The notes under the pieces are model-generated. The model saw nothing but the letters and a program-made list of their open reading frames with translations. It had not been told where the DNA came from and did no database searches. Below, in pieces: positions 1-64,000 of a stretch of 64,000 bases of DNA. Source of the stretch: Rhodococcus triatomae (GTDB taxonomy: Bacteria; Actinomycetota; Actinomycetes; Mycobacteriales; Mycobacteriaceae); assembly GCF_014217785.1 (NCBI RefSeq), contig NZ_CP048814.1:806001-870000 (forward strand), written 5' to 3'. Every line of letters starts with the position of its first letter. Positions within the stretch are counted from its first letter, which is position 1. The translations under genes were made by a program, and so were the position numbers.

Positions 1-164
1 CCACTGACGCGTTCCGGCACCGTCCGCCGGCAGCTGTGACTACCGACAAGAAGGTCCGGGAAGCACTGCCAGTTCACCCAACGTCGATCTTTCCCCCTGT
101 CCGGGGACCGCGGACCACGCCTAGCGTCGTGGTCCTCTCCTCCCGGACTCGGATCGGAGTAACA

Positions 165-1124
165 ATGACGACGCCGGTGGCCCGACATCCCCTGACGCAA
201 CTACAGCTCCTGCGCGAGTTGCAGCCCACCGCCGAGCAGAATCTCGAGCGGCACCTGTCCATCTCCAAGGAATGGAACCCGCACGACTACATCCCCTGGG
301 ACGAGGGACGCAACTTCGCCGCGATGGGCGGAACCGATTGGGACCCCTCGCAATCGAGGCTGAGCGAGACGGCCAAGGCAGCGATGATCACGAACCTGCT
401 CACCGAGGACAATCTCCCGTCCTACCATCGCGAGCTCGCGGAGAACTTCACTCTCGACAGCGCCTGGGGCACGTGGGTGGGACGCTGGACGGCCGAGGAG
501 AACCGGCACGGAATCGTGTTGCGGGACTACCTCGTCGTCACCAGAGCCGTCGATCCGGTGGCGCTCGAGCAGGCCCGCATGCAGCACATGACCGTCGGGA
601 TCGATTCGCCGCTCGAAGGCGCCAACCTCCTGCACTCCCTCGCGTACGTCACGTTCCAGGAACTGGCGACCCGGGTGTCCCATCGCAACACCGGCCGCGC
701 CTGCGGCGATCCGGTGGCCGACCGGATCCTCGCCCGCATCGCCGCCGACGAGAACCTGCACATGATCTTCTACCGCAACCTGTGTGGCGCAGCACTGGAC
801 ATCGCGCCCGACCAGACGGCCAAGGCGATCGGCGACGTGGTGATGAACTTCCAGATGCCGGGGCTCACGCAGCCCAACTTCCGGCGCAACGCGGTGCTCA
901 TGGCCAAGCACGGCATCTACGACCTGCGGCAGCACCTCGACGACGTGATCTCACCGGTGCTACGCAAGTGGAACTTCTTCGACCGCACCGATTTCGGACC
1001 CGAGGGCGAGCAGGTCCGCGACCGGATGGCGACGTTCCTCGAGGACCTCGACGCCCAGGCCACGAAGTTCGAGGCCTCACGGGACCGCGCCCTGGCCCGC
1101 GACGCCGCCCGCGCCGCCGGCTGA
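165..1124 (+). CDS. desA: Acyl-ACP desaturase, DesA1/DesA2 family
   Basis: A 319-residue soluble diiron desaturase that should introduce a double bond into an acyl chain carried on acyl carrier protein, as DesA1 and DesA2 do on the way to mycolic acids. The six expected iron ligands are all visible: E81, the EENRH motif (E112, H115), E166 in FQELATR, and the DENLH motif (E196, H199). The N-terminal stretch around WNPHDYIPW (residues 38-45) is typical of mycobacterial DesA1. I start at the ATG at 165 because GGAG lies just upstream (156-159) and the reading frame before it, open back to 36, has no family similarity. It stands alone and is followed by a perfect palindromic terminator. The family is secure; which DesA paralogue it matches is less so. 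Confidence 0.93.
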   Translation: MTTPVARHPLTQLQLLRELQPTAEQNLERHLSISKEWNPHDYIPWDEGRNFAAMGGTDWDPSQSRLSETAKAAMITNLLTEDNLPSYHRELAENFTLDSAWGTWVGRWTAEENRHGIVLRDYLVVTRAVDPVALEQARMQHMTVGIDSPLEGANLLHSLAYVTFQELATRVSHRNTGRACGDPVADRILARIAADENLHMIFYRNLCGAALDIAPDQTAKAIGDVVMNFQMPGLTQPNFRRNAVLMAKHGIYDLRQHLDDVISPVLRKWNFFDRTDFGPEGEQVRDRMATFLEDLDAQATKFEASRDRALARDAARAAG

Positions 1125-1154
1125 CCCCACACGCACTACTCGCACCACACGTGC

Positions 1155-1184
1155 CCGGTGACCCACCCCGGGGTGGGTCACCGG
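1155..1184. terminator. Perfect palindrome, probable two-way terminator
   Basis: A perfect 15+15 bp palindrome (left arm CCGGTGACCCACCCC) sits between the convergent ends of the desaturase gene (1124) and the reductase gene (1186). There is no T-run, as is common in high-GC actinobacteria. Its position between convergent stop codons argues for bidirectional termination. Confidence 0.7.
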
Positions 1185-1185
1185 C

Positions 1186-2211
1186 CTAGGACTCCTCGGC
1201 GACCCGGACGACGAGCTTGCCGAAGTTGCGGCCTTCCAGTAGGCCCGCGAAGGCGGTGGGAGCGTTCTCGAGGCCGTCGACGACGTCCTCGCGGTAGCGC
1301 ACCGCACCGTCACGAATCCAGCCGGACATGTCGGTGAGGAAGTCGCGGTACATGGTCGGGACGAACTCGGATTGGATGAACCCCCGCACCGTCAGGCTCT
1401 TGACCAGGACCCGGTTCATGAATCCGGGCAGACGATCGATCCCGGACGGCGCGCTCGTCGCGTTGTACTGGGCAACCAGACCGCACACCGGAATTCGCGC
1501 ATACAGATTGAGCAGCGGCAGTACCGCCGCCGCCACCGGGCCACCGACGTTCTCGAAGTAGACGTCGATCCCGCCCGGTACCGCATCACGCAGTTGCTCG
1601 TCGAAGTCCGGGGCACGGTGGTCGATCGCGGCATCGAATCCGAACTCGTCGGTCAGCGCGGCGACCTTCTCCGGCCCACCGGCGATTCCCACCGCCCGGG
1701 CGCCCTTCAGCCGCGCGATCTGGCCGACCGCCGAACCCACAGGGCCGGTCGCGGCAGCCACGACCACGGTCTCCCCCGGCTTCGGGTCGCCGATCCGGAG
1801 CAGTCCCGAGTACGCGGTGAACCCGGGCATACCCAGTACCCCGAGATACGCCGACAGGGGCGCCGTCGACGGATCGAGCCGCCGCACCTCGTCGGCCGCG
1901 GCGACGGCGTGGGTACGCCAACCCGAGTACGAGAGCACGAAATCACCTGTGGAAAAGCGAGAATCGCGGGATTCGACGACCTGGGCGACGGTCCCGCCGA
2001 CCATCACCTCGTCGATCTCCACCGGCTGTGCGTACGATTCCGCCGCGCTCATCCGTCCCCGCATGTACGGGTCGAGCGACAGATAGACGATGCGCAACAG
2101 CAACTCGCCGTCGCGAGGTTCCGCCAGGTTCACCGTCTCGAGGCGGAAGTTCGCCCCGGTAGGGGCTCCTTCCGGACGCGACGCCAACACGATCTGCGTA
2201 CTCTGCACCAT
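1186..2211 (-). CDS. NADP-dependent MDR-superfamily reductase (CurA/PTGR-like)
   Basis: A 341-residue medium-chain dehydrogenase/reductase of the zinc-independent enoyl reductase group that includes CurA and prostaglandin reductase; these reduce the C=C bond of alpha,beta-unsaturated carbonyls with NADPH. Visible landmarks are the N-terminal SLDPYMRGRM motif (45-54) and the dinucleotide-binding glycine motif AAATGPVGSAVGQIA (152-166). There are no structural zinc cysteines. The ATG at 2211 follows AGGAG with good spacing. It lies 32 bp downstream of the fadD36-like gene on the same strand, so the two may share a transcript. The natural substrate cannot be read from the sequence. Confidence 0.88.
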   Translation of the reverse strand: MVQSTQIVLASRPEGAPTGANFRLETVNLAEPRDGELLLRIVYLSLDPYMRGRMSAAESYAQPVEIDEVMVGGTVAQVVESRDSRFSTGDFVLSYSGWRTHAVAAADEVRRLDPSTAPLSAYLGVLGMPGFTAYSGLLRIGDPKPGETVVVAAATGPVGSAVGQIARLKGARAVGIAGGPEKVAALTDEFGFDAAIDHRAPDFDEQLRDAVPGGIDVYFENVGGPVAAAVLPLLNLYARIPVCGLVAQYNATSAPSGIDRLPGFMNRVLVKSLTVRGFIQSEFVPTMYRDFLTDMSGWIRDGAVRYREDVVDGLENAPTAFAGLLEGRNFGKLVVRVAEES

Positions 2212-2243
2212 CGGACACTCCTCAGCTGGTTGGACACCGCCCG

Positions 2244-3644
2244 TCAGGCGAGCAGCTTCTTCTGCACCTTCCCCATCGCGTTACGGGGCAGCGCGTCGAC
2301 CACCCGGATCTCCCGAGGACGCTTGTGCACCGACAACTCCGTGGCGACGTGCGCGATCAGCGCCGACGATTCCGGCACGTCCCCGACGACGTACGCGACG
2401 ATGCGCTGCCCCAGGTCCTCGTCCGGGACCCCGATCACCGCGGCCTCCCGGACCCCGGGGAAGCCGAGGAGGCTCGTCTCCACCTCGCCTGCGCCGATCC
2501 GGAAACCCCCGGACTTGATCAGGTCCGTCGACTCGCGCCCGACAATGCGATGGAACCCGTCGGGGTCGATCACCGCGACGTCGCCGGTGACGAACCATCC
2601 GTCCTCGGTCCAGGTGTCGGCGGTGGCCTCCGGGCGGTTCAGATAGCCGTCGAAGAGCATCGGGCCGCGCACCTGGAGGACACCGATGGATTCGCCGTCG
2701 TGCGGTACGGGTTCGCCTCGCTCGTCCCGCAGCCGGGTCTGCGCCCCGCGCACGGGAAGCCCGACCCAGCCGGGCCGGCGCTCACCGTCGGCGCGCGTGC
2801 TCACCGTGAGCATGGTCTCGCTCATCCCGTATCGCTCGACCGGCGCCAGGCCGGTGAGCGCCCGCAGTTTCTCGAACACAGGCACCGGCAACGGGGCGCT
2901 GCCGGAGACCAGCAGCCGGGCCCCTGCCAGCGCCGCGGCGGAGTCGGGATCGTCCGCGATCCGGCTCCACACCGTCGGCACACCGAAGTACAGCGAGCCG
3001 CCGGCGCGGACGTATGCCTCCGGCGTGGGGGCCACGGTGTGGACCAGCGGACTGCCGATGCGTAGCGCGCCGAGCACACCGAGAACCAGTCCGTGGACAT
3101 GGAACAGCGGCAGCCCGTGGACGAGTGTGTCCCGCCAGGTCCATTCCCACGCCTCGGCGAGTGCGTCGATACCGGCGGCGATCGCACGCCGGCTCAGCAG
3201 TACGCCCTTGGGCGGGCCGGTGGTGCCGGACGTGTAGAGCACGAAGGCGATCGAGTCCTCGCCGGGTTCGGGGTAGCTGTGCCAGGACCGGGCGTGCATG
3301 CGGACCGGGATCACCGGCAGGCCACCGGTGTTCTCGTCGTGGTCACCGAGCCAGGCCTGAGCTCCCGAGTCGGCGAGGATGTGCGCGCGTTCGGCCGGAC
3401 CGGAATCCGGCGGTACCGGAACCGCGGTCACGCCGGCGATCAGGCACCCGACCACCGCGAGGATCGTCTGCGGAGTGGGCGTTGCCAGGATCGCGACCCG
3501 CTCGGCCCGCGCGACCCGCTCGGCGACCGACGTGGCGGCACCGAGGATGTCACTGCGGGACAGCCGGGTGTCTCCGATGCGTACCGCGTCGGGAATGTCG
3601 TCGCCGCGCGCGACGGCCAGCGGATTCAGGGAGCGGAGCAGCAC
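2244..3644 (-). CDS. fadD36: Acyl-CoA synthetase, FadD36-like
   Basis: A 466-residue ANL-superfamily adenylating enzyme that should activate a carboxylic acid to its acyl-CoA through an acyl-AMP. The P-loop-like motif YTSGTTGPPKG is clear near residue 137. The motif YGMSET, the GWFVTGD core and the C-terminal lysine motif (GKVQKK, near the end) follow in the usual order. Length and the short N-terminus match mycobacterial FadD36 (Rv1193), which is also near the proline-catabolic genes in that genome. The start is GTG at 3644. The acid substrate is not evident; FadD36 assignment rests on length, style and neighbourhood. Confidence 0.88.
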   Translation of the reverse strand: MLLRSLNPLAVARGDDIPDAVRIGDTRLSRSDILGAATSVAERVARAERVAILATPTPQTILAVVGCLIAGVTAVPVPPDSGPAERAHILADSGAQAWLGDHDENTGGLPVIPVRMHARSWHSYPEPGEDSIAFVLYTSGTTGPPKGVLLSRRAIAAGIDALAEAWEWTWRDTLVHGLPLFHVHGLVLGVLGALRIGSPLVHTVAPTPEAYVRAGGSLYFGVPTVWSRIADDPDSAAALAGARLLVSGSAPLPVPVFEKLRALTGLAPVERYGMSETMLTVSTRADGERRPGWVGLPVRGAQTRLRDERGEPVPHDGESIGVLQVRGPMLFDGYLNRPEATADTWTEDGWFVTGDVAVIDPDGFHRIVGRESTDLIKSGGFRIGAGEVETSLLGFPGVREAAVIGVPDEDLGQRIVAYVVGDVPESSALIAHVATELSVHKRPREIRVVDALPRNAMGKVQKKLLA

Positions 3645-3764
3645 GCCCCCACCTTCTCACACCGCCGCCGTCGGTCCTCCGCGACGAGGGAACTTGTGTT
3701 AGCTTGAAGTTTGCCAGCACGTCGTGCCGGCATCGAGACCGTGTCGATCGAGAGGGAGTCCTCC

Positions 3765-4139
3765 ATGCTCGTCCGTCGTGCAGTAGTCACCGCCACCCTG
3801 GGAGCAGCGCTCGCCACCGGAACCGCCGTGGCCACCGCGCCCGCCGCGTCGGCCGAGCCGGACATCATCCCGCTCCACGTCGTCTACGAGATCCCGCTCG
3901 ATCGCGGTCTCACCGTCGCCGCCAGGGACACCGGGATCGCCCGCGCCCTCGCCGACGCGAACCTCCTCGTCCCGATTCACGGCTGGCAACGGGTGATCGA
4001 CGGGCCGGCCGGCCTGCTCGCCGAGTCCGTCGACGAAGCGGCCGCCCTGCCGAACGGGTGCGTCAAGGTGGCATTCCTGCGCTCGGACACCGGCTTCCAG
4101 GTCGCCCAGTCCACGATCTACACGAACTGCCCCTGGTGA
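3765..4139 (+). CDS. Small secreted protein of unknown function
   Basis: A 124-residue exported protein. It begins with a classical signal peptide: basic residues, an Ala/Thr-rich hydrophobic core, and a probable cut after ASA near residue 28. The mature part of about 95 residues holds two cysteines (in NGCVKV and the C-terminal TNCPW) that could form a disulphide. The ATG at 3765 is chosen because GGGAG precedes it with good spacing; an upstream in-frame ATG at 3711 has no such signal and would add residues before the signal peptide. It is divergent from fadD36. I do not recognise a family. Confidence 0.75.
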   Translation: MLVRRAVVTATLGAALATGTAVATAPAASAEPDIIPLHVVYEIPLDRGLTVAARDTGIARALADANLLVPIHGWQRVIDGPAGLLAESVDEAAALPNGCVKVAFLRSDTGFQVAQSTIYTNCPW

Positions 4140-4187
4140 CCGCGGGAGTGGACGCCCAGGACACGGTGACGGCGCTCGGCCGTACGG

Positions 4188-4859
4188 TCACGATCCACGA
4201 CGACCGGCACCGACCGGACGCCGAACCGGCACCGGCGGAATGACCGTGGCGACCGCGGCGCCGAGCAGTGCCCCGGTCAGCACTCCGAAGCCGTGGACGT
4301 CGCCCAGCGACACCAGCACCACTCCCCCACCCAACACCGCGACACCGATCGTCAGCTCTCGGCGGCCCGCCGCCGACATGACGACGAGACCGACGACCGA
4401 GGCGGCGAGCGCCCAGGTAGCACCGGAATTGCCGGCACCCGAGGACGGGAACAGGAATGCCATCGTGAGGCCGACGATGATCTGACTCGCGACCAGCAGG
4501 AAGACCGCCCGCCACGTGCCCCACACGGCAACGGCCATCGGCGCGACCGCAGCCAGGACGCCCAGGTTGACCACGGTGCCGAGCACACCGCCGTCCTGCA
4601 CCATCCCGGACGTGAGGATGCGCCACCAGTGGCCGTCGCGGAGCAGGGCCGGGTCCCGCTCGAATGCGTGCAGGACCACCGGCGCCGGGATCTGGACGAG
4701 CGAGGGAACCGCCACGACCGCCCACAGGACCACTGCCGCCCGCGGTGGGGGCAGCCGGAACAGCGGTCCGGGCACCCGCTCACGAGCAAGGGTGAACGAC
4801 CCGACGAGTACCGCGACGAGGAGCACCCCGCTCACCGTCCCCGTGACCATCTCACCCAT
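4188..4859 (-). CDS. Rhomboid-family intramembrane serine protease
   Basis: A 223-residue polytopic membrane protein with about six hydrophobic segments. It keeps the rhomboid catalytic dyad: GNSG (143-146, nucleophile S145) and H189 in HGFGVLTG, with the conserved WWR motif at 78-80 ahead of them. Rhomboids cleave transmembrane substrates within the bilayer. The frame stays open upstream to 5204, but that part lies inside putA in another phase and is Arg/Ser-rich, so I start at the ATG at 4859 (ATG 4850 is an alternative). It follows putA by about 70 bp on the same strand, possibly cotranscribed, though no functional link is apparent. The substrate is unknown. Confidence 0.82.
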   Translation of the reverse strand: MGEMVTGTVSGVLLVAVLVGSFTLARERVPGPLFRLPPPRAAVVLWAVVAVPSLVQIPAPVVLHAFERDPALLRDGHWWRILTSGMVQDGGVLGTVVNLGVLAAVAPMAVAVWGTWRAVFLLVASQIIVGLTMAFLFPSSGAGNSGATWALAASVVGLVVMSAAGRRELTIGVAVLGGGVVLVSLGDVHGFGVLTGALLGAAVATVIPPVPVRRPVGAGRRGS

Positions 4860-4929
4860 CGCGAACTTCACCCATCGCGCGACTGTAGCAATCGACCAGT
4901 GACCGCGCGAAGGCTCAGCCGGACGGCGA

Positions 4930-5880
4930 TCACGTCCGGGTGAGCACGGAACGGAGAAAGAACCGCAGGTTGGACGGCCGTTCGGCGAGGCGACGCATGA
5001 AGTATCCGTACCACTGCCTGCCGTACGGGACGTACACCCGGACCTGTCGGCCCGCCGCGACGAGCCGGGTCTGTTCGATGTCCCGGATGCCGTAGAGCAT
5101 CTGGTGCTCGTAGTCCCGGACACCGCGCCCCGCCTGCGCCGCATACGGGGCGGCGGCCTCGACCACCGCCGGGTCGTGCGAGGCCACCATCGGGTACCCC
5201 GCACCGGACATCAGGACCCGAAGGCACCGCAGATACGAGTCGGTCACCTGGTCCCGGCCGGTGTAGGCCACCGACGCGGGCTCGGCGTAGGCGCCCTTGC
5301 ACAGCCGGGTTCGCGACGCCGGTGTGGCCAGCGCCCGGCAGTCCTGCTCGGTGCGATGCAGGTAGGCCTGGAGGACTGCCCCCAGCCACGGGTACGAGCG
5401 TCGCAGTTCGCGGACGATCCCCAGGCTCGGATCGGTGGTGGTGTGATCCTCCGCGTCGATCGTCACCCACAGCCCCGACGCCTCGGCCGCGGCGCAGAGC
5501 GTGCGCGCGTTCTCGGTGGCGACCTTGGTGCCGTCCCGCTCCAGGTGCAGACCGAGCGCGGAGAGTTTGACCGACACCTCGACGGGCCGGATCGCCGATC
5601 CCCGATCGGGTACCAGTTCGGTGAGGTCGGCGATCAGTTCGAGGTACTCCTGGACGACGTCGCGCGCGGTGATCAGGTCGGTGGTGTCCTCCCCCAGGAA
5701 ATCGACCGTGACGGCACGCCCGGAATCGAGGAGTTCACGCGTGACCTCGAGCACATCGGCGCGGGTCTCGCCGGCGACGAACCGGTCCACGAGCGCTCGC
5801 GTCGCCCGCGTGTGGGTGACCGCGTCCTCGAGCCAGGCCGACCGGGCCGCGGCGAGGATGGCCGGGCGCATCGGATTCAC
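4930..5880 (-). CDS. putA: Proline dehydrogenase, monofunctional
   Basis: A 316-residue FAD-dependent proline dehydrogenase that oxidises proline to pyrroline-5-carboxylate and passes electrons to quinone. Landmarks are LCKGAY near residue 200 in the FAD-binding barrel and the C-terminal motif YFMRRLAERPSN, whose arginines bind proline carboxylate. It starts with GTG at 5880, overlapping the rocA stop as GTGA, so translation should be coupled to rocA. AGGA lies upstream at suitable spacing. Length fits the short one-domain actinobacterial enzyme (Rv1188), not the fused PutA of Gram-negatives. Confidence 0.95.
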   Translation of the reverse strand: MNPMRPAILAAARSAWLEDAVTHTRATRALVDRFVAGETRADVLEVTRELLDSGRAVTVDFLGEDTTDLITARDVVQEYLELIADLTELVPDRGSAIRPVEVSVKLSALGLHLERDGTKVATENARTLCAAAEASGLWVTIDAEDHTTTDPSLGIVRELRRSYPWLGAVLQAYLHRTEQDCRALATPASRTRLCKGAYAEPASVAYTGRDQVTDSYLRCLRVLMSGAGYPMVASHDPAVVEAAAPYAAQAGRGVRDYEHQMLYGIRDIEQTRLVAAGRQVRVYVPYGRQWYGYFMRRLAERPSNLRFFLRSVLTRT

Positions 5881-7520
5881 GACGAATCCTCCCGCATGTG
5901 CGGATAGCGATGATCGGTCGGCGGTACCAACGTCTCCTTGATCGAGCGGGCCGACGTCCACCGCAGCAGGTTCAGCGCCGACCCCGCCTTGTCGTTCGTC
6001 CCGGACGCGCGCGCCCCACCGAACGGCTGCTGGCCCACGACGGCACCGGTCGGCTTGTCGTTGACGTAGAAGTTCCCTGCCGCGAAACGCAGTGCCTCGG
6101 CCGCCCGGGCCACGGCGGCCCGGTCCTCGGCGACGATCGCGCCGGTCAGCGCGTAGGGCGCCGCGACGTCGACCGCGGTGAGAACGTCCTCGAACGCTCC
6201 CGCCGACGAGTCGTCGTAGACGTGGACGGCGAGGATCGGGCCGAAGTACTCGGTGTGCATGGCCTCGTCCGAGGGATCCTCGACGAGCAGGACCGTGGGG
6301 TCGACGAAGTAGCCGACGCTGTCGTCGGCCGTGCCGCCGACCGCGATCTCGATGCCCGCGCCGCGGGCTCGCTCGATCGCCCGGGTGTTCTTGTCGAAGG
6401 CGCGCCGGTCGATCAGTGCCCCACCGAAGTTCGTGAAGTCCCGGACGTCGCCGTAACGCACCCCGGACACCTCGGAGAGGAACTCGTCGCGCATCCGGGT
6501 CCACAGTGATCGCGGCAGATACGCTCGTGAGGCAGCCGAGCACTTCTGCCCCTGGTACTCGTATGCACCGCGGATCAGTGCGGTCTGCAGGACCGTGGGA
6601 TCGGCGGACGGATGGGCGAGAACGAAGTCCTTGCCCCCGGTCTCGCCGACCACCCGGGGATAGCCGTGGTAGCGGTCGATGTGTTCGCCGACCTGCCGCC
6701 ACAGGTACTGGAACGTCGGGGCAGATCCGGTGAAGTGGACTCCGGAAAGTCGCGGATCGGCGAGCACGACGTCGGAGATCTCGGGCCCGGGCCCGGTGAG
6801 CAGATTGATCACGCCCGGCGGCAGGCCCGCGGCTTCGAGCAGCCGCATCGTCTCGTAGGCGGCGAGGGTCTGTGTCGGTGCCGGTTTCCACACCACCGTG
6901 TTCCCCATCAGCGCGGGAGCGGTCGGCAGGTTGCCGGCGATCGCGGAGAAGTTGAACGGGGTGACGGCATACACGAATCCCTCGAGCGGGCGATAGTCCG
7001 TGCGGTTCCACACTCCCGGCGAGGAGATCGGCTGTTGCGCCAGGATCTCCCGGGCGAAGTGCACGTTGAACCGCCAGAAGTCGACCAGTTCGCACGGCGC
7101 GTCGATCTCGGCCTGCTGCACCGACTTCGACTGGCCGAGCATCGTCGCCGCCGCGATGCGCTCACGCCAGGGGCCGGCGAGCAGTTCCGCGGCGCGCAGG
7201 ATGATCGCCGCCCGGTCGTCGAACGACGCCGACCGCCAGCCCGGTGCCGCCTCGGTGGCGGCGACGATCGCGGCGGCGGCATCCTGGCCGGTCGCGGCGC
7301 GGAACGAGGCCAGGACGTGGCTGTGGCGGTGCGGTTCGACGATGTCGGTGCTCGGGCCGCCGCCGTGCCGGTGCTGCCCGTCGACGACGTTGCGGACATC
7401 GGTGGGCGCGGCGAGGAACGCGTCGAGTCTCGCGTTCAGGCGTACCCGTTCCGGACTTCCCGGCGCGTAGCCGTGTACCGGCTCGTTGACAGGTGACGGG
7501 ACTTCGGTGACGGCGTCCAT
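5877..7520 (-). CDS. rocA: Delta-1-pyrroline-5-carboxylate dehydrogenase
   Basis: A 547-residue NAD-dependent aldehyde dehydrogenase that oxidises glutamate semialdehyde (from pyrroline-5-carboxylate) to glutamate, the second step of proline breakdown. The catalytic cysteine is C327 in GQKCSA and the general base is E293 in GETGGK. The ATG at 7520 is preceded by a full AGGAGG ribosome-binding site. It overlaps putA by four bases, an arrangement that helps hand the reactive intermediate from one enzyme to the other. No PruC-type activator gene lies beside it in this window, unlike in M. tuberculosis. Confidence 0.96.
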   Translation of the reverse strand: MDAVTEVPSPVNEPVHGYAPGSPERVRLNARLDAFLAAPTDVRNVVDGQHRHGGGPSTDIVEPHRHSHVLASFRAATGQDAAAAIVAATEAAPGWRSASFDDRAAIILRAAELLAGPWRERIAAATMLGQSKSVQQAEIDAPCELVDFWRFNVHFAREILAQQPISSPGVWNRTDYRPLEGFVYAVTPFNFSAIAGNLPTAPALMGNTVVWKPAPTQTLAAYETMRLLEAAGLPPGVINLLTGPGPEISDVVLADPRLSGVHFTGSAPTFQYLWRQVGEHIDRYHGYPRVVGETGGKDFVLAHPSADPTVLQTALIRGAYEYQGQKCSAASRAYLPRSLWTRMRDEFLSEVSGVRYGDVRDFTNFGGALIDRRAFDKNTRAIERARGAGIEIAVGGTADDSVGYFVDPTVLLVEDPSDEAMHTEYFGPILAVHVYDDSSAGAFEDVLTAVDVAAPYALTGAIVAEDRAAVARAAEALRFAAGNFYVNDKPTGAVVGQQPFGGARASGTNDKAGSALNLLRWTSARSIKETLVPPTDHRYPHMREDSS

Positions 7521-7594
7521 GGTGCCTCCTGCGCTGTCGCCTCCACCGGTTCGGGTACGGCGGAGAGCACGGCATCTTCTGCCCAGGCTAGCTC

Positions 7595-8347
7595 TCACCG
7601 AGGCGGTACCGGCACGAATCCGGCACCGACGGGGTCGCCGCCGCGGGCCTCGAGATCCTCGAGTATTCCGGCGAGCCCGACGTAGGAGAACGGGCCTGCC
7701 GGGTTCGGGTCGATGGTCGAGGTGATCGCGACGACGCCGGTGCCCACCAGCAGTGGGGATCCGCTGTCCCCGAACCAGGCGGCGCCCCAGGTACCGATCA
7801 CGTTGCGGTCCAGCGACAGGGTCAGCCCGCAGGTCTTGCCGGTGCGCCGGCCGTCCTTGCAGGCGATGTCCCGCCCGAGCGCGGGCCACTCGCCGATGCG
7901 CTCGACGACCAGACCGTTCGGAGTCACCGCGTCGAGCGCGGTCACCGCCGGGTCCAGTGCCACCACCGAGTAGTCGATGTTCCAGTCGACGATCTCGCCG
8001 GCCTCGGCATCGAACCCGCTGCTGACGGTGGCGTAGGACCCGATCACTCCCGGCTCGGCTGCCCGCCCACACGCGGTGGCACCCTGGGTCTGGTCGGCAC
8101 ACAGGAACAGGGGATCACCGAGCCGGTCCATGCAGTGACCGGCGAGGAGGGCGACGGCGCGGTCGGCGCGATCGTGCCCGACCGGTCCGAGCGAGCACCA
8201 TCGGACGCCGTCGGTGGTCACCTTCACGCCGGCCGAGATCGTGACGCGTGGGGACGGCGCGGTTCCCGAGGGAGGAGCCGCCACCAGCGCGAGCGTCGGG
8301 ACGAGCAGGAGCACGGCGAGCAGGTGTCTCCGGGTGGGCGCACGCAC
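7595..8347 (-). CDS. Secreted trypsin-like serine protease
   Basis: A 250-residue exported protein of the chymotrypsin (S1) fold. The triad is readable as H71 in LLAGHC, D125 in WNIDYSVV and S195 in GDSGSP. Cysteines at 51, 72, 83 and 93 and a later pair suggest disulphides. The N-terminus has TRRHLL followed by a hydrophobic stretch, so export may be by the Tat or the Sec route. I start at GTG 8347 because GAGGAGG sits five bases upstream; the frame is open beyond it but only over another gene's shadow. It precedes rocA by 74 bp on the same strand. The target is unknown. Confidence 0.8.
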   Translation of the reverse strand: MRAPTRRHLLAVLLLVPTLALVAAPPSGTAPSPRVTISAGVKVTTDGVRWCSLGPVGHDRADRAVALLAGHCMDRLGDPLFLCADQTQGATACGRAAEPGVIGSYATVSSGFDAEAGEIVDWNIDYSVVALDPAVTALDAVTPNGLVVERIGEWPALGRDIACKDGRRTGKTCGLTLSLDRNVIGTWGAAWFGDSGSPLLVGTGVVAITSTIDPNPAGPFSYVGLAGILEDLEARGGDPVGAGFVPVPPR

Positions 8348-8526
8348 CGCGGCCTCCTCGCCCTCGTCGAGCGGCCCCGACCCCTGCGGTGCGGGGCTCA
8401 CTTCCCAGACTAGATCGGCAGCGGCGTCGGCACGTCCGAGTCCGCCAGGGCGCCGCCGGACGGACGGTGAACGCCGATCGGCAGTGTGCCACCAGTTCCC
8501 GCAGCGCGGCGAGGAGTGACGCTCGG

Positions 8527-9627
8527 TCAGCGCAGCCGGGCGGCCGCGGTCTCGATCCGCTCGTCGGTCTCGGTGAGCGCGATCCGCACGAAGTCCGTGC
8601 CGTCCGGGCCGTAGAAGTCTCCCGGGGCCACCAGGATGCCGCGCTCGGCGAGCCACTGCACCGTCTTGCGGCCGTGCTCGCCGCGCGTGGCCCACAGGTA
8701 CAACCCCGCCTCGGAATGCTCCACGGTGAATCCGGCCCCGCGTACCGCGGTGAGCAGCACGTCCCGCCGTCGCCGGTAACGCTCGCGCTGCTCGTCCTCG
8801 TGCACGTCGTCCGAGAGCGCCGCCGTCATCGCCGCCTGGACCGGCAGGGGCACGATCATCCCGGCGTGCTTGCGTACCTCGAGCAGTTCGGCGACGAGTG
8901 ACGGGTCCCCGGTGACGAATCCGGCGCGGTAGCTCGCCAGGTTCGACGTCTTCGACAGCGAGTGGATGGCGAGCAGCCCGGTGAGATCGCCTCCGTGGAC
9001 GCGTTCGTCGAGAATCGACACCGGCTCGGCATCCCAGGACAGGCCGAGGTAGCACTCGTCGGACGCGACGATCGCCCCCCTCTCCCTGGCCCAGTCGACG
9101 ACCTTGCGCAGGTGATCGACGCCGAGCACCTTCCCCGTGGGATTGGACGGCGAGTTGACGAACACCAGCGACGCCCGCTCCGGACCGAGCCGCGCGAGCC
9201 CGTCCGCACGCAACACCCGCGCCCCGGCCAGCTTCGCGCCGACTTCGTAAGTGGGGTAGGCGAGTTCGGGAATCACCACCAGGTCGTCACGGCCCAGCCC
9301 GAGCAGCCGGGGCAGCCAGGCGATCAGTTCCTTCGTGCCGATCACCGGCAACACCGCGGACGGGGCGAGCCCGGCAAGTCCGTAGCGCCGGTCGAGCGCG
9401 TCGGCCGCGGCCGCGCGCAGTTCCGCCGTGCCCGCCGTCGTCGGATATCCCGGAACCGCCGACACGGACGCCAATGCCGCACGAATGACCGGCGCCACCG
9501 GATCGACCGGCGTACCCACGGACAGGTTGACGATCCCTTCCGGGTGAGCTGTGGCAGTCGCCTTGGCCTCGGCCAGCGAGTCCCAGGGGAAATCGGGCAG
9601 CGAACTCGCCACCGGTACGCGGGTCAT
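8527..9627 (-). CDS. dapC: Succinyldiaminopimelate aminotransferase
   Basis: A 366-residue class I/II PLP aminotransferase. In the lysine/peptidoglycan pathway DapC makes N-succinyl-LL-diaminopimelate. The PLP-binding lysine is K226 in SLSKTSNL, with SNPTG at 161-165 and D190 in SDECY contacting the cofactor. The assignment to DapC rather than another aminotransferase comes from its position directly after the ferredoxin gene fdxC, as in Rv1177-Rv1178. The ATG at 9627 is chosen because AGGAG (within the fdxC end) lies eight bases upstream; a GTG at 9636 is too close to that site. Confidence 0.9.
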   Translation of the reverse strand: MTRVPVASSLPDFPWDSLAEAKATATAHPEGIVNLSVGTPVDPVAPVIRAALASVSAVPGYPTTAGTAELRAAAADALDRRYGLAGLAPSAVLPVIGTKELIAWLPRLLGLGRDDLVVIPELAYPTYEVGAKLAGARVLRADGLARLGPERASLVFVNSPSNPTGKVLGVDHLRKVVDWARERGAIVASDECYLGLSWDAEPVSILDERVHGGDLTGLLAIHSLSKTSNLASYRAGFVTGDPSLVAELLEVRKHAGMIVPLPVQAAMTAALSDDVHEDEQRERYRRRRDVLLTAVRGAGFTVEHSEAGLYLWATRGEHGRKTVQWLAERGILVAPGDFYGPDGTDFVRIALTETDERIETAAARLR

Positions 9628-9632
9628 CTCAC

Positions 9633-9956
9633 TCACTCCTCGGCCATCGGTGGCAGGTTCTTCACGAACGGGGGATCGAAATCGACCTTGCCGGTCTTCG
9701 CGGCGCCGCCCGGCGACCCGAGGTCGTCGAAGAAGTCGATGTTCGCCTTGACGTAGTCGCTCCATTCGTCCGGAACGTCGTCCTCGTAGAAGATCGCCTC
9801 GACGGGGCAGACCGGTTCGCACGCACCGCAGTCCACGCACTCGTCCGGGTGGATGTAGAGCATCCGCCCGCCCTCGTAGATGCAGTCCACCGGGCACTCC
9901 TCGATACATGCCCTGTCCATGACGTCGACGCACGGCTCGGCAATCGTGTACGTCAC
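9633..9956 (-). CDS. fdxC: 7Fe ferredoxin
   Basis: A 107-residue ferredoxin that should carry one [3Fe-4S] and one [4Fe-4S] cluster. Cysteines are at 9, 17, 21 and 25 in the first half and in the CxxCxxCxxxCP motif at 40-50 in the second, the normal seven-iron arrangement. The acidic C-terminal tail of about 45 residues is typical of the FdxC group. It starts at GTG 9956 with AGGAG upstream and ends five bases before dapC, so the two genes form an operon. It probably serves as a soluble electron donor, for example to P450s or oxidoreductases; the partner is not shown here. Confidence 0.95.
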
Positions 9957-10010
9957 CGCTGTGTTCTCCTGCCCGTCTCGTTGGTCGGCAGGCAGTCTAG
10001 TCCTCGCCGT

Positions 10011-10772
10011 TCACACCCCGACGACACGGCGGTCGCGATGTGTGGTGATCCACTCGACGCCCGCTCGCGCGGCACGCCGCAGCGCGAGACGCTCACCGAG
10101 GTACCGGGCCGGGACACCGACGACCGGGATGTTCGACAGCAGGCTACTGACGCCACCCGGATGCGGTCGCGCGTGGAGTTCGTCGCCCACGCCGCGCAGG
10201 ATCCCCGCGGTCTGCCACAGCGACCCCAGCAGCGCGAACGGACGCCACCGGGACCGGTCGTCCCCGTTCCCGTCGCCTCCGCCCGGCGTCGTCCCGGCGA
10301 GCAGGGCACGAGCGTCCGTGTCCCGACCGCACAGGACGGCGGCCAGCAGGTCCACCTGGTCCTCACGGCTGTCCACGCCGTACTCCCGGGCCACCGCGAC
10401 GAGCACCAGTGTCTGGTTGGCGAACCCCAGGAGATCCTGCAGCGGAAGCCTGTTGAGCAGGATGCCGAACAGGCTCGGTGCCGCCACCGCGACCGTGTTC
10501 AGGGCACCGATCCGGGTGACCCACCAGCGTGCGCGCTGATCCGGTCCGGCCTGCTCCCAGGCCGCCGTGCCGGGCACGGTGAGCGTGTCGAGCACCCAGG
10601 CCGCGGCGTCGAGCACGGCCTCGATCACCGTGCGGTCGGCCGCGGTGGGTTCGAAGGTCCTGGCCTTGACTCCGAACGGATCCGAGGCCACCAGGTCCAG
10701 GACCGGGCGAACTCCGCGCGCCGACCGATCGAGTGCGGTGACGACCGTCGCATCGGGGATACGTGCAGCCAC
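10011..10772 (-). CDS. Unknown protein coupled to fbiC, possibly EcsC-like
   Basis: A 253-residue protein of unknown function. It begins at GTG 10772, only five bases after the fbiC stop, with AGGAG immediately upstream, so it is probably translated with fbiC. The middle third has amphipathic or membrane-seeking helices (around NTVAVAAPSLFGILLNRLPL) and a glycine/aspartate-rich insert near residue 170. The overall pattern recalls EcsC-family proteins, but I am not sure of this. A link to F420 metabolism is suggested only by position. Confidence 0.72.
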   Translation of the reverse strand: MAARIPDATVVTALDRSARGVRPVLDLVASDPFGVKARTFEPTAADRTVIEAVLDAAAWVLDTLTVPGTAAWEQAGPDQRARWWVTRIGALNTVAVAAPSLFGILLNRLPLQDLLGFANQTLVLVAVAREYGVDSREDQVDLLAAVLCGRDTDARALLAGTTPGGGDGNGDDRSRWRPFALLGSLWQTAGILRGVGDELHARPHPGGVSSLLSNIPVVGVPARYLGERLALRRAARAGVEWITTHRDRRVVGV

Positions 10773-10777
10773 GGCTC

Positions 10778-13372
10778 CTACCCTGCCTTCACGATCGGGA
10801 CCGCGCGCCGCGCATGTGTCGTCGTGCGCTCGCGCGCCGGGCGACCGATGCCCGACGCGATCTCCTGCAACTCGGCCACCGTCTTCTCCGAACCGTGCTC
10901 CGAACCGGCCATCCGGGAGATCGTCTCCTCCATCAGCGTGCCGCCCAGATCGTTGGCCCCGCCCTGCAACATCACCCGGGTACCGGTGACGCCGAGCTTG
11001 ACCCAGCTGGTCTGGATGTGCGGAATACGGCCGTGCAGCATGATCCGTGCGAGCGCGTGCACCGCCCGGTTGTCCCGGTTGGTCGGGCCCGGCCGCGAGG
11101 CGCCCGCGAGGTACAACGGCGAGCTCTGATGAACGAACGGCAACGGCACGAACTCGGTGAATCCGCCGGTCCGGTCCTGGATGTCGCGCAGCACCCGCAG
11201 ATGGCCGACCCAGTGCTTCGGATTGTCCACGTGGCCGTACATCATCGTCGAGCTCGACCGGATCCCGAGCTCGTGTGCCGTGCTCACCACGTCGACCCAG
11301 GTGGCGGCGGGCAACTTGCCCTTCGTGAGTACCCACCGGACCTCGTCGTCGAGGATCTCGGCCGCCGTACCCGGGATGGTGTCCAGACCTGCCTCCCGCA
11401 GCTCGGTCAGCCAGTCCCGCACGCTCTGACCGCCGCGCGACGCACCGTTGACGATCTCCATCGGGCTGAACGCGTGTACGTGCATCGTCGGCACACGCTT
11501 CTTCACCGCCCGCACGAGATCCGCGTAGCCGGTGACCGGCAATTCGGGGTCGATCCCACCCTGCATGCACACCTCGGTGGCACCGGCGACGTGTGCCTCC
11601 CACGCCCGGTCCGCGACCTCCTCCGCCGAGAGGGTGAAGGCGTCGGCGTCGCCCTTGCGCTGGGCGAAGGCGCAGAACCGGCAACCGGTGTAGCAGATGT
11701 TGGTGAAATTGATGTTCCGGTTGACGACGTACGTGACGTCCTCGCCGACGGTGTCGCGGCGCAACTGGTCCGCGAGCGCCACCATCGCCTCGAGCCCGGC
11801 GCCCTCGGCCGTCGCGAGTGCCAGGTACTCGTCGTCGGTGCAGCCCGCCGGGTCGCGTTCGGCGCTGCGCAGCGCCGCGAGGACGTCGGTGTCGACCCGT
11901 ACCGGTGCACTGAGCTCGAGCACCTGTTCGCGCACGGTGTCCCAGTCCCCGAAAGCACTGCCGAGGTCGGACCGGGTCTCGGTGTAGCGGCCTGCGGTGT
12001 CGATCTCGCTGTCGAGATCCACCCGGCCGGACGATTCCCAGGACTCGTCCGGCTCCTGCCAGGCGCGGCCCACAGGACGGGTGTCCGGCAACGCGAGGCC
12101 GGTCACCGGATCGGCCAGTGCCTGGACGTGACCGGCAATTCTCGGGTCGATCCACGCCGACCCGGCGAGCACGTACTGTGGTTGCGCCGCAATGCGTTCG
12201 GTGAGCTCGTAACCGGATGCCGCGGTGATCTCGGCGAGCGTGTCGAGATTCGGCCACGGCCGTTCCGGATTGACGTGATCCGGGGTCAGCGGCGACACCC
12301 CGCCCCAGTCGTCGACGCCGGCACCGATCAGCGCGGCGCATTCACGGGCGGACACCAGGTTGGGTGGCGCCTGGATCCGCATGGACGGCCCGAGCAGCAG
12401 TCGCGTGACCGAGATCGCGGCCCGGAACTCGTCGAGGTCGGCATCCGGCGCATCCCGCATGGCGGTGTCCGACTTGGCCAGGAAGTTCTGGACGATCACC
12501 TCCTGGACGTGGCCGAACGCCTTGTGCACCTTGCGGATCGCCATGATCGACTCGGCCCGCTCGGTGTAGTTCTCGCCGATCCCCACCAGAATGCCGGTGG
12601 TGAACGGGACGTTGAGCCGGCCCGCGTCGGTGAGAACCTGCAGCCGCACGGCCGGATCCTTGTCGGGACTGCCGTGATGGCACTGCCCCTTCTCGGTGTA
12701 CAGGCGCGTGGACGTCGTCTCGAGCATCATCCCCATCGACGGCGCCACCGGGCGGAGCCGGGACAACTCCTCCCAACTCATCACGCCCGGATTCAGGTGC
12801 GGGAGCAGACCCGTCTCCTCGAGGACACGGATCGCCATCGCACGCAGATAGTCGAGCGTCGAGTCGTACCCTCGCTCGTCCAGCCACTGCGCGGCTTCCG
12901 GCCACCGCGCCTCGGGGCGGTCGCCGAGTGTGAAGAGGGCCTCCTTGCAGCCCAGTTCGGCGCCTCGACGGGCAATGTCGAGCACCTCGTCGGGTTCGAG
13001 GAACATGCCGTGCCCCTCGGCCCGCAACTTGCCGGGAACGGTGACGAACGTGCAGTAGTGGCACTTGTCCCGGCAAAGTCTGGTCAGGGGAATGAAGACC
13101 TTGCGCGAGTACGTGATTGCGCGGGGCCGTTCGGCGGCGAGCAGACCCGCGTCGCGCACCTTCGCCGCCGACCGACACAGGTCGTCGAGCGCATCGCCAC
13201 GGGCCTGCAACAGCGTCGTCGCCTCGGACACGTCGATCGTGACGCCGTCCCGGGCGCGACGCAGGGCCCGGCGCATCGCAGAGTCGGACGGCGGCACCGG
13301 ATCCGTGCCACCCGGGAACTGTGGGGCGGGCAGTATCGTCGGCCGACGGATTTCCTCACCTGAATGGCTCAC
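10778..13372 (-). CDS. fbiC: FO synthase (CofG-CofH fusion)
   Basis: An 864-residue double radical-SAM enzyme that builds 7,8-didemethyl-8-hydroxy-5-deazariboflavin, the chromophore of coenzyme F420, from tyrosine and a pyrimidine precursor. Both halves keep their iron-sulphur motif: CRDKCHYC (C100, C104, C107) in the CofG part and CYTGCRFC (C560, C564, C567) in the CofH part. Length agrees with the roughly 856-residue mycobacterial FbiC. The start is GTG at 13372; no strong ribosome-binding site is seen there, so the first few residues are uncertain. F420 then serves dehydrogenases and reductases elsewhere. Confidence 0.97.
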
Positions 13373-13442
13373 TCAGCGATCATGCGCCATGCGTGGACCG
13401 TGCCGCCACCCGGTGCACCCGGTCCGCGGACGGCCGGGCGGC

Positions 13443-13625
13443 TCACTCTCGGGGGTAGTCCTCGTCCAGGGGCACGGCGAGACGCTGTTCCAGTGCGTCG
13501 GCCTCGGCAGCTTCCAGGGTGGTCAGGTCGGCGAGTTCGTCGGCGCTCGGGGCGCCGTCGTCCTGGGGATCGATCGTGACTTCCTGCTCGATCTCGTCGT
13601 TCTCGGGAACTTCCGGGCGAGTCAT
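13443..13625 (-). CDS. Small acidic protein, unknown
   Basis: A 60-residue, very acidic protein (many Asp and Glu, four closely spaced Pro/Glu segments) with no membrane part. The ATG at 13625 has an excellent site, GGAAGGAGC, at ideal spacing, which supports it as a real gene. It lies 70 bp upstream of fbiC on the same strand and diverges from the PH-domain genes. I do not recognise a family. Confidence 0.72.
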   Translation of the reverse strand: MTRPEVPENDEIEQEVTIDPQDDGAPSADELADLTTLEAAEADALEQRLAVPLDEDYPRE

Positions 13626-13765
13626 CGCGTGCTCCTTCCGTTGCCGGTGTGCCTCCACGATAGCGTTCCGGTAGAGGTGGCGACTGCGGGAAGACGAGCA
13701 GGGCCAGGAAGCAGCGCAGTCCCGACGGAAGACCGGGGCGAATCGCTCGGACGAAGGTGACGCGA

Positions 13766-14266
13766 ATGAGTACACCGGCAGCGGTGACGATGGCCGACCC
13801 GGCCTGGCGGCCGAGCCCGCGCGCGAAGGCGCTCTGGGCGATCAACGCCGCCCTGTTCTGGCTCCCGGTGGTGATCGTGATCGTCGTGCTCACCGCGATC
13901 GGCTGGTGGCCCGCCTGGGTCTACTTCACGGCGTTCGCCGTCGCCGTGGTGGCCGGCACGGTGCACGTCGCGGTGGTGCCCTTCTGGCGCTACCGGGTAC
14001 ACCGCTGGGAGATCAGCGACACCGCCGTGTACACACGCAGCGGCTGGCTCACCCAGGAACGGCGCATCGCCCCGATCTCGCGGGTACAGACGGTGGACAC
14101 CGAACGCGGCCCGATCGACCGGATGCTCTCCCTCGCCACCGTGACCGTGACGACGGCGTCGTCCGCGGGGGCCGTGCAGATCACCGCGCTCGACCAGCAA
14201 GTCGCCGACCTCACGGTGGCCCGGCTCACCGAGATCGCCGGGCACAACGCCGGAGACGCCACGTGA
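13766..14266 (+). CDS. PH-domain membrane protein, YdbS-like
   Basis: A 166-residue protein with two transmembrane helices (about 24-44 and 50-70) followed by a bacterial PH domain (bPH2, formerly DUF304) at roughly 72-155. The signature is the WRYRVHRWEISD strand and the ISRVQTVD turn. It overlaps the next gene by four bases (GTGA), and such YdbS-YdbT pairs are always adjacent, so they likely act as one membrane complex. The ATG at 13766 is chosen over a GTG at 13757. YdbS/YdbT in Bacillus affect resistance to antimicrobial compounds; the role here is not known. Confidence 0.85.
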   Translation: MSTPAAVTMADPAWRPSPRAKALWAINAALFWLPVVIVIVVLTAIGWWPAWVYFTAFAVAVVAGTVHVAVVPFWRYRVHRWEISDTAVYTRSGWLTQERRIAPISRVQTVDTERGPIDRMLSLATVTVTTASSAGAVQITALDQQVADLTVARLTEIAGHNAGDAT

Positions 14267-15819
14267 GCACGGTGCCACCGCCGGTGCCGCCCCGGGCGGA
14301 GGATTCCGCCGCGGCCGTCGCCGCCGAGGAGGAACAGCCGTGGCTGCGGCTGGACCCACGAATGCTCCTGGTCCATCCGGTGGACACGGCGGTCAAATTG
14401 CTCCCGGTTCTGGCGGTGTCGCTGATCGTCGGCACCCGCAGTGGCAACCCGCTCTGGGCTCTGGCCGCCGTCGTGGGGCTGGTGGCGATCGGCGCGGCCC
14501 GCTGGTACACCACGAGCTACCGGATCGGTCCCGTCCACGTGCAATTGCGACGGGGCCTCCTCCAGCGCCGCCTGTTGTCGATCCCGCGGAGCAGGATCCG
14601 TTCCGTCGACGTGGAGTCCGGGATTCTGCACCGGGTACTCGGCCTGTCGATCGTTCGCATCGGTACCGGCCAGCAGGCCGCGGGCAGCACGGACTCCAAT
14701 CGGTTCGAACTCGATGCCCTGTCCAGTTCGGTCGTACCGGCACTGCGCTCCGCGCTGCTGGCCGACGCGCTCGGCGCGGCGCCCGCCGCCGCCGCGGGCA
14801 CCGTGCCGACGCAGCCCGCACCCGAGATCGAGATCGCGCACTGGCGACCGTCATGGGTGCGCTACGCGCCCTTCTCCGCGACCGGGGTCCTCGCGATCGC
14901 CGCGCTGGTGGGCGTGCTGTTCCAATACGGGCTCGGTGAGCAGCTCGTCGATTCCGAACGGGTGCGCGGCAGCGTCGAATCGGCCGAGCGGGCCGGAATC
15001 GCCCTGCTCCTGGCCGGCGCGGTCGTGGCCCTGCTCGTCGTCGCCAGCCTCGTCGCCTGCGTGCGCTATCTCGTCACGTTCGGCAATCTCCGGGTCACCG
15101 ACAACGGCCGCACCCTGCACGTGAGCCACGGACTGTCGAAGACGCGGCAGACCACCCTCGACCGCGCCCGGCTGCGCGGCGCCACGCTGAAGGAACCGTT
15201 GCTGCTGCGGATGGCGGGCGGAGCCAGGCTCGACGCGATCATGACCGGGGTGAGTGCCGAGAAGGGCGAATCCTCGCTGCTGCTCCCGCAGAGTCCCCGC
15301 GCCGAGGCCGAACGTGTCATGTCGACGGTCGTCGGCGACCCCCGGCTGTCGCAGATACCGTTGCTCGCGCACGGCCCGGCGGCCCGCCGCCGCCGATACA
15401 CCAGGGCCCTGCTGCTGCCGGTGCTGATTCTGGTCGCCGTCGCCGTGGTAGGCGTGGCGATCCGCCCGTTGCCGGTGATCGCCTGGGCGGGCGCGATACT
15501 CCTCGTCGTCGCCGCGGTCGGGCTGGCGTACGACCGCTACCGGGGGCTCGGGCACGCCGCACCACCCGGCTGGCTGATCACCCGCGGCGGATCCCTCGAC
15601 CGGGCACGGCACACGCTCGCGGCCGACGGCATCATCGGGTGGACCGTGCGGCAGACGTACTTCCAGCGCCGGGCGGGGGTGGCGACCGTGGTCGCCGCCA
15701 CCCCGGCCGGAACCGGAGGATACGAGGTGGTGGACATGCCTGCCGACCTGGCCTGGACGCTGGTCGAGGCCGTCACTCCCGGCGCGGGAGACAGATGGGC
15801 CGACCGAGGACCGGCGTGA
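14263..15819 (+). CDS. PH-domain membrane protein, YdbT-like
   Basis: A 518-residue partner of the preceding gene. It carries three bPH2-type domains separated by pairs of transmembrane helices. The first domain begins near residue 85 (WYTTSYRIG, then [10 protein letters not shown]), the second near 275 ([13 protein letters not shown]) and the third near 440 ([14 protein letters not shown]). Helix pairs fall around 45-82, 195-265 and 375-415. It starts at GTG 14263 inside the stop codon of its neighbour. The architecture is that of YdbT. Confidence 0.84.
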
Positions 15820-16550
15820 CCGGGTACCCGGACATCGCCGCGCTCGATGCCGACCTGATCGAGTGCCGCGCATGTCCTCGTCTCGTGCGGTGGCGGGAGC
15901 AGGTCGCGGCCGAGAAGCGCGCCGCGTTCCGGGACTGGACGTACTGGGGCCGGCCGGTACCCGGTTTCGGCCCGACCGATGCGTCGCTGGTGATCGTCGG
16001 GCTCGCGCCGGCCGCACACGGCGCCAACCGCACCGGTCGCATGTTCACCGGCGACCGCAGCGGCGACTTCCTGTATGCCGCCCTGTACGAGGTGGGACTC
16101 GCGAACCAGCCCACTGCCGCCCGGCTCGGCGACGGCCTCGAATTGTTCGGCACCCGGATCACCTCACCGGTGCACTGCGCCCCGCCCGCCAACAAACCCA
16201 CCCCCGCCGAGCGGGACACCTGCCGCCACTGGCTGGTGTCCGAACTCGACCTGCTCCTGCCGACGCTCCGCACCATCGTCGTACTCGGCGGCTTCGGCTG
16301 GCAGGCCCTGCTCCCGGTTCTCGCCGGTGCGGGCTGGACGATCCCGACACCACGACCGAAGTTCGGACACGGCACACACGTCGTCCTGGAAGGCCCTACG
16401 CCGCTCCACCTGTACGGCTGCTACCACGTGAGCCAGCAGAACACCTTCACCGGCCGCCTGACCCCGGCCATGCTCGAGGACCTGCTGCGCACCGCCGGGC
16501 GTACCGCCGGAATCCTTCCGGACGGTCACCCGGCCCGGAGGCCCTCGTAG
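15795..16550 (+). CDS. udgB: Type-5 uracil-DNA glycosylase
   Basis: A 251-residue iron-sulphur uracil-DNA glycosylase of family 5 (UdgB). It removes uracil, and in this family also hypoxanthine and other deaminated bases, from DNA. Motif A reads [14 protein letters not shown] and motif [13 protein letters not shown], both diagnostic. Cysteines in ECRACPR (near residue 20) and in [17 protein letters not shown] can ligate the [4Fe-4S] cluster. The ATG at 15795 has GGGAG just upstream and lies inside the end of the PH-domain gene, a 25-base overlap. Family 5 is frequent in high-GC organisms, where cytosine deamination is a larger hazard. Confidence 0.93.
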
Positions 16551-16580
16551 ATCCCGCACCGACCCCGCGCCATGCGTGTG

Positions 16581-16627
16581 CACCCCGTCCAGTTCCGGGC
16601 ACCTCCACGTGCTGACCGGACGGGGTG
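16581..16627. terminator. Inverted repeat between convergent genes
   Basis: CACCCCGTCC at 16581-16590 pairs perfectly with GGACGGGGTG at 16618-16627, with a 27-base loop. It lies between the convergent ends of udgB (16550) and the HemD-like gene (16685). The long loop and lack of a T-run keep confidence modest. Confidence 0.45.
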
Positions 16628-16684
16628 CCGGGGGCGGGACGGGGTGCAAGGAGCGGGACGGGCGCTGTCGGGACGGGGCCTCGA

Positions 16685-17524
16685 CTACGAGACCCGCCGG
16701 ACTGGCAGCACCTCGATGACGTACTTCGCCAGGCTGCCGAGGCGTGCTCGCGCGGGCTGGAGAGTCGGGACACCGAGCGCTTCGAGCGGCGAGGCGGTCA
16801 CCGACCCGACGCAGAACGCCGCGACCGGCCCGGACAGTGCCTCGAGTAGTTGGGGAATCCGCCCGACGTCCTTCGCCGTGCTGAGCAGCGAGGCGACCGC
16901 CGGCGCACTGGTGAACGTCACCGCGTCGACCCGTCGGTGCACGATCGCGTCGACCAGCTCGCGCATCGGAGCCTGATCGGCCGGCCGGGTCCACCGGTAC
17001 ACGGAGAACTCCCGGACCTGCGCGCCGAGGTCGGCCAGGCCCGCGGCGAGGTCGGTGAGCGGCTCCCACTCGGTGATCGTGCCGTGATGCTGCACCGCGA
17101 TCCGGGTGCCCGCGACCCCCTCCGACGTCAGATGAGCGAGGACCTCCTCGAACGACTCCGTCTCCGGTGACCATTCCTCGCGCAGCCCGACACCGCGCAC
17201 CGCGCCCTTCGCTTTCGGCCCGCGGGTGATCACCCGGGATCCGTCGAGGGTGCGCACCAACTCGTCGCGCAGTCCCCACTCGTCCGCCGCCTCGAGCCAG
17301 CCGCGAAAACCCATGGCCGTACTCACCACGAACAACTCCGGCGGCTGCGCCACGATCGCCTCGGTCGCACCGCGCAGATCGTCGTCCGCCGACAGCGGCA
17401 ACACGTGGATCGCAGGCGTGTGGATCACCGTCGCTCCGTGCCTTTCGAGCACGGTGATGAAGTCGGCGGCCCGCCGCTCCGCGGTCACTGCCACGGTGAC
17501 CCCGGCGAGTTCGTCGTTTCCCAT
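16685..17524 (-). CDS. Uroporphyrinogen-III synthase-like protein (HemD fold)
   Basis: A 279-residue protein with the two-lobe HemD fold, visible as the N-terminal strand VTVAVTAERRAADF and the motif DAVTFTSAPAVASLL in the second lobe. True HemD cyclises hydroxymethylbilane. In mycobacteria a second HemD-like protein (Rv0260c) carries a C-terminal DNA-binding response-regulator domain; here the protein ends after the HemD part and no such domain is present. It lies 24 bp downstream of catalase on the same strand, which could link haem supply to a haem enzyme. Whether it is the housekeeping HemD cannot be told from this window. Confidence 0.8.
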   Translation of the reverse strand: MGNDELAGVTVAVTAERRAADFITVLERHGATVIHTPAIHVLPLSADDDLRGATEAIVAQPPELFVVSTAMGFRGWLEAADEWGLRDELVRTLDGSRVITRGPKAKGAVRGVGLREEWSPETESFEEVLAHLTSEGVAGTRIAVQHHGTITEWEPLTDLAAGLADLGAQVREFSVYRWTRPADQAPMRELVDAIVHRRVDAVTFTSAPAVASLLSTAKDVGRIPQLLEALSGPVAAFCVGSVTASPLEALGVPTLQPARARLGSLAKYVIEVLPVRRVS

Positions 17525-17548
17525 ACCCGCAAGTGTGACGTACCGGCG

Positions 17549-19021
17549 TCAGTCGCTCTTGCCGGAGCGCACTCCCTGCTCGATCCTGCCGCCGATCTCC
17601 TTGTCGATATTGGTCCAGTACTCGAAGGCACGCCCCAGCACGGGCTCGGTGACCCCGTCGAGCAGATGCCCGACGACGTTGCTCACCAACCGGTCTCGTG
17701 CCGCGTCGTCGAACACCTCCCGCACGAGCGTGCCCGGCTGCGACCAGTCGTCGTCGTCCGGGCGGAGGGTGTAGGCCGAACGGACCATGTCGCCGTCCGA
17801 GGCCCACACCGCCATGGCGCCGGTCTGCGCCGGATCGGCGGCCGGACCGCCCTTCGAGTTGGGCGCGTACACGGGGTCGCCGGGGTTGTGGTGGCGCAGG
17901 GCGCCGTCCTTGGAGTACGAGTGCACCGGAACCTTGGCCGCGTTGACCGGAATCTCCTTGTAGTTCGCCCCGATCCGGGCGCGGTGCGCGTCGGCGTAGG
18001 AGAACACCCGGCCGAGGAGCATCTTGTCCGGGCTCGGGCCGATTCCGGGAACGAAGTTGTTCGGTTCGAACGCGGCTTCCTCGATCTCACACCAGTAGTC
18101 GGTGGGGTTACGGTCCAGGGTCATCTTCCCGACGGTGATCAGCGGGTAGTCCGCGTGCGGCCACACCTTGGTGAGATCGAACGGATTGATCCGGTACGTC
18201 TTGGCATCCTCGAACGGCATGATCTGCATCTTCAGCGTCCAGGTGGGGTAGTTGCCGCCCTCGATCGCCTGCCACAGGTCCCGCACGTGGTAGTCGCCGT
18301 CCGTGCCGGCCAGCCGGTCCGCCTCGTCCTGGGGCAGATAGTCCACGCCCTGGTCGGTCTTGAAGTGGTACTTCACCCAGAACCGTTCGCCCGACGCGTT
18401 CACCCACATGTACGTATGGCTGGAGTAGCCGTTCATGTGACGCCAGTCCTTGGGGATACCGCGATCACCCATCAGCCAGGCCACCTGGTGCGCCGATTCG
18501 GGCGAGAGTGTCCAGAAGTCCCACTGCATGTCGTGGTCCCGCATGTTGTTGTCCGCCCGGCGCTTCTGCGAACGGATGAAGTGCTGGAACTTCAACGGGT
18601 CACGCAGAAAGAAGACCGGCGTGTTGTTCCCGACCATGTCGTAGTTGCCCTGCTCGGTGTAGAACTTGATCGCGAATCCGCGAGGATCCCGCCACGTGTC
18701 CGGACTCCCTCGTTCTCCCGCAACGGTGGAGAACCGGATCACCAGATCCGTCTTCTTGCCGGGCTGGAACAGGTCCGCCTTCGTGTACTTGCTGACGTCC
18801 TCGGTCACCTCGAAATGCCCGAACGCGCCGCCGCCCTTCGCGTGCGGCTGGCGTTCCGCGATCCGTTCGCGGTTGAACTGGGCCATCTGTTCGATCAGGT
18901 AGTGATCGTGCAGGAGGATCGGCCCGTCCGGGCCGACGGTGAGCGAGTGTTCGTCGCTGACTACCGGGATTCCGGCGTCGTCGGTGGTGAAGGGGTGATC
19001 GGTCCCTGTCTGATCTGCCAT
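17549..19021 (-). CDS. katA: Monofunctional haem catalase, small subunit
   Basis: A 490-residue clade-3 type catalase that splits hydrogen peroxide. The distal histidine is H60 (in [11 protein letters not shown]), the distal asparagine lies in NNTPVFF (132-138), and the haem-ligand tyrosine is Y342 in [10 protein letters not shown]. The length matches small-subunit catalases without the C-terminal flavodoxin-like domain. The ATG at 19021 follows AAGGAG. It starts 31 bp after the upstream membrane-protein gene and is followed by the HemD-like gene, so these may be one transcript. No Fur- or OxyR-type operator was recognised in the short gap. Confidence 0.96.
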
Positions 19022-19052
19022 GTCGGGGCTCCTTCAGCAGACAACTGGTCCC

Positions 19053-19508
19053 CTACCGCATACCCCCGGCCGTCCCCGCCGAAACTGACCCGAGCGCGGT
19101 CCTCAGACCCACCGTCCACAGGTAGACGGCCGCGGGAACCAGGCCGCCCACCAGCAGCAGAACGGTCCACACCGACGGCAACAGGAGGATGTCGCCACCC
19201 GGCCCACCGAACATGCACAGCACGAACCCGACCAACCAGCCGCCGAGCGGCAACAGGCCGGACGACACCCTTCCCGTCACCGATCGGGCCGCGATCACCA
19301 GGAGCACGTTGACGACGGCGGCGAACAGGATGCTGATCGGAAAGGGTGTCGCACCGAGCCACAGAGGCAGGAAGAGAACGGACAGGACGGCGCACAGGAA
19401 CCCGTCGAAGACGAGCAGCGCCATCGTCGCGCCCGCCGGCGGATCATCCGGGCGCGGGCCCTGCTCCGACGGCGGCCGGCCCGGGCTCGGTGCGGCTGTG
19501 TTCGTCAT
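19053..19508 (-). CDS. Four-helix membrane protein, Rv1171-like
   Basis: A 151-residue membrane protein with a Pro-rich cytoplasmic N-terminus of about 28 residues and four hydrophobic helices. Size, topology and place next to mshB match the M. tuberculosis protein Rv1171, of unknown function. The ATG at 19508 lies 29 bp after the stop of the 52-residue small gene, suggesting cotranscription. Confidence 0.8.
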   Translation of the reverse strand: MTNTAAPSPGRPPSEQGPRPDDPPAGATMALLVFDGFLCAVLSVLFLPLWLGATPFPISILFAAVVNVLLVIAARSVTGRVSSGLLPLGGWLVGFVLCMFGGPGGDILLLPSVWTVLLLVGGLVPAAVYLWTVGLRTALGSVSAGTAGGMR

Positions 19509-19537
19509 CCGTCAATGGTGACTCACCGAACGCCGAG

Positions 19538-19696
19538 TCACGGGACCGGGGGGAAACCCAGCAGGGTGAACAGGTGGCTCGACGCGCCCACGAAGTCGTA
19601 CAGCACGCTGTAGTAGAGCTCGCGCTGCTCTCCGAAAAACGGCTTCTGCGAATCCACGAACGCCGCGATCGCGTTCTGCAGGTCCCAGTTGTACAT
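19538..19696 (-). CDS. 52-residue small protein, unannotated size class
   Basis: A short reading frame of 52 residues starting at ATG 19696 with a strong GAGGAGGGG site five bases upstream. The product begins MYNWDLQNAIAAF, is rich in aromatic residues (five Tyr, seven Phe or Trp), and has a hydrophobic C-terminal third, DFVGASSHLFTLLGF, ending in Pro-Val-Pro. There is no signal peptide. It lies between mshB and the Rv1171-like gene, all on the same strand. The frame, the excellent ribosome-binding site and the operon position support a real gene. The DF-GASS segment is reminiscent of the short corynebacterial porin PorA as I remember it, but this is not enough to name it. Confidence 0.68.
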   Translation of the reverse strand: MYNWDLQNAIAAFVDSQKPFFGEQRELYYSVLYDFVGASSHLFTLLGFPPVP

Positions 19697-19839
19697 GTCC
19701 CCTCCTCGTCCCCCGACAATTCAGGCCGACCTCGGCGCCAGTGATGTGCGCCATAGTCTAACGCTGAACGTGTCGCGCGCCACACCCACCCTCGGGTATG
19801 CGTCTGCGCCTCTCGGAGAGGGACTCCGACACCGAGGGG

Positions 19840-20739
19840 TCAGGCGAGCGCCGTGGGATCGATCCCGGCGAGCAGATCGGTCTCTCGTGTCGTCGACGGC
19901 GCGTCGGCGAGCACGAAGTGCTCGGCCGCCAGGATCGGCTGGGCGATGTTGTTCGACAGCGCGAATTCGCCCCCACCGGGGGACACCGAGACCTGGGTGG
20001 CGTGCGCGGCGAGGGCCGCGCGCTTCGCGTCGAGGACGGCGGAGACGTCGACGGCCGTGGTCACCACGGAGTCGTCCACCGCCGGCAGTTCCCCGGGTTC
20101 CGGCAGGCGCCAGCCGCCCGGGATCTCCCCGATCCGGCACACACCGTCCTCGACCGCGCTCGCGGCGGCGACGGTCCAATACAGTTTCGGCACCCGCCAC
20201 GGCATGCCGGCCTCGGGAAACCGCGCGCTCGCCGACGCGGAGACCGCTTCCCGCGTGAGCCGATGCGCCTGAATGTGGTCCGGGTGCCCGTAGCCGCCGT
20301 CGGCGTCGTAGGTGACCACCACGTGCGGACGCAGCTGCCTGATCACGGCGACCAGTTCCCCGACCGCCGCGTCCGGGTCCGCGTTGACGAAGGCCCGGGG
20401 GTGTGCGGCGGAAGCGGTCCCCGCCATCCCGGAATCCCGGTAGCGTCCGCCGCCCCCGAGGAAGCGGGGACCGGTCGGGACGCCCAGTGCGACGAGGGCA
20501 GCCGCCAGTTCACCGATCCGGTATCCGCCGAGCTGATCGGCCTCGTCGGCGACCAGCCGCGCCCAGCGATCGCCGATCACCTCGCCTTCCTCGCCCAGAG
20601 TGCAGGTCAGCACGGTGACATCGGCACCGGACGCGGCGTACCGCGCGATGGTCCCGCCCGTCGTGATCGACTCGTCGTCGGGATGGGCGTGGACGAACAG
20701 CAGACGCGGGACGGACGGGGCTGCCTGACCTGCCGTCAC
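19840..20739 (-). CDS. mshB: GlcNAc-Ins deacetylase of mycothiol synthesis
   Basis: A 299-residue zinc deacetylase that removes the acetyl group from 1-O-GlcNAc-inositol, the second step of mycothiol synthesis. The zinc ligands are visible in HPDDE (H19, D22) and in [10 protein letters not shown] (H155), and D21 is the catalytic aspartate. It starts at GTG 20739, overlapping the lpqW stop by four bases, so it is coupled to lpqW. The related amidase Mca has a similar sequence; position beside an Rv1171-like gene supports MshB. Confidence 0.92.
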
Positions 20740-22637
20740 TGGACGGCTCTCGTCCACTGCGCGGCGTCGTCGAAGATGCCGGCGGGGAGTACACCGCCGA
20801 GCGAGGCACCCTGCACGCCGGGCCCTGCGGCGACCAGCGTGGAATCCTGCACCACCGGGAGGACGACCTCGAGGTCCCACAGTCGACGATCCACGTCGGA
20901 CAGGATCGTCGGAACGTCTCCCACTCCGCGGAGGGAGGAGTCGATCGCGGGCTGGAGCGCCGGATCGCACAGCCCGGAGAGGTTCGACGGGGAGGCGAGT
21001 TCGGCGTCGATCTTCTCCGCATCCGTCTCGGTGTCCGTCTCCGGGTCGGAGCCGTCGCCGTCCTCCGTGGGCTCGGGCGCGCGGGTCGTGTCGGCAGCAT
21101 CCTCGTCGTCCGACTCCTGCGGCGCGGGCAGACAGCCGAAACGGGAGGCCGCGACGGTGGCGGCGTCGCCGCCCGCTCTCGCCCAGGCGACGACCGCACC
21201 GACCCGGCCGGACGTGATCGCCTCGCCGAACAGCTCCTCCGCCTCGATCGATTCGACGCTCGCGTCCACGCCCGCCCCGCGAAGCTGGTCCGCAGCCGTC
21301 GCCGCCACCGCGGCGGCGGTCGCGTCTCCGGACGGAACACCGATCACCAGGGTCAACGGCAATCCGTTGCGCTCGAGGAGGCCACCTTCGGGCACCTCTC
21401 CCGGGGGCACCGCAGCCTCGGGCTGCCGCTCGTATCCGGCCTCGGCGAGCAACGCCTGCACCTGTTCGGGACCGATCGGGTCCGGCGCGCTCGGCGCGTA
21501 TCCCGGATCCGACGGGGAGAACACCAGCGACCGGGCGGGAACCGCCGTCGACTCGCTCCCCGAGCCCACGGTGGCCAGCAACTCGACGTCGAGCACCCCG
21601 AGCACCGCGCGGCGGACCCGGATGTCGTCCAGCTCCGGCACGCGGCCGTTGAGGGTGACTTCGAGAGTGCGCGGCTGGAACACCGAGCCGGTGCGGACGG
21701 CGGGAATCGCCGCGAGCTGAGCGGCCGTCGAAGTGCCGCCGTGCGTCTGCGCGAGCTGCGCGTCGCCCGTACGGATCGAGTCCGCCAGTTGTGCCGACGA
21801 GCCCGCGCGACGCAGCAGGATCTGATCGGGCGCGGCCGGGGTGTCCCAGAACCTGTCGTTGCGCTCGAGCAGGATCTCGTCGCGGCCGCGGTCGATCGAC
21901 TTGATGTGGAATCGGGACCCCGACACGGGGATGTTCTCGGCGAGGGCGCCGGCGAATCCTCCCGGCGAGTCCTTCACCAGGTGCGCCGGGAGGAGGTCCG
22001 TGAACAGCTCACGCCACGCCGGGTAGGGGGCGTCGAAGACGACATTCACCGTCTTGCCCCCGCCGGAGGAGTTGACGTCCCGGATCAGGCGGTATCCGGC
22101 GGGATCGACCACACCCGGGACCGTGATCATCTGTTGCCACAGGTACCGGAAGTCCTCGGCGGCGATGGGCGCCCCGTCCGACCACTGGGCGTCGGTGCGC
22201 AGCCGGTAGGTGACGGTGAACGGCTCCTGGGAGCTGACCTCGGCCGTGACCAGCAGCGACGGGTCGAGCACGTGGTCGGCGAAGCCGGGCCGGTCCGGCG
22301 AGGGGACCGTACGGAACGGGCTGGGGAACACCAGCGAGCTCACGGCCGCATTCGCCGGTGACTGGTCCGCCAGCAGGTGGGGATTGAACCCGGTACCGAT
22401 GTCGTCGATCGCGACGACCACCGGAAGACGAGTCGACGGGGCGGACGTGGTGCGCGGAGTGTCGGTGCTCTCCACCGGCGGCGGCGGATTCGCCGTGCAC
22501 GCCGCGAGGGACACCGCGGTGACCATGATCGCGATTCCGCCGGCCAGCCGGGCCCCGTACTCGCCCCGCGTCCCGGCTCCGCGTTCCCGGGTCACCTGCC
22601 GTCGATCGGCCCCCACGGCACCGTCCTTCCCTGTCAC
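20736..22637 (-). CDS. lpqW: LpqW-like solute-binding lipoprotein
   Basis: A 633-residue lipoprotein with the fold of family-5 peptide-binding proteins. The lipobox is LAAC with the lipidated cysteine at C47 when started at GTG 22637, which has AGGAG five bases upstream; the long 30-residue N-terminus before the hydrophobic core suggests the signal might begin at a later GTG. In mycobacteria LpqW (635 residues) steers AcPIM4 toward lipomannan/lipoarabinomannan instead of polar PIMs, the branch opposed to PimE, whose gene is about 3 kb away. An acidic low-complexity insert lies near residues 515-550. It overlaps mshB by four bases. Confidence 0.88.
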
Positions 22638-22727
22638 TGCACTCCTACCGCCGCTGGGCCTGCATCCCTGCCGCACACCCGTCACAGCCCTCGGACCGCC
22701 CACGCGAATGTACCGGTCGCCGCGGCA

Positions 22728-22774
22728 ATGAATGTGCCGTTCATCGCCACTACAGCGATGAACGGCACATTCAT
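22728..22774. repeat. Perfect 20-bp inverted repeat, 7-base loop
   Basis: ATGAATGTGCCGTTCATCGC at 22728-22747 is repeated exactly in reverse complement at 22755-22774, with the loop CACTACA between. It lies in the gap between the end of typA (22807) and the start of lpqW (22637). A partial echo of the arm (GAATGTACCGGTC) sits just before it at 22706. It may terminate typA, but the AT-richer, non-GC-clamp arm looks more like a small dispersed palindromic element. Confidence 0.75.
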
Positions 22775-22806
22775 CCGGTTTCGGAGCGGAGCGGTGGGCG
22801 GGACCC

Positions 22807-24702
<1,896 letters not shown>

Positions 24703-24908
24703 GCGATGGCTCTCCTGGCTGAGTTGATTCGGCCACACGAAGGGTGCATCGCACGGCGCATTGGTGGCCGCTGTGATCTCCACTGGCTGTGATCCACTGA
24801 CTTCGACCCCTCGTGCGAGGGGGCGTGAATCGCCGGCACAGGTGCCGCGGCCATACAGATACTACCCGGATCCCCCGCCCACCTCTCACGCGCGCGCTGC
24901 GAGAGTGC

Positions 24909-25352
24909 TCACCCGGCGGTCAGCGCGTCGCACAGAGCCGGCACCCAGACCCGGTCCGCGGCCACCAGTTGCATCCGCCGTAGCCCCGCCGCGTCCACCC
25001 AGCACAGGCCGGTGTGTTCGAGCGGCTCCGGTGTGCCGGACACGAGCGTGGCCCGGTACGCACGCAGCACCAGTCCCGACGGGAGCTCCACATCGACACC
25101 GATCCGCTCCCCCGCATCGGCCTCGACTCCGAGTTCCTCCCGCAGTTCGCGGCGCAGTGCCGCGCGCGGCTGCTCCCCGGGCTCGACCTTTCCGCCCGGC
25201 AACTCCCATTGCCCGGCGAGTTCGGGCGGATGTCCGCGACGGGCGAGCAGCAGCCTGCCGTCGACGATCAACGCGGCGGCGACAACCTCCCGCTCGGCCT
25301 TCGCCTCGTCACGCGCCTCCGCCTCGTCACGCGCCGTCATTCCGTCACGCAT
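24909..25352 (-). CDS. mutT2: Nudix hydrolase, MutT2-like
   Basis: A Nudix pyrophosphatase that should hydrolyse oxidised or methylated (deoxy)nucleoside triphosphates. The Nudix box is complete: GGKVEPGEQPRAALRRELRE followed by ELG, with the REL and EE residues in register. Its match in style and place (beside phhB and pimE) is Rv1160 MutT2. The start is uncertain: ATG 25352 gives 147 residues, ATG 25340 or GTG 25370 are possible, and the first 20 residues are a charged repeat (RDEAEARDEAKAE) encoded by a short tandem repeat. It diverges from phhB across 34 bp. Confidence 0.87.
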   Translation of the reverse strand: MRDGMTARDEAEARDEAKAEREVVAAALIVDGRLLLARRGHPPELAGQWELPGGKVEPGEQPRAALRRELREELGVEADAGERIGVDVELPSGLVLRAYRATLVSGTPEPLEHTGLCWVDAAGLRRMQLVAADRVWVPALCDALTAG

Positions 25353-25386
25353 TGCAGGTTCACCGGACACTGCACCATCATGGGGT

Positions 25387-25674
25387 ATGGCCGAATTGCT
25401 GTCCGACGGACAGATCGTGTCCGCACTCGCCGAACTGCCGGGCTGGCAGCTCACCGGCGAGACCCTGGTCCGCACGATCACGTCGGAGACGTTCCCGGAA
25501 GCGATCGCACTCGTCGGCAAGGTCGCCGAGATCGCCGAGTCGAAGAACCACCATCCGGACATCGACATCCGATGGCGGAAGGTGACCTACACCCTCACGA
25601 CCCATTCGGCGGGCGGCATCACCGCACTGGACCTGGATCTGGCCGCGGAGATCGACTCGCTGACCCGCGAGTGA
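25387..25674 (+). CDS. phhB: Pterin-4a-carbinolamine dehydratase
   Basis: A 95-residue dehydratase (PCD/DCoH family) that dehydrates 4a-hydroxytetrahydropterin. The active-site motif is SKNHHPDIDI followed by YTLTTHSAGGIT, with the paired histidines and the second histidine of the family. The ATG at 25387 has GGGG just upstream. Its last 56 bases overlap the 3' end of pimE on the opposite strand. The M. tuberculosis counterpart, Rv1159A, has the same neighbours. Confidence 0.93.
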   Translation: MAELLSDGQIVSALAELPGWQLTGETLVRTITSETFPEAIALVGKVAEIAESKNHHPDIDIRWRKVTYTLTTHSAGGITALDLDLAAEIDSLTRE

Positions 25675-26905
25675 CCCGGGCCGCGTAGATCACCCAGAGC
25701 AACACGGCGACGACCCCGATCACGTCGACCGCACCGAGCCACGCGAGGATCGCCGGCCGCGGGATCACCCAGATCGACTCCTGGAATGCGCTGAGCACCC
25801 AGGGGACCCCGACCAGCATCGAGACCAGCCAGAATCCCGCCACCACCCGGGTGCCGAGCATCCGCCCGTACGGTCCGTGCAGCAGCCAGATCGCCATCGG
25901 AACGAGCCACACCCAGTGGTGCGACCAGGAGATCGGCGAGACGAGCAGTCCGAACAACTGCACGATGACCAGCGTGCCCAGGGCGTCGTCTCGGCCGATC
26001 GCCCGCCACGCCGCAAAGGCCAGGGCCGCGGCGACCAGTACCGAGGCGATCCAGATCGGCCCCGTCTCCACGTCGTATCCGAGGATCCGGCTGATCGTGC
26101 CGCGCAGCGACTGGTTCCACACGGAGCCGACCGGGCCGATCCGGTCCGCGTCCCCGAACAGGGTCGTGAAGTACTGCCGGGCCTCGGAACCGATCAGCAG
26201 GAAGCTCACCGCGACGGTTCCCGCGAAGGTGAGAGCGGAGAAGGCCGCGGCCTTCCACTGTCGCCGCGCGAGGAAGTAGAGCCCGGTGACGGCGGGAGTC
26301 AGTTTCACGCCCGCGGCCAGACCGACGAGCCCGCCGGCCACCCACCACCGGGGGCTCGAGACCGCTGCCATCACCAGCGCGACGAGGAAGACGTTCACCT
26401 GGCCGTAGTCGAGAGTCGTGCGTACCGGTTCGGACCACACCCCGACCGTCGTCCACAGCAGGACGAACCCGTGCCGTCGCGGCGTCAGGACTGCAGAGCC
26501 GGTGAGCAGGGTGAAGGTCATCCGCACCACGGCGTACAGCGCCGCGATCGTGGCCAGTTGCCAGGCGACCGCCACCACCGCGAACGGCAGGAAGTGCAGG
26601 GGCAGGAAGACCAGCGCCGCGAAGGGCGGGTAGGTGAACGGAAGTGGAAAGTCCGGGGTCACCTCGGCGTAGGTGTACGAGTACAGGTCGCTGTCGAGCA
26701 GGGAGGCCGAGCCGTCGACGTACACGTGCAGATCGACGAAGTTCATGCCGTTCGGGCTCAACAGTGTCCACGCCAGCCGGAGGACGACCGACACCGCGAG
26801 CAGAATCGGCGCCCGACGCAACGCCCATCGCAAGAGACTGCCGAACGCCCTGGTCACGCGAGCGGCGTCCGCCCTGCGAGGAGCGACGGTGTTGCGGTCG
26901 GGCAC
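25619..26905 (-). CDS. pimE: Polyprenol-phosphate-mannose mannosyltransferase PimE
   Basis: A 428-residue polytopic glycosyltransferase of family GT87 that adds an alpha-1,2 mannose to AcPIM4 on the outer face of the membrane, leading to AcPIM5/6. Around ten hydrophobic helices can be seen. An aspartate in the first loop, D58 in NFVDLHVY, falls at the same number as the residue shown to be essential in mycobacterial PimE. A conserved YPPF/FTYPP loop and the SWSHHW motif near residue 315 follow. The start is GTG 26905 with GAGGGAG upstream. It ends inside phhB, in a tail-to-tail overlap. Confidence 0.9.
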   Translation of the reverse strand: MPDRNTVAPRRADAARVTRAFGSLLRWALRRAPILLAVSVVLRLAWTLLSPNGMNFVDLHVYVDGSASLLDSDLYSYTYAEVTPDFPLPFTYPPFAALVFLPLHFLPFAVVAVAWQLATIAALYAVVRMTFTLLTGSAVLTPRRHGFVLLWTTVGVWSEPVRTTLDYGQVNVFLVALVMAAVSSPRWWVAGGLVGLAAGVKLTPAVTGLYFLARRQWKAAAFSALTFAGTVAVSFLLIGSEARQYFTTLFGDADRIGPVGSVWNQSLRGTISRILGYDVETGPIWIASVLVAAALAFAAWRAIGRDDALGTLVIVQLFGLLVSPISWSHHWVWLVPMAIWLLHGPYGRMLGTRVVAGFWLVSMLVGVPWVLSAFQESIWVIPRPAILAWLGAVDVIGVVAVLLWVIYAARVTRGSASRSPRPDPGPVR

Positions 26906-27230
26906 GGGTGACGCTCCCTCGTCGGGTGGCCTTCGGGACCGGGACAGCCTAGACGCCGGGCGTGGTCCCGATCGCGACCGGCAGTGCGTCCGCCCCGTCT
27001 CGACCCCGTAACAGTTGAATCACCACCCTCTTGCACCCCACCTGTCACAGGTTATGGTCACCGGGAGGTCACTATCGGCGCCCCTATGCCATACACTCCA
27101 CCGAGTGATGTAGCCGACGGGTCACGGTCCGGCGGCTTCGCACCCCGGGGGTGCTGCACCGAAGTGACTCCCGGAACCGTCGAACGCGGCCCACTGTCGG
27201 CCCGCGCAGAATGACAAGGATGGGGAAACC
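26906..27230. promoter_or_regulatory. Divergent promoter region with three GTCAC direct repeats
   Basis: A 325-bp gap between pimE (leftward) and a secreted-protein gene (rightward). No reading frame with a credible start lies in it. At 27044-27072 the pentamer GTCAC occurs three times in the same orientation (27044, 27057, 27068), the first inside the palindrome CCTGTCACAGG (27041-27051). Spaced GTCAC-type direct repeats resemble sites of the response regulator MtrA, which controls envelope genes; this reading is an inference. Confidence 0.45.
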
Positions 27231-27989
27231 GTGCTTCGAACCCGAGGTTTGCGGAGAGGCTTCACCGCTCTCGCGATCGCCGCGGCCGCCGCGTTGGTGG
27301 TGCCGTCTCAGGCTGGTGCCCAGCCGATCCCGCCGCCCGTTCCGGAGGGCGTGCCCGTGGAGGCGCTCGCGTCCCTCGTGCCCGCCATCATCGGCGCGGC
27401 CGCCGGTCCCGCGGACATCGCCGACAACCCACAGGCCGACCTGCTGGCACAGGCCCGGATCCTGCTCGAGACCGCGCCCCTGTCCGACGAGCTCAAGTCG
27501 ACGCTCGAGCGCGTGATCACCTTCCTCGACGGCAGCGGCGGCGGCGGCCCCGACATCCCGGAGGACGGCCCGGTCATCGCCCAGTTCCTCTACCCGACCA
27601 TCGGTCAGGGATGCATCGGCCCCGAGTCGGATGCCGTGGCCACCGCCCTCGCGGTTCCCGGCCCCGCTCACCTGCCTCCGCCCGGACCGGGCGTCGGCCA
27701 GGCCGGTTTCGTCTTCACCGCTCTCGGCACCGCTCCCGCCGCCGATCACCCGGCCCAGCCGCTCACCGCGACCTGGATCAACATCGACAACGGCTGGCGC
27801 GGGGATGTGGACCTGACCAACCAGGCCCGGATCAACCCCGACGGCCCGGCCACCCTGTCCGGGATCGCCGACACCGGATCGGGACGCGTTCTCGCCGTCA
27901 TCTCGGGCGGGATCACCACCGTCCCCGAGGGTGAAGCGCCGATCTCCTGCATGATCCTGCCGACCGTGGGCATGTTCCACGTCGCCTGA
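27231..27989 (+). CDS. Secreted protein, unknown (possibly Rv1158c-like)
   Basis: A 252-residue exported protein. After RTRGLRRGF comes an Ala/Val-rich core and a cut near AGAQ at about residue 32. The mature part starts Pro-rich, has a glycine run (SGGGG) near residue 104, and contains two cysteines (QGCIGPES and ISCMIL) that could pair. The start is GTG 27231. The divergent position next to pimE parallels the Ala/Pro-rich exported proteins Rv1157c-Rv1158c, so it is probably an envelope or secreted protein of the same group. A very strong terminator follows within ten bases. Confidence 0.78.
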   Translation: MLRTRGLRRGFTALAIAAAAALVVPSQAGAQPIPPPVPEGVPVEALASLVPAIIGAAAGPADIADNPQADLLAQARILLETAPLSDELKSTLERVITFLDGSGGGGPDIPEDGPVIAQFLYPTIGQGCIGPESDAVATALAVPGPAHLPPPGPGVGQAGFVFTALGTAPAADHPAQPLTATWINIDNGWRGDVDLTNQARINPDGPATLSGIADTGSGRVLAVISGGITTVPEGEAPISCMILPTVGMFHVA

Positions 27990-27996
27990 CCCGACC

Positions 27997-28043
27997 GCAC
28001 GAAGTGGGGGCCGCCGGTGTCACCGGCGGCCCCCACTTCGTGC
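27997..28043 (+). terminator. Near-perfect 23-bp stem terminator
   Basis: The arm GCACGAAGTGGGGGCCGCCG (continuing GTG) at 27997-28019 is matched exactly by its reverse complement at 28021-28043 with a single base between. It starts seven bases after the stop of the secreted-protein gene. This is one of the longest perfect stems in the window. Confidence 0.85.
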
Positions 28044-28098
28044 TTCCCCTGTTCGTCCGCCCGGTTTACCCTCCCCCGGGCCGTGGTAGCCCACCTGC

Positions 28099-28467
28099 AT
28101 GCCGCACCTCCACGCTCCCGACCGCGCCACCCCCACCCGTCACGTCTCCGATGCAGCGGGGCCGCAGCGCTCGATCCTGTCGATCCGCTCGGAAGGATCG
28201 ATTCTCTCGATAGGTTCCGCGTACTCGATCCTGTCGATCGGCAGTGTCGGATCGATTCTGTCCGTGGGGTCGATGGGTTCGTTCGGCTCGGTCCTCAGCA
28301 GCTTCTCCTTCGGCAGTCTCGGCTCCGCGTTCTCGGCCGTGTCCCGGTGGTCGCTGCTGTCCTGGCGCGGCAACCATTCCTCGCCCGCCGATCAGCGTCC
28401 CCCGCTGGTGGTGATCGCGGACGAACACGACACCGAGGATCATCTGGCGGCCCATTGCCAGTGCTGA
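28099..28467 (+). CDS. Ser-Ile-Leu-Gly repeat protein
   Basis: A 122-residue protein whose middle (about residues 24-90) is built from short repeats of the form S-I-L-S-I-G-S-x-G/A-x, for instance GSILSIGSAYSILSIGS, which decay toward FGSVLSSFSFGSLGS and SLLSWRG. There are no charged residues in the core of the repeat. No signal peptide is seen. The C-terminal 30 residues are polar and end HCQC. The ATG at 28099 has only a weak ribosome-binding site, but a stop codon lies just upstream in frame so it is the sole candidate. I recall similar repeats in other actinobacteria, with no known function; a regular solenoid is likely. Confidence 0.6.
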   Translation: MPHLHAPDRATPTRHVSDAAGPQRSILSIRSEGSILSIGSAYSILSIGSVGSILSVGSMGSFGSVLSSFSFGSLGSAFSAVSRWSLLSWRGNHSSPADQRPPLVVIADEHDTEDHLAAHCQC

Positions 28468-28490
28468 CCGGCATTCCCTTCCCCTCGAAT

Positions 28491-28504
28491 TGAAACGTGT
28501 TCTA
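28491..28504. promoter_or_regulatory. KstR-type operator
   Basis: The 14-mer TGAAACGTGTTCTA fits the KstR consensus TNNAACNNGTTNNA at every fixed position. KstR is a TetR-family repressor of cholesterol-catabolic genes in Rhodococcus and Mycobacterium and is released by steroid acyl-CoA. The site is 43 bp upstream of the NTF2-like gene start at 28547, a normal place for repression. Confidence 0.7.
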
Positions 28505-28546
28505 CTCTCGTCGGAACGAGTACGAACCGACGAGTGGGAGAGACGT

Positions 28547-29038
28547 ATGACCTGGAGTCGAGAAGAGTTGGCCGAGGCGTTCGCCGGATACCAGCGCACC
28601 GTGGAGAAGTGCGTCGAGGCCGGGGACTGGAGCACCTACGCGGACATGTTCACCGAGGACGCGCGGTACGTCGAGCATGCCTACGGCACCTTCACCGGGC
28701 GTGACGAGATCCGCGCCTGGGTCACGCGCACCATGTCCTCGTTCCCCGGCCGCGTCATGACCTCGTTCCCGGCCAACTGGTCGGTGTTCGACACCGAACG
28801 GGGATGGGCGATCTGCGAGATCGACAATCCGATGGCCGATCCGGGCGACGGGTCCTCGCACGCGGCCGCGAACGTGACGATCCTGGAGTACGCGGGCGAC
28901 GGCCTGTGGTCACGCGAGGAGGACGTCTACAACCCGCTCGAGTTCCTGCGCATGGCGAGCGGATGGTGCAGGGCCGCGGAAGCGGCGGGAACACTGCCCG
29001 ACGACGCCCGGGCCTGGCTGGAGAAGGTGCGGCGCTGA
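28547..29038 (+). CDS. NTF2-like / SnoaL-fold protein
   Basis: A 163-residue protein of the NTF2-like superfamily, whose cone-shaped fold hosts ketosteroid isomerases, dehydratases and binding proteins. The opening helix (YQRTVEKCVEAGDWSTYADMF), the TEDARYVEHAYG strand and GRDEIRAWV are typical. The ATG at 28547 has GGGAG upstream. A KstR-type operator lies 43 bp before the start, which suggests a role in steroid breakdown, perhaps as an isomerase, dehydratase or hydratase. Which catalytic residues it uses is not clear from sequence alone. Confidence 0.82.
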   Translation: MTWSREELAEAFAGYQRTVEKCVEAGDWSTYADMFTEDARYVEHAYGTFTGRDEIRAWVTRTMSSFPGRVMTSFPANWSVFDTERGWAICEIDNPMADPGDGSSHAAANVTILEYAGDGLWSREEDVYNPLEFLRMASGWCRAAEAAGTLPDDARAWLEKVRR

Positions 29039-29066
29039 GAGATCCCGGGCCGGCCTCTGCCTGCGG

Positions 29067-29780
29067 TCACCACCTGCCGTAGTCGGCCTTCAGGATCGAG
29101 TTCCGGTCGATACCGACGCCGTCGACGGTGCGTTTGTCGATCTCGAACTGGTGCAGGTGCGCCGCGGGGTGCACGTAGCCCTGCGGCGTACCCCAGTTGT
29201 GCTGCCAGTACCAGGATCCGAGGCCGGCGACGAGTGCCAGATCGATCGTCTTGGAGTTCGCGTAGACACCGACGTTCTCGCGGCCGAGCACCGAGTGCCA
29301 CCCGAGGAGGAACGGCGCGATCATCGTGGCGAATTCGATCTCGGTCGGATTGTCGTCGATGGAGGCATAGATCGGTCGACCCTCCGGTCCACCCGCGGCG
29401 CGATGCAGTTCCAGACCACGACGCGCATGCTTCACTCCCGCGTCGTACCCGCCGCGCCAGTCCGCGGTCGGGCCCTTGCCGTACTGGTAGCAGGACACCA
29501 CCGCCAGCCCGGCCGCGAGCAGGGCCTCGGCCTCGCTCGCCCGGAACGGCTTGCCCAGCATCCATTCGGCTCCCGGCCGACGATCGGAGACGTAGCGGAT
29601 CACGCCCGCGTATCCGGCGTCCTTGATCGCCGAGGCACTCGGGACGTCGGCCGAGTAGTCGATGAGGGTTCCGAGGCTCTGCGCGGGCGCGACCCCCGTA
29701 CCGGTGGTGAAGGCCGCGACACCGGCCACTGCCGACCCCGCCGCGGCGTACTTGAACAACTCTCGCCGTGAGATCTGCAC
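29067..29780 (-). CDS. Tat-exported DUF1906 protein, Rv2525c homologue
   Basis: A 237-residue protein with a textbook twin-arginine signal, SRRELFKYAAAG, at residues 4-15. The mature part has the glycoside-hydrolase-like DUF1906 fold: LGTLIDYSAD near the cut, IRYVSDRRPG, SCYQYGKGPTADW, PIYASIDDNP and SWYWQHNWGTPQGY. It is very close in sequence and length to M. tuberculosis Rv2525c, a Tat substrate thought to act in the cell wall. GTG 29780 follows GGGGAGG. It converges on the NTF2-like gene with a 28-bp gap. Confidence 0.92.
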   Translation of the reverse strand: MQISRRELFKYAAAGSAVAGVAAFTTGTGVAPAQSLGTLIDYSADVPSASAIKDAGYAGVIRYVSDRRPGAEWMLGKPFRASEAEALLAAGLAVVSCYQYGKGPTADWRGGYDAGVKHARRGLELHRAAGGPEGRPIYASIDDNPTEIEFATMIAPFLLGWHSVLGRENVGVYANSKTIDLALVAGLGSWYWQHNWGTPQGYVHPAAHLHQFEIDKRTVDGVGIDRNSILKADYGRW

Positions 29781-29945
29781 CGAACCTCCCCGTTCCACTT
29801 CTTCTTCGCGTCTGTGCGCTCCACCCGTGCCGTCCACGGCACCCGTGTCACTGCAACCACACCGGTCGCTTCGCACACCGATTGCACCACAGACGCGAGC
29901 GGTCCGGGTCCGACTCCGGCAACTCCCCGGTCGCCCCGGCGACCG

Positions 29946-30845
29946 TCAGCGCGGCTCGAGCGACCGGAAGTAGTCGGGCCGGACCTCCACGTCCTCGACG
30001 ACCCTGGTCGTGGTGCGGACCCCGAGAGCGTGCTCCTTGAGCAGTTCACACAGCCGGTCACCGTCGATGAGGTCGATCGGCGGGGCCCCGTCGCGCCGCG
30101 ACTCGGCCCGGGCGTCGCCGGTGAACGTCCCGGTGGTGATGAGCAGGCCCTTCTCGCCCCGACCCGACATCGCGCCACGGAAATCGCGCACGGTACGGGC
30201 CTCCACGCTGCCACTGTTCCGGCGGCACTGGAAATACACCGGGAAGCTCAGCAGAGCCAGTTGATAGAGACCGAGCCCCTCCACGTCCCCGGACCCCGTC
30301 CGGGCCGTCACCGAGGCACTCGAGAATCCGGCCTCCCGCAACAGCCGCTGAGTCAGCCGCTCGAACGCGTCGGGGGACATCGCGAGCACGGTCTCGAGAA
30401 GCTGGTCCTTCCAGTTGTCGTTGTCGGCCAGGGTCGCGTCGGGCTCGTCGTGGGAGGAGTCCCCGGCGGACTCGGGCCGGGCGGCCGCTTCCGCGTTCTT
30501 CCTGGCGGCATTGCGCTTGCGGGTCTCGGCCGAGAACTCGGCGTGCAGTGGCCGGATCTGTTCCTCGGTGACCTCACGGCCCTTCGCCGTCACGCTCCAC
30601 ACCCCGCGGCGACTGTTGGTGAGCAGGCCCATTCCCTTGAGATAGGTCCGCGCCCAGGCCAGCCGATACTCGATCTCGGTGGTCGGGCCGTCACCGTGCA
30701 ACACCGCCTGTGCCTGCGAGGACAGCTCCTCGCGTGCGATGACCGCGCTGTCGAGCTCGTCGTTCGAGGCCGAACCGCCGAGGGCGATTGCCGCCTGCAA
30801 CGCGGGCCAGAGAAGATCGACATACCGCGGAACGAGGGCACTCAT
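29946..30845 (-). CDS. Mrr-family restriction endonuclease-like protein
   Basis: A 299-residue protein with an N-terminal winged-helix Mrr_N domain (about 1-100, including GLLTNSRRGVWSVTAKGR) and a C-terminal PD-(D/E)xK nuclease domain. In the latter, GSGDVEGLGLY supplies the acidic residue and VYFQCRR takes the place of the usual Q-A-K signature, with R instead of K; GLLITTGTFTGDAR follows as in Mrr. Such proteins cut modified foreign DNA. A charged Ala/Arg linker lies at 125-160. The start is ATG 30845 or ATG 30857; neither has a strong ribosome-binding site. No methyltransferase is nearby, consistent with a type IV enzyme. Confidence 0.85.
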   Translation of the reverse strand: MSALVPRYVDLLWPALQAAIALGGSASNDELDSAVIAREELSSQAQAVLHGDGPTTEIEYRLAWARTYLKGMGLLTNSRRGVWSVTAKGREVTEEQIRPLHAEFSAETRKRNAARKNAEAAARPESAGDSSHDEPDATLADNDNWKDQLLETVLAMSPDAFERLTQRLLREAGFSSASVTARTGSGDVEGLGLYQLALLSFPVYFQCRRNSGSVEARTVRDFRGAMSGRGEKGLLITTGTFTGDARAESRRDGAPPIDLIDGDRLCELLKEHALGVRTTTRVVEDVEVRPDYFRSLEPR

Positions 30846-30893
30846 GCGGACCAGCATGCCCGACCGCGTCGGGCGCCCGGCAAGGGCCCCGAA

Positions 30894-30954
30894 TTGCACC
30901 ACCCGCGCACCTTCCCGACAATGGTTCGCGGCGCACGACCGGGCGCCGCGAACC
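30894..30954 (+). promoter_or_regulatory. Possible promoter and 5' leader hairpin of the small-peptide gene
   Basis: TTGCAC (30894) and GACAAT (30917) are 17 bases apart and could be -35 and -10 boxes. Immediately after, GGTTCGCGGCGC (30923-30934) pairs perfectly with GCGCCGCGAACC (30943-30954) around an eight-base loop, so the hairpin would lie at the very 5' end of the transcript. The promoter boxes are imperfect; the hairpin is exact. Confidence 0.5.
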
Positions 30955-30976
30955 TCACACACAGGGAGTGCACACC

Positions 30977-31060
30977 ATGGATCTGGCGTTCCTCGCGGAC
31001 CTCTTCGGAGCCTTCTCCGACCTCTTCTCGGCTCTCAGCTTCTTCCAGAGCCTGTCCTGA
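30977..31060 (+). CDS. 27-residue amphipathic peptide
   Basis: A 27-residue reading frame from ATG 30977 (with GGGAG eight bases upstream) to TGA 31060. The peptide begins MDLAFLADLFGAF and ends FFQSLS. Asp and Ser residues fall on one helical face (8, 15, 18, 21/25) and Leu/Phe on the other (3, 6, 9/10, 13, 16/17, 20, 23), giving a clean amphipathic helix with net charge about -3. There is no signal sequence. A perfect hairpin precedes and another follows. Size and character recall the short helical porins PorA/PorH of corynebacteria or phenol-soluble-type peptides, but there is no sequence identity to rely on. Confidence 0.6.
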   Translation: MDLAFLADLFGAFSDLFSALSFFQSLS

Positions 31061-31066
31061 TCGGCC

Positions 31067-31108
31067 CGTGAACGGCGCCCGCACCGCGAGGTACGGGCGC
31101 CGTTCACG
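31067..31108. terminator. Perfect 15-bp stem terminator
   Basis: CGTGAACGGCGCCCG (31067-31081) pairs exactly with CGGGCGCCGTTCACG (31094-31108) around a 12-base loop. It starts seven bases after the stop of the 27-residue gene and precedes the end of the convergent lipoprotein gene, so it can serve both. Confidence 0.85.
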
Positions 31109-31133
31109 TACAGGCGGCGAGCAGCCGGCGAGA

Positions 31134-31661
31134 TCATTCCTCGCCGACCACGAACTCCACCCGGTCGACATCGACGTCCTGATCCTCGGGGTTGGCCGTT
31201 GCGGTCACCGTGATCCGGTCCCGCTCGACCCCGTCGTCGACGAGGGCGTCGACGACCGCCGTGGCCCGTTGTTCGGCGAGTTGCGCGGCGGCATCCGCGT
31301 CGTCCCCGCTCGCATACGTCTTGACCTCGATCGTGTCGTCGTTGGTTCCCAGTGCGGCAGCGACGGCACGAATCGTGGCTCCGCTGACCGTGGACAGTTC
31401 CGCAGTGTCCGCATCGAACGTCACCGGTGCGGCTTCGACCGCGGAGTTCACCGCGTCCTGGACAGCAGCCACAGCTGTGTCCCCGACACCCGTCTCCTCG
31501 GTCGTCGCCTCGGCCTCGGTGGTGTGGTCCGTGTGCTCCTGCGTCGTCGTGGTCGTGGCGGCGTCGTCCGAATCGTCGTCGGCGCACGCGGACGCGCCGA
31601 CCAGCGCAATCGCCGACACCGCAGCCGCGGTCACCACTGCCTTGCGGGTTCTACCCATCAT
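31134..31661 (-). CDS. OmpA-like lipoprotein
   Basis: A 175-residue protein with a signal peptide and a near-lipobox (GASAC; cysteine near residue 26). A Thr/Glu/His-rich linker follows to about residue 55, then an OmpA-like peptidoglycan-binding fold with VTFDADTAEL, a middle TIEVKTYASGDDADAA and the motif LAEQRATAVVDALVDDGV. The family's usual aspartate/arginine pair is only partly conserved. The ATG at 31661 has AGGAGG at perfect spacing. It likely anchors to the membrane and contacts peptidoglycan. It converges on the 27-residue peptide gene. Confidence 0.8.
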   Translation of the reverse strand: MMGRTRKAVVTAAAVSAIALVGASACADDDSDDAATTTTTQEHTDHTTEAEATTEETGVGDTAVAAVQDAVNSAVEAAPVTFDADTAELSTVSGATIRAVAAALGTNDDTIEVKTYASGDDADAAAQLAEQRATAVVDALVDDGVERDRITVTATANPEDQDVDVDRVEFVVGEE

Positions 31662-31770
31662 GAGAGCCTCCTCGTCGAGGTCGTACGGTCCCCTCCGGGG
31701 TATCCGCAATGTCCGATTCGGAAACCTCGGACACCGACGGGCCCGCCGGGCCGACCCTGAGCGCTCCGAC

Positions 31771-32544
31771 TCAGGCGAGGGTGGCGTGCCAGACCACGGC
31801 CGCCGCCAGGGCCCCCAGACCGTTGAGCGACCAGTGCAGCGCGATGGGTGCGAGCAGGCTGCCGCTGCGTCGGCGCAGCCAGGTGAACACGAAACCGGCG
31901 GCCGCGGTCGCCAGCACGGCACCGGCCACACCGAGGACCTTGCCGAACACTCCCACACCGAGGAAGGCGGTGAGGCCCGCGTTCCCGGTGGTGAGACCGA
32001 GCGAGGAAGCAATGTGCCACAGGCCGAACAGCAGGGACCCCGCCGCGAACACCCCCCGCGCCCCGTACGCCCGCTCGAGAGTTCCGTGCAGGACACCGCG
32101 GAACGCCAGCTCTTCCGGAATGACCGTCTGCAGCGGGATGACGATCATCGACGCGATCAGTGCACCGGAGATCGTCGCGTAGCGGTCGGCCATGAAGAAC
32201 GGCCTGGTCCACGGCAGAGCCACTCCGATCGCGATCACCGCGAGCACCAGGGCGACGGCTCCGAGCGCGTAGATCGACCCACGGCGCAGGTGCCGGGGTG
32301 ACAGGCCCAGCTCAGCCCAGCCGAGGCCCCGCCGGCGGGTGAGGAGAAGGAGGACGACGGCCGCCGCGGGTACCGCCGCGACGCTCGCCCACACGGTCGT
32401 GAAATGTGCGACGAGATTGGTGGCGACGAGGACCGCGACGACCACCGCGATGTCGATGTAAGTCCTCGCGCGGCTGCGCCGCCGGGCCGAACGGTCGACC
32501 GAGCCGGACGCGGTTCCCGCTGCCACGGCCACGGCGGACGTCAC
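31771..32544 (-). CDS. CPBP-family intramembrane metalloprotease
   Basis: A 257-residue membrane protein with about seven helices. It has all three CPBP (CAAX protease and bacteriocin-processing) motifs: EELAFRG near residue 143, FGLWH near 172, and HWSLN near 239, which together bind the catalytic metal. Substrates of bacterial members are mostly unknown. The start is GTG 32544 with a weak ribosome-binding site. It lies 109 bp upstream of the lipoprotein gene on the same strand. Confidence 0.87.
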   Translation of the reverse strand: MTSAVAVAAGTASGSVDRSARRRSRARTYIDIAVVVAVLVATNLVAHFTTVWASVAAVPAAAVVLLLLTRRRGLGWAELGLSPRHLRRGSIYALGAVALVLAVIAIGVALPWTRPFFMADRYATISGALIASMIVIPLQTVIPEELAFRGVLHGTLERAYGARGVFAAGSLLFGLWHIASSLGLTTGNAGLTAFLGVGVFGKVLGVAGAVLATAAAGFVFTWLRRRSGSLLAPIALHWSLNGLGALAAAVVWHATLA

Positions 32545-32753
32545 CTCGGCGTGCCTGTCGACAGGACGGGCGGGAACTCTCTACAGCCGGAATACACCCC
32601 CTCGAGTGTACGGACGGCGACGGTACACCCCGGTGATACCGGACACCCGTCCCCCGGCTGCGAAACCGAACCCCGGTCCGGTCCGGTCCGGTTTGCCCCG
32701 CTAGCCTGAGCAGAACATCGACGCACCACATCGACACGCGTTCAGGAGATATG

Positions 32754-34451
32754 ATGGCCGACTTCCTCTACGAGGACTTGCTGCCGATCGGGGAAGATCC
32801 CACCGAGTACCGGCTGCTCACGACCGAGGGCGTTTCCACCACCACAGGCCCCGACGGTCGTACGTTCCTCCAGGTCGAGCCCGAGGCGTTGCGTCTGCTC
32901 ACCGAGACCGCACTGCACGATATCTCCCACTACCTGCGCACCGATCATCTGAAGCAGGTCGCGGGCATCCTGGACGACCCGGAGGCGTCGGACAACGACA
33001 AGTTCGTCGCACTCGACCTCCTCAAGAACGCGAACATCGCCGCAGCGGGTGTACTCCCGATGTGCCAGGACACCGGCACCGCGATCGTGATGGGCAAGCG
33101 TGGCCAGCAGGTGCTCACGCCCGGCGACGACGAGCGGTCCATCGCTCGCGGCGTGTACGACGCATTCACCCGGCTGAACCTGCGGTACTCGCAGAACGCC
33201 CCCCTGACGATGTGGGACGAGAAGAACACCGGCAACAACCTGCCCGCACAGATCGAGCTGTACGCGGACACCGCCCAGGGCCACGAGAACTCCTACAAGT
33301 TCCTGTTCATGGCCAAGGGCGGCGGATCGGCCAACAAGTCGTACCTGTACCAGGAGACGAAGGCGATCCTGAACCCGGACTCGATGATGCAGTTCCTCGA
33401 GGCCAAGATCCGCTCGCTCGGCACCGCGGCGTGCCCGCCGTACCACCTGGCGATCGTCGTCGGCGGCACCTCCGCCGAGTTCGCGCTCAAGACCGCGAAG
33501 TACGCCTCCGCGCACTACCTCGACGAGCTGCCCACCGAGGGCGCGATCACCGGTCGCGGGTTCCGGGACCACGAGCTCGAGAAGAAGGTCTTCGAACTCA
33601 CCCAGAAGATCGGCATCGGCGCGCAGTTCGGCGGCAAGTACTTCTGCCACGACGTCCGCGTCGTCCGGCTCCCCCGCCACGGCGCCTCGCTGCCCGTCGC
33701 AATCGCCGTCTCATGCTCCGCGGACCGGCAGGCGAAGGCGAAGATCACCCCCGAGGGCGTGTTCCTCGAGCAGCTCGAGTTCCATCCGGGCCGGTTCCTG
33801 CCCGAGGTGACCGACTCCCAGCTCGACGCCGACACCGAGGGCATCTCCGGAACCGGCAAGGGCGCCGCGGTGAAGATCGACCTGACCAAGCCGATGCCGG
33901 AGATCCTCGCGGAGCTGTCCAAGCATCCCGTCAAGACCCGACTGTCGCTGACCGGTCCACTCGTCGTCGCGCGCGACATCGCACACGCGAAGATCAAGGA
34001 GCGTCTCGACGCGGGCGAGGAGATGCCGCAGTACCTCCGCGATCACCCCGTCTACTACGCCGGACCGGCGAAGACACCCGACGGCATGGCGTCGGGCTCG
34101 TTCGGGCCGACCACTGCCGGCCGGATGGACAGCTACGTCGAGCAGTTCCAGGCCGCGGGCGGGTCGATGGTCATGCTCGCCAAGGGCAATCGCTCGAAGC
34201 AGGTCACCGACGCCTGCAACACTCACGGCGGCTTCTACCTCGGTTCCATCGGCGGGCCGGCGGCACGCCTGGCTCTCGACTGCATCAAGCACGTCGAGGT
34301 CGTCGAGTACGAGGAACTCGGCATGGAAGCGGTCTGGAAGATCGACGTCGAGGACTTCCCCGCCTTCATCGTCGTGGACGACAAGGGCAACGACTTCTTC
34401 GCCCACACCGGCGAGGTCACGCTGACGGTCGGCAAGCGTCCCGGACTCTGA
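32754..34451 (+). CDS. fumA: Class I fumarate hydratase (iron-sulphur)
   Basis: A 565-residue class I fumarase that interconverts fumarate and malate with an oxygen-sensitive [4Fe-4S] cluster. Candidate cluster cysteines are in PMCQDTGTA (near residue 104), GTAACPPYH (near 226) and VSCSADRQ (near 322). The alpha domain runs to about residue 340 and the beta domain, with [12 protein letters not shown] and [10 protein letters not shown], closes the protein. Two adjacent ATGs are present; I choose 32754 because AGGAG is then five bases away. A second, unrelated fumarase (fumC) lies at 60297. It stands alone and is followed by a terminator. Confidence 0.95.
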
Positions 34452-34516
34452 CGCCCCGGGGCTCGGCGGGCTCGGGATCAGCCTGCCCCACCCGACGTCA
34501 CAGGCGCTCCCCTTGT

Positions 34517-34552
34517 TGCACCGTGCTCCCGAAGGTTCGAGAGCACGGTGCA
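34517..34552 (+). terminator. Terminator after class I fumarase
   Basis: TGCACCGTGCTC (34517-34528) pairs perfectly with GAGCACGGTGCA (34541-34552) around a 12-base loop. It lies between the fumarase stop and the convergent membrane-protein gene ending at 34588. Confidence 0.78.
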
Positions 34553-34587
34553 CACGACGTCCGCGGATCGAGTGACGTTCTCCGGGT

Positions 34588-34938
34588 CTAGGTCCAGAGC
34601 ACAGCGACGAGCACGTTGAGGACGGCCAGCCCGCCGACGACGTGCACCATGGTCGGGTTGCCCTCGTCCCGCTTCTGCTTGCCCCGGGTGATCTCGGCGA
34701 GCGTCACCACTACCAGGGAGACCACCAGCTTGACGGCGATCTTGGCGTGGTCGTAGTCCTTGTCCAAGGCTCCCTCGCCGAGACCGACGAGGATCAGGCC
34801 GGACAGGAACTGGATCCGTGCGCCCCAGACCACCAGTTCGGTGATTCGCGGCGCCTTCGCGACCGCCAGGTACCCGCCGACGAGCGCCGCGAGACCGAGC
34901 ATGTGGACGACGACGAAGACGTTGTACAAAACAGACAT
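34588..34938 (-). CDS. Small integral membrane protein
   Basis: A 116-residue protein with four hydrophobic segments; the first holds VVVHMLGLAALVGGYLA and a charged loop RGKQKRDEGNP separates the third from the fourth. A conserved histidine in the first helix (VVHMLG) and another in the last (MVHVVGG) are reminiscent of small cytochrome-like or copper-resistance membrane proteins, but I cannot assign a function. The ATG is at 34938. Confidence 0.78.
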   Translation of the reverse strand: MSVLYNVFVVVHMLGLAALVGGYLAVAKAPRITELVVWGARIQFLSGLILVGLGEGALDKDYDHAKIAVKLVVSLVVVTLAEITRGKQKRDEGNPTMVHVVGGLAVLNVLVAVLWT

Positions 34939-34981
34939 ATCTGGACCCTACCGACGGCGATTCGGCGGTCCGAACGAAGTG

Positions 34982-35587
34982 TTACCTTCCTTTGTCCCCT
35001 ACCGTGCCAGGCGAATCCGTCTCTCGGACCACCCCGGCAGCCACGGCGGCGGACCGATACTTCTCGGCGAGACTCGCTGCCGTCTCGTGCGCGTTGAGCC
35101 CGCTCGGATTCGGGACCACCCACAGCTGCGCGCCCTCGAGATCGGCCTCCTGACGGCCGGCGGGCACCGTCTTGTGGCCGAATGCCGTGCGATACGCCGT
35201 GATCCCCGCGACCGCGACGACCCGTGGGCGCGCCCGCCGCACCACCGCCCGTAGACGTTCGCCTCCCGCCCGGAGCTCGGCCGGCGTCAACTCGTCCGCG
35301 CGGGCGGTCGCGCGCGGCACCAGGTTGGTGATCCCGACGCCCCGCTCGATCAACAGGTCGTGATCGGCATCGGACATCCCCGCCGACGGGTCGACGGGCC
35401 GCTCGATGATCCCCGCACGCAGCAGCGCCGGATAGAACCGGTTGCCCGGCCTCGCGAAGTGCGCTCCGGTCGCCGCCGTCCACAGGCCCGGGTTGATCCC
35501 GACGAAGAGCAGCCGGCAGTCCGGCCCGATCAGGTCGGGGACCTCGGCATCGCGGAACGACTCGAGGTGCGCGCGAGTGAATCCCAT
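34982..35587 (-). CDS. mug: G/U-mismatch uracil-DNA glycosylase, Mug family
   Basis: A 201-residue mismatch-specific glycosylase that removes uracil or thymine-like lesions opposite guanine. Motif 1 reads GINPGLWTAATGAHFARPGN (residues 30-49) and the second motif is NPSGLNAH near 160, both characteristic of family 2. With udgB at 15795 this gives two uracil-type repair enzymes in the window. The ATG at 35587 is used. It lies 44 bp upstream of the small membrane-protein gene on the same strand. Confidence 0.92.
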   Translation of the reverse strand: MGFTRAHLESFRDAEVPDLIGPDCRLLFVGINPGLWTAATGAHFARPGNRFYPALLRAGIIERPVDPSAGMSDADHDLLIERGVGITNLVPRATARADELTPAELRAGGERLRAVVRRARPRVVAVAGITAYRTAFGHKTVPAGRQEADLEGAQLWVVPNPSGLNAHETAASLAEKYRSAAVAAGVVRETDSPGTVGDKGR

Positions 35588-35621
35588 GCCCGCCAGTACA
35601 GCACCCGGGGGGCAGGGACCG

Positions 35622-35789
35622 TCACCGGGCTGCGTCCGCCATCAGCGTGTGCGCGACGAGTGCGTCGGCATGCCCGTGGCCCGGCCCGTGCTCGGATTTC
35701 AGCCACGCGACGATCTCCATGTGCTTGGTCTTCCCCCTCGCGCGGATCAGCTCGATCCAGTGCTCGACGGGCCGGTGCCGACCGCCCAT
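35622..35789 (-). CDS. Small DUF4287-like protein
   Basis: A 55-residue protein containing HWIELIRARGKTKHMEIVAW and the segment EHGPGHGHADALVAHTL, which matches the DUF4287 pattern often found in small actinobacterial proteins. The ATG at 35789 lacks a strong ribosome-binding site, and a GTG six bases earlier is possible. It diverges from the secreted beta-propeller gene across only 34 bp and lies upstream of mug. Confidence 0.65.
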   Translation of the reverse strand: MGGRHRPVEHWIELIRARGKTKHMEIVAWLKSEHGPGHGHADALVAHTLMADAAR

Positions 35790-35823
35790 TGCCACAGAAG
35801 GTGATGCAGAGCACACTCGATAC

Positions 35824-36765
35824 ATGCGCCCACGCCTGTTCGGCCGCAGAGCCGCGGCTCTTGCCACCGCCCTGCTCCTGTCTGCCGGGCTCGCCGTCCT
35901 CGAGGCCCCCGTCGCGCAGGCCGCGCCGGTGTGCCCCGGTGCCGGCCAGCCACCGGTACTCGTCGCCACCGTTCCGGGCGGGGTGCTCGAGGGGATGGCG
36001 GTGGACCGGCGCGGACGCCTGTACACCACGGACCTCGTCACCGGCCGGGTGTACCGCATCGACGCCCCTGGCGCCCCCGCCTACCCGATCGCGACGGTCC
36101 CGGACGGCGGGGCCGGTGGCCTCGCCTGGCATCCGGACGGATCCCTGCTGGTCGGATACGGTGCCGACGCCCGCGTGCTGGTGGGCGACGCACTCCTGCC
36201 CGGCGCCCTTGCGAAGCTGGATGTCGAGACCGGGGAACTGCGACCGTTCGCGAGTGGGTTGAGCGCCTCGAACGGGATCGCCGTGAGCCGGGAGGGCTGG
36301 GTATACGCCACCAACGACTTCGGCTCCCTCGTCGGGCAGGTGTCTCCGGACGGCGTGGTGAATCCCGCCTGGGCCTCGACACCGAGCGCCAACGGCGCGG
36401 CGCTCAGCGCCGACGGACGCTACCTGTACGTCGCCCACACATTCGCCGCCCCGGGCGTCAGCCGGATCCCGGTGTTCGCGCCCGCAGCGCAGGAACGGCT
36501 CGTCGACTTCGGCGGTCTCGATCTGTTCGCCGCGGCCGACGGGTTGATCCTGGACTCGCGCGATCGCCCGATCGTCCCGACCGACGTGAGCGGAGAGATC
36601 CTGCGAGTGGACGGACCGAACCAGTTCTGTGCCCTCGCCGGCGGACTTCCCCTCTCCAGCACGGTCACCTACGGGGCAGGCACCGAGGGATTCTCCGAGG
36701 GGCGGCTGTTCCGCGGCGGGTTCGACGGGGCGATCTACGAGATTCCCGGCGGATTCGACGGCTGA
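35824..36765 (+). CDS. Secreted beta-propeller protein (SMP-30/NHL-like)
   Basis: A 313-residue exported protein with a Sec signal (RRAAALATALLLSAGLAV, cut near AQAAP at about 34). The mature part shows repeated beta-propeller strands, for example GMAVDRRGRLYTTD, GLAWHPDGSLLVGY, GIAVSREGWVYATN and GAALSADGRYLYVA, each about 40-50 residues apart, as in the SMP-30/gluconolactonase and NHL groups. These are often lactonases or calcium-binding proteins. Two cysteines flank the propeller (PVCPG and NQFCAL) and could close it. The ATG at 35824 has a weak site upstream. The substrate is unknown. Confidence 0.8.
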   Translation: MRPRLFGRRAAALATALLLSAGLAVLEAPVAQAAPVCPGAGQPPVLVATVPGGVLEGMAVDRRGRLYTTDLVTGRVYRIDAPGAPAYPIATVPDGGAGGLAWHPDGSLLVGYGADARVLVGDALLPGALAKLDVETGELRPFASGLSASNGIAVSREGWVYATNDFGSLVGQVSPDGVVNPAWASTPSANGAALSADGRYLYVAHTFAAPGVSRIPVFAPAAQERLVDFGGLDLFAAADGLILDSRDRPIVPTDVSGEILRVDGPNQFCALAGGLPLSSTVTYGAGTEGFSEGRLFRGGFDGAIYEIPGGFDG

Positions 36766-36887
36766 CTCGCCCGGCCTCGTCCCGTGGACCTGCACAGAGT
36801 GTCGATCTGCTGCGGGCGGGGAACCTCGACTGGCACACTGATCCGCGGTCGGGATGCCATCAGCCGTGCCAATGCGAGGGGACTCGA

Positions 36888-37526
36888 ATGAAGCACACTC
36901 GAACGAAACGGATCCGGCGGGCGACAGCTGCCGTGGCCGTCGGCGTCGCCGCGGTCACCGGTGTCGGCGCGGGACAGGCCGCCGCCACGCCGACACCGGC
37001 GACCATCGCGAACGGGATCCTGTCGATCACCCCCGCCTGCCAGGGCGTCATCGACGAACTGATCATCGCCTGCACCCATCTCGAGCTGCTCACCCCCTCG
37101 TTCCCGGTCATGCTGGATCTCAACCCGTTCGGCACACACATCGTCGTCCTCGGCGCCGGTTTGCACGACGACGGAACGATTCGGCCGGTCCTGGAACAGC
37201 GTCTGCGGGCCGCGCTGGCCACTGCGCAGCGCTACCCCACGGCCCCGATCGTCGTGACCGGCGGAGTCCCCCGCAACGGCGTCACCGAGGCCGGCGCCAT
37301 GCGCGCGTGGCTCACCGCGAACGGCGTCCACCCCGGCCGGATCATCGAGGAACCCGCCTCCCGATCCACCGTCGAGAACGCCCGCTTCACCAACGACGTG
37401 CTCCTCGCCCGCCGCGCCACCGGCGCCGTCCTCGTCACCGACCGGGACCATCTGCAGCGCGCCATGATCAACTTCCGCCAGGCCGTGGACGCCAGGATCC
37501 CGATCGCCGGCGTCGTCGCCAACTGA
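36888..37526 (+). CDS. Exported DUF218 (YdcF/SanA-like) protein
   Basis: A 212-residue secreted protein with a Sec signal cut near QAAAT (about residue 31). The DUF218 core includes IVVLGAGLHDDGTIRP, RLRAALATAQRYP, IVVTGGVPRNGVTEA, MRAWLTANGV and EEPASRSTVENA, in the order seen in YdcF and SanA. These proteins are linked to envelope permeability and vancomycin resistance in other bacteria. The ATG at 36888 has GAGGGG upstream. It lies 122 bp after the propeller gene on the same strand. Confidence 0.85.
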   Translation: MKHTRTKRIRRATAAVAVGVAAVTGVGAGQAAATPTPATIANGILSITPACQGVIDELIIACTHLELLTPSFPVMLDLNPFGTHIVVLGAGLHDDGTIRPVLEQRLRAALATAQRYPTAPIVVTGGVPRNGVTEAGAMRAWLTANGVHPGRIIEEPASRSTVENARFTNDVLLARRATGAVLVTDRDHLQRAMINFRQAVDARIPIAGVVAN

Positions 37527-37600
37527 CCCTCGGCAGGATCGCCAGGAACTTCTCAGGATCTTCGCGGGGCACTCTCACCGGAGTCGGGCACGATGGTCGT

Positions 37601-38521
37601 ATGGCCGAGGTGACCGTTCTGGCGGTCGGGGGCACCGGTGAGTCCTACCCCGACGACGACCGACTCGAAGTGTCCGGAATTCTGCGCGGCGTCGTCGACG
37701 CCCTCGACCCGCGGTTCGATGCCCGGTGGGTCGGCTACCCCGCCTCCTACGGGCCCGTGTCGCCGAGCGGGCTCAGCTATCGCGACAGCGTGGACGCCGG
37801 AGTGGAGCGGCTCGTCGCCCGGATCGAGGCCTCGTCGACGCCCGTCCTCCCGATCGGGTACTCGCAGGGCTGCACAGTCGTCCGGGAAGTGCTCGGCCGG
37901 ATCGCGGACGGGCGGCTCCCCCGCGGGCCGGTGGTCGCCGCCGGGCTGATCTCGGATCCCCACCAGCCCGCCGACGTGGTCCGCGGGTGCTCCGGGAGCG
38001 GCGTCGCCGGCGCCGGGCCACCGACGCCGGACACCGTGCCGGTGCTCTGGGTCGCGCACCCTCGCGACATGATCTGCAATGCCGGGGACGACAGCCTGAT
38101 CCGTGACGTCGCGGACCTCACCGCGTCGATGTCGCTGCGCACCACGCACACGTGGCGCCGGGACATCTGGGCGCTGCTGCGATCCAACGGTTTCCAGAAT
38201 GCCCCCAAGACACGAGTGCACCCGGCGCAGTGGCGAACCGATCTGCGCCGGGTGCGTGCGGCGGCCGAGGAAGTCCTCGGCTACCTACCTCGACGAGTGG
38301 ACTGGCACGGGGTGCGGATCACGAACCGCCGCGGCGGCAGGCATGTCGCCTACGCCACGGAGCCGCTCGACACGAGCGGGCTCACCGGCTGCCAGATCCT
38401 TGCCCAGTGGCTGCAGGTCCAGGCGACGTTCAGGCCCCGAGGACGGGAGCGAACGTACCGAACCACGCTTCCTTCAGGCGGTCCTGCCAGTAGGTCCACC
38501 AGTGGGTGCCCTGCGAGGTGA
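37601..38521 (+). CDS. LysB/cutinase-like alpha/beta hydrolase
   Basis: A 306-residue alpha/beta hydrolase. The nucleophile elbow is GYSQG with S88; D156 in HPRDMICNAGD and H248 in GGRHVAYATEPL complete a triad in the same order and spacing as mycobacteriophage LysB, an esterase that cuts mycolic acids from arabinogalactan. The DPHQP turn and the ICNAGDD loop are also LysB-like. There is no signal peptide. The ATG at 37601 has only a weak ribosome-binding site. Its last 92 bases overlap the end of the mycolyltransferase gene on the opposite strand. An action on mycolyl esters is plausible but inferred. Confidence 0.8.
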   Translation: MAEVTVLAVGGTGESYPDDDRLEVSGILRGVVDALDPRFDARWVGYPASYGPVSPSGLSYRDSVDAGVERLVARIEASSTPVLPIGYSQGCTVVREVLGRIADGRLPRGPVVAAGLISDPHQPADVVRGCSGSGVAGAGPPTPDTVPVLWVAHPRDMICNAGDDSLIRDVADLTASMSLRTTHTWRRDIWALLRSNGFQNAPKTRVHPAQWRTDLRRVRAAAEEVLGYLPRRVDWHGVRITNRRGGRHVAYATEPLDTSGLTGCQILAQWLQVQATFRPRGRERTYRTTLPSGGPASRSTSGCPAR

Positions 38522-39392
38522 TGTGCACCTGCGGGTTCACACCCGCGGCCTGGGCAGCGGCCACGAACATCCGGCTGCTGATTCCGGCAGCGGTTTCCAG
38601 CGGAACCATCTGCGCGAACTTGACCGGGTCGAACGACGAGCTGGCCGGGTTGACCGTGGGGTCACTCGACGGGGCGCCGCTGCCGGACGAGATGTACACG
38701 CCCTTGCCCTGAAGCTTGCCGACGTTGAGGATCGGGTCGTTGCGAGTCCAATCACCGAGCGGCCAGGTGCCCCACATGTTGGAGGCGCTGCCACCCATCT
38801 CCGCGACGGAGACCTGGATGCCCTGCGCGAAGCCGGGGCTGCTGACCACGGGGTAGCCGCTGAACGATCCCACGGCCTTGTAGAAGTCGGGGTTGTTGAT
38901 CGCCAGGTTGAGCGCGGAGGTGCCGCTCATCGACAGTCCGGCGACCGCGTTGTTGACCCCGTCACTGCCGAACTGGTCGGCCATCACCGGAGGCAGTTCC
39001 TTGGTCAGGAACGTCTCCCACTTGTTGACGCCGAGGACCGGGTCCGGCTGCTGCCAGTCGGTGTAGAACGAGCCGCCGCCACCGAAGGGGATCACGACGT
39101 TGACGCGCTTGTCGGCGAAGAACTGCTCGACATCGGTCTCGATGAGCCAGCCGTTGTTGTTGTCCGGCGCGCGCAGGCCGTCGAGCAGGTACAGCGTCGG
39201 GGCCGGCCCGCCACCCGCAGCCTTGAGCACCTTGACCGGCACGGTCTTGTTCATCGCATTCGAGTGCACGTAGACCAGGGCGGAGTCGGCCTGGGCGACG
39301 CCACCTCCGGCGAAAACCGCGGTAAGCCCCGCTGCGAGTACTGCTACGAGACCCAGGACGAGCACCCGGGCACGGCGTATCACCTTCGACAT
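38430..39392 (-). CDS. Mycolyltransferase, antigen 85 family
   Basis: A 320-residue secreted esterase-fold enzyme that transfers mycolic acids from trehalose monomycolate to trehalose or arabinogalactan. After a signal peptide cut near AQADS (residue 36) come YLLDGLRAPDNNNGW, GGGGSFYTDW (104-113), the nucleophile S154 in GLSMSG, and H297 in GTHWW. All catalytic elements are present and no C-terminal repeat extension is seen, so it is an Fbp/Cmt-type enzyme of normal size. ATG 39392 follows AAGGAC. It faces the LysB-like esterase gene. Confidence 0.94.
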   Translation of the reverse strand: MSKVIRRARVLVLGLVAVLAAGLTAVFAGGGVAQADSALVYVHSNAMNKTVPVKVLKAAGGGPAPTLYLLDGLRAPDNNNGWLIETDVEQFFADKRVNVVIPFGGGGSFYTDWQQPDPVLGVNKWETFLTKELPPVMADQFGSDGVNNAVAGLSMSGTSALNLAINNPDFYKAVGSFSGYPVVSSPGFAQGIQVSVAEMGGSASNMWGTWPLGDWTRNDPILNVGKLQGKGVYISSGSGAPSSDPTVNPASSSFDPVKFAQMVPLETAAGISSRMFVAAAQAAGVNPQVHITSQGTHWWTYWQDRLKEAWFGTFAPVLGA

Positions 39393-39630
39393 CGACAATG
39401 TCCTTACAGATTCCGGTCCGACACGAATGACTCGGGTGAGAGTAACAGCCGGATAACTATCGGGCAGCACGGGTCACGAGATCGTCATCGGATCGCAAGC
39501 GAGGCGAACGGGAAGAAAAAACCGTTCGCGCGGTGTCGGTACCGAGCGGTAGGTTCTGACGCTGTCCGGTCCGAGCACCCTCGGGGTACCGGGCGGCCCC
39601 ATCCGTCTCCCCCATCCGAAGGGCGTCTCC

Positions 39631-41109
39631 GTGACCGAATCCGTCCGACAGACCGACGAACCCGTCGCCGAGCAGCCGGGTCCGGTCGACGCCACTCGGA
39701 TCGAGCGCCGGCACCTCCTGGTGATCGGGGTCCTCCTGGTCGCCAGCTTCGTGGTGATCCTCAACGAGACCGTGATGACCATCGCCATCCCGGTGCTGCA
39801 GACCGAGCTGGGCGTGCAGCCGAGCGTCGGCCAGTGGCTCACCACCGCGTTCATGCTCACCATGGCCGTCGTCATTCCGCTGACCGGCTACCTCATCCAG
39901 CGGGTCCCCACGCGGACCCTGTTCGTCCTGGCGATGTCGCTGTTCTCGGCCGGCACGCTGATCGCCTTCGGGGCACCGGGTTTCGGGGTGCTCCTGTTCG
40001 CCCGCATCGTCCAGGCGTCCGGCACCGCGATCATGCTGCCGCTGCTGATGACGACGATCATGACGCTCGTGCCTCCGGCGCGGCGCGGCGCGATGATGGG
40101 CAACATCTCGATCGTCATCGCCGTGGCCCCCGCGCTCGGCCCGACGGTCTCCGGCTTCATCCTCGATCATTTCGGCTGGCGGTGGATCTTCGGATTCGTC
40201 GCACCCATCGCGCTCGCAACCCTCGTACTGGGTGCGCGACTGGTGATTCCGGTGGCCGAGACGAGCGCCTCCCGGATCGATCTGCTGTCCGTGCCGCTCG
40301 CCGTGCTCGGGTTCGGTGGGCTCGTCTACGGCCTGGTGGGCATCGGAGAGTCGGCCGAGGCCGATTCCGCCGTCCCGGTGTGGGCCCCGTTCCTGGTCGG
40401 CGCGGTGGCGATGGCGGCGTTCGTCGCCCGCCAGATCCGGCTGCAGCGCGAGGACAGGGCACTGCTCGACCTGCGCGTGTTCGGTTCCCGTCAGTTCACG
40501 GTCGCCGTGGTGGCGATGCTGCTGGCGATGGCGACCATGATGGGCACGTTCATCATCGTCCCGTACTTCGCCCAGACCGTGCTCCTGTTCGATCCGCTGC
40601 AGACGGGCCTGCTCACCCTGCCCGGTGGCCTGCTCATGGGCCTCGCGGGGCCGATCGTCGGGCGCATCTACGACGTGCGCGGGCCGCGGGTCCTCGTCGT
40701 CCCGGGTGCGCTTCTCATCAGCCTCGGGGTGTGGATGCTCACCACCGTGAGCACCGGGACGTCGCTGTGGTGGCTGGTGCTGTCGAACATGGCGCTGTGC
40801 CTCGGCCTGGCCGCCACGTTCACGCCGTTGATGACGTCGGGACTGGGTTCGATCGACGCACACCTGTACTCGCACGGCTCCGCGGTGGTGGGCACGTTCC
40901 AGCAGGTCGCCGGTGCCGCGGGCACGGCCTTGTTCGTCACCGTGATGACCGTCGTCGCGGCCGGCTCGGGCCACCCGGCCGAGTCGCCGGAGGCGATCGT
41001 CGACGGCGTGCGCAGCGTGTTCCTCGTCGCCGGAGTGCTCTCGTTCGTGTTGATCGCGGCGTGTCTGTTCGTCCGCAAGCCCGCGGACGCCCAGGTGGTC
41101 AGCCACTGA
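39631..41109 (+). CDS. MFS multidrug efflux transporter, DHA2 family
   Basis: A 492-residue proton-coupled transporter with 14 predicted helices of the EmrB/QacA type. Motifs are LNETVMTIAIPVLQTELG in the first helix, SVGQWLTTAFMLTMA in the second, and the antiporter motif C region GPTVSGFILDHFGWRW. It probably exports drugs or lipids. GTG 39631 is the start. It diverges from the mycolyltransferase gene across 238 bp. No regulator gene lies beside it. Confidence 0.88.
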   Translation: MTESVRQTDEPVAEQPGPVDATRIERRHLLVIGVLLVASFVVILNETVMTIAIPVLQTELGVQPSVGQWLTTAFMLTMAVVIPLTGYLIQRVPTRTLFVLAMSLFSAGTLIAFGAPGFGVLLFARIVQASGTAIMLPLLMTTIMTLVPPARRGAMMGNISIVIAVAPALGPTVSGFILDHFGWRWIFGFVAPIALATLVLGARLVIPVAETSASRIDLLSVPLAVLGFGGLVYGLVGIGESAEADSAVPVWAPFLVGAVAMAAFVARQIRLQREDRALLDLRVFGSRQFTVAVVAMLLAMATMMGTFIIVPYFAQTVLLFDPLQTGLLTLPGGLLMGLAGPIVGRIYDVRGPRVLVVPGALLISLGVWMLTTVSTGTSLWWLVLSNMALCLGLAATFTPLMTSGLGSIDAHLYSHGSAVVGTFQQVAGAAGTALFVTVMTVVAAGSGHPAESPEAIVDGVRSVFLVAGVLSFVLIAACLFVRKPADAQVVSH

Positions 41110-41146
41110 CGCGTGCGGCGAGGCGACCTCGCGGCAGGTGCGCGGC

Positions 41147-41251
41147 TCAGTAGATGGTGTGGACGACGGTGTTCGGCAGGTGCGGGAGGTCGGTGCCGAG
41201 GGTGAACTCGACCTCGCCCGACCCGACGTCGAGGTAGGACCCTGCGCGCTT
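41147..41251 (-). pseudogene. Orphan coding fragment
   Basis: A 34-codon stretch in one frame, bounded upstream by a stop and ending in TGA at 41147. It reads like the end of a folded protein (SYLDVGSGEVEFTLG, then DLPHLPNTVVHTIY) but has no start codon. Its origin is not recognised. It may be the remnant of a lost gene between the transporter and mihF. Confidence 0.3.
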
Positions 41252-41289
41252 CTACCTGGAGCATCGCCCGATTTGCCGGAAACCGTTAC

Positions 41290-41334
41290 ACGCCCCACGG
41301 GAACGCGAAAGCTACTCGCGTCCCCGTGGGGCGT
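41290..41334 (-). terminator. Terminator of mihF
   Basis: ACGCCCCACGGG (41290-41301) pairs with CCCGTGGGGCGT (41323-41334), with a 21-base interior that can extend the stem (AACGCG/CGCGT). It lies just after the mihF stop at 41349. Confidence 0.72.
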
Positions 41335-41348
41335 GCAGTGGTGTCAGA

Positions 41349-41660
41349 TCAGGACAGGCGCTCGAGCAGGTCGGTGCGCTGACGCGGACCCAGGCCCGAG
41401 AGGCGACGCGACTCGGCGATGCCGAGCTCCTCGATGATGCTGCGGGCCTTGACCTTGCCGACCTTGGGCAGCGACTCGAGCACGTAGAGAACCTTGGTCT
41501 TCCCGATCACCTCGTCCTTGTCGGCGCGTTCGAGAACGCCGGCAAACGATTCGCTCCCGGACTTGAGGCTGTCGCGCAGCTCCGCGCGGGCGCGGCGAGC
41601 GACGGCCGCCTTCTCGAGCGCCGCAGCGCGCTGTTCCGGCGTCAAGGTCGGCAATGCCAT
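41349..41660 (-). CDS. mihF: Actinobacterial integration host factor
   Basis: A 103-residue nucleoid protein of the mIHF family (Rv1388). It binds DNA through a helix-two-turn-helix unit near the C-terminus, visible as LPKVGKVKARSIIEELGI and SGLGPRQRTDLLERL, and bends DNA for site-specific recombination and chromosome packing. The N-terminal helix (LTPEQRAAALEKAAVARRAR) is rich in Ala, Arg and Glu. The ATG at 41660 has AGGAG six bases upstream. Mycobacterial mIHF is longer at the annotated N-terminus, but the short form matches the functional start. Confidence 0.95.
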   Translation of the reverse strand: MALPTLTPEQRAAALEKAAVARRARAELRDSLKSGSESFAGVLERADKDEVIGKTKVLYVLESLPKVGKVKARSIIEELGIAESRRLSGLGPRQRTDLLERLS

Positions 41661-41968
41661 GAGAACTCCTAGTGGTTGGAAACTGGTCCTACCTGCGAAC
41701 GTAGACCAGATCCGCACGTCGCAGGCGAACCTGCGCCGGTATGTCGCGAGTTCTCGCGCTGGTCGAGGCGTTGAACACACCCGAATGGCGGGCAGATCCG
41801 GCATTCCGGGCATTTTCTCGATACGCGCACTCTCCGGCACTTCCGCGCACGGTGCAGACTGCGCGGAAGTACCGCTAGGTGCGCGTACGTCGCACGGCGT
41901 CGTGCGCGTCGCACTGGCTGTAACCCGTGCGACGCTCCACAACCGGTGCGACGTGGTTCCCGGGACCC
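41661..41968. other. 308-bp intergenic region with inverted repeats
   Basis: No credible gene is seen. ACTTCCGCGCA (41839-41849) pairs perfectly with TGCGCGGAAGT (41860-41870), which could terminate the gene ending at 41969. The octamer GTGCGACG or its complement occurs four times nearby: CGTCGCAC at 41888 and 41907 and GTGCGACG at 41927 and 41946 (the last lies mostly in this gap). The mihF promoter must be in the left part. Confidence 0.5.
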
Positions 41969-42274
41969 TTACTGCGCCCAGAGGACGGTGTCGACGGACC
42001 GCGGCGCCGCGGTCACCCGGGCAAGGTCAACGGCCAGTTCGAGGCATCGCGGCAGACCTTCCACGACGGACTGCCAGTTCTCGGTTCCTTCGACCACGTC
42101 GATGAAGTGCCCGTTGACGAGGTCGAACGTGATCGTTCGGTATGCCGGCGAGATCACGTGGCCGTTGTCGACCACCGCAGAGCGACGAATCATGGTGACG
42201 GCACGAACCTCCGACCAGGGTGTGAGCACTCCCCAGGTCACGAGTCCGCCCTCGGTGACATCGTCCACTGGCAT
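41969..42274 (-). CDS. Unknown protein downstream of original ychF end
   Basis: A 101-residue protein beginning MPVDDVTEGGLVTWG, with RTITFDLVNGHFIDV and a C-terminal helical part ending TVLWAQ. No family is recognised. The ATG at 42274 is used; the frame is open to 42328 but that part would overlap the duplicated ychF end. It starts 17 bp after the duplicated ychF stop codon, so before the insertion described below it probably followed ychF directly. Confidence 0.6.
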   Translation of the reverse strand: MPVDDVTEGGLVTWGVLTPWSEVRAVTMIRRSAVVDNGHVISPAYRTITFDLVNGHFIDVVEGTENWQSVVEGLPRCLELAVDLARVTAAPRSVDTVLWAQ

Positions 42275-42290
42275 CGCCGCCGGGCCCGCG

Positions 42291-42321
42291 CTCAGACGTC
42301 GAAGCGGAACTCGACCACGCC
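42291..42321 (-). repeat. Displaced copy of the ychF 3' end (putative att site)
   Basis: Thirty-one bases matching 43768-43798 with three mismatches (at offsets 10, 23 and 30). In the ychF frame it reads VVEFRFDV followed by a stop. It has no gene body upstream, so it is a stranded 3' end. Confidence 0.75.
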
Positions 42322-42447
42322 GCCGCACGTAGGACTATCTGCCCGCCGCGTCATCGAACCACGAACCGCGATGCCAGAGCCTCCGCTCGTGCTCGCGAGG
42401 GTCGGCGATCACGAGGTGGACGACGTCGAGGGCAGCGCCGGTGTCCT

Positions 42448-42777
42448 CTACCTCCCGGTGCCGAACACGTCGGCGGTCGTGAGGTCATCGAAGCTGGCGA
42501 TCAGCCGGGCTCCGTCGTAGACCTCTGAACGATCGGCGAACACCCGCACCGTGCGGATGATGCCCGTGCCCTGAAGAAGCGACTCTCGCTCCGGATCGGA
42601 CGGACCCGCGATGTGGATCGTGACCTCCATGCCGGGGCCGCCCGCGTCCGGCACGAAGGGGGCAATCGCGTCGAAGCCTCCGTACTGCTCACCGATCCTG
42701 TGCAAGATCTCGGCAACGAACGCTGTGGGGTCACGACGTGGGGTCGGCTCGGCTGCTCTGCGACGGAAGAGGTTCAT
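42448..42777 (-). CDS. Unknown protein within the ychF-end island
   Basis: A 109-residue protein beginning MNLFRRRAAEPTPRRD, with EILHRIGEQYGGFDAI, a middle strand region EVTIHIAGPSDPE and GIIRTVRVFADRSEVYDGA. No signal peptide or membrane segment is seen and no family recognised. The ATG at 42777 has GGAG very close upstream. It lies inside the insertion, downstream of the toxin gene on the same strand. Confidence 0.6.
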   Translation of the reverse strand: MNLFRRRAAEPTPRRDPTAFVAEILHRIGEQYGGFDAIAPFVPDAGGPGMEVTIHIAGPSDPERESLLQGTGIIRTVRVFADRSEVYDGARLIASFDDLTTADVFGTGR

Positions 42778-42954
42778 GCTCCGATTCTCGCAGTCTCTGG
42801 GACAGAGATGGACCCGAGGGCATGGCAAGCTTCCTCGAAACCGTCGAACCCATGGCTGCTCGACTCGAGTACACCGAGACGCAGGAACCACCACGTCAGT
42901 CGCTAGAGCGAAAATCTGAACTCCACCACGTGCCCACACAGAGGGCCATTTGAC

Positions 42955-43209
42955 TCAGTAGTGGTAGCGGGCCTGAAGAATCACGAGGTCCTCGTCGCCC
43001 ACGAGGTACACCAGTCGCTGCTCATCGGTGATGCGCCGCGACCACGAGCCCTGCGCTCCGTACTTCAGTTGTTCGGGCTTGCCGATCCCGGAGAACGGTT
43101 CGCGCAGGCAGGCGTCGATGAGCGTGTTGATGCGCTTCAGGATCTTCCGGTCGGCGGTCTGCCAGTGCTTGTAGTCCTCCCAGGCCGACTCGTCCCAGAC
43201 CAGACGCAC
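42955..43209 (-). CDS. yoeB: mRNA interferase toxin, YoeB family
   Basis: An 84-residue ribosome-dependent RNase toxin. All catalytic positions match Escherichia coli YoeB by number: E46 (in GKPEQL), R65 (DEQRLVY), H83 and Y84 (ARYHY at the end). WSRRI at 56-60 is also typical. It begins at GTG 43209 directly after the antitoxin stop (TGA then GTG with no gap), so translation is coupled. The M. tuberculosis relatives are RelK and YoeB. It appears intact and presumably active. Confidence 0.94.
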   Translation of the reverse strand: MRLVWDESAWEDYKHWQTADRKILKRINTLIDACLREPFSGIGKPEQLKYGAQGSWSRRITDEQRLVYLVGDEDLVILQARYHY

Positions 43210-43470
43210 TCAGGCTTCCTGGTCTACGCGATCGAGGTCGTGGACCTCGACCTTTCCACCGCGGGCACGGTCGTAGGCATCGAGCAGGCGGCGGGCGTTG
43301 GCCGGCGAGCGGAACAGGTAGGCAGTCTCCTGCCACGCGGCGTACTCGTCAGCCGGCATCAGAACGGCATTGCCCTTACGAGAGACGATCTCCACGGCAT
43401 CACGGTCCGCATTCACTCGCTCGATGAGAGGGAACAGGGTCTTGCGCGCCTCGCTTGCGCTGATGGACAT
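43210..43470 (-). CDS. yefM: Antitoxin, YefM/Phd family
   Basis: An 86-residue antitoxin. The N-terminal Phd-type DNA-binding fold is seen as SISASEARKTLFPLIERVN and VEIVSRKGNAVLMPADEY; the flexible C-terminal tail, with ARGGKVEVHDLD, should wrap and block the toxin. The ATG at 43470 has GGGGAGG upstream. The YefM-YoeB complex normally represses its own promoter, here expected just above 43470. Confidence 0.93.
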   Translation of the reverse strand: MSISASEARKTLFPLIERVNADRDAVEIVSRKGNAVLMPADEYAAWQETAYLFRSPANARRLLDAYDRARGGKVEVHDLDRVDQEA

Positions 43471-43552
43471 GATGAGAGCCTCCCCATTCGGACGAGTGGT
43501 ACGTGTTCACGGTACCACTCATCGCTGTCGGGTCACATCGCGGGCCGCGTCC

Positions 43553-43624
43553 AGAGCAGTACCGCTGGCATCGTTCGATGGCTTCGAGAACATCGGCGAC
43601 GCGCTGAGCGGGGTCGCGACTCAC
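43553..43624 (-). pseudogene. HEPN toxin (HepT/DUF86) N-terminal remnant
   Basis: From GTG 43624, inside the stop codon of the preceding fragment, the reading MSRDPAQRVADVLEAIER, continuing CQRY, is a typical start of DUF86/HEPN toxins. Similarity stops after about 22-24 residues and the sequence runs into the promoter region of yefM. The RX4-6H active site of HEPN RNases, located later in the full protein, is absent, so this fragment cannot be active. Confidence 0.6.
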
Positions 43625-43767
43625 AGCGCGACTGCGTCGACGAGTGCCGAGGCCGAGATCGGTCGCTCGAGCAATTGGACGGGGAACACGTCGATGTCGT
43701 CCCGACCGAAGAGCGCCCGAGCCTCCTCCATCAGCCCGGAGGCCCGCATGAGCAGGTTCCCGTCCAC
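43621..43767 (-). pseudogene. MNT antitoxin (MntA-like) C-terminal remnant
   Basis: A 48-codon frame that starts, at the earliest, at GTG 43767 right after the ychF stop. It reads LMEEARALFGRDDIDVFPVQ and then SALVDAVAL, the look of the end of a minimal nucleotidyltransferase. The catalytic GSxARG and DxD motifs, which lie earlier in the family, are missing. It overlaps the HEPN fragment by four bases (GTGA), the normal MntA-HepT arrangement, so both are relics of one pair. Confidence 0.55.
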
Positions 43768-43798
43768 CTCAGACGTTGAAGCGGAACTCCACCACGTC
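43768..43798 (-). repeat. ychF 3' end, proximal copy (putative att site)
   Basis: The 31 bases that encode the present C-terminus of YchF (VVEFRFNV) and its stop; partner of the displaced copy at 42291-42321. In integrations of this kind the proximal copy is often supplied by the incoming element and restores the gene. Confidence 0.7.
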
Positions 43799-44848
43799 CC
43801 CGTCCTGCATGACGTAGTCCTTGCCCTCCATGCGCACCTTGCCCGCAGCCTTGGCGGCCGCCATCGATCCGGCGGCGATGAGGTCGTCGAAGGAGACGGT
43901 CTCGGCCTTGATGAATCCGCGCTCGAAATCGGTGTGGATGACGCCTGCGGCCTGCGGGGCGGTGTCGCCCTTGTGGATGGTCCAGGCGCGGGCTTCCTTC
44001 GGGCCGGCCGTGAGGTACGTCTGGAGCCCGAGGGTGTGGAAACCGGTGCGGGCCAGGGCGTGCAGGCCCGGCTCCGTCTGGCCGATGGACTCGAGCAGTT
44101 CGAGCGCCGACTCGTCGTCGAGTTCGAGCAGCTCCGCCTCCACCTTGGCGTCGAGGAACACCGCGTCCGCCGGGGCGACGGCCGCGCGCAGCTCGGCCTG
44201 CTTGTCCGCATCGGTGAGGACCGTCTCGTCGGCATTGAACACGTAGAGGAACGGCTTGGTCGTCATGAGGTTGAGCTCGCGCAGCAGCGCGAAATCGAGC
44301 TGGTCCTTCGCCCCGAAGAGCGTCTTGCCCTCCTCGAGGACAGCCTGCGCCTTGACGGCCTCCTCGTGCTGCGGCTTGAGTTCCTTGTTCTTCTTCGCTT
44401 CCTTCTCCAGCCGCGGCAGCGCCTTCTCCAGCGTCTGCATGTCCGCGAGGATCAGCTCGGTCTCGATGATCTCGATGTCCGCGAGCGGATCGATCTTGCC
44501 GTCGACGTGGATGACGTCGTCGTCGGCGAACACCCGGACCACCTGACAGATGGCATCGGCTTCACGGATGTTGGCGAGGAACTTGTTGCCCAGGCCGGCG
44601 CCCTCGGATGCGCCCTTGACGATGCCGGCGATGTCCACGAAGGACACCGTCGCCGGCACCAGCCGCTCCGAACCGAACACCTCGGCGAGCTCGCCCAACC
44701 GCGGGTCGGGCAGCTCCACCACCCCGACGTTCGGCTCGATCGTGGCGAACGGGTAGTTCGCCGCGAGGACGTCGTTCTTGGTCAGCGCGTTGAAAAGGGT
44801 CGACTTGCCGACGTTGGGAAGTCCGACGATTCCGAGGGTAAGGCTCAC
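43769..44848 (-). CDS. ychF: Redox-regulated ATPase YchF
   Basis: A 359-residue Obg-related P-loop ATPase. G1 is GLPNVGKST (9-17), G3 falls in [16 protein letters not shown], and the usual NKxD is replaced by NADE (in FNADE), the change that gives YchF preference for ATP over GTP. A coiled-coil insert (about 125-195) and a C-terminal TGS domain ending VVEFRFNV follow. YchF binds the ribosome and modulates stress responses. The start is GTG 44848. Its 3' end is the insertion point of the toxin-antitoxin island but the protein is full length. Confidence 0.96.
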
Positions 44849-44898
44849 GGTCGTTGGATTCTACGGCGTTCGCGAGCCCCTGCCGAACCTGCGTCCGG

Positions 44899-45519
44899 TC
44901 ACCACGAGTTCGAGGACGATCCCACCGAAGCCACCATCGCGATGATCACGAACACGTACAGCAGGATGAACAAGGCCATCCCGATGACGAAGATCCACAG
45001 CGCGATCTTGCCGAGGGTCTTCACCCGGTCGGACGCGTACTGCGCGCCCTGGTAGTCCCCCATCGCCCACTTGGGGTAGATGTCGTGCAGGTGGTTGAAC
45101 GCCGCGAATGCCACCGGCCAGAAGAAGATGAGCGCGGCCGCGGCCCATCCCGCGTTGCGCGGCGGAAGCGGCACCCCGGTCGACGACACCGGGACGGATG
45201 CCGTCGCGGTGGACGCGTACCCGTACTGGGACGCCTGCTGACCGTACGGGGCGCTCTGTCCGTACTGCGCAGACTGCCCGTACTGCCCGTACTGCGGCTG
45301 CGGCTGCGCCTGAGGCTGTGCCTGTTCCTGCTGCTGTGCCTGTGTCTGGTCCTGCCCGGCCGACGCGGTCTGACCGTACTGCGGCTGCGCACTCGGCTGT
45401 CCGTACGAATACTGCTGCGTATTCTGGTCGCCCGCACCGTACGCCGGATACTGCGGATACCCGCTCGACCCGTACTGCTCCCCGGAGCCCGACTTCGGGT
45501 CCTGCGGTGTCTCAGACAT
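44899..45519 (-). CDS. CD225/dispanin-like membrane protein with Gln/Tyr-rich tail
   Basis: A 206-residue protein. Residues 1-105 are a low-complexity region of repeated Tyr-Gly-Gln and Gln-Ala units (for example QYGQYGQSAQYGQSAPYG). The rest holds two membrane segments: IFFWPVAFAAFNHLHDIYPK and, after a short cytoplasmic loop with DYQGAQYASDRVKTLGKIA, a second helix. That is the CD225/dispanin layout. The N-terminus resembles prion-like or phase-separating tracts. ATG 45519 follows GGGGGAATTC. It lies 50 bp upstream of ychF on the same strand. The function is unknown. Confidence 0.82.
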   Translation of the reverse strand: MSETPQDPKSGSGEQYGSSGYPQYPAYGAGDQNTQQYSYGQPSAQPQYGQTASAGQDQTQAQQQEQAQPQAQPQPQYGQYGQSAQYGQSAPYGQQASQYGYASTATASVPVSSTGVPLPPRNAGWAAAALIFFWPVAFAAFNHLHDIYPKWAMGDYQGAQYASDRVKTLGKIALWIFVIGMALFILLYVFVIIAMVASVGSSSNSW

Positions 45520-45705
45520 GAATTCCCCCTCGTATCCGTAACAAGTCGTGACGAACCTAGCGGATCGGCAACCCGGCCGCTAACCCGACATCCCGGCCCG
45601 AGAGCGTCGGACACCACACCGCAGATGCTCGCGGCGCACGGCCCCTTCCTCAGTACCATCAGGTCGAGCCGGGCACACCCTGCCCGGCGAACGGAGGGAT
45701 GATCT

Positions 45706-46917
45706 GTGACCCAGCAGCAACAGCACGTGCCCCATCCGGTCGAATCGGCGAAACCCGATCGCGGCCAGTTGATCGGTATCGGCGGCATGTGGCTGGCGAA
45801 GTGGTCGCTGATCGTGGTGGCCATCGCGGCCGGGGCCTGGGTGCTGGGATGGGTCCTCGAGGAACTCTGGGTCATCGTCCTGCCGGTGCTCCTCGCGATC
45901 GTCGTCTCCACCGTGCTGTGGCCACCCACCCGCGGAATGATGAAGCGCGGCGTCCCGCCCGCCGCGGCGGCAGCCCTCACGCTCGTACTCGCCTTCGGGG
46001 TCGGTGCGGGAATCATCGCCGGCATCGTCCCGTCCGTGGTCAATCAGGCCCCGGAGCTCGCCGACCAGGCCAGCCAGGGCATCCAGCAGGTCCAGGACTG
46101 GCTCCAGGGCCCGCCGATCAACCTGCGGGACGAGCAGATCGACGAGGCCGTCAACGTCGTCGTGACGAAGGTGCAGGAAAGCGGCTCGGTCATCGCCTCC
46201 GGCGTGTTCACCGGCGTGAGCACCGCGGGATCGATGCTGATCACCCTCGCCCTCGTCCTGGTGCTCACCTTCTTCTTCATCAAGGACGGCCCGCGGTTCA
46301 TCCCGTGGGTCCACGTGGTCGGCGGCGGACGCGCGGGGCGCCACGTGGAGGCGGTCCTGGTCCGCATGTGGGACACGCTCGGCGGGTTCATCCGGACCCA
46401 GGCGGTGGTGAGTTTCATCGATGCCCTCTTCATCGGCATCGGGCTGCTGATCCTCGGCGTCCCTCTCGCCCCGGTACTGGCGATCCTCACCTTCATCGCC
46501 GGGTTCATCCCCATCGTCGGTGCGTTCGTCGCGGGTGCGCTGGCTGTGCTGGTCGCGCTCGTCGCGAACGGCTTCACCACCGCTCTGATCGTGCTCGCGC
46601 TGATCATCGCCGTGCAGCAGATCGAAGGCAACGTGCTGCAGCCGGTGCTGCAGAGCAAGAGCATGAAGCTGCACGCGGTGGTGGTGCTCCTCTCGGTGAC
46701 GGCCGGTGGTTCGGTGTTCGGCATCGTCGGAGCCTTCCTCGCCGTGCCGGCCGCCGCGGTCGCCGCAGTGCTGGTGCGCTACATCGGCGAACAGATCGAC
46801 GAACGCGTCGCCGATTCGGAACCGAAGATGAGCGACCTCGACGAGCTGGAGACCGTCCCGAGTTCGGACGACGACACCTCCGACGAGGAACCTGCCGAGG
46901 ACGACGAGCGCTCCTGA
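45706..46917 (+). CDS. AI-2E family transporter-like membrane protein
   Basis: A 403-residue polytopic protein of the AI-2 exporter/YdiK family (PF01594 type). Features are the early VLPVLLAIVVSTVLWPP helix, a hydrophilic loop with helices (about 125-165), and the C-terminal helices with FIAGFIPIVGAFVAG and QQIEGNVLQPVLQSKS. The tail is a strongly acidic stretch of about 35 residues. Related proteins act as sodium/proton antiporters or exporters of small molecules; a role in AI-2 transport should not be assumed. GTG 45706 has GGAGGG upstream. It is divergent from the dispanin gene. Confidence 0.86.
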   Translation: MTQQQQHVPHPVESAKPDRGQLIGIGGMWLAKWSLIVVAIAAGAWVLGWVLEELWVIVLPVLLAIVVSTVLWPPTRGMMKRGVPPAAAAALTLVLAFGVGAGIIAGIVPSVVNQAPELADQASQGIQQVQDWLQGPPINLRDEQIDEAVNVVVTKVQESGSVIASGVFTGVSTAGSMLITLALVLVLTFFFIKDGPRFIPWVHVVGGGRAGRHVEAVLVRMWDTLGGFIRTQAVVSFIDALFIGIGLLILGVPLAPVLAILTFIAGFIPIVGAFVAGALAVLVALVANGFTTALIVLALIIAVQQIEGNVLQPVLQSKSMKLHAVVVLLSVTAGGSVFGIVGAFLAVPAAAVAAVLVRYIGEQIDERVADSEPKMSDLDELETVPSSDDDTSDEEPAEDDERS

Positions 46918-46959
46918 CGCTCGGATCCGGTCGGCCGGGGCATCAGCTCGGCTGGGGCA

Positions 46960-49941
46960 TCAGCCCGCGATCATCTCCAGGTGGGACCCGCCCCGGCCGC
47001 GGACGACGTGCAACCGGGACGGAATGCGCTGACGCATCTCGTCCACGTGGCTGACGATGCCGACGACACGGCCCCCGTCCCGTAGCTCGTCGAGCACGCC
47101 CATCACCGAATCGAGGGTGTCGGCGTCGAGGGTGCCGAATCCCTCGTCGATGAACATCGTGTCGAGCACGACTCCCCCGGATTCGGCGGCGACCACATCG
47201 GCGAGGCCGAGCGCCAGCGCGAGCGACGCGAGGAACGACTCTCCGCCGGACAGCGTCTTCGCCGAGCGCACCGCTCCGGTGAAGTCGTCCCGGATGTCCA
47301 GGCCGAGGCCGCCGCGTTTCCCGCGTGCACCGGCCTCGTCCGAGTGGACGAACTCGTAACGCCCGCCGGACATCCGGCGCAGCCGGACCGACGCGGACGC
47401 GGCGACTTCCTCCAGGCGCGCCGCCAGGACATAGGAACGCAACGACATCTTCCGGGTGTTCGCACCCCGCCCGGCGATGACCTCCGCCAACGCCGCCAAC
47501 TGCTCGTGGGTAGCCCGTACCGGCTCGGCCGCGATGAGCGCGCGCCGCAACTGTGCGACGAAACGCTCCAGATCAGCGAGCCGGCGGTCGCACTCGGCGG
47601 CGGCGGCGATGGCCGCCGCCTCGACGGAGTCGGCCTCATTCTGCCGCGCTACCGCCGCGTCGAGGTCGACCGGGGGAATGTCGGTGAGGGACCGGACATC
47701 CGGTTCCGCCAACACCGCTCGGGCCGCCGCCTCGGCATCGCGGGCGGCAGCGAGTGTGTGTTCGACGTGCTCGAGCCGCTCCTGCTCACGCACCGCGGCG
47801 AGCGCCTCCTCGACCGACTCGAACCCGGACTCCGCCGCAGCGGCGCGGACCTGCGCGGACTGTTCCTCGGCGGCTTCCGCGTGGCGATGTGCGTCGTCGC
47901 GGGCGTCCCCGAGCGTCGACGCCAGGTGGGCGAGCCGCTCGAGCCGCGCCCTCCGCGCGGACACGGACGGGTCGTCGCCGGCGACACCTCGGAGGCGTTC
48001 ACGAACGGCCTCGACCCGCTCGCGGCGCGCGTCGACCTGTTCCGACAGGGCAGCGACCTCCACCGCGATCGCGGCTCGGCGCTCCGTCAGCCGGGTGTGC
48101 TCGGCGGTGGCCGCGGCCACCGCGTTCGCGCGGCTGTCGGCAGCGGCGGCCTCCTCCTCGGCTCGCTCGTAGGCGGCAGTGGCGGATTCGAGCTCTTCCC
48201 GCGCGGTCTCCGGGTCGCGATCACCGCCGCGCTCGGCCACCTGATCGACGGCGCGTCGCGCCGCGGCCGCCGCGTCGACGGCGCGCGTGCACGCGGCTTC
48301 CGCCTCCCGTTCCCGGGCACGGGCCCGGTTCTCGTCGTCCGCGGTGACCGGTGCGGCGTCGCCTCCCGCCGGTGCCGGATGTTCGGTGGCCCCGCACACC
48401 GCGCACGGCGACCCCTCTTCGAGGGTGGCCGCCAACTCGGCCGCCATCCCGTCGATCCGCTGCTGCACCAGATCCAGCCAGTGCTCGCGCGCGTCGTTCC
48501 AGCCCTGGCGACGCTCCTCCACTACGGCGCTCGTCGCATCGGCCTCCGCCACCCGGGTGCGCCACTCGACCACTGCCCGGGCCGCCTCCGCCGCGCGGTC
48601 ACGGTCGCGGTGCAACCCGGGCAGGAGGGCGGCGGCCTTCTCCGCTTCCTCGAGATGGCGCCGGGCCTTCTCGAGCGTGTCGGGAATCCGCGACAGTCCG
48701 TCCTCGACCCGATCGGCTTCGACACCGAGCTTCCCACGGCGGGAGGACAATTCGAGGATCTCGTGGTCGATCCGGTCGGCTTCCTCGGCCTCGGCGACGG
48801 CAGCGTCGAGGCGAACCGTCTCGTCCTGCCACTGCCGGACCGTCTGCCGGATCCGAACCCGGGACTCCTCCGTGGGCGGCCAGGAGAGAGTGCCCAGAAG
48901 ACTGCCCGCACCGGGAACGCCCGACAGCTCGGCCTCGACCTCCTCGACTCGCCGGCGCGCCGCCTGTGCGCGAGTGCGTACCCGCGAGGCGTCGGCCTCC
49001 GCCTTCGCGACCGGCACCGCGGCCCGCGCCGCCGCGGCTTCCGCCGCCATCGCCTCTCGGTCGTCACTGGTCCGGGCGAGCCGCTCGAGCTCGGCGGTGG
49101 CCCTGTCCCGACGCGTCTGCAGGTCGTGCACCCGCCGGGCCTCGGCCAGCGCGGCGTCGGCGGCGCGCGCGTGCGCACCCGCATCCGCGAGTGCGGCTGC
49201 GGCGGCGTCCCGGGCCGTCCCACACTCGTCGATCAACTTCTCCGCCCACCGCAATGGATCGGCATCGGCGCCGGCCTCGAGCCCCGCCGTCGCCGCGACC
49301 TTCGCGGTGATCACCTCGATCTCGCGCAACCGCTCGTCGAGGGCCCGCGCGCTGTCCTTGCGGCGCTGGGCGAACCAGTCCTCCACGCTGCCGAAACGGG
49401 TGGTGTCGAACAGCCGTTCCAGTAGCACCCCCCGCTCGTCGCTGTCCGCCCTCAGGAAGCGGGCGAACTCCCCCTGCGGCAGCAACACCACCTGGAAGAA
49501 CTGGTCCGCATTCATTCCGACGAGCCGGCCGACCTCCTCGGCGATGTCCGGTATGCGGGACAGATTCTCCCCGGCGCCGTCCAACCAGGTCAGCGTCGCC
49601 TTCGCGTTCTCGACGATCGAACCGGTGCCCCGCTTCTTGGGCCGGCTGTACTCCGGGCTGCGGATCACCCGCAGCCGCCGCCCGCCGATGGTCGCCTCCA
49701 GCGACACGGTGGGGACGCTTCCGGTGGGCGCATGGTCCGACAGCAGCCGCTTGCCCTCCCGCCGGGCGCCCGGCACCGTTCCGTACAGCGCGAAGGCCAC
49801 CGCGTCGAGAACCGTCGTCTTTCCGGCACCGGTCTGACCGTGCAGCAGGAAGAGCCCGTCCGCACCCAGCGCGTCGAAGTCGACGCGGACGGTATCGGCG
49901 AACGGGCCGAACGCGGTGATCTCGAGCGCGTGCAGCCTCAC
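46960..49941 (-). CDS. sbcC: Exonuclease subunit SbcC
   Basis: A 993-residue SMC-like ATPase that with SbcD cuts hairpins and protein-blocked DNA ends. Walker A is GQTGAGKTTVLDA near residue 35, two long Ala/Arg/Glu-rich coiled coils surround a zinc hook CAVC (C513, C516), the ABC signature is LSGGESFLASLALALG, and Walker B is TMFIDEGFG. The size is normal for actinobacterial SbcC. GTG 49941 overlaps the sbcD stop by four bases. Confidence 0.95.
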   Translation of the reverse strand: MRLHALEITAFGPFADTVRVDFDALGADGLFLLHGQTGAGKTTVLDAVAFALYGTVPGARREGKRLLSDHAPTGSVPTVSLEATIGGRRLRVIRSPEYSRPKKRGTGSIVENAKATLTWLDGAGENLSRIPDIAEEVGRLVGMNADQFFQVVLLPQGEFARFLRADSDERGVLLERLFDTTRFGSVEDWFAQRRKDSARALDERLREIEVITAKVAATAGLEAGADADPLRWAEKLIDECGTARDAAAAALADAGAHARAADAALAEARRVHDLQTRRDRATAELERLARTSDDREAMAAEAAAARAAVPVAKAEADASRVRTRAQAARRRVEEVEAELSGVPGAGSLLGTLSWPPTEESRVRIRQTVRQWQDETVRLDAAVAEAEEADRIDHEILELSSRRGKLGVEADRVEDGLSRIPDTLEKARRHLEEAEKAAALLPGLHRDRDRAAEAARAVVEWRTRVAEADATSAVVEERRQGWNDAREHWLDLVQQRIDGMAAELAATLEEGSPCAVCGATEHPAPAGGDAAPVTADDENRARAREREAEAACTRAVDAAAAARRAVDQVAERGGDRDPETAREELESATAAYERAEEEAAAADSRANAVAAATAEHTRLTERRAAIAVEVAALSEQVDARRERVEAVRERLRGVAGDDPSVSARRARLERLAHLASTLGDARDDAHRHAEAAEEQSAQVRAAAAESGFESVEEALAAVREQERLEHVEHTLAAARDAEAAARAVLAEPDVRSLTDIPPVDLDAAVARQNEADSVEAAAIAAAAECDRRLADLERFVAQLRRALIAAEPVRATHEQLAALAEVIAGRGANTRKMSLRSYVLAARLEEVAASASVRLRRMSGGRYEFVHSDEAGARGKRGGLGLDIRDDFTGAVRSAKTLSGGESFLASLALALGLADVVAAESGGVVLDTMFIDEGFGTLDADTLDSVMGVLDELRDGGRVVGIVSHVDEMRQRIPSRLHVVRGRGGSHLEMIAG

Positions 49942-51110
49942 GCCGTCTCCGCCCGCGCCGACTCCGCGGCGACCTCACCCACCCGCGCCGCCGCGGCGAG
50001 GGCCTCCTCGACCCAGCGGATGTCGGCGTCCGTCGGCTCGTCACGCACGTCGGTGAGGAAGGACCGTGCGATGTCCAGATCGCTGCGCCCGTGCACCTTC
50101 TCGCGGTACCGGAGCAGGTCGTCACCCTCGGGTCGCTGCCATTCCAGGTGCACCGCGTGCGGGAACCGCCTGCGCAACGTACGCATGGCATCGACCGGAC
50201 GTTGCCGGTCGGTGAGCACCGCGGAGACGTAGTCGTCCTCCACTGCGGCATACCGGTCTGAGGCGAGCAACTCCTCGACCGTGCCGGTGATCCGGCTGAG
50301 CCCGCGCACCACCGGCAGATCCACCTGCTCGACACCACGCAGGCCCTCCTGGTCGACGTCGACCACCAGGACCGCCTTGCGATGGGTGCGCTCGCCGAAC
50401 GAATAGGGCAACGGTGAACCCGAGTAGCGGACGCCCGTACGGAGCGTCTGCGGCGAGTGCAGGTGCCCGAGCGCCACGTAGTCGACCCCGTCGAACGACG
50501 ACGCGGGCACCGTCTCGACCCCGCCGACCGAGATGGAGCGTTCGGAGCCGGTGGCCTCCGCACCCACGACGAAGGCGTGCGCGAGAACGATCGAGCGGGC
50601 GCCCGGCTCGCGACTGTCGAGGTCGGCACGCACCCGGCTCATCGCCGCATCGAGGATCTCGGCGTGCGATCGCGCCGTGGGCACCCCCAGCTCGGCGCGG
50701 GTGATCTCCGGTTCCAGATACGGGATGCCGTAGAAGAGGACCGGCCCGTGATCGTCCCGGAGAACCACCGGATCGGCCACGGCGGACACCCGGGTGAGCA
50801 GATGCAGGCCGCCGGCCGCGGTGAACGCGGAACCGGCGCCCAGCCGGGTGGCCGAATCGTGGTTGCCGGACGTGGCGATGATCACCGCACCCGCCCTGCG
50901 GATCGCCTCGAACCCACGCTGGCACACGGCCACCGCATCGGCGCTGGGGATCGACCTGTCGTACACGTCACCGGGGACCACGACGACGTCGACACCGCGC
51001 TCGGCCACCACTGCGGCGATGTGCCCGAGAATCTGCTCCTGATCTGCGAGGAGATCGACACCGTGGAACGTGCGGCCGATGTGCCAGTCGCTGGTGTGCA
51101 AGATCCTCAT
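49938..51110 (-). CDS. sbcD: Exonuclease subunit SbcD
   Basis: A 390-residue calcineurin-like phosphoesterase, the nuclease half of SbcCD. Metal-binding motifs are TSDWHIG (6-12), GDVYDRSIP, SGNHDSATRLG and VALGHLHSPQ, in the standard order. The C-terminal 80 residues form the part that contacts SbcC. The ATG at 51110 is used; seven further codons would be possible upstream. It is translationally coupled to sbcC and diverges from the DUF6542-like gene. Confidence 0.95.
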   Translation of the reverse strand: MRILHTSDWHIGRTFHGVDLLADQEQILGHIAAVVAERGVDVVVVPGDVYDRSIPSADAVAVCQRGFEAIRRAGAVIIATSGNHDSATRLGAGSAFTAAGGLHLLTRVSAVADPVVLRDDHGPVLFYGIPYLEPEITRAELGVPTARSHAEILDAAMSRVRADLDSREPGARSIVLAHAFVVGAEATGSERSISVGGVETVPASSFDGVDYVALGHLHSPQTLRTGVRYSGSPLPYSFGERTHRKAVLVVDVDQEGLRGVEQVDLPVVRGLSRITGTVEELLASDRYAAVEDDYVSAVLTDRQRPVDAMRTLRRRFPHAVHLEWQRPEGDDLLRYREKVHGRSDLDIARSFLTDVRDEPTDADIRWVEEALAAAARVGEVAAESARAETA

Positions 51111-51295
51111 GGTTGCAGAACGGTAGAGCACGGGACCGACAGGCTCGGGGACCGCGCGGGCGCGTCGGACGGTTCTCCCGCATTCCGGAACGCGGACGGC
51201 CGCGGCCGCCGAGTCGGGACGAATCGGACGACACTCCCCCGTTCTCCCGGCACGCCGACGGATCAGCGGCCCTCGTTGCCGCTACTGTCGTTTGC

Positions 51296-52264
51296 GTGTC
51301 AGCTAACCAACGCGCCCGTTCGGGGGTGCCACTCGACAGCCGGTCGACGCTCCCGGGGGTACCCGGGCTCCCGTGGTGGGGCGTGGTCGCGGTCGCGGCG
51401 GGCCTGAGCGCCGTCGGATTCGCCATCGACGCGGTCCGGGGCAACGAGCTGACGACGACGTTCTCGGCGTTCTACGTGCTCGGCTGCATCCTGGCCGTTC
51501 TGGTCGCGGCGAACCGGGCGCTGTTCACCGCGATGGTCCAACCACCGCTGATCCTCTTCGCCGGCGTCCCGATCGGGCAGTTCGTCCTCGCGGACGGATC
51601 GAGTCTCGCGTTGCGGGATCTCGCGATCAACATCGCCTACCCGCTCGTCGACCGATTTCCGGTGATGCTCGTCACCACGGTGCTCACTCTCGCGATCGGG
51701 GGCTCCCGGCTCTTCCTGCTCGGTGGGCGGCGCACCGGGCCCAGCCGCCGCTCCGGCAGCAGGAACTCGGATCGACGCGAGCCGGCGCAGCGGCGTTCCT
51801 CGGCGGACCGGCGCGGCACGTCCCGCTCCTCGTCCACTCGCGAGAGCGCCCGGGCGACGGCCACCCGCACGTCGCGGCGGGTACGCGAGGAGGAACCGGC
51901 TGCCGAGGTACCGGCCCGGCCGCGGCGCCGACCCGCTCCCCCGGTGGACGCCCCCCGGCGGCCGGTGGACGACCCTCGGCGGCCCGTCGACGCCGGCCCC
52001 AGGCCGCAGCCGCGGCGGACACCGCGCCCCCCGGTTCCCGGGGCGCCGGGAGATCCTCGTCGTGCGCCGGACCAGCGCCGTGCGCCCGAACCGCGCCGGG
52101 CGCCCGAACCGCGCCGGGCTCCGGAGCCGCGCCTGCGACCGGATCCCCGTGCCGATCGTTCGCCGTTCGACGAGCGGCCCTTCGACGACGTCCCCGCCCA
52201 TCCGGTCCCCCGGGTGCGGTATCGGGATCGGCGCGAGTCACCGTTCGAGCCGGACGGTCGCTGA
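51296..52264 (+). CDS. Membrane protein with Arg/Pro-rich tail, Rv1111c-like
   Basis: A 322-residue protein. The first 150 residues hold four hydrophobic helices, starting with LPWWGVVAVAAGLSAVGFAI, as in the DUF6542/Rv1111c group. The remaining half is extremely rich in Arg, Pro and Ser and contains six-residue repeats RRAPEP, encoded by an 18-bp tandem repeat at 52076-52129. The tail should be disordered and basic, and could touch nucleic acid or acidic lipids. The start is GTG 51296. The neighbourhood with ispH and the lipid-droplet gene matches mycobacteria. The function is not known. Confidence 0.78.
   Translation: MSANQRARSGVPLDSRSTLPGVPGLPWWGVVAVAAGLSAVGFAIDAVRGNELTTTFSAFYVLGCILAVLVAANRALFTAMVQPPLILFAGVPIGQFVLADGSSLALRDLAINIAYPLVDRFPVMLVTTVLTLAIGGSRLFLLGGRRTGPSRRSGSRNSDRREPAQRRSSADRRGTSRSSSTRESARATATRTSRRVREEEPAAEVPARPRRRPAPPVDAPRRPVDDPRRPVDAGPRPQPRRTPRPPVPGAPGDPRRAPDQRRAPEPRRAPEPRRAPEPRLRPDPRADRSPFDERPFDDVPAHPVPRVRYRDRRESPFEPDGR
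52076..52129 (+). repeat. 18-bp tandem repeat, three units
   Basis: Three consecutive 18-bp units (52076, 52094, 52112) of the type CGCCGGGCGCCCGAACCG encode RRAPEP. The first two differ at one position and the third at four. The unit length preserves the frame, so copy-number change would only lengthen the disordered tail. Confidence 0.85.
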
Positions 52265-52299
52265 CCGCCCGCCACCCGGGAACCTCTTCCAGGGAACCG

Positions 52300-53310
52300 C
52301 TACCCGGAACGCCGGGCGGCGCGCAGTTCGCGCGGCAGCGCGAAGACCAGCGTCTCGTTCGCGGTGGTGACCGACTGGACGTCGGCGAAACCGTGCTCGG
52401 CGAGCAGATCCACCACGCCGCGGACCAGGATCTCCGGCACCGAGGCACCGGAGGTGATGCCCACCGTGTGCACACCCTCGAGCCAGGCCAGGTCCACCTC
52501 GCGCGCGTAATCGACCAGGTAGGACGCCTTCGCTCCCGCCCCCAACGCCACCTCGACGAGCCGCACGGAGTTGGACGAGTTGCGTGAGCCGACGACGATC
52601 ACCAGATCGCACTCCGGGGCCATCGCCTTGACCGCGACCTGCCGGTTCTGGGTGGCGTAGCAGATGTCGTCGCTCGGCGGATCCTGCAAGCTCGGGAACC
52701 GCTCACGCAGCCGGGCGACCGTCTGCATCGTCTCGTCGACGCTGAGCGTGGTCTGGGACAGCCAGATCACCTTCGACTCGTCCCGGACGGTCACGTCGTC
52801 CACGGAATCGGGGCCGTCGACGAGTTGGACGTGGTCGGGCGCCTCACCGGCGGTGCCCTCGACCTCCTCGTGGCCCTCGTGGCCGATGAGCAGGATGTCG
52901 TAGTCGTCGCGAGCGAACCGCTTGGCTTCCTGGTGCACCTTGGTGACCAGCGGGCAGGTGGCGTCGATGGTCCGCAGGTTCCGCTCGGCGGCCGCGGTGT
53001 GCACCGCGGGCGAGACCCCGTGCGCGGAGAACACCAGCAATGCGCCCTCGGGTACCTCGTCGGTCTCGTCGACGAACACGACGCCCTGCTCGGTGAGCGT
53101 TTCCACGACGTGCCGGTTGTGCACGATCTCCTTGCGCACGTAGATGGGCGCGCCGTGCTTGTCGAGCGCCTTCTCGACCGTCTCGACGGCGCGGTCGACG
53201 CCCGCGCAGTAGCCGCGTGGCTCGGCCAGCAGAACGCGCTTGGCACCGGTACGGGGACCGGAGCCCGCCGTACGGGCGATACCGACGTTGAGGGGAACAG
53301 CCGAAGTCAT
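52300..53310 (-). CDS. ispH: HMB-PP reductase IspH (LytB)
   Basis: A 336-residue iron-sulphur enzyme, last step of the non-mevalonate isoprenoid pathway, giving IPP and DMAPP. The three cluster cysteines are C35 (GYCAGVDRA), C119 ([10 protein letters not shown]) and C217 ([10 protein letters not shown]). Active-site residues H67, H147 and E149 (HEGHEE) are in place. ATG 53310 is used, with GGGAGG close upstream. It is divergent from the lipid-droplet gene, as in Rv1109c-Rv1110 (lytB2). Confidence 0.96.
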
Positions 53311-53398
53311 GCCTCCCAGGGTACGGGCCGACCCCGGAGCCGAGCAGCACACGGCCCGTCAACTACCCAAAACGCCCGTCGTCGGGCAGGCTGTGACC

Positions 53399-53989
53399 AT
53401 GATCCGTCCACCTTTCGCGGCCCGCGTCGCGGCCGGTATCGCCGTGACCGCGGTCGAAGAGGCCAGAAAACTGCCCACCACCGCGGCCACCATGCCGATG
53501 ACGGCCGTGAGCCAGGTCCTGCAGACCACGATGCGGGTCCAGCAGACGATGACCGCGCTCGCGATCAAGGGCGACCACGCGTTCGAGCTGCTGCACTGGA
53601 CCCGCGAGTCCGAGCAGCCGGAGTGGGCGGTCTTCGACGAGGACGGCGCGGACGCCGCCGCCCCGGCCGACGCGACGGCGTCCGTCACCACGAGCGGTGA
53701 CGAGCCGGCCACCGACAAGTCGCCGGGCCATTTCGCGCTCTACTCGCTCAGCCCGGAGGACGCGCCCTCGGCGGACGAGGGCAACGGCGCGACACCCGCG
53801 GCGGAGACGCCCGAGATCGTCACGTATCTCGACTACGAGTCACTCACTCTCGCGCAGTTGCGGGCTCGCCTGAAGACGCTGTCCGTCGAGGACCTCACGG
53901 CCCTGCTCGAGTTCGAGGACACGACGCTGGCGCGGGCACCGTTCCAGACGATGATCACGAACCGGATCACCACCGCCAAGGCCAAGTGA
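53399..53989 (+). CDS. Lipid-droplet-associated-type protein, Rv1109c-like
   Basis: A 196-residue protein. The N-terminal half is an amphipathic helical region ([20 protein letters not shown], then [17 protein letters not shown]), followed by an acidic Ala/Asp-rich linker and a C-terminal helical hairpin, [18 protein letters not shown]. It resembles proteins annotated as lipid-droplet-associated in Rhodococcus and Rv1109c of M. tuberculosis. It has no membrane-spanning segment. The ATG at 53399 is used (GTG 53393 possible). It overlaps xseA by four bases, a conserved link whose meaning is unclear. Confidence 0.8.
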
Positions 53990-55221
53990 GTTCACCCGCT
54001 CCCAATTCGGCCGAGCATCCGTGGCCGGTCCGGTCCGTCTCGGCGAAGGTCGCCCAGTGGATCGACCGCCTGGGCAGTATCTGGGTGGAGGGACAGATCA
54101 CCCAGATCAACTCCCGTCCCGGAACCCGCACGGCGTTCCTGGTGGTGCGGGACCCGTCGGTGGACATGTCCCTGTCGGTGACGTGCTCGCCGCAGTTGTT
54201 GCAGTCGCTGCCGGTGCCGCTCACGGAGGGTAGCCAGGTCGTCCTGTTCGGCAAGCTGTCGTTCTACACCGGTCGCGGGTCGGTCTCCTTGCGTGTCACC
54301 GAGATCCGTGCGGTCGGGGTCGGCGAGCTCCTCGCCCGGATCGAACGGCTCCGGGCGCTCCTCGCTGCGGAAGGCCTGTTCGACGCCCGGCTCAAACGGC
54401 CCGTTCCGTTCCTTCCCGGCACGATCGGCCTGATCACCGGCCGCGCGAGTGCCGCCGAACGCGATGTGCTGAGCGTCGCCGGGCGACGATGGCCCGCAGT
54501 ACGTTTCGAGATCCGCAACACCCCGGTCCAGGGCCCCGCAGCGGTGCCGCAGATGCTCGAGGCACTCCGCGAACTCGATGCCGACCCGCACGTCGACGTC
54601 ATCGTCCTGGCCCGCGGCGGCGGCAGCGTCGAGGATCTGTTGCCGTTCTCGGACGAGGCGCTGTGCCGGGCCGTCTCGGCGTGCCGGACACCGGTGGTCA
54701 GCGCGGTGGGTCACGAGCCGGACAGCCCGCTGAGCGACCATGTCGCCGACCTGCGCGCGGCGACACCCACGGACGCCGCCAAGCTCCTGGTCCCCGACGC
54801 GGCCGCCGAGCAGGCCACGGTCACCGAACTGCGCGGCCGCGCGGCCGCCGCGCTGCGCAACTGGGTCCAGCGCGAATCCCGCCACCTGGCGCAACTGCGC
54901 AGCCGACCTGCGCTGGCGGATCCGCTGCAGGGACTCACCCGGCGCGTGGAGGAGGTCGAGCGCCTGCGCGATCACGGACGTCGGGCGGTCACCCGCTCGA
55001 TCGACACGGAACACCGGACCACCGAACACCTGCGTGCCCGGCTCACCACGCTCGGCCCGGCCGCCACGCTCGCGCGCGGCTACGCCGTCGTGCAGCGTAT
55101 GGTCCCCGACGGTGACGCCGAGGTCCTGCGGTCGAGAGACGACGCCCCGGTGGGAACACAGGTACGCATTCGTGTCGCCGACGGCGCCCTCCGCGCCGCG
55201 GTGATCGGAAAGGACACATGA
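53986..55221 (+). CDS. xseA: Exodeoxyribonuclease VII large subunit
   Basis: A 411-residue subunit of ExoVII, which degrades single-stranded DNA to short oligonucleotides. It has an N-terminal OB fold with [12 protein letters not shown] (near 32), the [12 protein letters not shown] motif near 145, the catalytic segment [16 protein letters not shown] near 211 and AVGHEPD near 240; a coiled-coil region and the C-terminal RGYAVVQR follow. GTG 53986 overlaps the previous stop. Confidence 0.96.
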
Positions 55222-55222
55222 G

Positions 55223-55465
55223 ATGACCGGATCGGGCGAGGAGATCCCCGCGGCGCAACTCGGCTACGAGGCAGCACGGGACGAACTCGTCGACGTCGTC
55301 CGCGTACTCGAGCAGGGCGGGCTCGACCTGGATGCGTCGCTGGCCCTGTGGGAACGGGGCGAAGCCCTGGCCAACCGGTGCGAGGAGCATCTCGCGGGGG
55401 CCCGCAGGCGGGTCGAGGACGCGATCTCCCACGGCGAGCAGCAGGAGGACTCGGCCGGCGAATGA
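55223..55465 (+). CDS. xseB: Exodeoxyribonuclease VII small subunit
   Basis: An 80-residue helical protein with the XseB pattern LGYEAARDELVDVVRVLEQG followed by LDLDASLALWERGEALANRC. Several copies bind the coiled coil of XseA. ATG 55223 begins one base after the xseA stop, so the two are cotranslated. Confidence 0.95.
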   Translation: MTGSGEEIPAAQLGYEAARDELVDVVRVLEQGGLDLDASLALWERGEALANRCEEHLAGARRRVEDAISHGEQQEDSAGE

Positions 55466-55549
55466 CGCCGCCGACGGTGGCGTGCGCGCCACCGCAACAG
55501 GGGCCCGCAGGCTACCGACAGGGGTTCGGTGCGCTGATGTGCTGAAGGC

Positions 55550-56485
55550 ATGACCCCGACGACAGGCACGCCCCCCACGACGCCGCCCCGACCCGGCGGC
55601 TCCCGGTCCCGCCGGGACACCCGCGGCATTCTCTGGTTTCTGACTCTCGCGTTCCTCGGCGCATGGATTCCGTGGGCCCTGGTCGGCCTGAGCGGACACT
55701 CCATGGACGACCCGGTGATCCAGCTGGCGACGGCGGCGTTCGTGCCCGCACTCGCCGCGATCGTCGTCCGTCGCTGGATCACGCGTGAAGGGTTCACCGA
55801 CGCCGGGAACCGACTGCGGCTGCGGCAGTCCTGGCCCTACTACCTCCTCGCCGTGATGCTTCCGATGGTGGTTCTCGTCCTCGCCGTCGTGCTCGCCGTC
55901 GCCACCGGTGCCGCGACCGTGTCGGTCGGCGCCGGAGAGATCCTCTTCCTGCTCGCCGCGCCTCTGGTGATCGTGGTGGCGGCACCGATCTTCTGGGGCG
56001 AGGAGTTCGGGTGGACCGCCTACCTCAGAGACCGGCTGGTGCCCGGCCGCCCCGTCGCCACCACCTTCGCGACCGGGGTGGTGTGGGGGATCTGGCACTG
56101 GCCGCTGCCCTGGGTCGGCTACTTCGGCGGCGGGCTCTCCCCCACCGCGGCACTGGTGAGCATGGTGCTGTGGATCCCGCTCAGCGTCCTGCTCGAATTC
56201 CTCATCGGCTGGCTGTGGATGCGCAGCGGATCGGTGTGGCCGCCGGCGATGATGCATGCCGGCAGCAACCTGGTGGTCGCGATGGGCATCGGGTACGTGC
56301 TGACGCAATCCGGCGTGGACGACACCGAGGCCGGCGCGATGACACTGTCGACGTTGCTGATGTGTGCCGCAATGCTGCCGGTCGTGCTCGTGATCATCGG
56401 GACCCACCGGATGCGGACGCCTCGACCACCTGTGCCGCCTGTCGCCGTACGGGATTCCGGCGCACCCAGCACACTCGGGTCATGA
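55550..56485 (+). CDS. CPBP-family intramembrane metalloprotease in a two-component operon
   Basis: A 311-residue membrane protein with about eight helices. It has the CPBP motifs GEEFGWTAYL near residue 152 (with R158 in the following loop), WGIWHWP near 183 and MHAGSNL near 237. It is followed, with four-base (ATGA) overlap, by a histidine kinase and then its response regulator, so the three are one operon. This suggests that the protease and the kinase sense or process a common envelope signal, an inference. The ATG at 55550 has a weak GAAGG upstream. Confidence 0.85.
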   Translation: MTPTTGTPPTTPPRPGGSRSRRDTRGILWFLTLAFLGAWIPWALVGLSGHSMDDPVIQLATAAFVPALAAIVVRRWITREGFTDAGNRLRLRQSWPYYLLAVMLPMVVLVLAVVLAVATGAATVSVGAGEILFLLAAPLVIVVAAPIFWGEEFGWTAYLRDRLVPGRPVATTFATGVVWGIWHWPLPWVGYFGGGLSPTAALVSMVLWIPLSVLLEFLIGWLWMRSGSVWPPAMMHAGSNLVVAMGIGYVLTQSGVDDTEAGAMTLSTLLMCAAMLPVVLVIIGTHRMRTPRPPVPPVAVRDSGAPSTLGS

Positions 56486-57711
56486 ACGACGCTCCTCCCG
56501 TCACGGCTCTGTCGACGGCGCTCGGAACACCGAGGTACCTGGTGTCCACCTGGCCGTGGCGGGCGCTGCTCTTCACGATCCTCGGCGCACCCGTGGCGCT
56601 GATCGTGCTGGGCGCCGCGGTGCCGGCGGCACTGGTGAGCCTCCTGCCGTCCGGTCGGCAGGCTCTGTGGTCGCCGATGTTCCAGGTCGAGGCGGGACGA
56701 ATCGGGATCGTCGACCCGGCTCTCGGCGAACGCCTCACCGCAGAGGTACGCGAGAGTACCGCGCATCGCCGCGGCCCGGCGCCTCGCGAGGTGGTCTATC
56801 TGATCCTGATGGGCGTGCACACCGTCGTCGGAGCACTCGGCGCGTTCTTCGGGGTGATCGTGACGGCCGGGCTGCTCGTCGCGCCGCTGCTCGTCCCTCA
56901 GGATCGGATCGACGTCGGCCCGTGGTTGATCGACTCCGCCGCGGAGAGCTGGGCCGCTGCCGCCGCCGGACTGGTGGCGATCGTCGTCACCGCGTACGCC
57001 CTGGGCGCCTGGTCCGAGTTCGGCGCGATTCTCGCGCGGCAGACCCTCACCGCGGAGACTCGGCGGCTCCGCGAGGAAGTGCGCCGCCTCGATGTCGTGC
57101 GTACCGGACTGCTCGACGCCGGGGACGCCGAACTGGGAATGCTCGAGGCGGAACTACACGACCGTGTGCAGCATCGTCTCGTGGCACTGTCGATGTCCCT
57201 CGGTCTCGCCGAGTCCCGCGACACCGAAGGCCCCGTCGGCGCTCTGGCCAGGGATGCGCGACGGCAGGTCGAGGACGCCCTCGCCGAGTTGCGCGCGGTG
57301 ATCCGCGGGACCATGCCGCCGGTGCTCGCCGATCACGGACTGCGCGCGGCGCTCGTCGACCTGGTCGCCGAACTGCCGTTTCCGGTGGACGTCGACCTCC
57401 GTGGTCCACTCGGCTCGCTGCCACCGCGAGTGCAACGCATTTCCTACTCGGTGGTGTCGGAAGCCCTGACCAACGTGGCGAAGCACGCGTCCGCGAGGGA
57501 GGCCCGCATCGACGGGATCGTGGACGGCGGCCGCTGGCGGCTGACCGTCACCGACGACGGCCGGGGCGGAGCGGATGCCTCGGCGGGGCGCGGGCTCACG
57601 CGGCTGGCGCTCCGCGTCGCCGGTGCGGACGGCAGAATGTGGGTCGACAGCCCCGTCGGCGGGCCGACGACCATCGGAATGGAGTGCCGGATCGATGACA
57701 CCGGAGGCTAG
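56482..57711 (+). CDS. Sensor histidine kinase, NarL-type (HisKA_3)
   Basis: A 409-residue sensor kinase. Two hydrophobic pairs, about 25-55 and 110-180, enclose an extracellular part with a predicted loop near VDPALGERLTAEVRES. The phospho-acceptor is H226 in ELHDRVQHRL; the HATPase domain has ISYSVVSEALTNVAKHA (N box) and DDGRGG (G1 box), but the G2 box is short. Overlap with the response regulator is 17 bases and with the CPBP gene four. The signal is unknown; a cell-envelope cue is likely. Confidence 0.9.
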   Translation: MNDAPPVTALSTALGTPRYLVSTWPWRALLFTILGAPVALIVLGAAVPAALVSLLPSGRQALWSPMFQVEAGRIGIVDPALGERLTAEVRESTAHRRGPAPREVVYLILMGVHTVVGALGAFFGVIVTAGLLVAPLLVPQDRIDVGPWLIDSAAESWAAAAAGLVAIVVTAYALGAWSEFGAILARQTLTAETRRLREEVRRLDVVRTGLLDAGDAELGMLEAELHDRVQHRLVALSMSLGLAESRDTEGPVGALARDARRQVEDALAELRAVIRGTMPPVLADHGLRAALVDLVAELPFPVDVDLRGPLGSLPPRVQRISYSVVSEALTNVAKHASAREARIDGIVDGGRWRLTVTDDGRGGADASAGRGLTRLALRVAGADGRMWVDSPVGGPTTIGMECRIDDTGG

Positions 57712-58363
57712 TCCGTCGCTGCGGATCGCCGTCGCCGACGACAGCCCCCTGCTGCGGGCCGGCGTCGAAGCGGTGATCGAATCGGCGGGACACGTGGTCT
57801 GCGGAAGCGCCACCGATGCCGACATCCTCGTCGATGTCGTCTCGGCCACCGCGCCGGACCTCGTGATCACCGACGTCCGGATGCCACCGACCCATACCGA
57901 CGAAGGCCTGCGGGCCGCCGCCACGCTGCGCCGCAACCATCCCGGCCTGCCCGTCGTGGTCCTGTCCCAGTACATCTCGGTGGCCTATCTGGGTGAGCTT
58001 CTCGACCGGAGCGAGGGCGGGGCGATCGGCTATCTCCTCAAGGACCGGGTGGGCCACGTCCGGCACTTCGTCGAGTCCGTCGAGGCCGTCGCCGGCGGGG
58101 CGACGATCGTCGATCCGGACGTCGTCCGGGCCCTGGTCGGCCGCTCCCGGCGCGGTGGGCTGCGCGAGTTGACCCCGCGCGAACGCGAGGTGCTCGCCCT
58201 CATGGCGGAGGGGCAGACGAACGCCGGCATCGCGCGGACACTGGTCGTCTCCGAGGGCGCCGTGCGCAAGCACGTCGGGGCGATCTTCGCCAAGCTCCCC
58301 GTCGACGGCGGCGACCGTCGGGTACGCGCCGTGCTGTCCTATCTCCGCGAGGCCGGGAACTGA
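57695..58363 (+). CDS. Response regulator, NarL/FixJ type
   Basis: A 222-residue transcription factor. The receiver has D15-D16, phospho-acceptor D60 (LVITDVRMP) and K116 (LLKD). The C-terminal LuxR-type helix-turn-helix starts RELTPREREVLALMAEG and includes VVSEGAVRKHVGAIF. The ATG at 57695 sits inside the kinase gene. It should be activated by the kinase encoded just upstream; the target promoters cannot be deduced here, although autoregulation of the 55550 operon is a reasonable guess. Confidence 0.93.
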   Translation: MTPEASPSLRIAVADDSPLLRAGVEAVIESAGHVVCGSATDADILVDVVSATAPDLVITDVRMPPTHTDEGLRAAATLRRNHPGLPVVVLSQYISVAYLGELLDRSEGGAIGYLLKDRVGHVRHFVESVEAVAGGATIVDPDVVRALVGRSRRGGLRELTPREREVLALMAEGQTNAGIARTLVVSEGAVRKHVGAIFAKLPVDGGDRRVRAVLSYLREAGN

Positions 58364-58393
58364 CACGCCCCCGGAGCACGGGTCGCGGGAGCG

Positions 58394-58963
58394 TCAGTCG
58401 TTCAGAATCTCCGCATCCGAGACGGCTGTGGCCAGGGTGACGAAGGATTCCTCGTCGGCGCTGCCGGTCAGCAGCAACCGGACGTCGCCGAAATCGGAGA
58501 CCCAGATGGGTTCGACCCCGTCACCGCCGTAGACGACCCAGTGCCGGCCCGCGATCTCCTCGGCGCCGGACGCGGTCCGCGGCCCACCGGCGACGAAGGA
58601 CACGAGCGCGCTCTCCCCCGCCTCACTCTGGGTCAACTGGATGTAGCGTCCGGGCGGGGTGATGAACCCGACGGTGCTCGAGTCGCCCCCGTACTCGCCG
58701 GTCACGACGCTGCGACTACCCGAATTGGGCGTCCAGCCCTCGGGAGTCTCCGGGTGGCGGACCGGGAAGTCCAGATCCTGCGAGTCGTACTTCAGTGCGG
58801 CGTCCAGGTCGAAGCTGGGAACCGGGCCTGCGGTGGGGCCACCGGGACTGAACGAGCACTGGCTGGCGATTCCGGCGAGCAGGATGCAGCACAGCGCGAG
58901 CGGAATGAGCGACCACAGCATGTCGCGGTTGTTCTGCAGGATGCGGGGTTTTTCGGAGGCCAC
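58394..58963 (-). CDS. DUF4245 membrane-anchored protein, Rv1100-like
   Basis: A 189-residue protein with one N-terminal transmembrane helix ([18 protein letters not shown], about 17-34) and an extracytoplasmic domain of about 150 residues containing [42 protein letters not shown] and [13 protein letters not shown]. This matches the DUF4245 family found beside glpX in mycobacteria (Rv1100). GTG 58963 is the start. It diverges from glpX across 200 bp. Confidence 0.88.
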
Positions 58964-59163
58964 GGGTACCAGTATCCAGTGTCGGCGAGCGGCGGTGTGC
59001 CGCGGGCGGTGACGAGGGTGACCCAGGCCGCTCGCCCCGGCTCGACCCACACGCTCTCGTCGCGGCCCATTCTGCGAGAATCGGCCCCGAAGACCACCGG
59101 CCGGGACGGCCGACCACGACACGGGCCGGATCTCCGGCCACCACACAGCAGGAGGCACAGCCC

Positions 59164-60204
59164 ATGACGGCCAGCAACAAGTCGAGTCGCCGCGAAGCCC
59201 CGGATCGCAACCTGGCACTCGAACTGGTGCGGGTCACCGAGGCAGGTGCGCTCGCCGCGGGCCGTTGGGTGGGTCGTGGGGACAAGGAAGGCGGCGACGG
59301 AGCCGCCGTCGACGCCATGCGCGAACTCGTCTCCAGCGTCTCCATGAACGGCACCGTCGTCATCGGCGAAGGCGAAAAAGACGAAGCCCCCATGCTCTAC
59401 AACGGCGAAGAAGTCGGCAACGGCGACGGCCCCGACTGCGACTTCGCCGTCGACCCCGTCGACGGCACCACCCTCATGTCCAAAGGCATGCCCAACGCCA
59501 TCTCCGTCCTCGCCGTCGCCGAACGCGGCGCCATGTTCGACCCCTCCGCCGTCTTCTACATGGAAAAGATCGCCGTCGGCCCCGAAGCCGCCGACACCAT
59601 CGACATCACCGCCCCCATCAGCGAAAACATCACCCGCGTCGCCAAAGCCCGCAAAGCCTCCGTCTCCGACGTCACCGTCTGCATCCTCGACCGCCCCCGC
59701 CACACCCAACTCATCCAACAAGTCCGCGACACCGGCGCCCGCATCCGCCTCATCTCCGACGGCGACGTCGCCGCCGCCATCGCCGCCGCCCGCCCCGAAT
59801 CCGGCACCGACATGCTCCTGGGCATCGGCGGCACCCCCGAAGGCATCATCGCCGCCGCCGCCATGCGCTGCATGGGCGGCGCCCTCCAAGGCAAACTCGC
59901 CCCCACAGACGACGACGAACGCCAAAAAGCCATCGACGCCGGCTACGACCTCGACCAAGTCCTACTCACCGACGACCTCGTCTCCGGCGAGAACGTCTTC
60001 TTCTGCGCCACCGGCGTCACCGACGGCGACCTCCTCCGCGGCGTCCGCTACTACGGCGGCGGCGCCTCCACACAATCCATCGTCATGCGCAGCAAATCCG
60101 GCACCGTCCGCATGATCGACGCCTACCACCGCATCGACAAGCTCCGGGAATACTCCGCGGTGGACTTCGACGGCGTCGACGGAGCCGTGCCGCCCACGTT
60201 CTGA
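59164..60204 (+). CDS. glpX: Class II fructose-1,6-bisphosphatase GlpX
   Basis: A 346-residue gluconeogenic phosphatase that makes fructose-6-phosphate. Metal and substrate motifs are [43 protein letters not shown] and [16 protein letters not shown], all intact. From about 59320 to 60140 the codon choice changes sharply: nearly every third base is C, with GAA, CAA and AAA replacing the GAG, CAG and AAG used before, after and in neighbouring genes. The protein is not altered by it. This looks like recombination from another actinobacterium. ATG 59164 is used. Confidence 0.96.
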
Positions 60205-60296
60205 TCCGGATCCACAGGATCCACGCTGATCCCGAATCCACCGGTCGTGCCTCGACCCTGCTGCCGAAATCGCTCCCGAGTGGCAGGGTTCGAGGT

Positions 60297-61706
60297 ATGA
60301 CGGACAGCAACGGTGAACAGCAGTACCGGATCGAACACGACACGATGGGCGAGGTCCGCGTGCCGGTGGACGCGCTGTGGCGGGCACAGACCCAGCGCGC
60401 CGTGGAGAACTTCCCGATCAGCGGCCGCGGCCTCGAGCGGGCCCAGATCCGGGCCCTGGGGTTACTCAAGGCAGCGTGCGCACAGGTCAACAAGGATCTG
60501 GGACTCCTCGACCCGGTGAAGGCGGACGCCATCGTCGCAGCGGCAACGGAGATCGCCGACGGGCTGCACGACGACCAGTTCCCCATCGACGTCTTCCAGA
60601 CCGGTTCTGGGACGAGTTCGAACATGAACACCAACGAGGTCATCGCGTCGCTGGCCACGCGCGCAGGCGTCCCGGTGCATCCGAACGACGACGTGAACAT
60701 GTCCCAGTCGTCGAACGACACCTTCCCGACCGCCACCCACGTCGCGGCGACCGAATCCGCGGTGAAGCAGTTGATTCCGGCGATCGACCACCTGCGGCTG
60801 GCGCTCGGCGACAAGGCCGAGGAGTGGCGCACGGTGGTCAAGTCCGGCCGCACCCACCTGATGGATGCGGTACCGGTGACGCTCGGGCAGGAGTTCGGCG
60901 GCTACGCCCGGCAGATGGAGGCCGCGATGGAACGGGTCATCGCCGTGCTTCCCCGGGTCGGCGAGCTGCCGATCGGGGGGACGGCCGTGGGTACCGGTCT
61001 CAACGCCCCCGCCGGTTTCGGACCCGAGGTGGTCACTCGGCTGGTCGAGCTGACCGGGCTCGACGAGCTGACCCCGGCCCGCAACAGCTTCGAGGCACAG
61101 GCCGCACGAGACGGTCTGGTCGAGCTGTCCGGAGTCCTGCGCACCATCGCGGTGTCGCTCACCAAGATCGCGAACGACATCCGCTGGATGGGGTCCGGAC
61201 CGCTCACCGGGCTCGCCGAGCTCCAGCTCCCCGACCTCCAGCCGGGCAGCTCGATCATGCCGGGCAAGGTGAACCCGGTTCTGCCCGAGTCGGTCACGCA
61301 GGTGGCCGCACAGATCGTGGGCAACGATGCGGCAGTCGCGTGGGGCGGCGGCGGCGGGGCATTCGAACTGAACGTCTACATCCCGGTGATGGCCCGCAAC
61401 GTCCTGGAGTCGCTGACCCTCCTGTCGAACGTCTCGCGCCTGTTCGCGGACCGCTGTGTGAAGGGCCTGGTCGCCGACGTCGATCGTCTGCGCACGCTGG
61501 CCGAGTCCTCGCCGTCGATCGTCACTCCCCTCAATTCGCTCATCGGATACGAGAAGGCGGCCGAGGTGGCGAAGACGGCGCTGAAGGAGAAGAAGACCAT
61601 CCGGCAGACGGTCATCGACCTGGGGCTGATCGGCCCGGACCTCACCATCGAGGAACTCGACAGGCGGCTGGACGTCCTGGCGATGGCCGCCGTCGACCAG
61701 GCGTGA
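60297..61706 (+). CDS. fumC: Class II fumarate hydratase
   Basis: A 469-residue iron-free fumarase. The superfamily signature [11 protein letters not shown] is near residue 317, and [26 protein letters not shown] and [16 protein letters not shown] are typical. ATG 60297 follows GAGGT. It is next to glpX as in mycobacteria and overlaps the following gene by four bases. Together with fumA at 32754 it gives the cell an oxygen-stable and an iron-sulphur fumarase. Confidence 0.96.
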
Positions 61707-62971
61707 GCGGGAATCCCTCCGCACCGTCGCTGCGCCCCCGGACCCGGGGGCGCAGCGTTCGGGTGTCCCCGCTCGACGTGATGCACGCCGGTGCCAGGGT
61801 GCGGTCGGTGATCGGCCCGGTCGATCCCGTCGATCCGGCGGCCGCCGCGGGACGGGTGGCGGACCTGGCCGCCCTCGGTCCTCGCACCCGAGTCGGCTTG
61901 GCACCCGACAGGACCACCACCCGGTGGACGTTCGACCCGGGCGCTCCCGGCGTCGAGTTCGAGACGGTCCCGGAGCCCGCGACGGCAGCGGAGCTTCTCG
62001 CGAGCCTCGTCGACTCCCCGTCGGGCGCACCGATCCGCGTCGTCTCGGCCGGGCGCTTCCTGGCGACCGAGCACGACCACGGGCTCGGCGAGGTGGAGTT
62101 CGCCCTCGCGCTGCACGAGACGATCCTCGGGGTCGGGGCGCCCCGCCCCGGCACCCGCCTCCGTCCACCGGTCGCCGCCACCGCGTTCGGGGTGTTCGCC
62201 CGGCACCCGCGACGGGCGGCCGCGCTGCTGGCCGGACGAGGTGCCCCGGAATCCGCCGGAGCGGAGCCCGAGGCCAGGGGTGTTCCCGCCGGAACAGGGG
62301 CCGTCGGACCGCAGGTCGCCTGGTCACCGAAGCCGGACGTGTTCACCGTCGTCATGCCGGCCGACGTGGTGACTGCGCTGCGGGCTCGGCGTGATCGGGA
62401 CGAGCCGGGCACCTCGCTGTTCGCGCATCTCACCGCGGCGACGTACCGGATGCTCGCGGGCACCCTCGACGTCCACCCCACGGTGACGATTCCGTTCGAC
62501 TGCCGCCGCTACCTGCGCCACGAGGCGAATCTGTGGGGCAACTTCGTCGCGGGCCTGCAGTTCGAGGTCCCGCGGGACGTGTCCGCCCGCCGGTTGCACG
62601 GCCTGATCGGCGGGGCGGCGGCGAGCGGCCGGCCGGTGGCCAACGTGCTGCTCGGTTCCGGGAAAGCCCGGCTCGCCCTCGCCCGCGGCGGTGTCCCGCC
62701 CGCCCCCTGCACCGTGCCTACGCGCCCGCGAGCTCGGTTGCTGTTCTCGCACATGGGAGTGGTACCTCGCACGGACCGTGGCGACACCGGACTGGAGCCG
62801 GCCGACTACCTGGCGCACAGCGACCCGGGCGGTCCCGAGGGTGTCACCGTCAGCTCGACGTCCGTGGCGGGATGCCTGCAGACGACGGTCTCGTTCCACG
62901 GGAACGTCTTCTCGCGCGAGGTGATGGAGGCGGCCTTCGGCCGGTTCTACGCGAACCCGCTGGGAGAGTGA
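61703..62971 (+). CDS. Condensation-domain-like acyltransferase, unknown
   Basis: A 422-residue protein with the outline of the CoA-dependent acyltransferase/condensation fold: an early [15 protein letters not shown] stretch, a middle [13 protein letters not shown], and a C-terminal half with [14 protein letters not shown] and [16 protein letters not shown], which resembles the DFG/latch region. The catalytic HHxxxDG is not intact; EHDHGLGE stands at its place, leaving a histidine and a glutamate. It starts at GTG 61703 within the fumC stop. It might be a divergent acyltransferase or a catalytically altered relative. It precedes an iron-box-controlled glycosyltransferase. Confidence 0.68.
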
Positions 62972-63004
62972 CCGACCTGACTGGGGAAGACAGGCCCACG
63001 TCGG

Positions 63005-63039
63005 TTAGCATAGGCGAGCCTTAGTATAGGCAAGCCTTT
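63005..63039 (+). promoter_or_regulatory. Two overlapping IdeR/DtxR-type iron boxes
   Basis: Two 19-bp sequences, 63005-63023 (TTAGCATAGGCGAGCCTTA) and 63021-63039 (TTAGTATAGGCAAGCCTTT), share the core ATAGGCnAGCCTT and match the IdeR consensus TTAGGTTAGGCTAACCTAA at about 14 and 13 of 19 positions. They overlap by three bases and lie 55-89 bp before the glycosyltransferase start, so the gene should be repressed when iron is plentiful. Confidence 0.7.
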
Positions 63040-63093
63040 CCTACCCCTGGGTTGAGGCCATGCCGCTCCCACCTCGGAACGCCGGAGTTCGTC

Positions 63094-64000
63094 TTGACCT
63101 CGAAGCGCACCATCGATCAGTTCGGCACCGGCGAGAGCGGGCACGCCCTCGCCGTGATCGTCTGTTGTTACACCGTGGACCGTCTGCCCACGCTCACCCG
63201 TGGCCTCGACGCCGTTCGCGCCCAGCAGGGAGAACACGACGAACTGATCGTCGTCGTCGACCACAACGAGCAACTGCTCGAGCAGCTTCGTTCGGCACTG
63301 CCGGACGATGTCGCCGTCGTCCCCAACTCGCACACGCGCGGCCTGTCCGGTGCACGCAACAGCGGTGCGGACCGGGCGAGCGCCGGCATCCTCGTGTTCC
63401 TCGACGACGACGCGGTGATCCGGCCCGGGTCCCTCGAGGCGGTCCGCGCCGCATTCGGCGTGCCGACCACGGTCGCTGTCGGAGGCGCCGTCCACGCGCA
63501 CTGGGAGTCGGGCCGGTCCCCGTCCTGGTTCCCGGACGAGTTCGGCTGGGTCGTCGGCTGCGACTACCGCGGCATGGCCGCGGACGGAGCGGTCATCCGC
63601 AATCCCATCGGCGCGGCCATGGCCGTCCGGCGGGACGCGCTCACCGCGATCGGCGGCTTCTCCGACCGACTCGGCCGGGTAGGCACCCTGCCTGCAGGGT
63701 GCGAGGAAACACTGATGGGCATCGCGCTGACGTCGCGGTACCCGGACTCGGCGATCGTCCGCATCACCGGATTCGCCGTGGATCACGAGGTTCCGGCCGG
63801 CCGCGGCACCCTGCGTTATTTCCTGTCCCGCTGCCGCCACGAGGGCCGGTCGAAAGCCGTTCTGGCATCGATGGTCGGTCCCGGCGCCGGGTTGTCCGCC
63901 GAACGCAGCTACGTGCTGCGCACCCTGTCCACCGGCATCCTGCGCTACCTCCGCCAATTCGCCACCACCCGGCCCGACGGCCGGATCGCTCCCGTCACCC
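63094..64000 (+). CDS. Glycosyltransferase family 2, partial (runs off window)
   Basis: At least 302 residues, open to the window edge. It begins at TTG 63094 with GGAG six bases upstream; the frame reads LTSKRTIDQFGTG, then AVIVCCYTVDRLPTLTRGLD. The GT-A fold motifs are ELIVVVDHNEQL, GLSGARNSGAD and the DxD motif in FLDDDAV; GGFSDRLGRVG and a later CEETLMG follow, giving the acceptor-side ED-like region. Two IdeR-type iron boxes precede it, which is unusual for a glycosyltransferase and suggests a role in siderophore or iron-limited envelope modification. The sugar and acceptor are unknown. Confidence 0.85.
   Translation, partial: MTSKRTIDQFGTGESGHALAVIVCCYTVDRLPTLTRGLDAVRAQQGEHDELIVVVDHNEQLLEQLRSALPDDVAVVPNSHTRGLSGARNSGADRASAGILVFLDDDAVIRPGSLEAVRAAFGVPTTVAVGGAVHAHWESGRSPSWFPDEFGWVVGCDYRGMAADGAVIRNPIGAAMAVRRDALTAIGGFSDRLGRVGTLPAGCEETLMGIALTSRYPDSAIVRITGFAVDHEVPAGRGTLRYFLSRCRHEGRSKAVLASMVGPGAGLSAERSYVLRTLSTGILRYLRQFATTRPDGRIAPVT

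What the first reader, a model, noticed from the sequence alone, without database searches (positions are those of the whole stretch)
30894..31108. 27-residue amphipathic peptide gene bracketed by two perfect hairpins
Within about 215 bp there is a possible promoter, a perfect 12-bp hairpin at the expected 5' end, a good ribosome-binding site, a 27-codon frame for a clean acidic amphipathic helix, and a perfect 15-bp terminator starting seven bases after the stop. That is a compact, self-contained small-protein transcript unlike anything around it. Similar tiny acidic helices in relatives (PorA/PorH) form outer-membrane channels, so this could be a new small envelope protein, a signalling peptide or a toxin. 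Function is inference only.
Basis: partly seen in the sequence, partly recalled or inferred. Interest (0 to 1): 0.82.

Follow-up and report, generated by a model that had tools for sequence, protein, structure and literature searches.

The report
Tiny rhodococcal outer-membrane pore-like peptide gene
A 27-amino-acid gene in a Rhodococcus genome is real and conserved in its relatives, and it looks like a short cousin of the small helical pore proteins known from Corynebacterium, so rhodococci may carry unusually small outer-membrane channels beside their barrel-shaped ones.

Summary
In detail: a Shine-Dalgarno site, a 27-codon frame (30977-31060) and two strong inverted repeats are present. The frame is a real gene: relatives occur in 25 of 28 same-genus genomes (own included), and 15 close pairs change amino acids at 0.21 of the silent rate (P 7e-14). 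The downstream hairpin is a family feature (50 of 63 genes), the 5' hairpin is not (13 of 63). The peptide has no Lys/Arg and is amphipathic. The rhodococcal profile aligns with PorACj-family and PorH peptides; 0 of 300 shuffled profiles each, half of them keeping the hydrophobic pattern, reach the real scores. A second genus carries tandem relatives behind GroEL, where porH/porA lie. Best reading: a solitary alpha-helical mycomembrane protein of the PorACj/PorH kind, probably acylated at C-terminal serines, forming a homo-oligomeric, cation-preferring pore. Relatedness is well supported; export, acylation and pore formation are inferred. It misses the curated cut-offs of both models, so it is a new variant, not a formal member. 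My library searches showed no such peptide described in Rhodococcus; this genome also has seven MspA-like genes.

The parts
30894..30922 (+). putative promoter TTGCAC-N17-GACAAT
   Evidence: 0 of 200 shuffles score as high; -10 ends 54 nt before the ATG; in 31 of 42 family genes (this one included) the best match has its -10 ending 53-67 nt before the start (count), but only 4 of the 42 (this one included) have P<=0.05. Not found by the standard scan
30923..30954 (+). 12-bp perfect inverted repeat, 8-nt loop, overlapping the expected transcription start; 5' stem-loop or operator
   Evidence: upstream fold z<-2 in only 13 of 63 family genes
30963..30968 (+). Shine-Dalgarno AGGGAG, 8 nt before the ATG
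30977..31060 (+). 27-aa PorACj/PorH-like peptide gene
31067..31108 (.). terminator-like hairpin, 15 perfect pairs (19-nt arms with one mismatch), no T run; lies between convergent genes
   Evidence: downstream fold z<-2 in 50 of 63 family genes
31134..31658 (-). OmpA-family gene (PF00691), convergent neighbour; a homologue lies near the peptide gene in 7 other genomes

Best explanation
The gene encodes a 27-residue acidic amphipathic helix of the PorACj/PorH kind, made from its own short mRNA. Shown here by computation: the frame is under purifying selection; a strong fold after the stop is a family feature; the rhodococcal peptide profile resembles PorACj-family channel peptides (core FFGGFSDIFGGL in L244; DLFGAFSDLFSAL in the window) and PorH more than shuffled profiles do; a 37-aa relative is predicted as one helix. 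Inferred: as in Corynebacterium the peptide leaves the cell without a Sec/Tat signal, is O-mycoloylated on C-terminal serines (FFSGS in relatives, FFQSLS here), inserts in the mycomembrane (27 residues are about 40 A as a helix) and assembles as a homo-oligomer, since this genome holds a single detectable copy, as C. jeikeium does with PorACj. With only aspartates as charged residues the lumen should prefer cations. It would work beside the seven MspA-like genes of this genome.
For: Frame: 15 close pairs, silent 54/396, replacement 33/1176, ratio 0.21, Fisher 7e-14. Spread: 25 of 28 genus genomes, 97 of 401 family genomes at E<=0.01 with the wider profile A12; in a draw of 298 genomes of the order 7 match A11 at E<=0.01, six in this family (own included) and one outside, in a 568-aa frame. 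Homology: A2 (17 rhodococcal peptides only) vs 13 solitary PorACj-family peptides, probability 89%, score 26.2; 0 of 150 full and 0 of 150 hydrophobic-pattern-keeping shuffles reach it (max 22.8). A2 vs PorH 83%, score 25.8, max 17.6, 0 of 150 and 0 of 150. A2 searched over 401 genomes lands in G414 exactly on porH behind GroEL, E 0.0049. The porH_2 model's hit falls on the peptide gene in 7 genus genomes and in G107 of genus g10, though E is only 0.087-0.365. Bridge: genus g4 has tandem relatives, in L154 behind GroEL, and their profiles align with PorACj-family peptides at 95%, 0 of 300 shuffles each. L242 has all eight charged positions given for PorACj. One copy in the own genome. Helix 3-36, mean pLDDT 84, for relative L138. 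OmpA-like and Rv2525c-like neighbours.
Against: The window peptide has no hit in Pfam or NCBIfam at E<=10, and its relatives stay below the PorACj_fam and porH_2 cut-offs. It is shorter than PorACj (40 aa) and lies at another locus. The A2 profile does not recognise L242 and L247, the two peptides nearest PorACj (2.6 and 1.0 bits), though 10 of the 17 PorACj/PorH-type sequences tested pass the inclusion line. Direct window-L242 similarity is reached by 7 of 1000 shuffles, window-L247 by 32 of 1000. g4 first-gene peptides vs PorH: 2 of 150 and 16 of 150 shuffles reach the score. In the other 18 of the 25 genus genomes with the peptide porH_2 gives no hit at E<=1 on it. The rhodococcal channels of PMC9233653 are MspA-like. 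Two genomes with the flanking genes lack the gene. There are no expression or localisation data, and an oligomer could not be modelled.
Confidence: 0.6

Rival explanations
1. A mycomembrane or cell-wall peptide of the same family that is not a pore but a structural or surface lipopeptide.
For: Same evidence of relatedness; family members differ greatly in their C-terminal tail; MspA-like genes already provide channels.
Against: The nearest characterised relative, PorACj, forms channels in bilayers (PMC3792995, passages).
Confidence: 0.22
2. A secreted surfactant-like or signalling peptide comparable to phenol-soluble modulins (comparison recalled, no call).
For: Short amphipathic helix.
Against: Acidic, without Lys/Arg in 46 of 56 distinct family peptides; similarity to wall channel peptides.
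Confidence: 0.08
3. A membrane-active toxin of a type I toxin-antitoxin pair.
For: Small hydrophobic peptide beside stable hairpins.
Against: No basic residues, regionally conserved position in the genus, purifying selection on the sequence; an antisense RNA was not looked for.
Confidence: 0.03
4. A non-coding RNA or chance frame between two hairpins.
For: No Rfam, Pfam or NCBIfam family at the site.
Against: Purifying selection on the frame; the coding part does not fold better than shuffles (z<-2 in 0 of 63).
Confidence: 0.02

Closest known systems
PorACj of Corynebacterium jeikeium (NCBIfam NF038022, PorACj_fam)
   Same: Solitary short gene, no sorting signal seen, amphipathic helix, shared core, hairpin after the gene
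   Different: 40 aa with four lysines, anion-selective (PMC3792995); its family mostly lies behind GroEL; the window peptide is 27 aa, without Lys/Arg, at another locus and below the model's cut-off
PorH of Corynebacterium (NF033938, porH_2)
   Same: MDLSF-like start; profile alignment colinear from residue 1
   Different: About 60 aa in the best-scoring members, followed by porA, hetero-oligomeric pore proposed (PMC12632848)
   Same: Found by the rhodococcal profile; same core
   Different: 47-53 aa, two or three genes in a row
MspA-like porins (PF09203)
   Same: Presumed compartment; the published rhodococcal channels of PMC9233653
   Different: Much larger beta-barrel proteins (frames of 206-259 aa here); no similarity

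Membership tests
PorACj family (NF038022) | score over the curated cut-off of 28 bits | tested here: not met
   window no hit at E<=10; best of six rhodococcal peptides 14.6 bits.: no match in G000
PorACj family (NF038022) | profile similarity over the helix core | tested here: met
   family profile A2, 89%, 0 of 300 shuffles reach the score; but A2 does not recognise L242 and L247 one by one
PorACj family (NF038022) | single gene not paired with a partner | tested here: met
   one family member in the own genome; the second match, E 9.2 in a 252-aa frame, is chance-like
PorACj family (NF038022) | locus behind GroEL2 | tested here: not met
   between mrr-like and OmpA-like genes, near a fumarase-like gene
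PorACj family (NF038022) | forms channels in lipid bilayers | not testable with these tools
   needs peptide
PorH (NF033938) | score over the curated cut-off of 30 bits | tested here: not met
   window no hit; no match in G000, best hit on a rhodococcal peptide gene 16.3 bits
PorH (NF033938) | profile similarity to PorH | tested here: met
   83-89%, 0 of 300 shuffles reach the score
PorH (NF033938) | tandem porA partner | tested here: not met
PorA | profile similarity to PorA | tested here: inconclusive
   13-26%; 0 of 300 shuffles reach 17.1 but the best shuffle has 16.5
O-mycoloylated proteins | acylated serine in a flexible Ser/Gly/Ala-rich stretch | not testable with these tools
   C-terminal serines present; no strict motif exists (PMC11066868, passages)
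MspA porins (PF09203) | MspA domain | tested here: not met
   no Pfam hit
Type I toxins | antisense RNA antitoxin | not tested
   -

The most novel reading that the evidence does not exclude
Rhodococci and several related genera carry an apparently unannotated superfamily of alpha-helical mycomembrane pores built from peptides as short as 25-27 residues, shorter than the 40-aa PorACj, homo-oligomeric and cation-preferring, working beside MspA-like porins; the Corynebacterium PorA/PorH system would be one branch of it.
Probability: 0.45. Interest if true: 0.82.

Novelty: new variant of a known kind. Interest (0 to 1): 0.66.

Why it matters
The helical kind of mycolate outer-membrane pore is described for Corynebacterium, while the rhodococcal channels of PMC9233653 are MspA-like. 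A conserved rhodococcal family would make the helical kind older and wider than Corynebacterium, give a minimal model of how a pore is built from one short helix, and bear on solute entry in laboratory and industrial strains such as R. jostii RHA1, which has two copies, one of them on its plasmid pRHL1.

Tried and rejected
No relative in the phage records with a Rhodococcoides peptide as query and none in the plasmid records with the window peptide. No solved structure by sequence, with PorH or A2 as query. No Rfam family at the site. The 5' hairpin as a conserved element: rejected for the family (13 of 63 with z<-2). Promoter by single-sequence shuffles: 4 of 42 family genes, this one included, at P<=0.05. 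A partner gene in the own genome: none. Weak one search matches inside long frames (genera g50, g51, g9 and some of g44) were taken as chance; the g44 match of G263, in a 55-aa frame at E 0.099, later proved real-looking.

Limits and dropped rows. The 63 genes come only from loci then held, with a Shine-Dalgarno score of 4 or more and 12 bits or more; genes missed by that filter are not counted. The 15 pairs were picked by me by similarity, each sequence used once, not from a tree; five more distant pairs were computed and left out of the sum. For the PorACj alignment, 19 loci were read; five PorH-type peptides and one identical peptide were left out, 13 used. A12 contains one PorACj-type row, and A11 that row and one PorH row, so their hits on such genes in g3 are partly built in; A2 contains none. 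The number of other-family genomes among the 298 is not given by the tool. In some searches my OmpA-like and Rv2525c-like query proteins were in a wrong reading frame; one search repeats them correctly and replaces those rows. (larger shuffle control) timed out; one search is the smaller run. In some searches and 15 loci of the minus strand were read on the wrong strand; alignment A1 is therefore faulty and was not used further (replace it).

Full report
What is there. Both repeats are beyond chance (0 of 200 dinucleotide shuffles each; folding z -4.6 and -5.6). The standard consensus scan finds neither a promoter nor a T-tailed terminator, so these names are inference. With a -10 ending at 30922 the transcript would start inside the left arm of the 5' repeat, which may therefore be an operator as much as an RNA hairpin (inference).

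Is it a gene? Yes. The peptide finds relatives at E<=10 in 22 of 61 genomes, a composite query at E<=1 in 25 of 28 genomes of the genus, and the profile A2 in the same 25 of 28 (own genome included). The three without it are G006, G011 and the 75% complete G008. The window's own species name was not obtained. Fifteen close pairs give 54 of 396 silent and 33 of 1176 replacement differences, ratio 0.21, Fisher P 7e-14. In a set of 63 genes from the loci held, the 90 nt after the stop fold strongly (z<-2) in 50 of 63, the stretch before the start in 13 of 63 and the coding part in 0 of 63. Of the 13 without a downstream fold, eight are first genes of a tandem pair (five of genus g4, two porH, L166 of g6), where no terminator is expected; five are not (L112, L172, L126, L161 and the second gene of L165). 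So a private terminator-like fold is a family feature and the 5' hairpin is a local one.

Where it sits. Of 25 other neighbourhoods of 16 kb, 15 hold at least one of the five window neighbours; 10 hold none. In seven (among them R. jostii RHA1 = G018, identified by its 1,123,075-base replicon and the match position) an OmpA-family homologue (42-48% identity) lies upstream on the other strand and CPBP-like and fumarase-like genes lie downstream; in eight an Rv2525c-like homologue follows the peptide gene, which points the other way relative to the flanking genes. G006 and G011 keep mrr-like, OmpA-like, CPBP-like and fumarase-like genes and have no detectable peptide. So the position is conserved regionally, with local rearrangement and loss. 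OmpA, Mrr, Rv2525c-like and Rce1/CPBP-like domains are Pfam results; the fumarase name is recalled.

What it resembles. The window peptide has no Pfam or NCBIfam hit; two of six rhodococcal peptides tested score below cut-off on the PorH and PorACj models. Four lines then agree. (a) The porH_2 model run over 301 genomes has its hit on the peptide gene in seven genus genomes (G001, G004, G005, G015, G018, G024, G026) and in G107 of genus g10, although E is 0.087-0.365; in the eighth genus genome with a hit (G011) it lies elsewhere, as it does in several other genomes that carry the peptide (for example G036, G185, G241), and the remaining 18 of the 25 genus genomes with the peptide give no hit on it at E<=1. 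(b) A2, built only from rhodococcal peptides, lands in G414 exactly on porH behind a GroEL gene, E 0.0049 (GroEL = PF00118). (c) Genus g4 carries two or three relatives in a row; in L154 they follow a GroEL gene, the place of porH-porA in Corynebacterium (PMC5944148, passages). (d) Profile alignments of A2 with seven PorH peptides (score 25.8) and with 13 solitary PorACj-family peptides (26.2) are reached by 0 of 150 full shuffles and 0 of 150 shuffles that keep the hydrophobic/polar pattern; g4 profiles align with the PorACj set at 95%, also 0 of 300 each. The PorH set of seven includes one peptide (L094, the same gene as L228) that files under PorACj. The PorACj cut-off is met by 19 of 151 genomes of genus g3, taken as Corynebacterium from its porH-porA genes, not named by a tool. 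Of 19 such loci read, 16 show a GroEL tail upstream within the held stretch and five encode PorH-type rather than solitary short peptides. L242 carries all eight charged positions given for PorACj, D3 E7 K24 K27 D28 E31 K35 K40.

Against this: the A2 profile gives L242 and L247 only 2.6 and 1.0 bits, while 10 of 17 PorACj/PorH-type sequences pass its inclusion line; window versus L242 is reached by 7 of 1000 shuffles and versus L247 by 32 of 1000, the other eleven by 0-15 of 1000. g4 first-gene peptides versus PorH are reached by 2 of 150 and 16 of 150 shuffles. Similarity to PorA is weak.

How it probably works. PorACj is a 40-residue, homo-oligomeric, alpha-helical wall channel without sorting signals, shown in lipid bilayers (PMC3792995, passages). 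PorA/PorH lack identifiable Sec signals, are O-mycoloylated and are modelled as a 5+5 pore about 34 A deep (PMC12632848, introduction, model section and discussion). O-mycoloylation sites are Ser-rich and flexible without a strict motif (PMC11066868, passages). The window peptide fits as far as sequence can tell: no obvious signal sequence (by eye), an amphipathic helix (36 of 56 distinct family peptides at P<=0.05, the window at 0.042), 27 residues or about 40 A as a helix, C-terminal serines, one copy. A single-chain prediction for the 37-aa relative L138 gives one helix, residues 3-36, mean pLDDT 84.3, pTM 0.47, least certain at the C-terminus; it says nothing about oligomers. On the helical wheel one half carries F5 L6 L9 F10 A12 F13 L16 F17 L20 F23 but also D2 and Q24; the other carries D8 G11 S14 D15 S18 S21 but also M1 L3 A4 A7 A19 F22. 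I infer export, acylation and homo-oligomeric pores with a cation preference. Seven MspA-like genes are present as well, so it would be an additional channel.

Novelty. Searches of the held open-access library listed no paper describing PorA/PorH/PorACj-type peptides in Rhodococcus; I judged from titles, abstract starts and the papers opened. The paper on rhodococcal channels describes MspA-like proteins (PMC9233653: abstract, passages, one section). Subscription papers are mostly missing, and the older R. erythropolis channel paper is not held. Of five Rhodococcus plasmid records with a copy, three are annotated and list no gene under the match, in a gene table that is known to be incomplete; two, RHA1's among them, carry no annotation in that collection. 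The peptide fails the curated cut-offs, length and locus of the known families, so I file it as a new variant of a known kind.

Noticed in passing
window 498-565 (-): Rfam ASdes sRNA (RF01781), 61.3 bits, over the gathering score.
   Followed up: no
window 28099-28464 (+): 122-aa frame with a serine-rich SILSIGS-like repeat; no Pfam match at E<=0.1.
   Followed up: partly
window 29946-30848 (-): Mrr-type restriction endonuclease (PF04471, PF14338); homologues 78-79% identical in 9 other neighbourhoods.
   Followed up: partly
own genome G000:C1:1113214-1117691: Six MspA-like genes in a cluster plus one elsewhere; two of the six have identical scores.
   Followed up: no
G006 locus L183 1930-5787: Where the peptide is missing, a 543-aa amidohydrolase-like and a 467-aa chloride-channel-like frame (names by eye) lie between the OmpA-like and mrr-like genes.
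   Followed up: partly
L155 (genome G148, genus g4): Two successive tandem pairs of the peptide genes, as if duplicated.
   Followed up: no
L002/L025 (genome G007) and L003/L023 (genome G010): Two diverged family members per genome, one near the CPBP-like and fumarase-like genes and one elsewhere.
   Followed up: partly
R. jostii RHA1 pRHL1 (NC_008269.1) 696317-696412: Plasmid-borne copy; copies also on four other Rhodococcus plasmids. Three of the five records are annotated and list no gene there; two, this one included, have no annotation in the collection.
   Followed up: partly
L195, L229-L231 (genus g44): Short relatives such as MGSVDFSALGDFFGAFGDIFGGIGTLSSFSAE in a further genus with 6-8 Mb genomes, so the family may reach beyond rhodococci.
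   Followed up: partly
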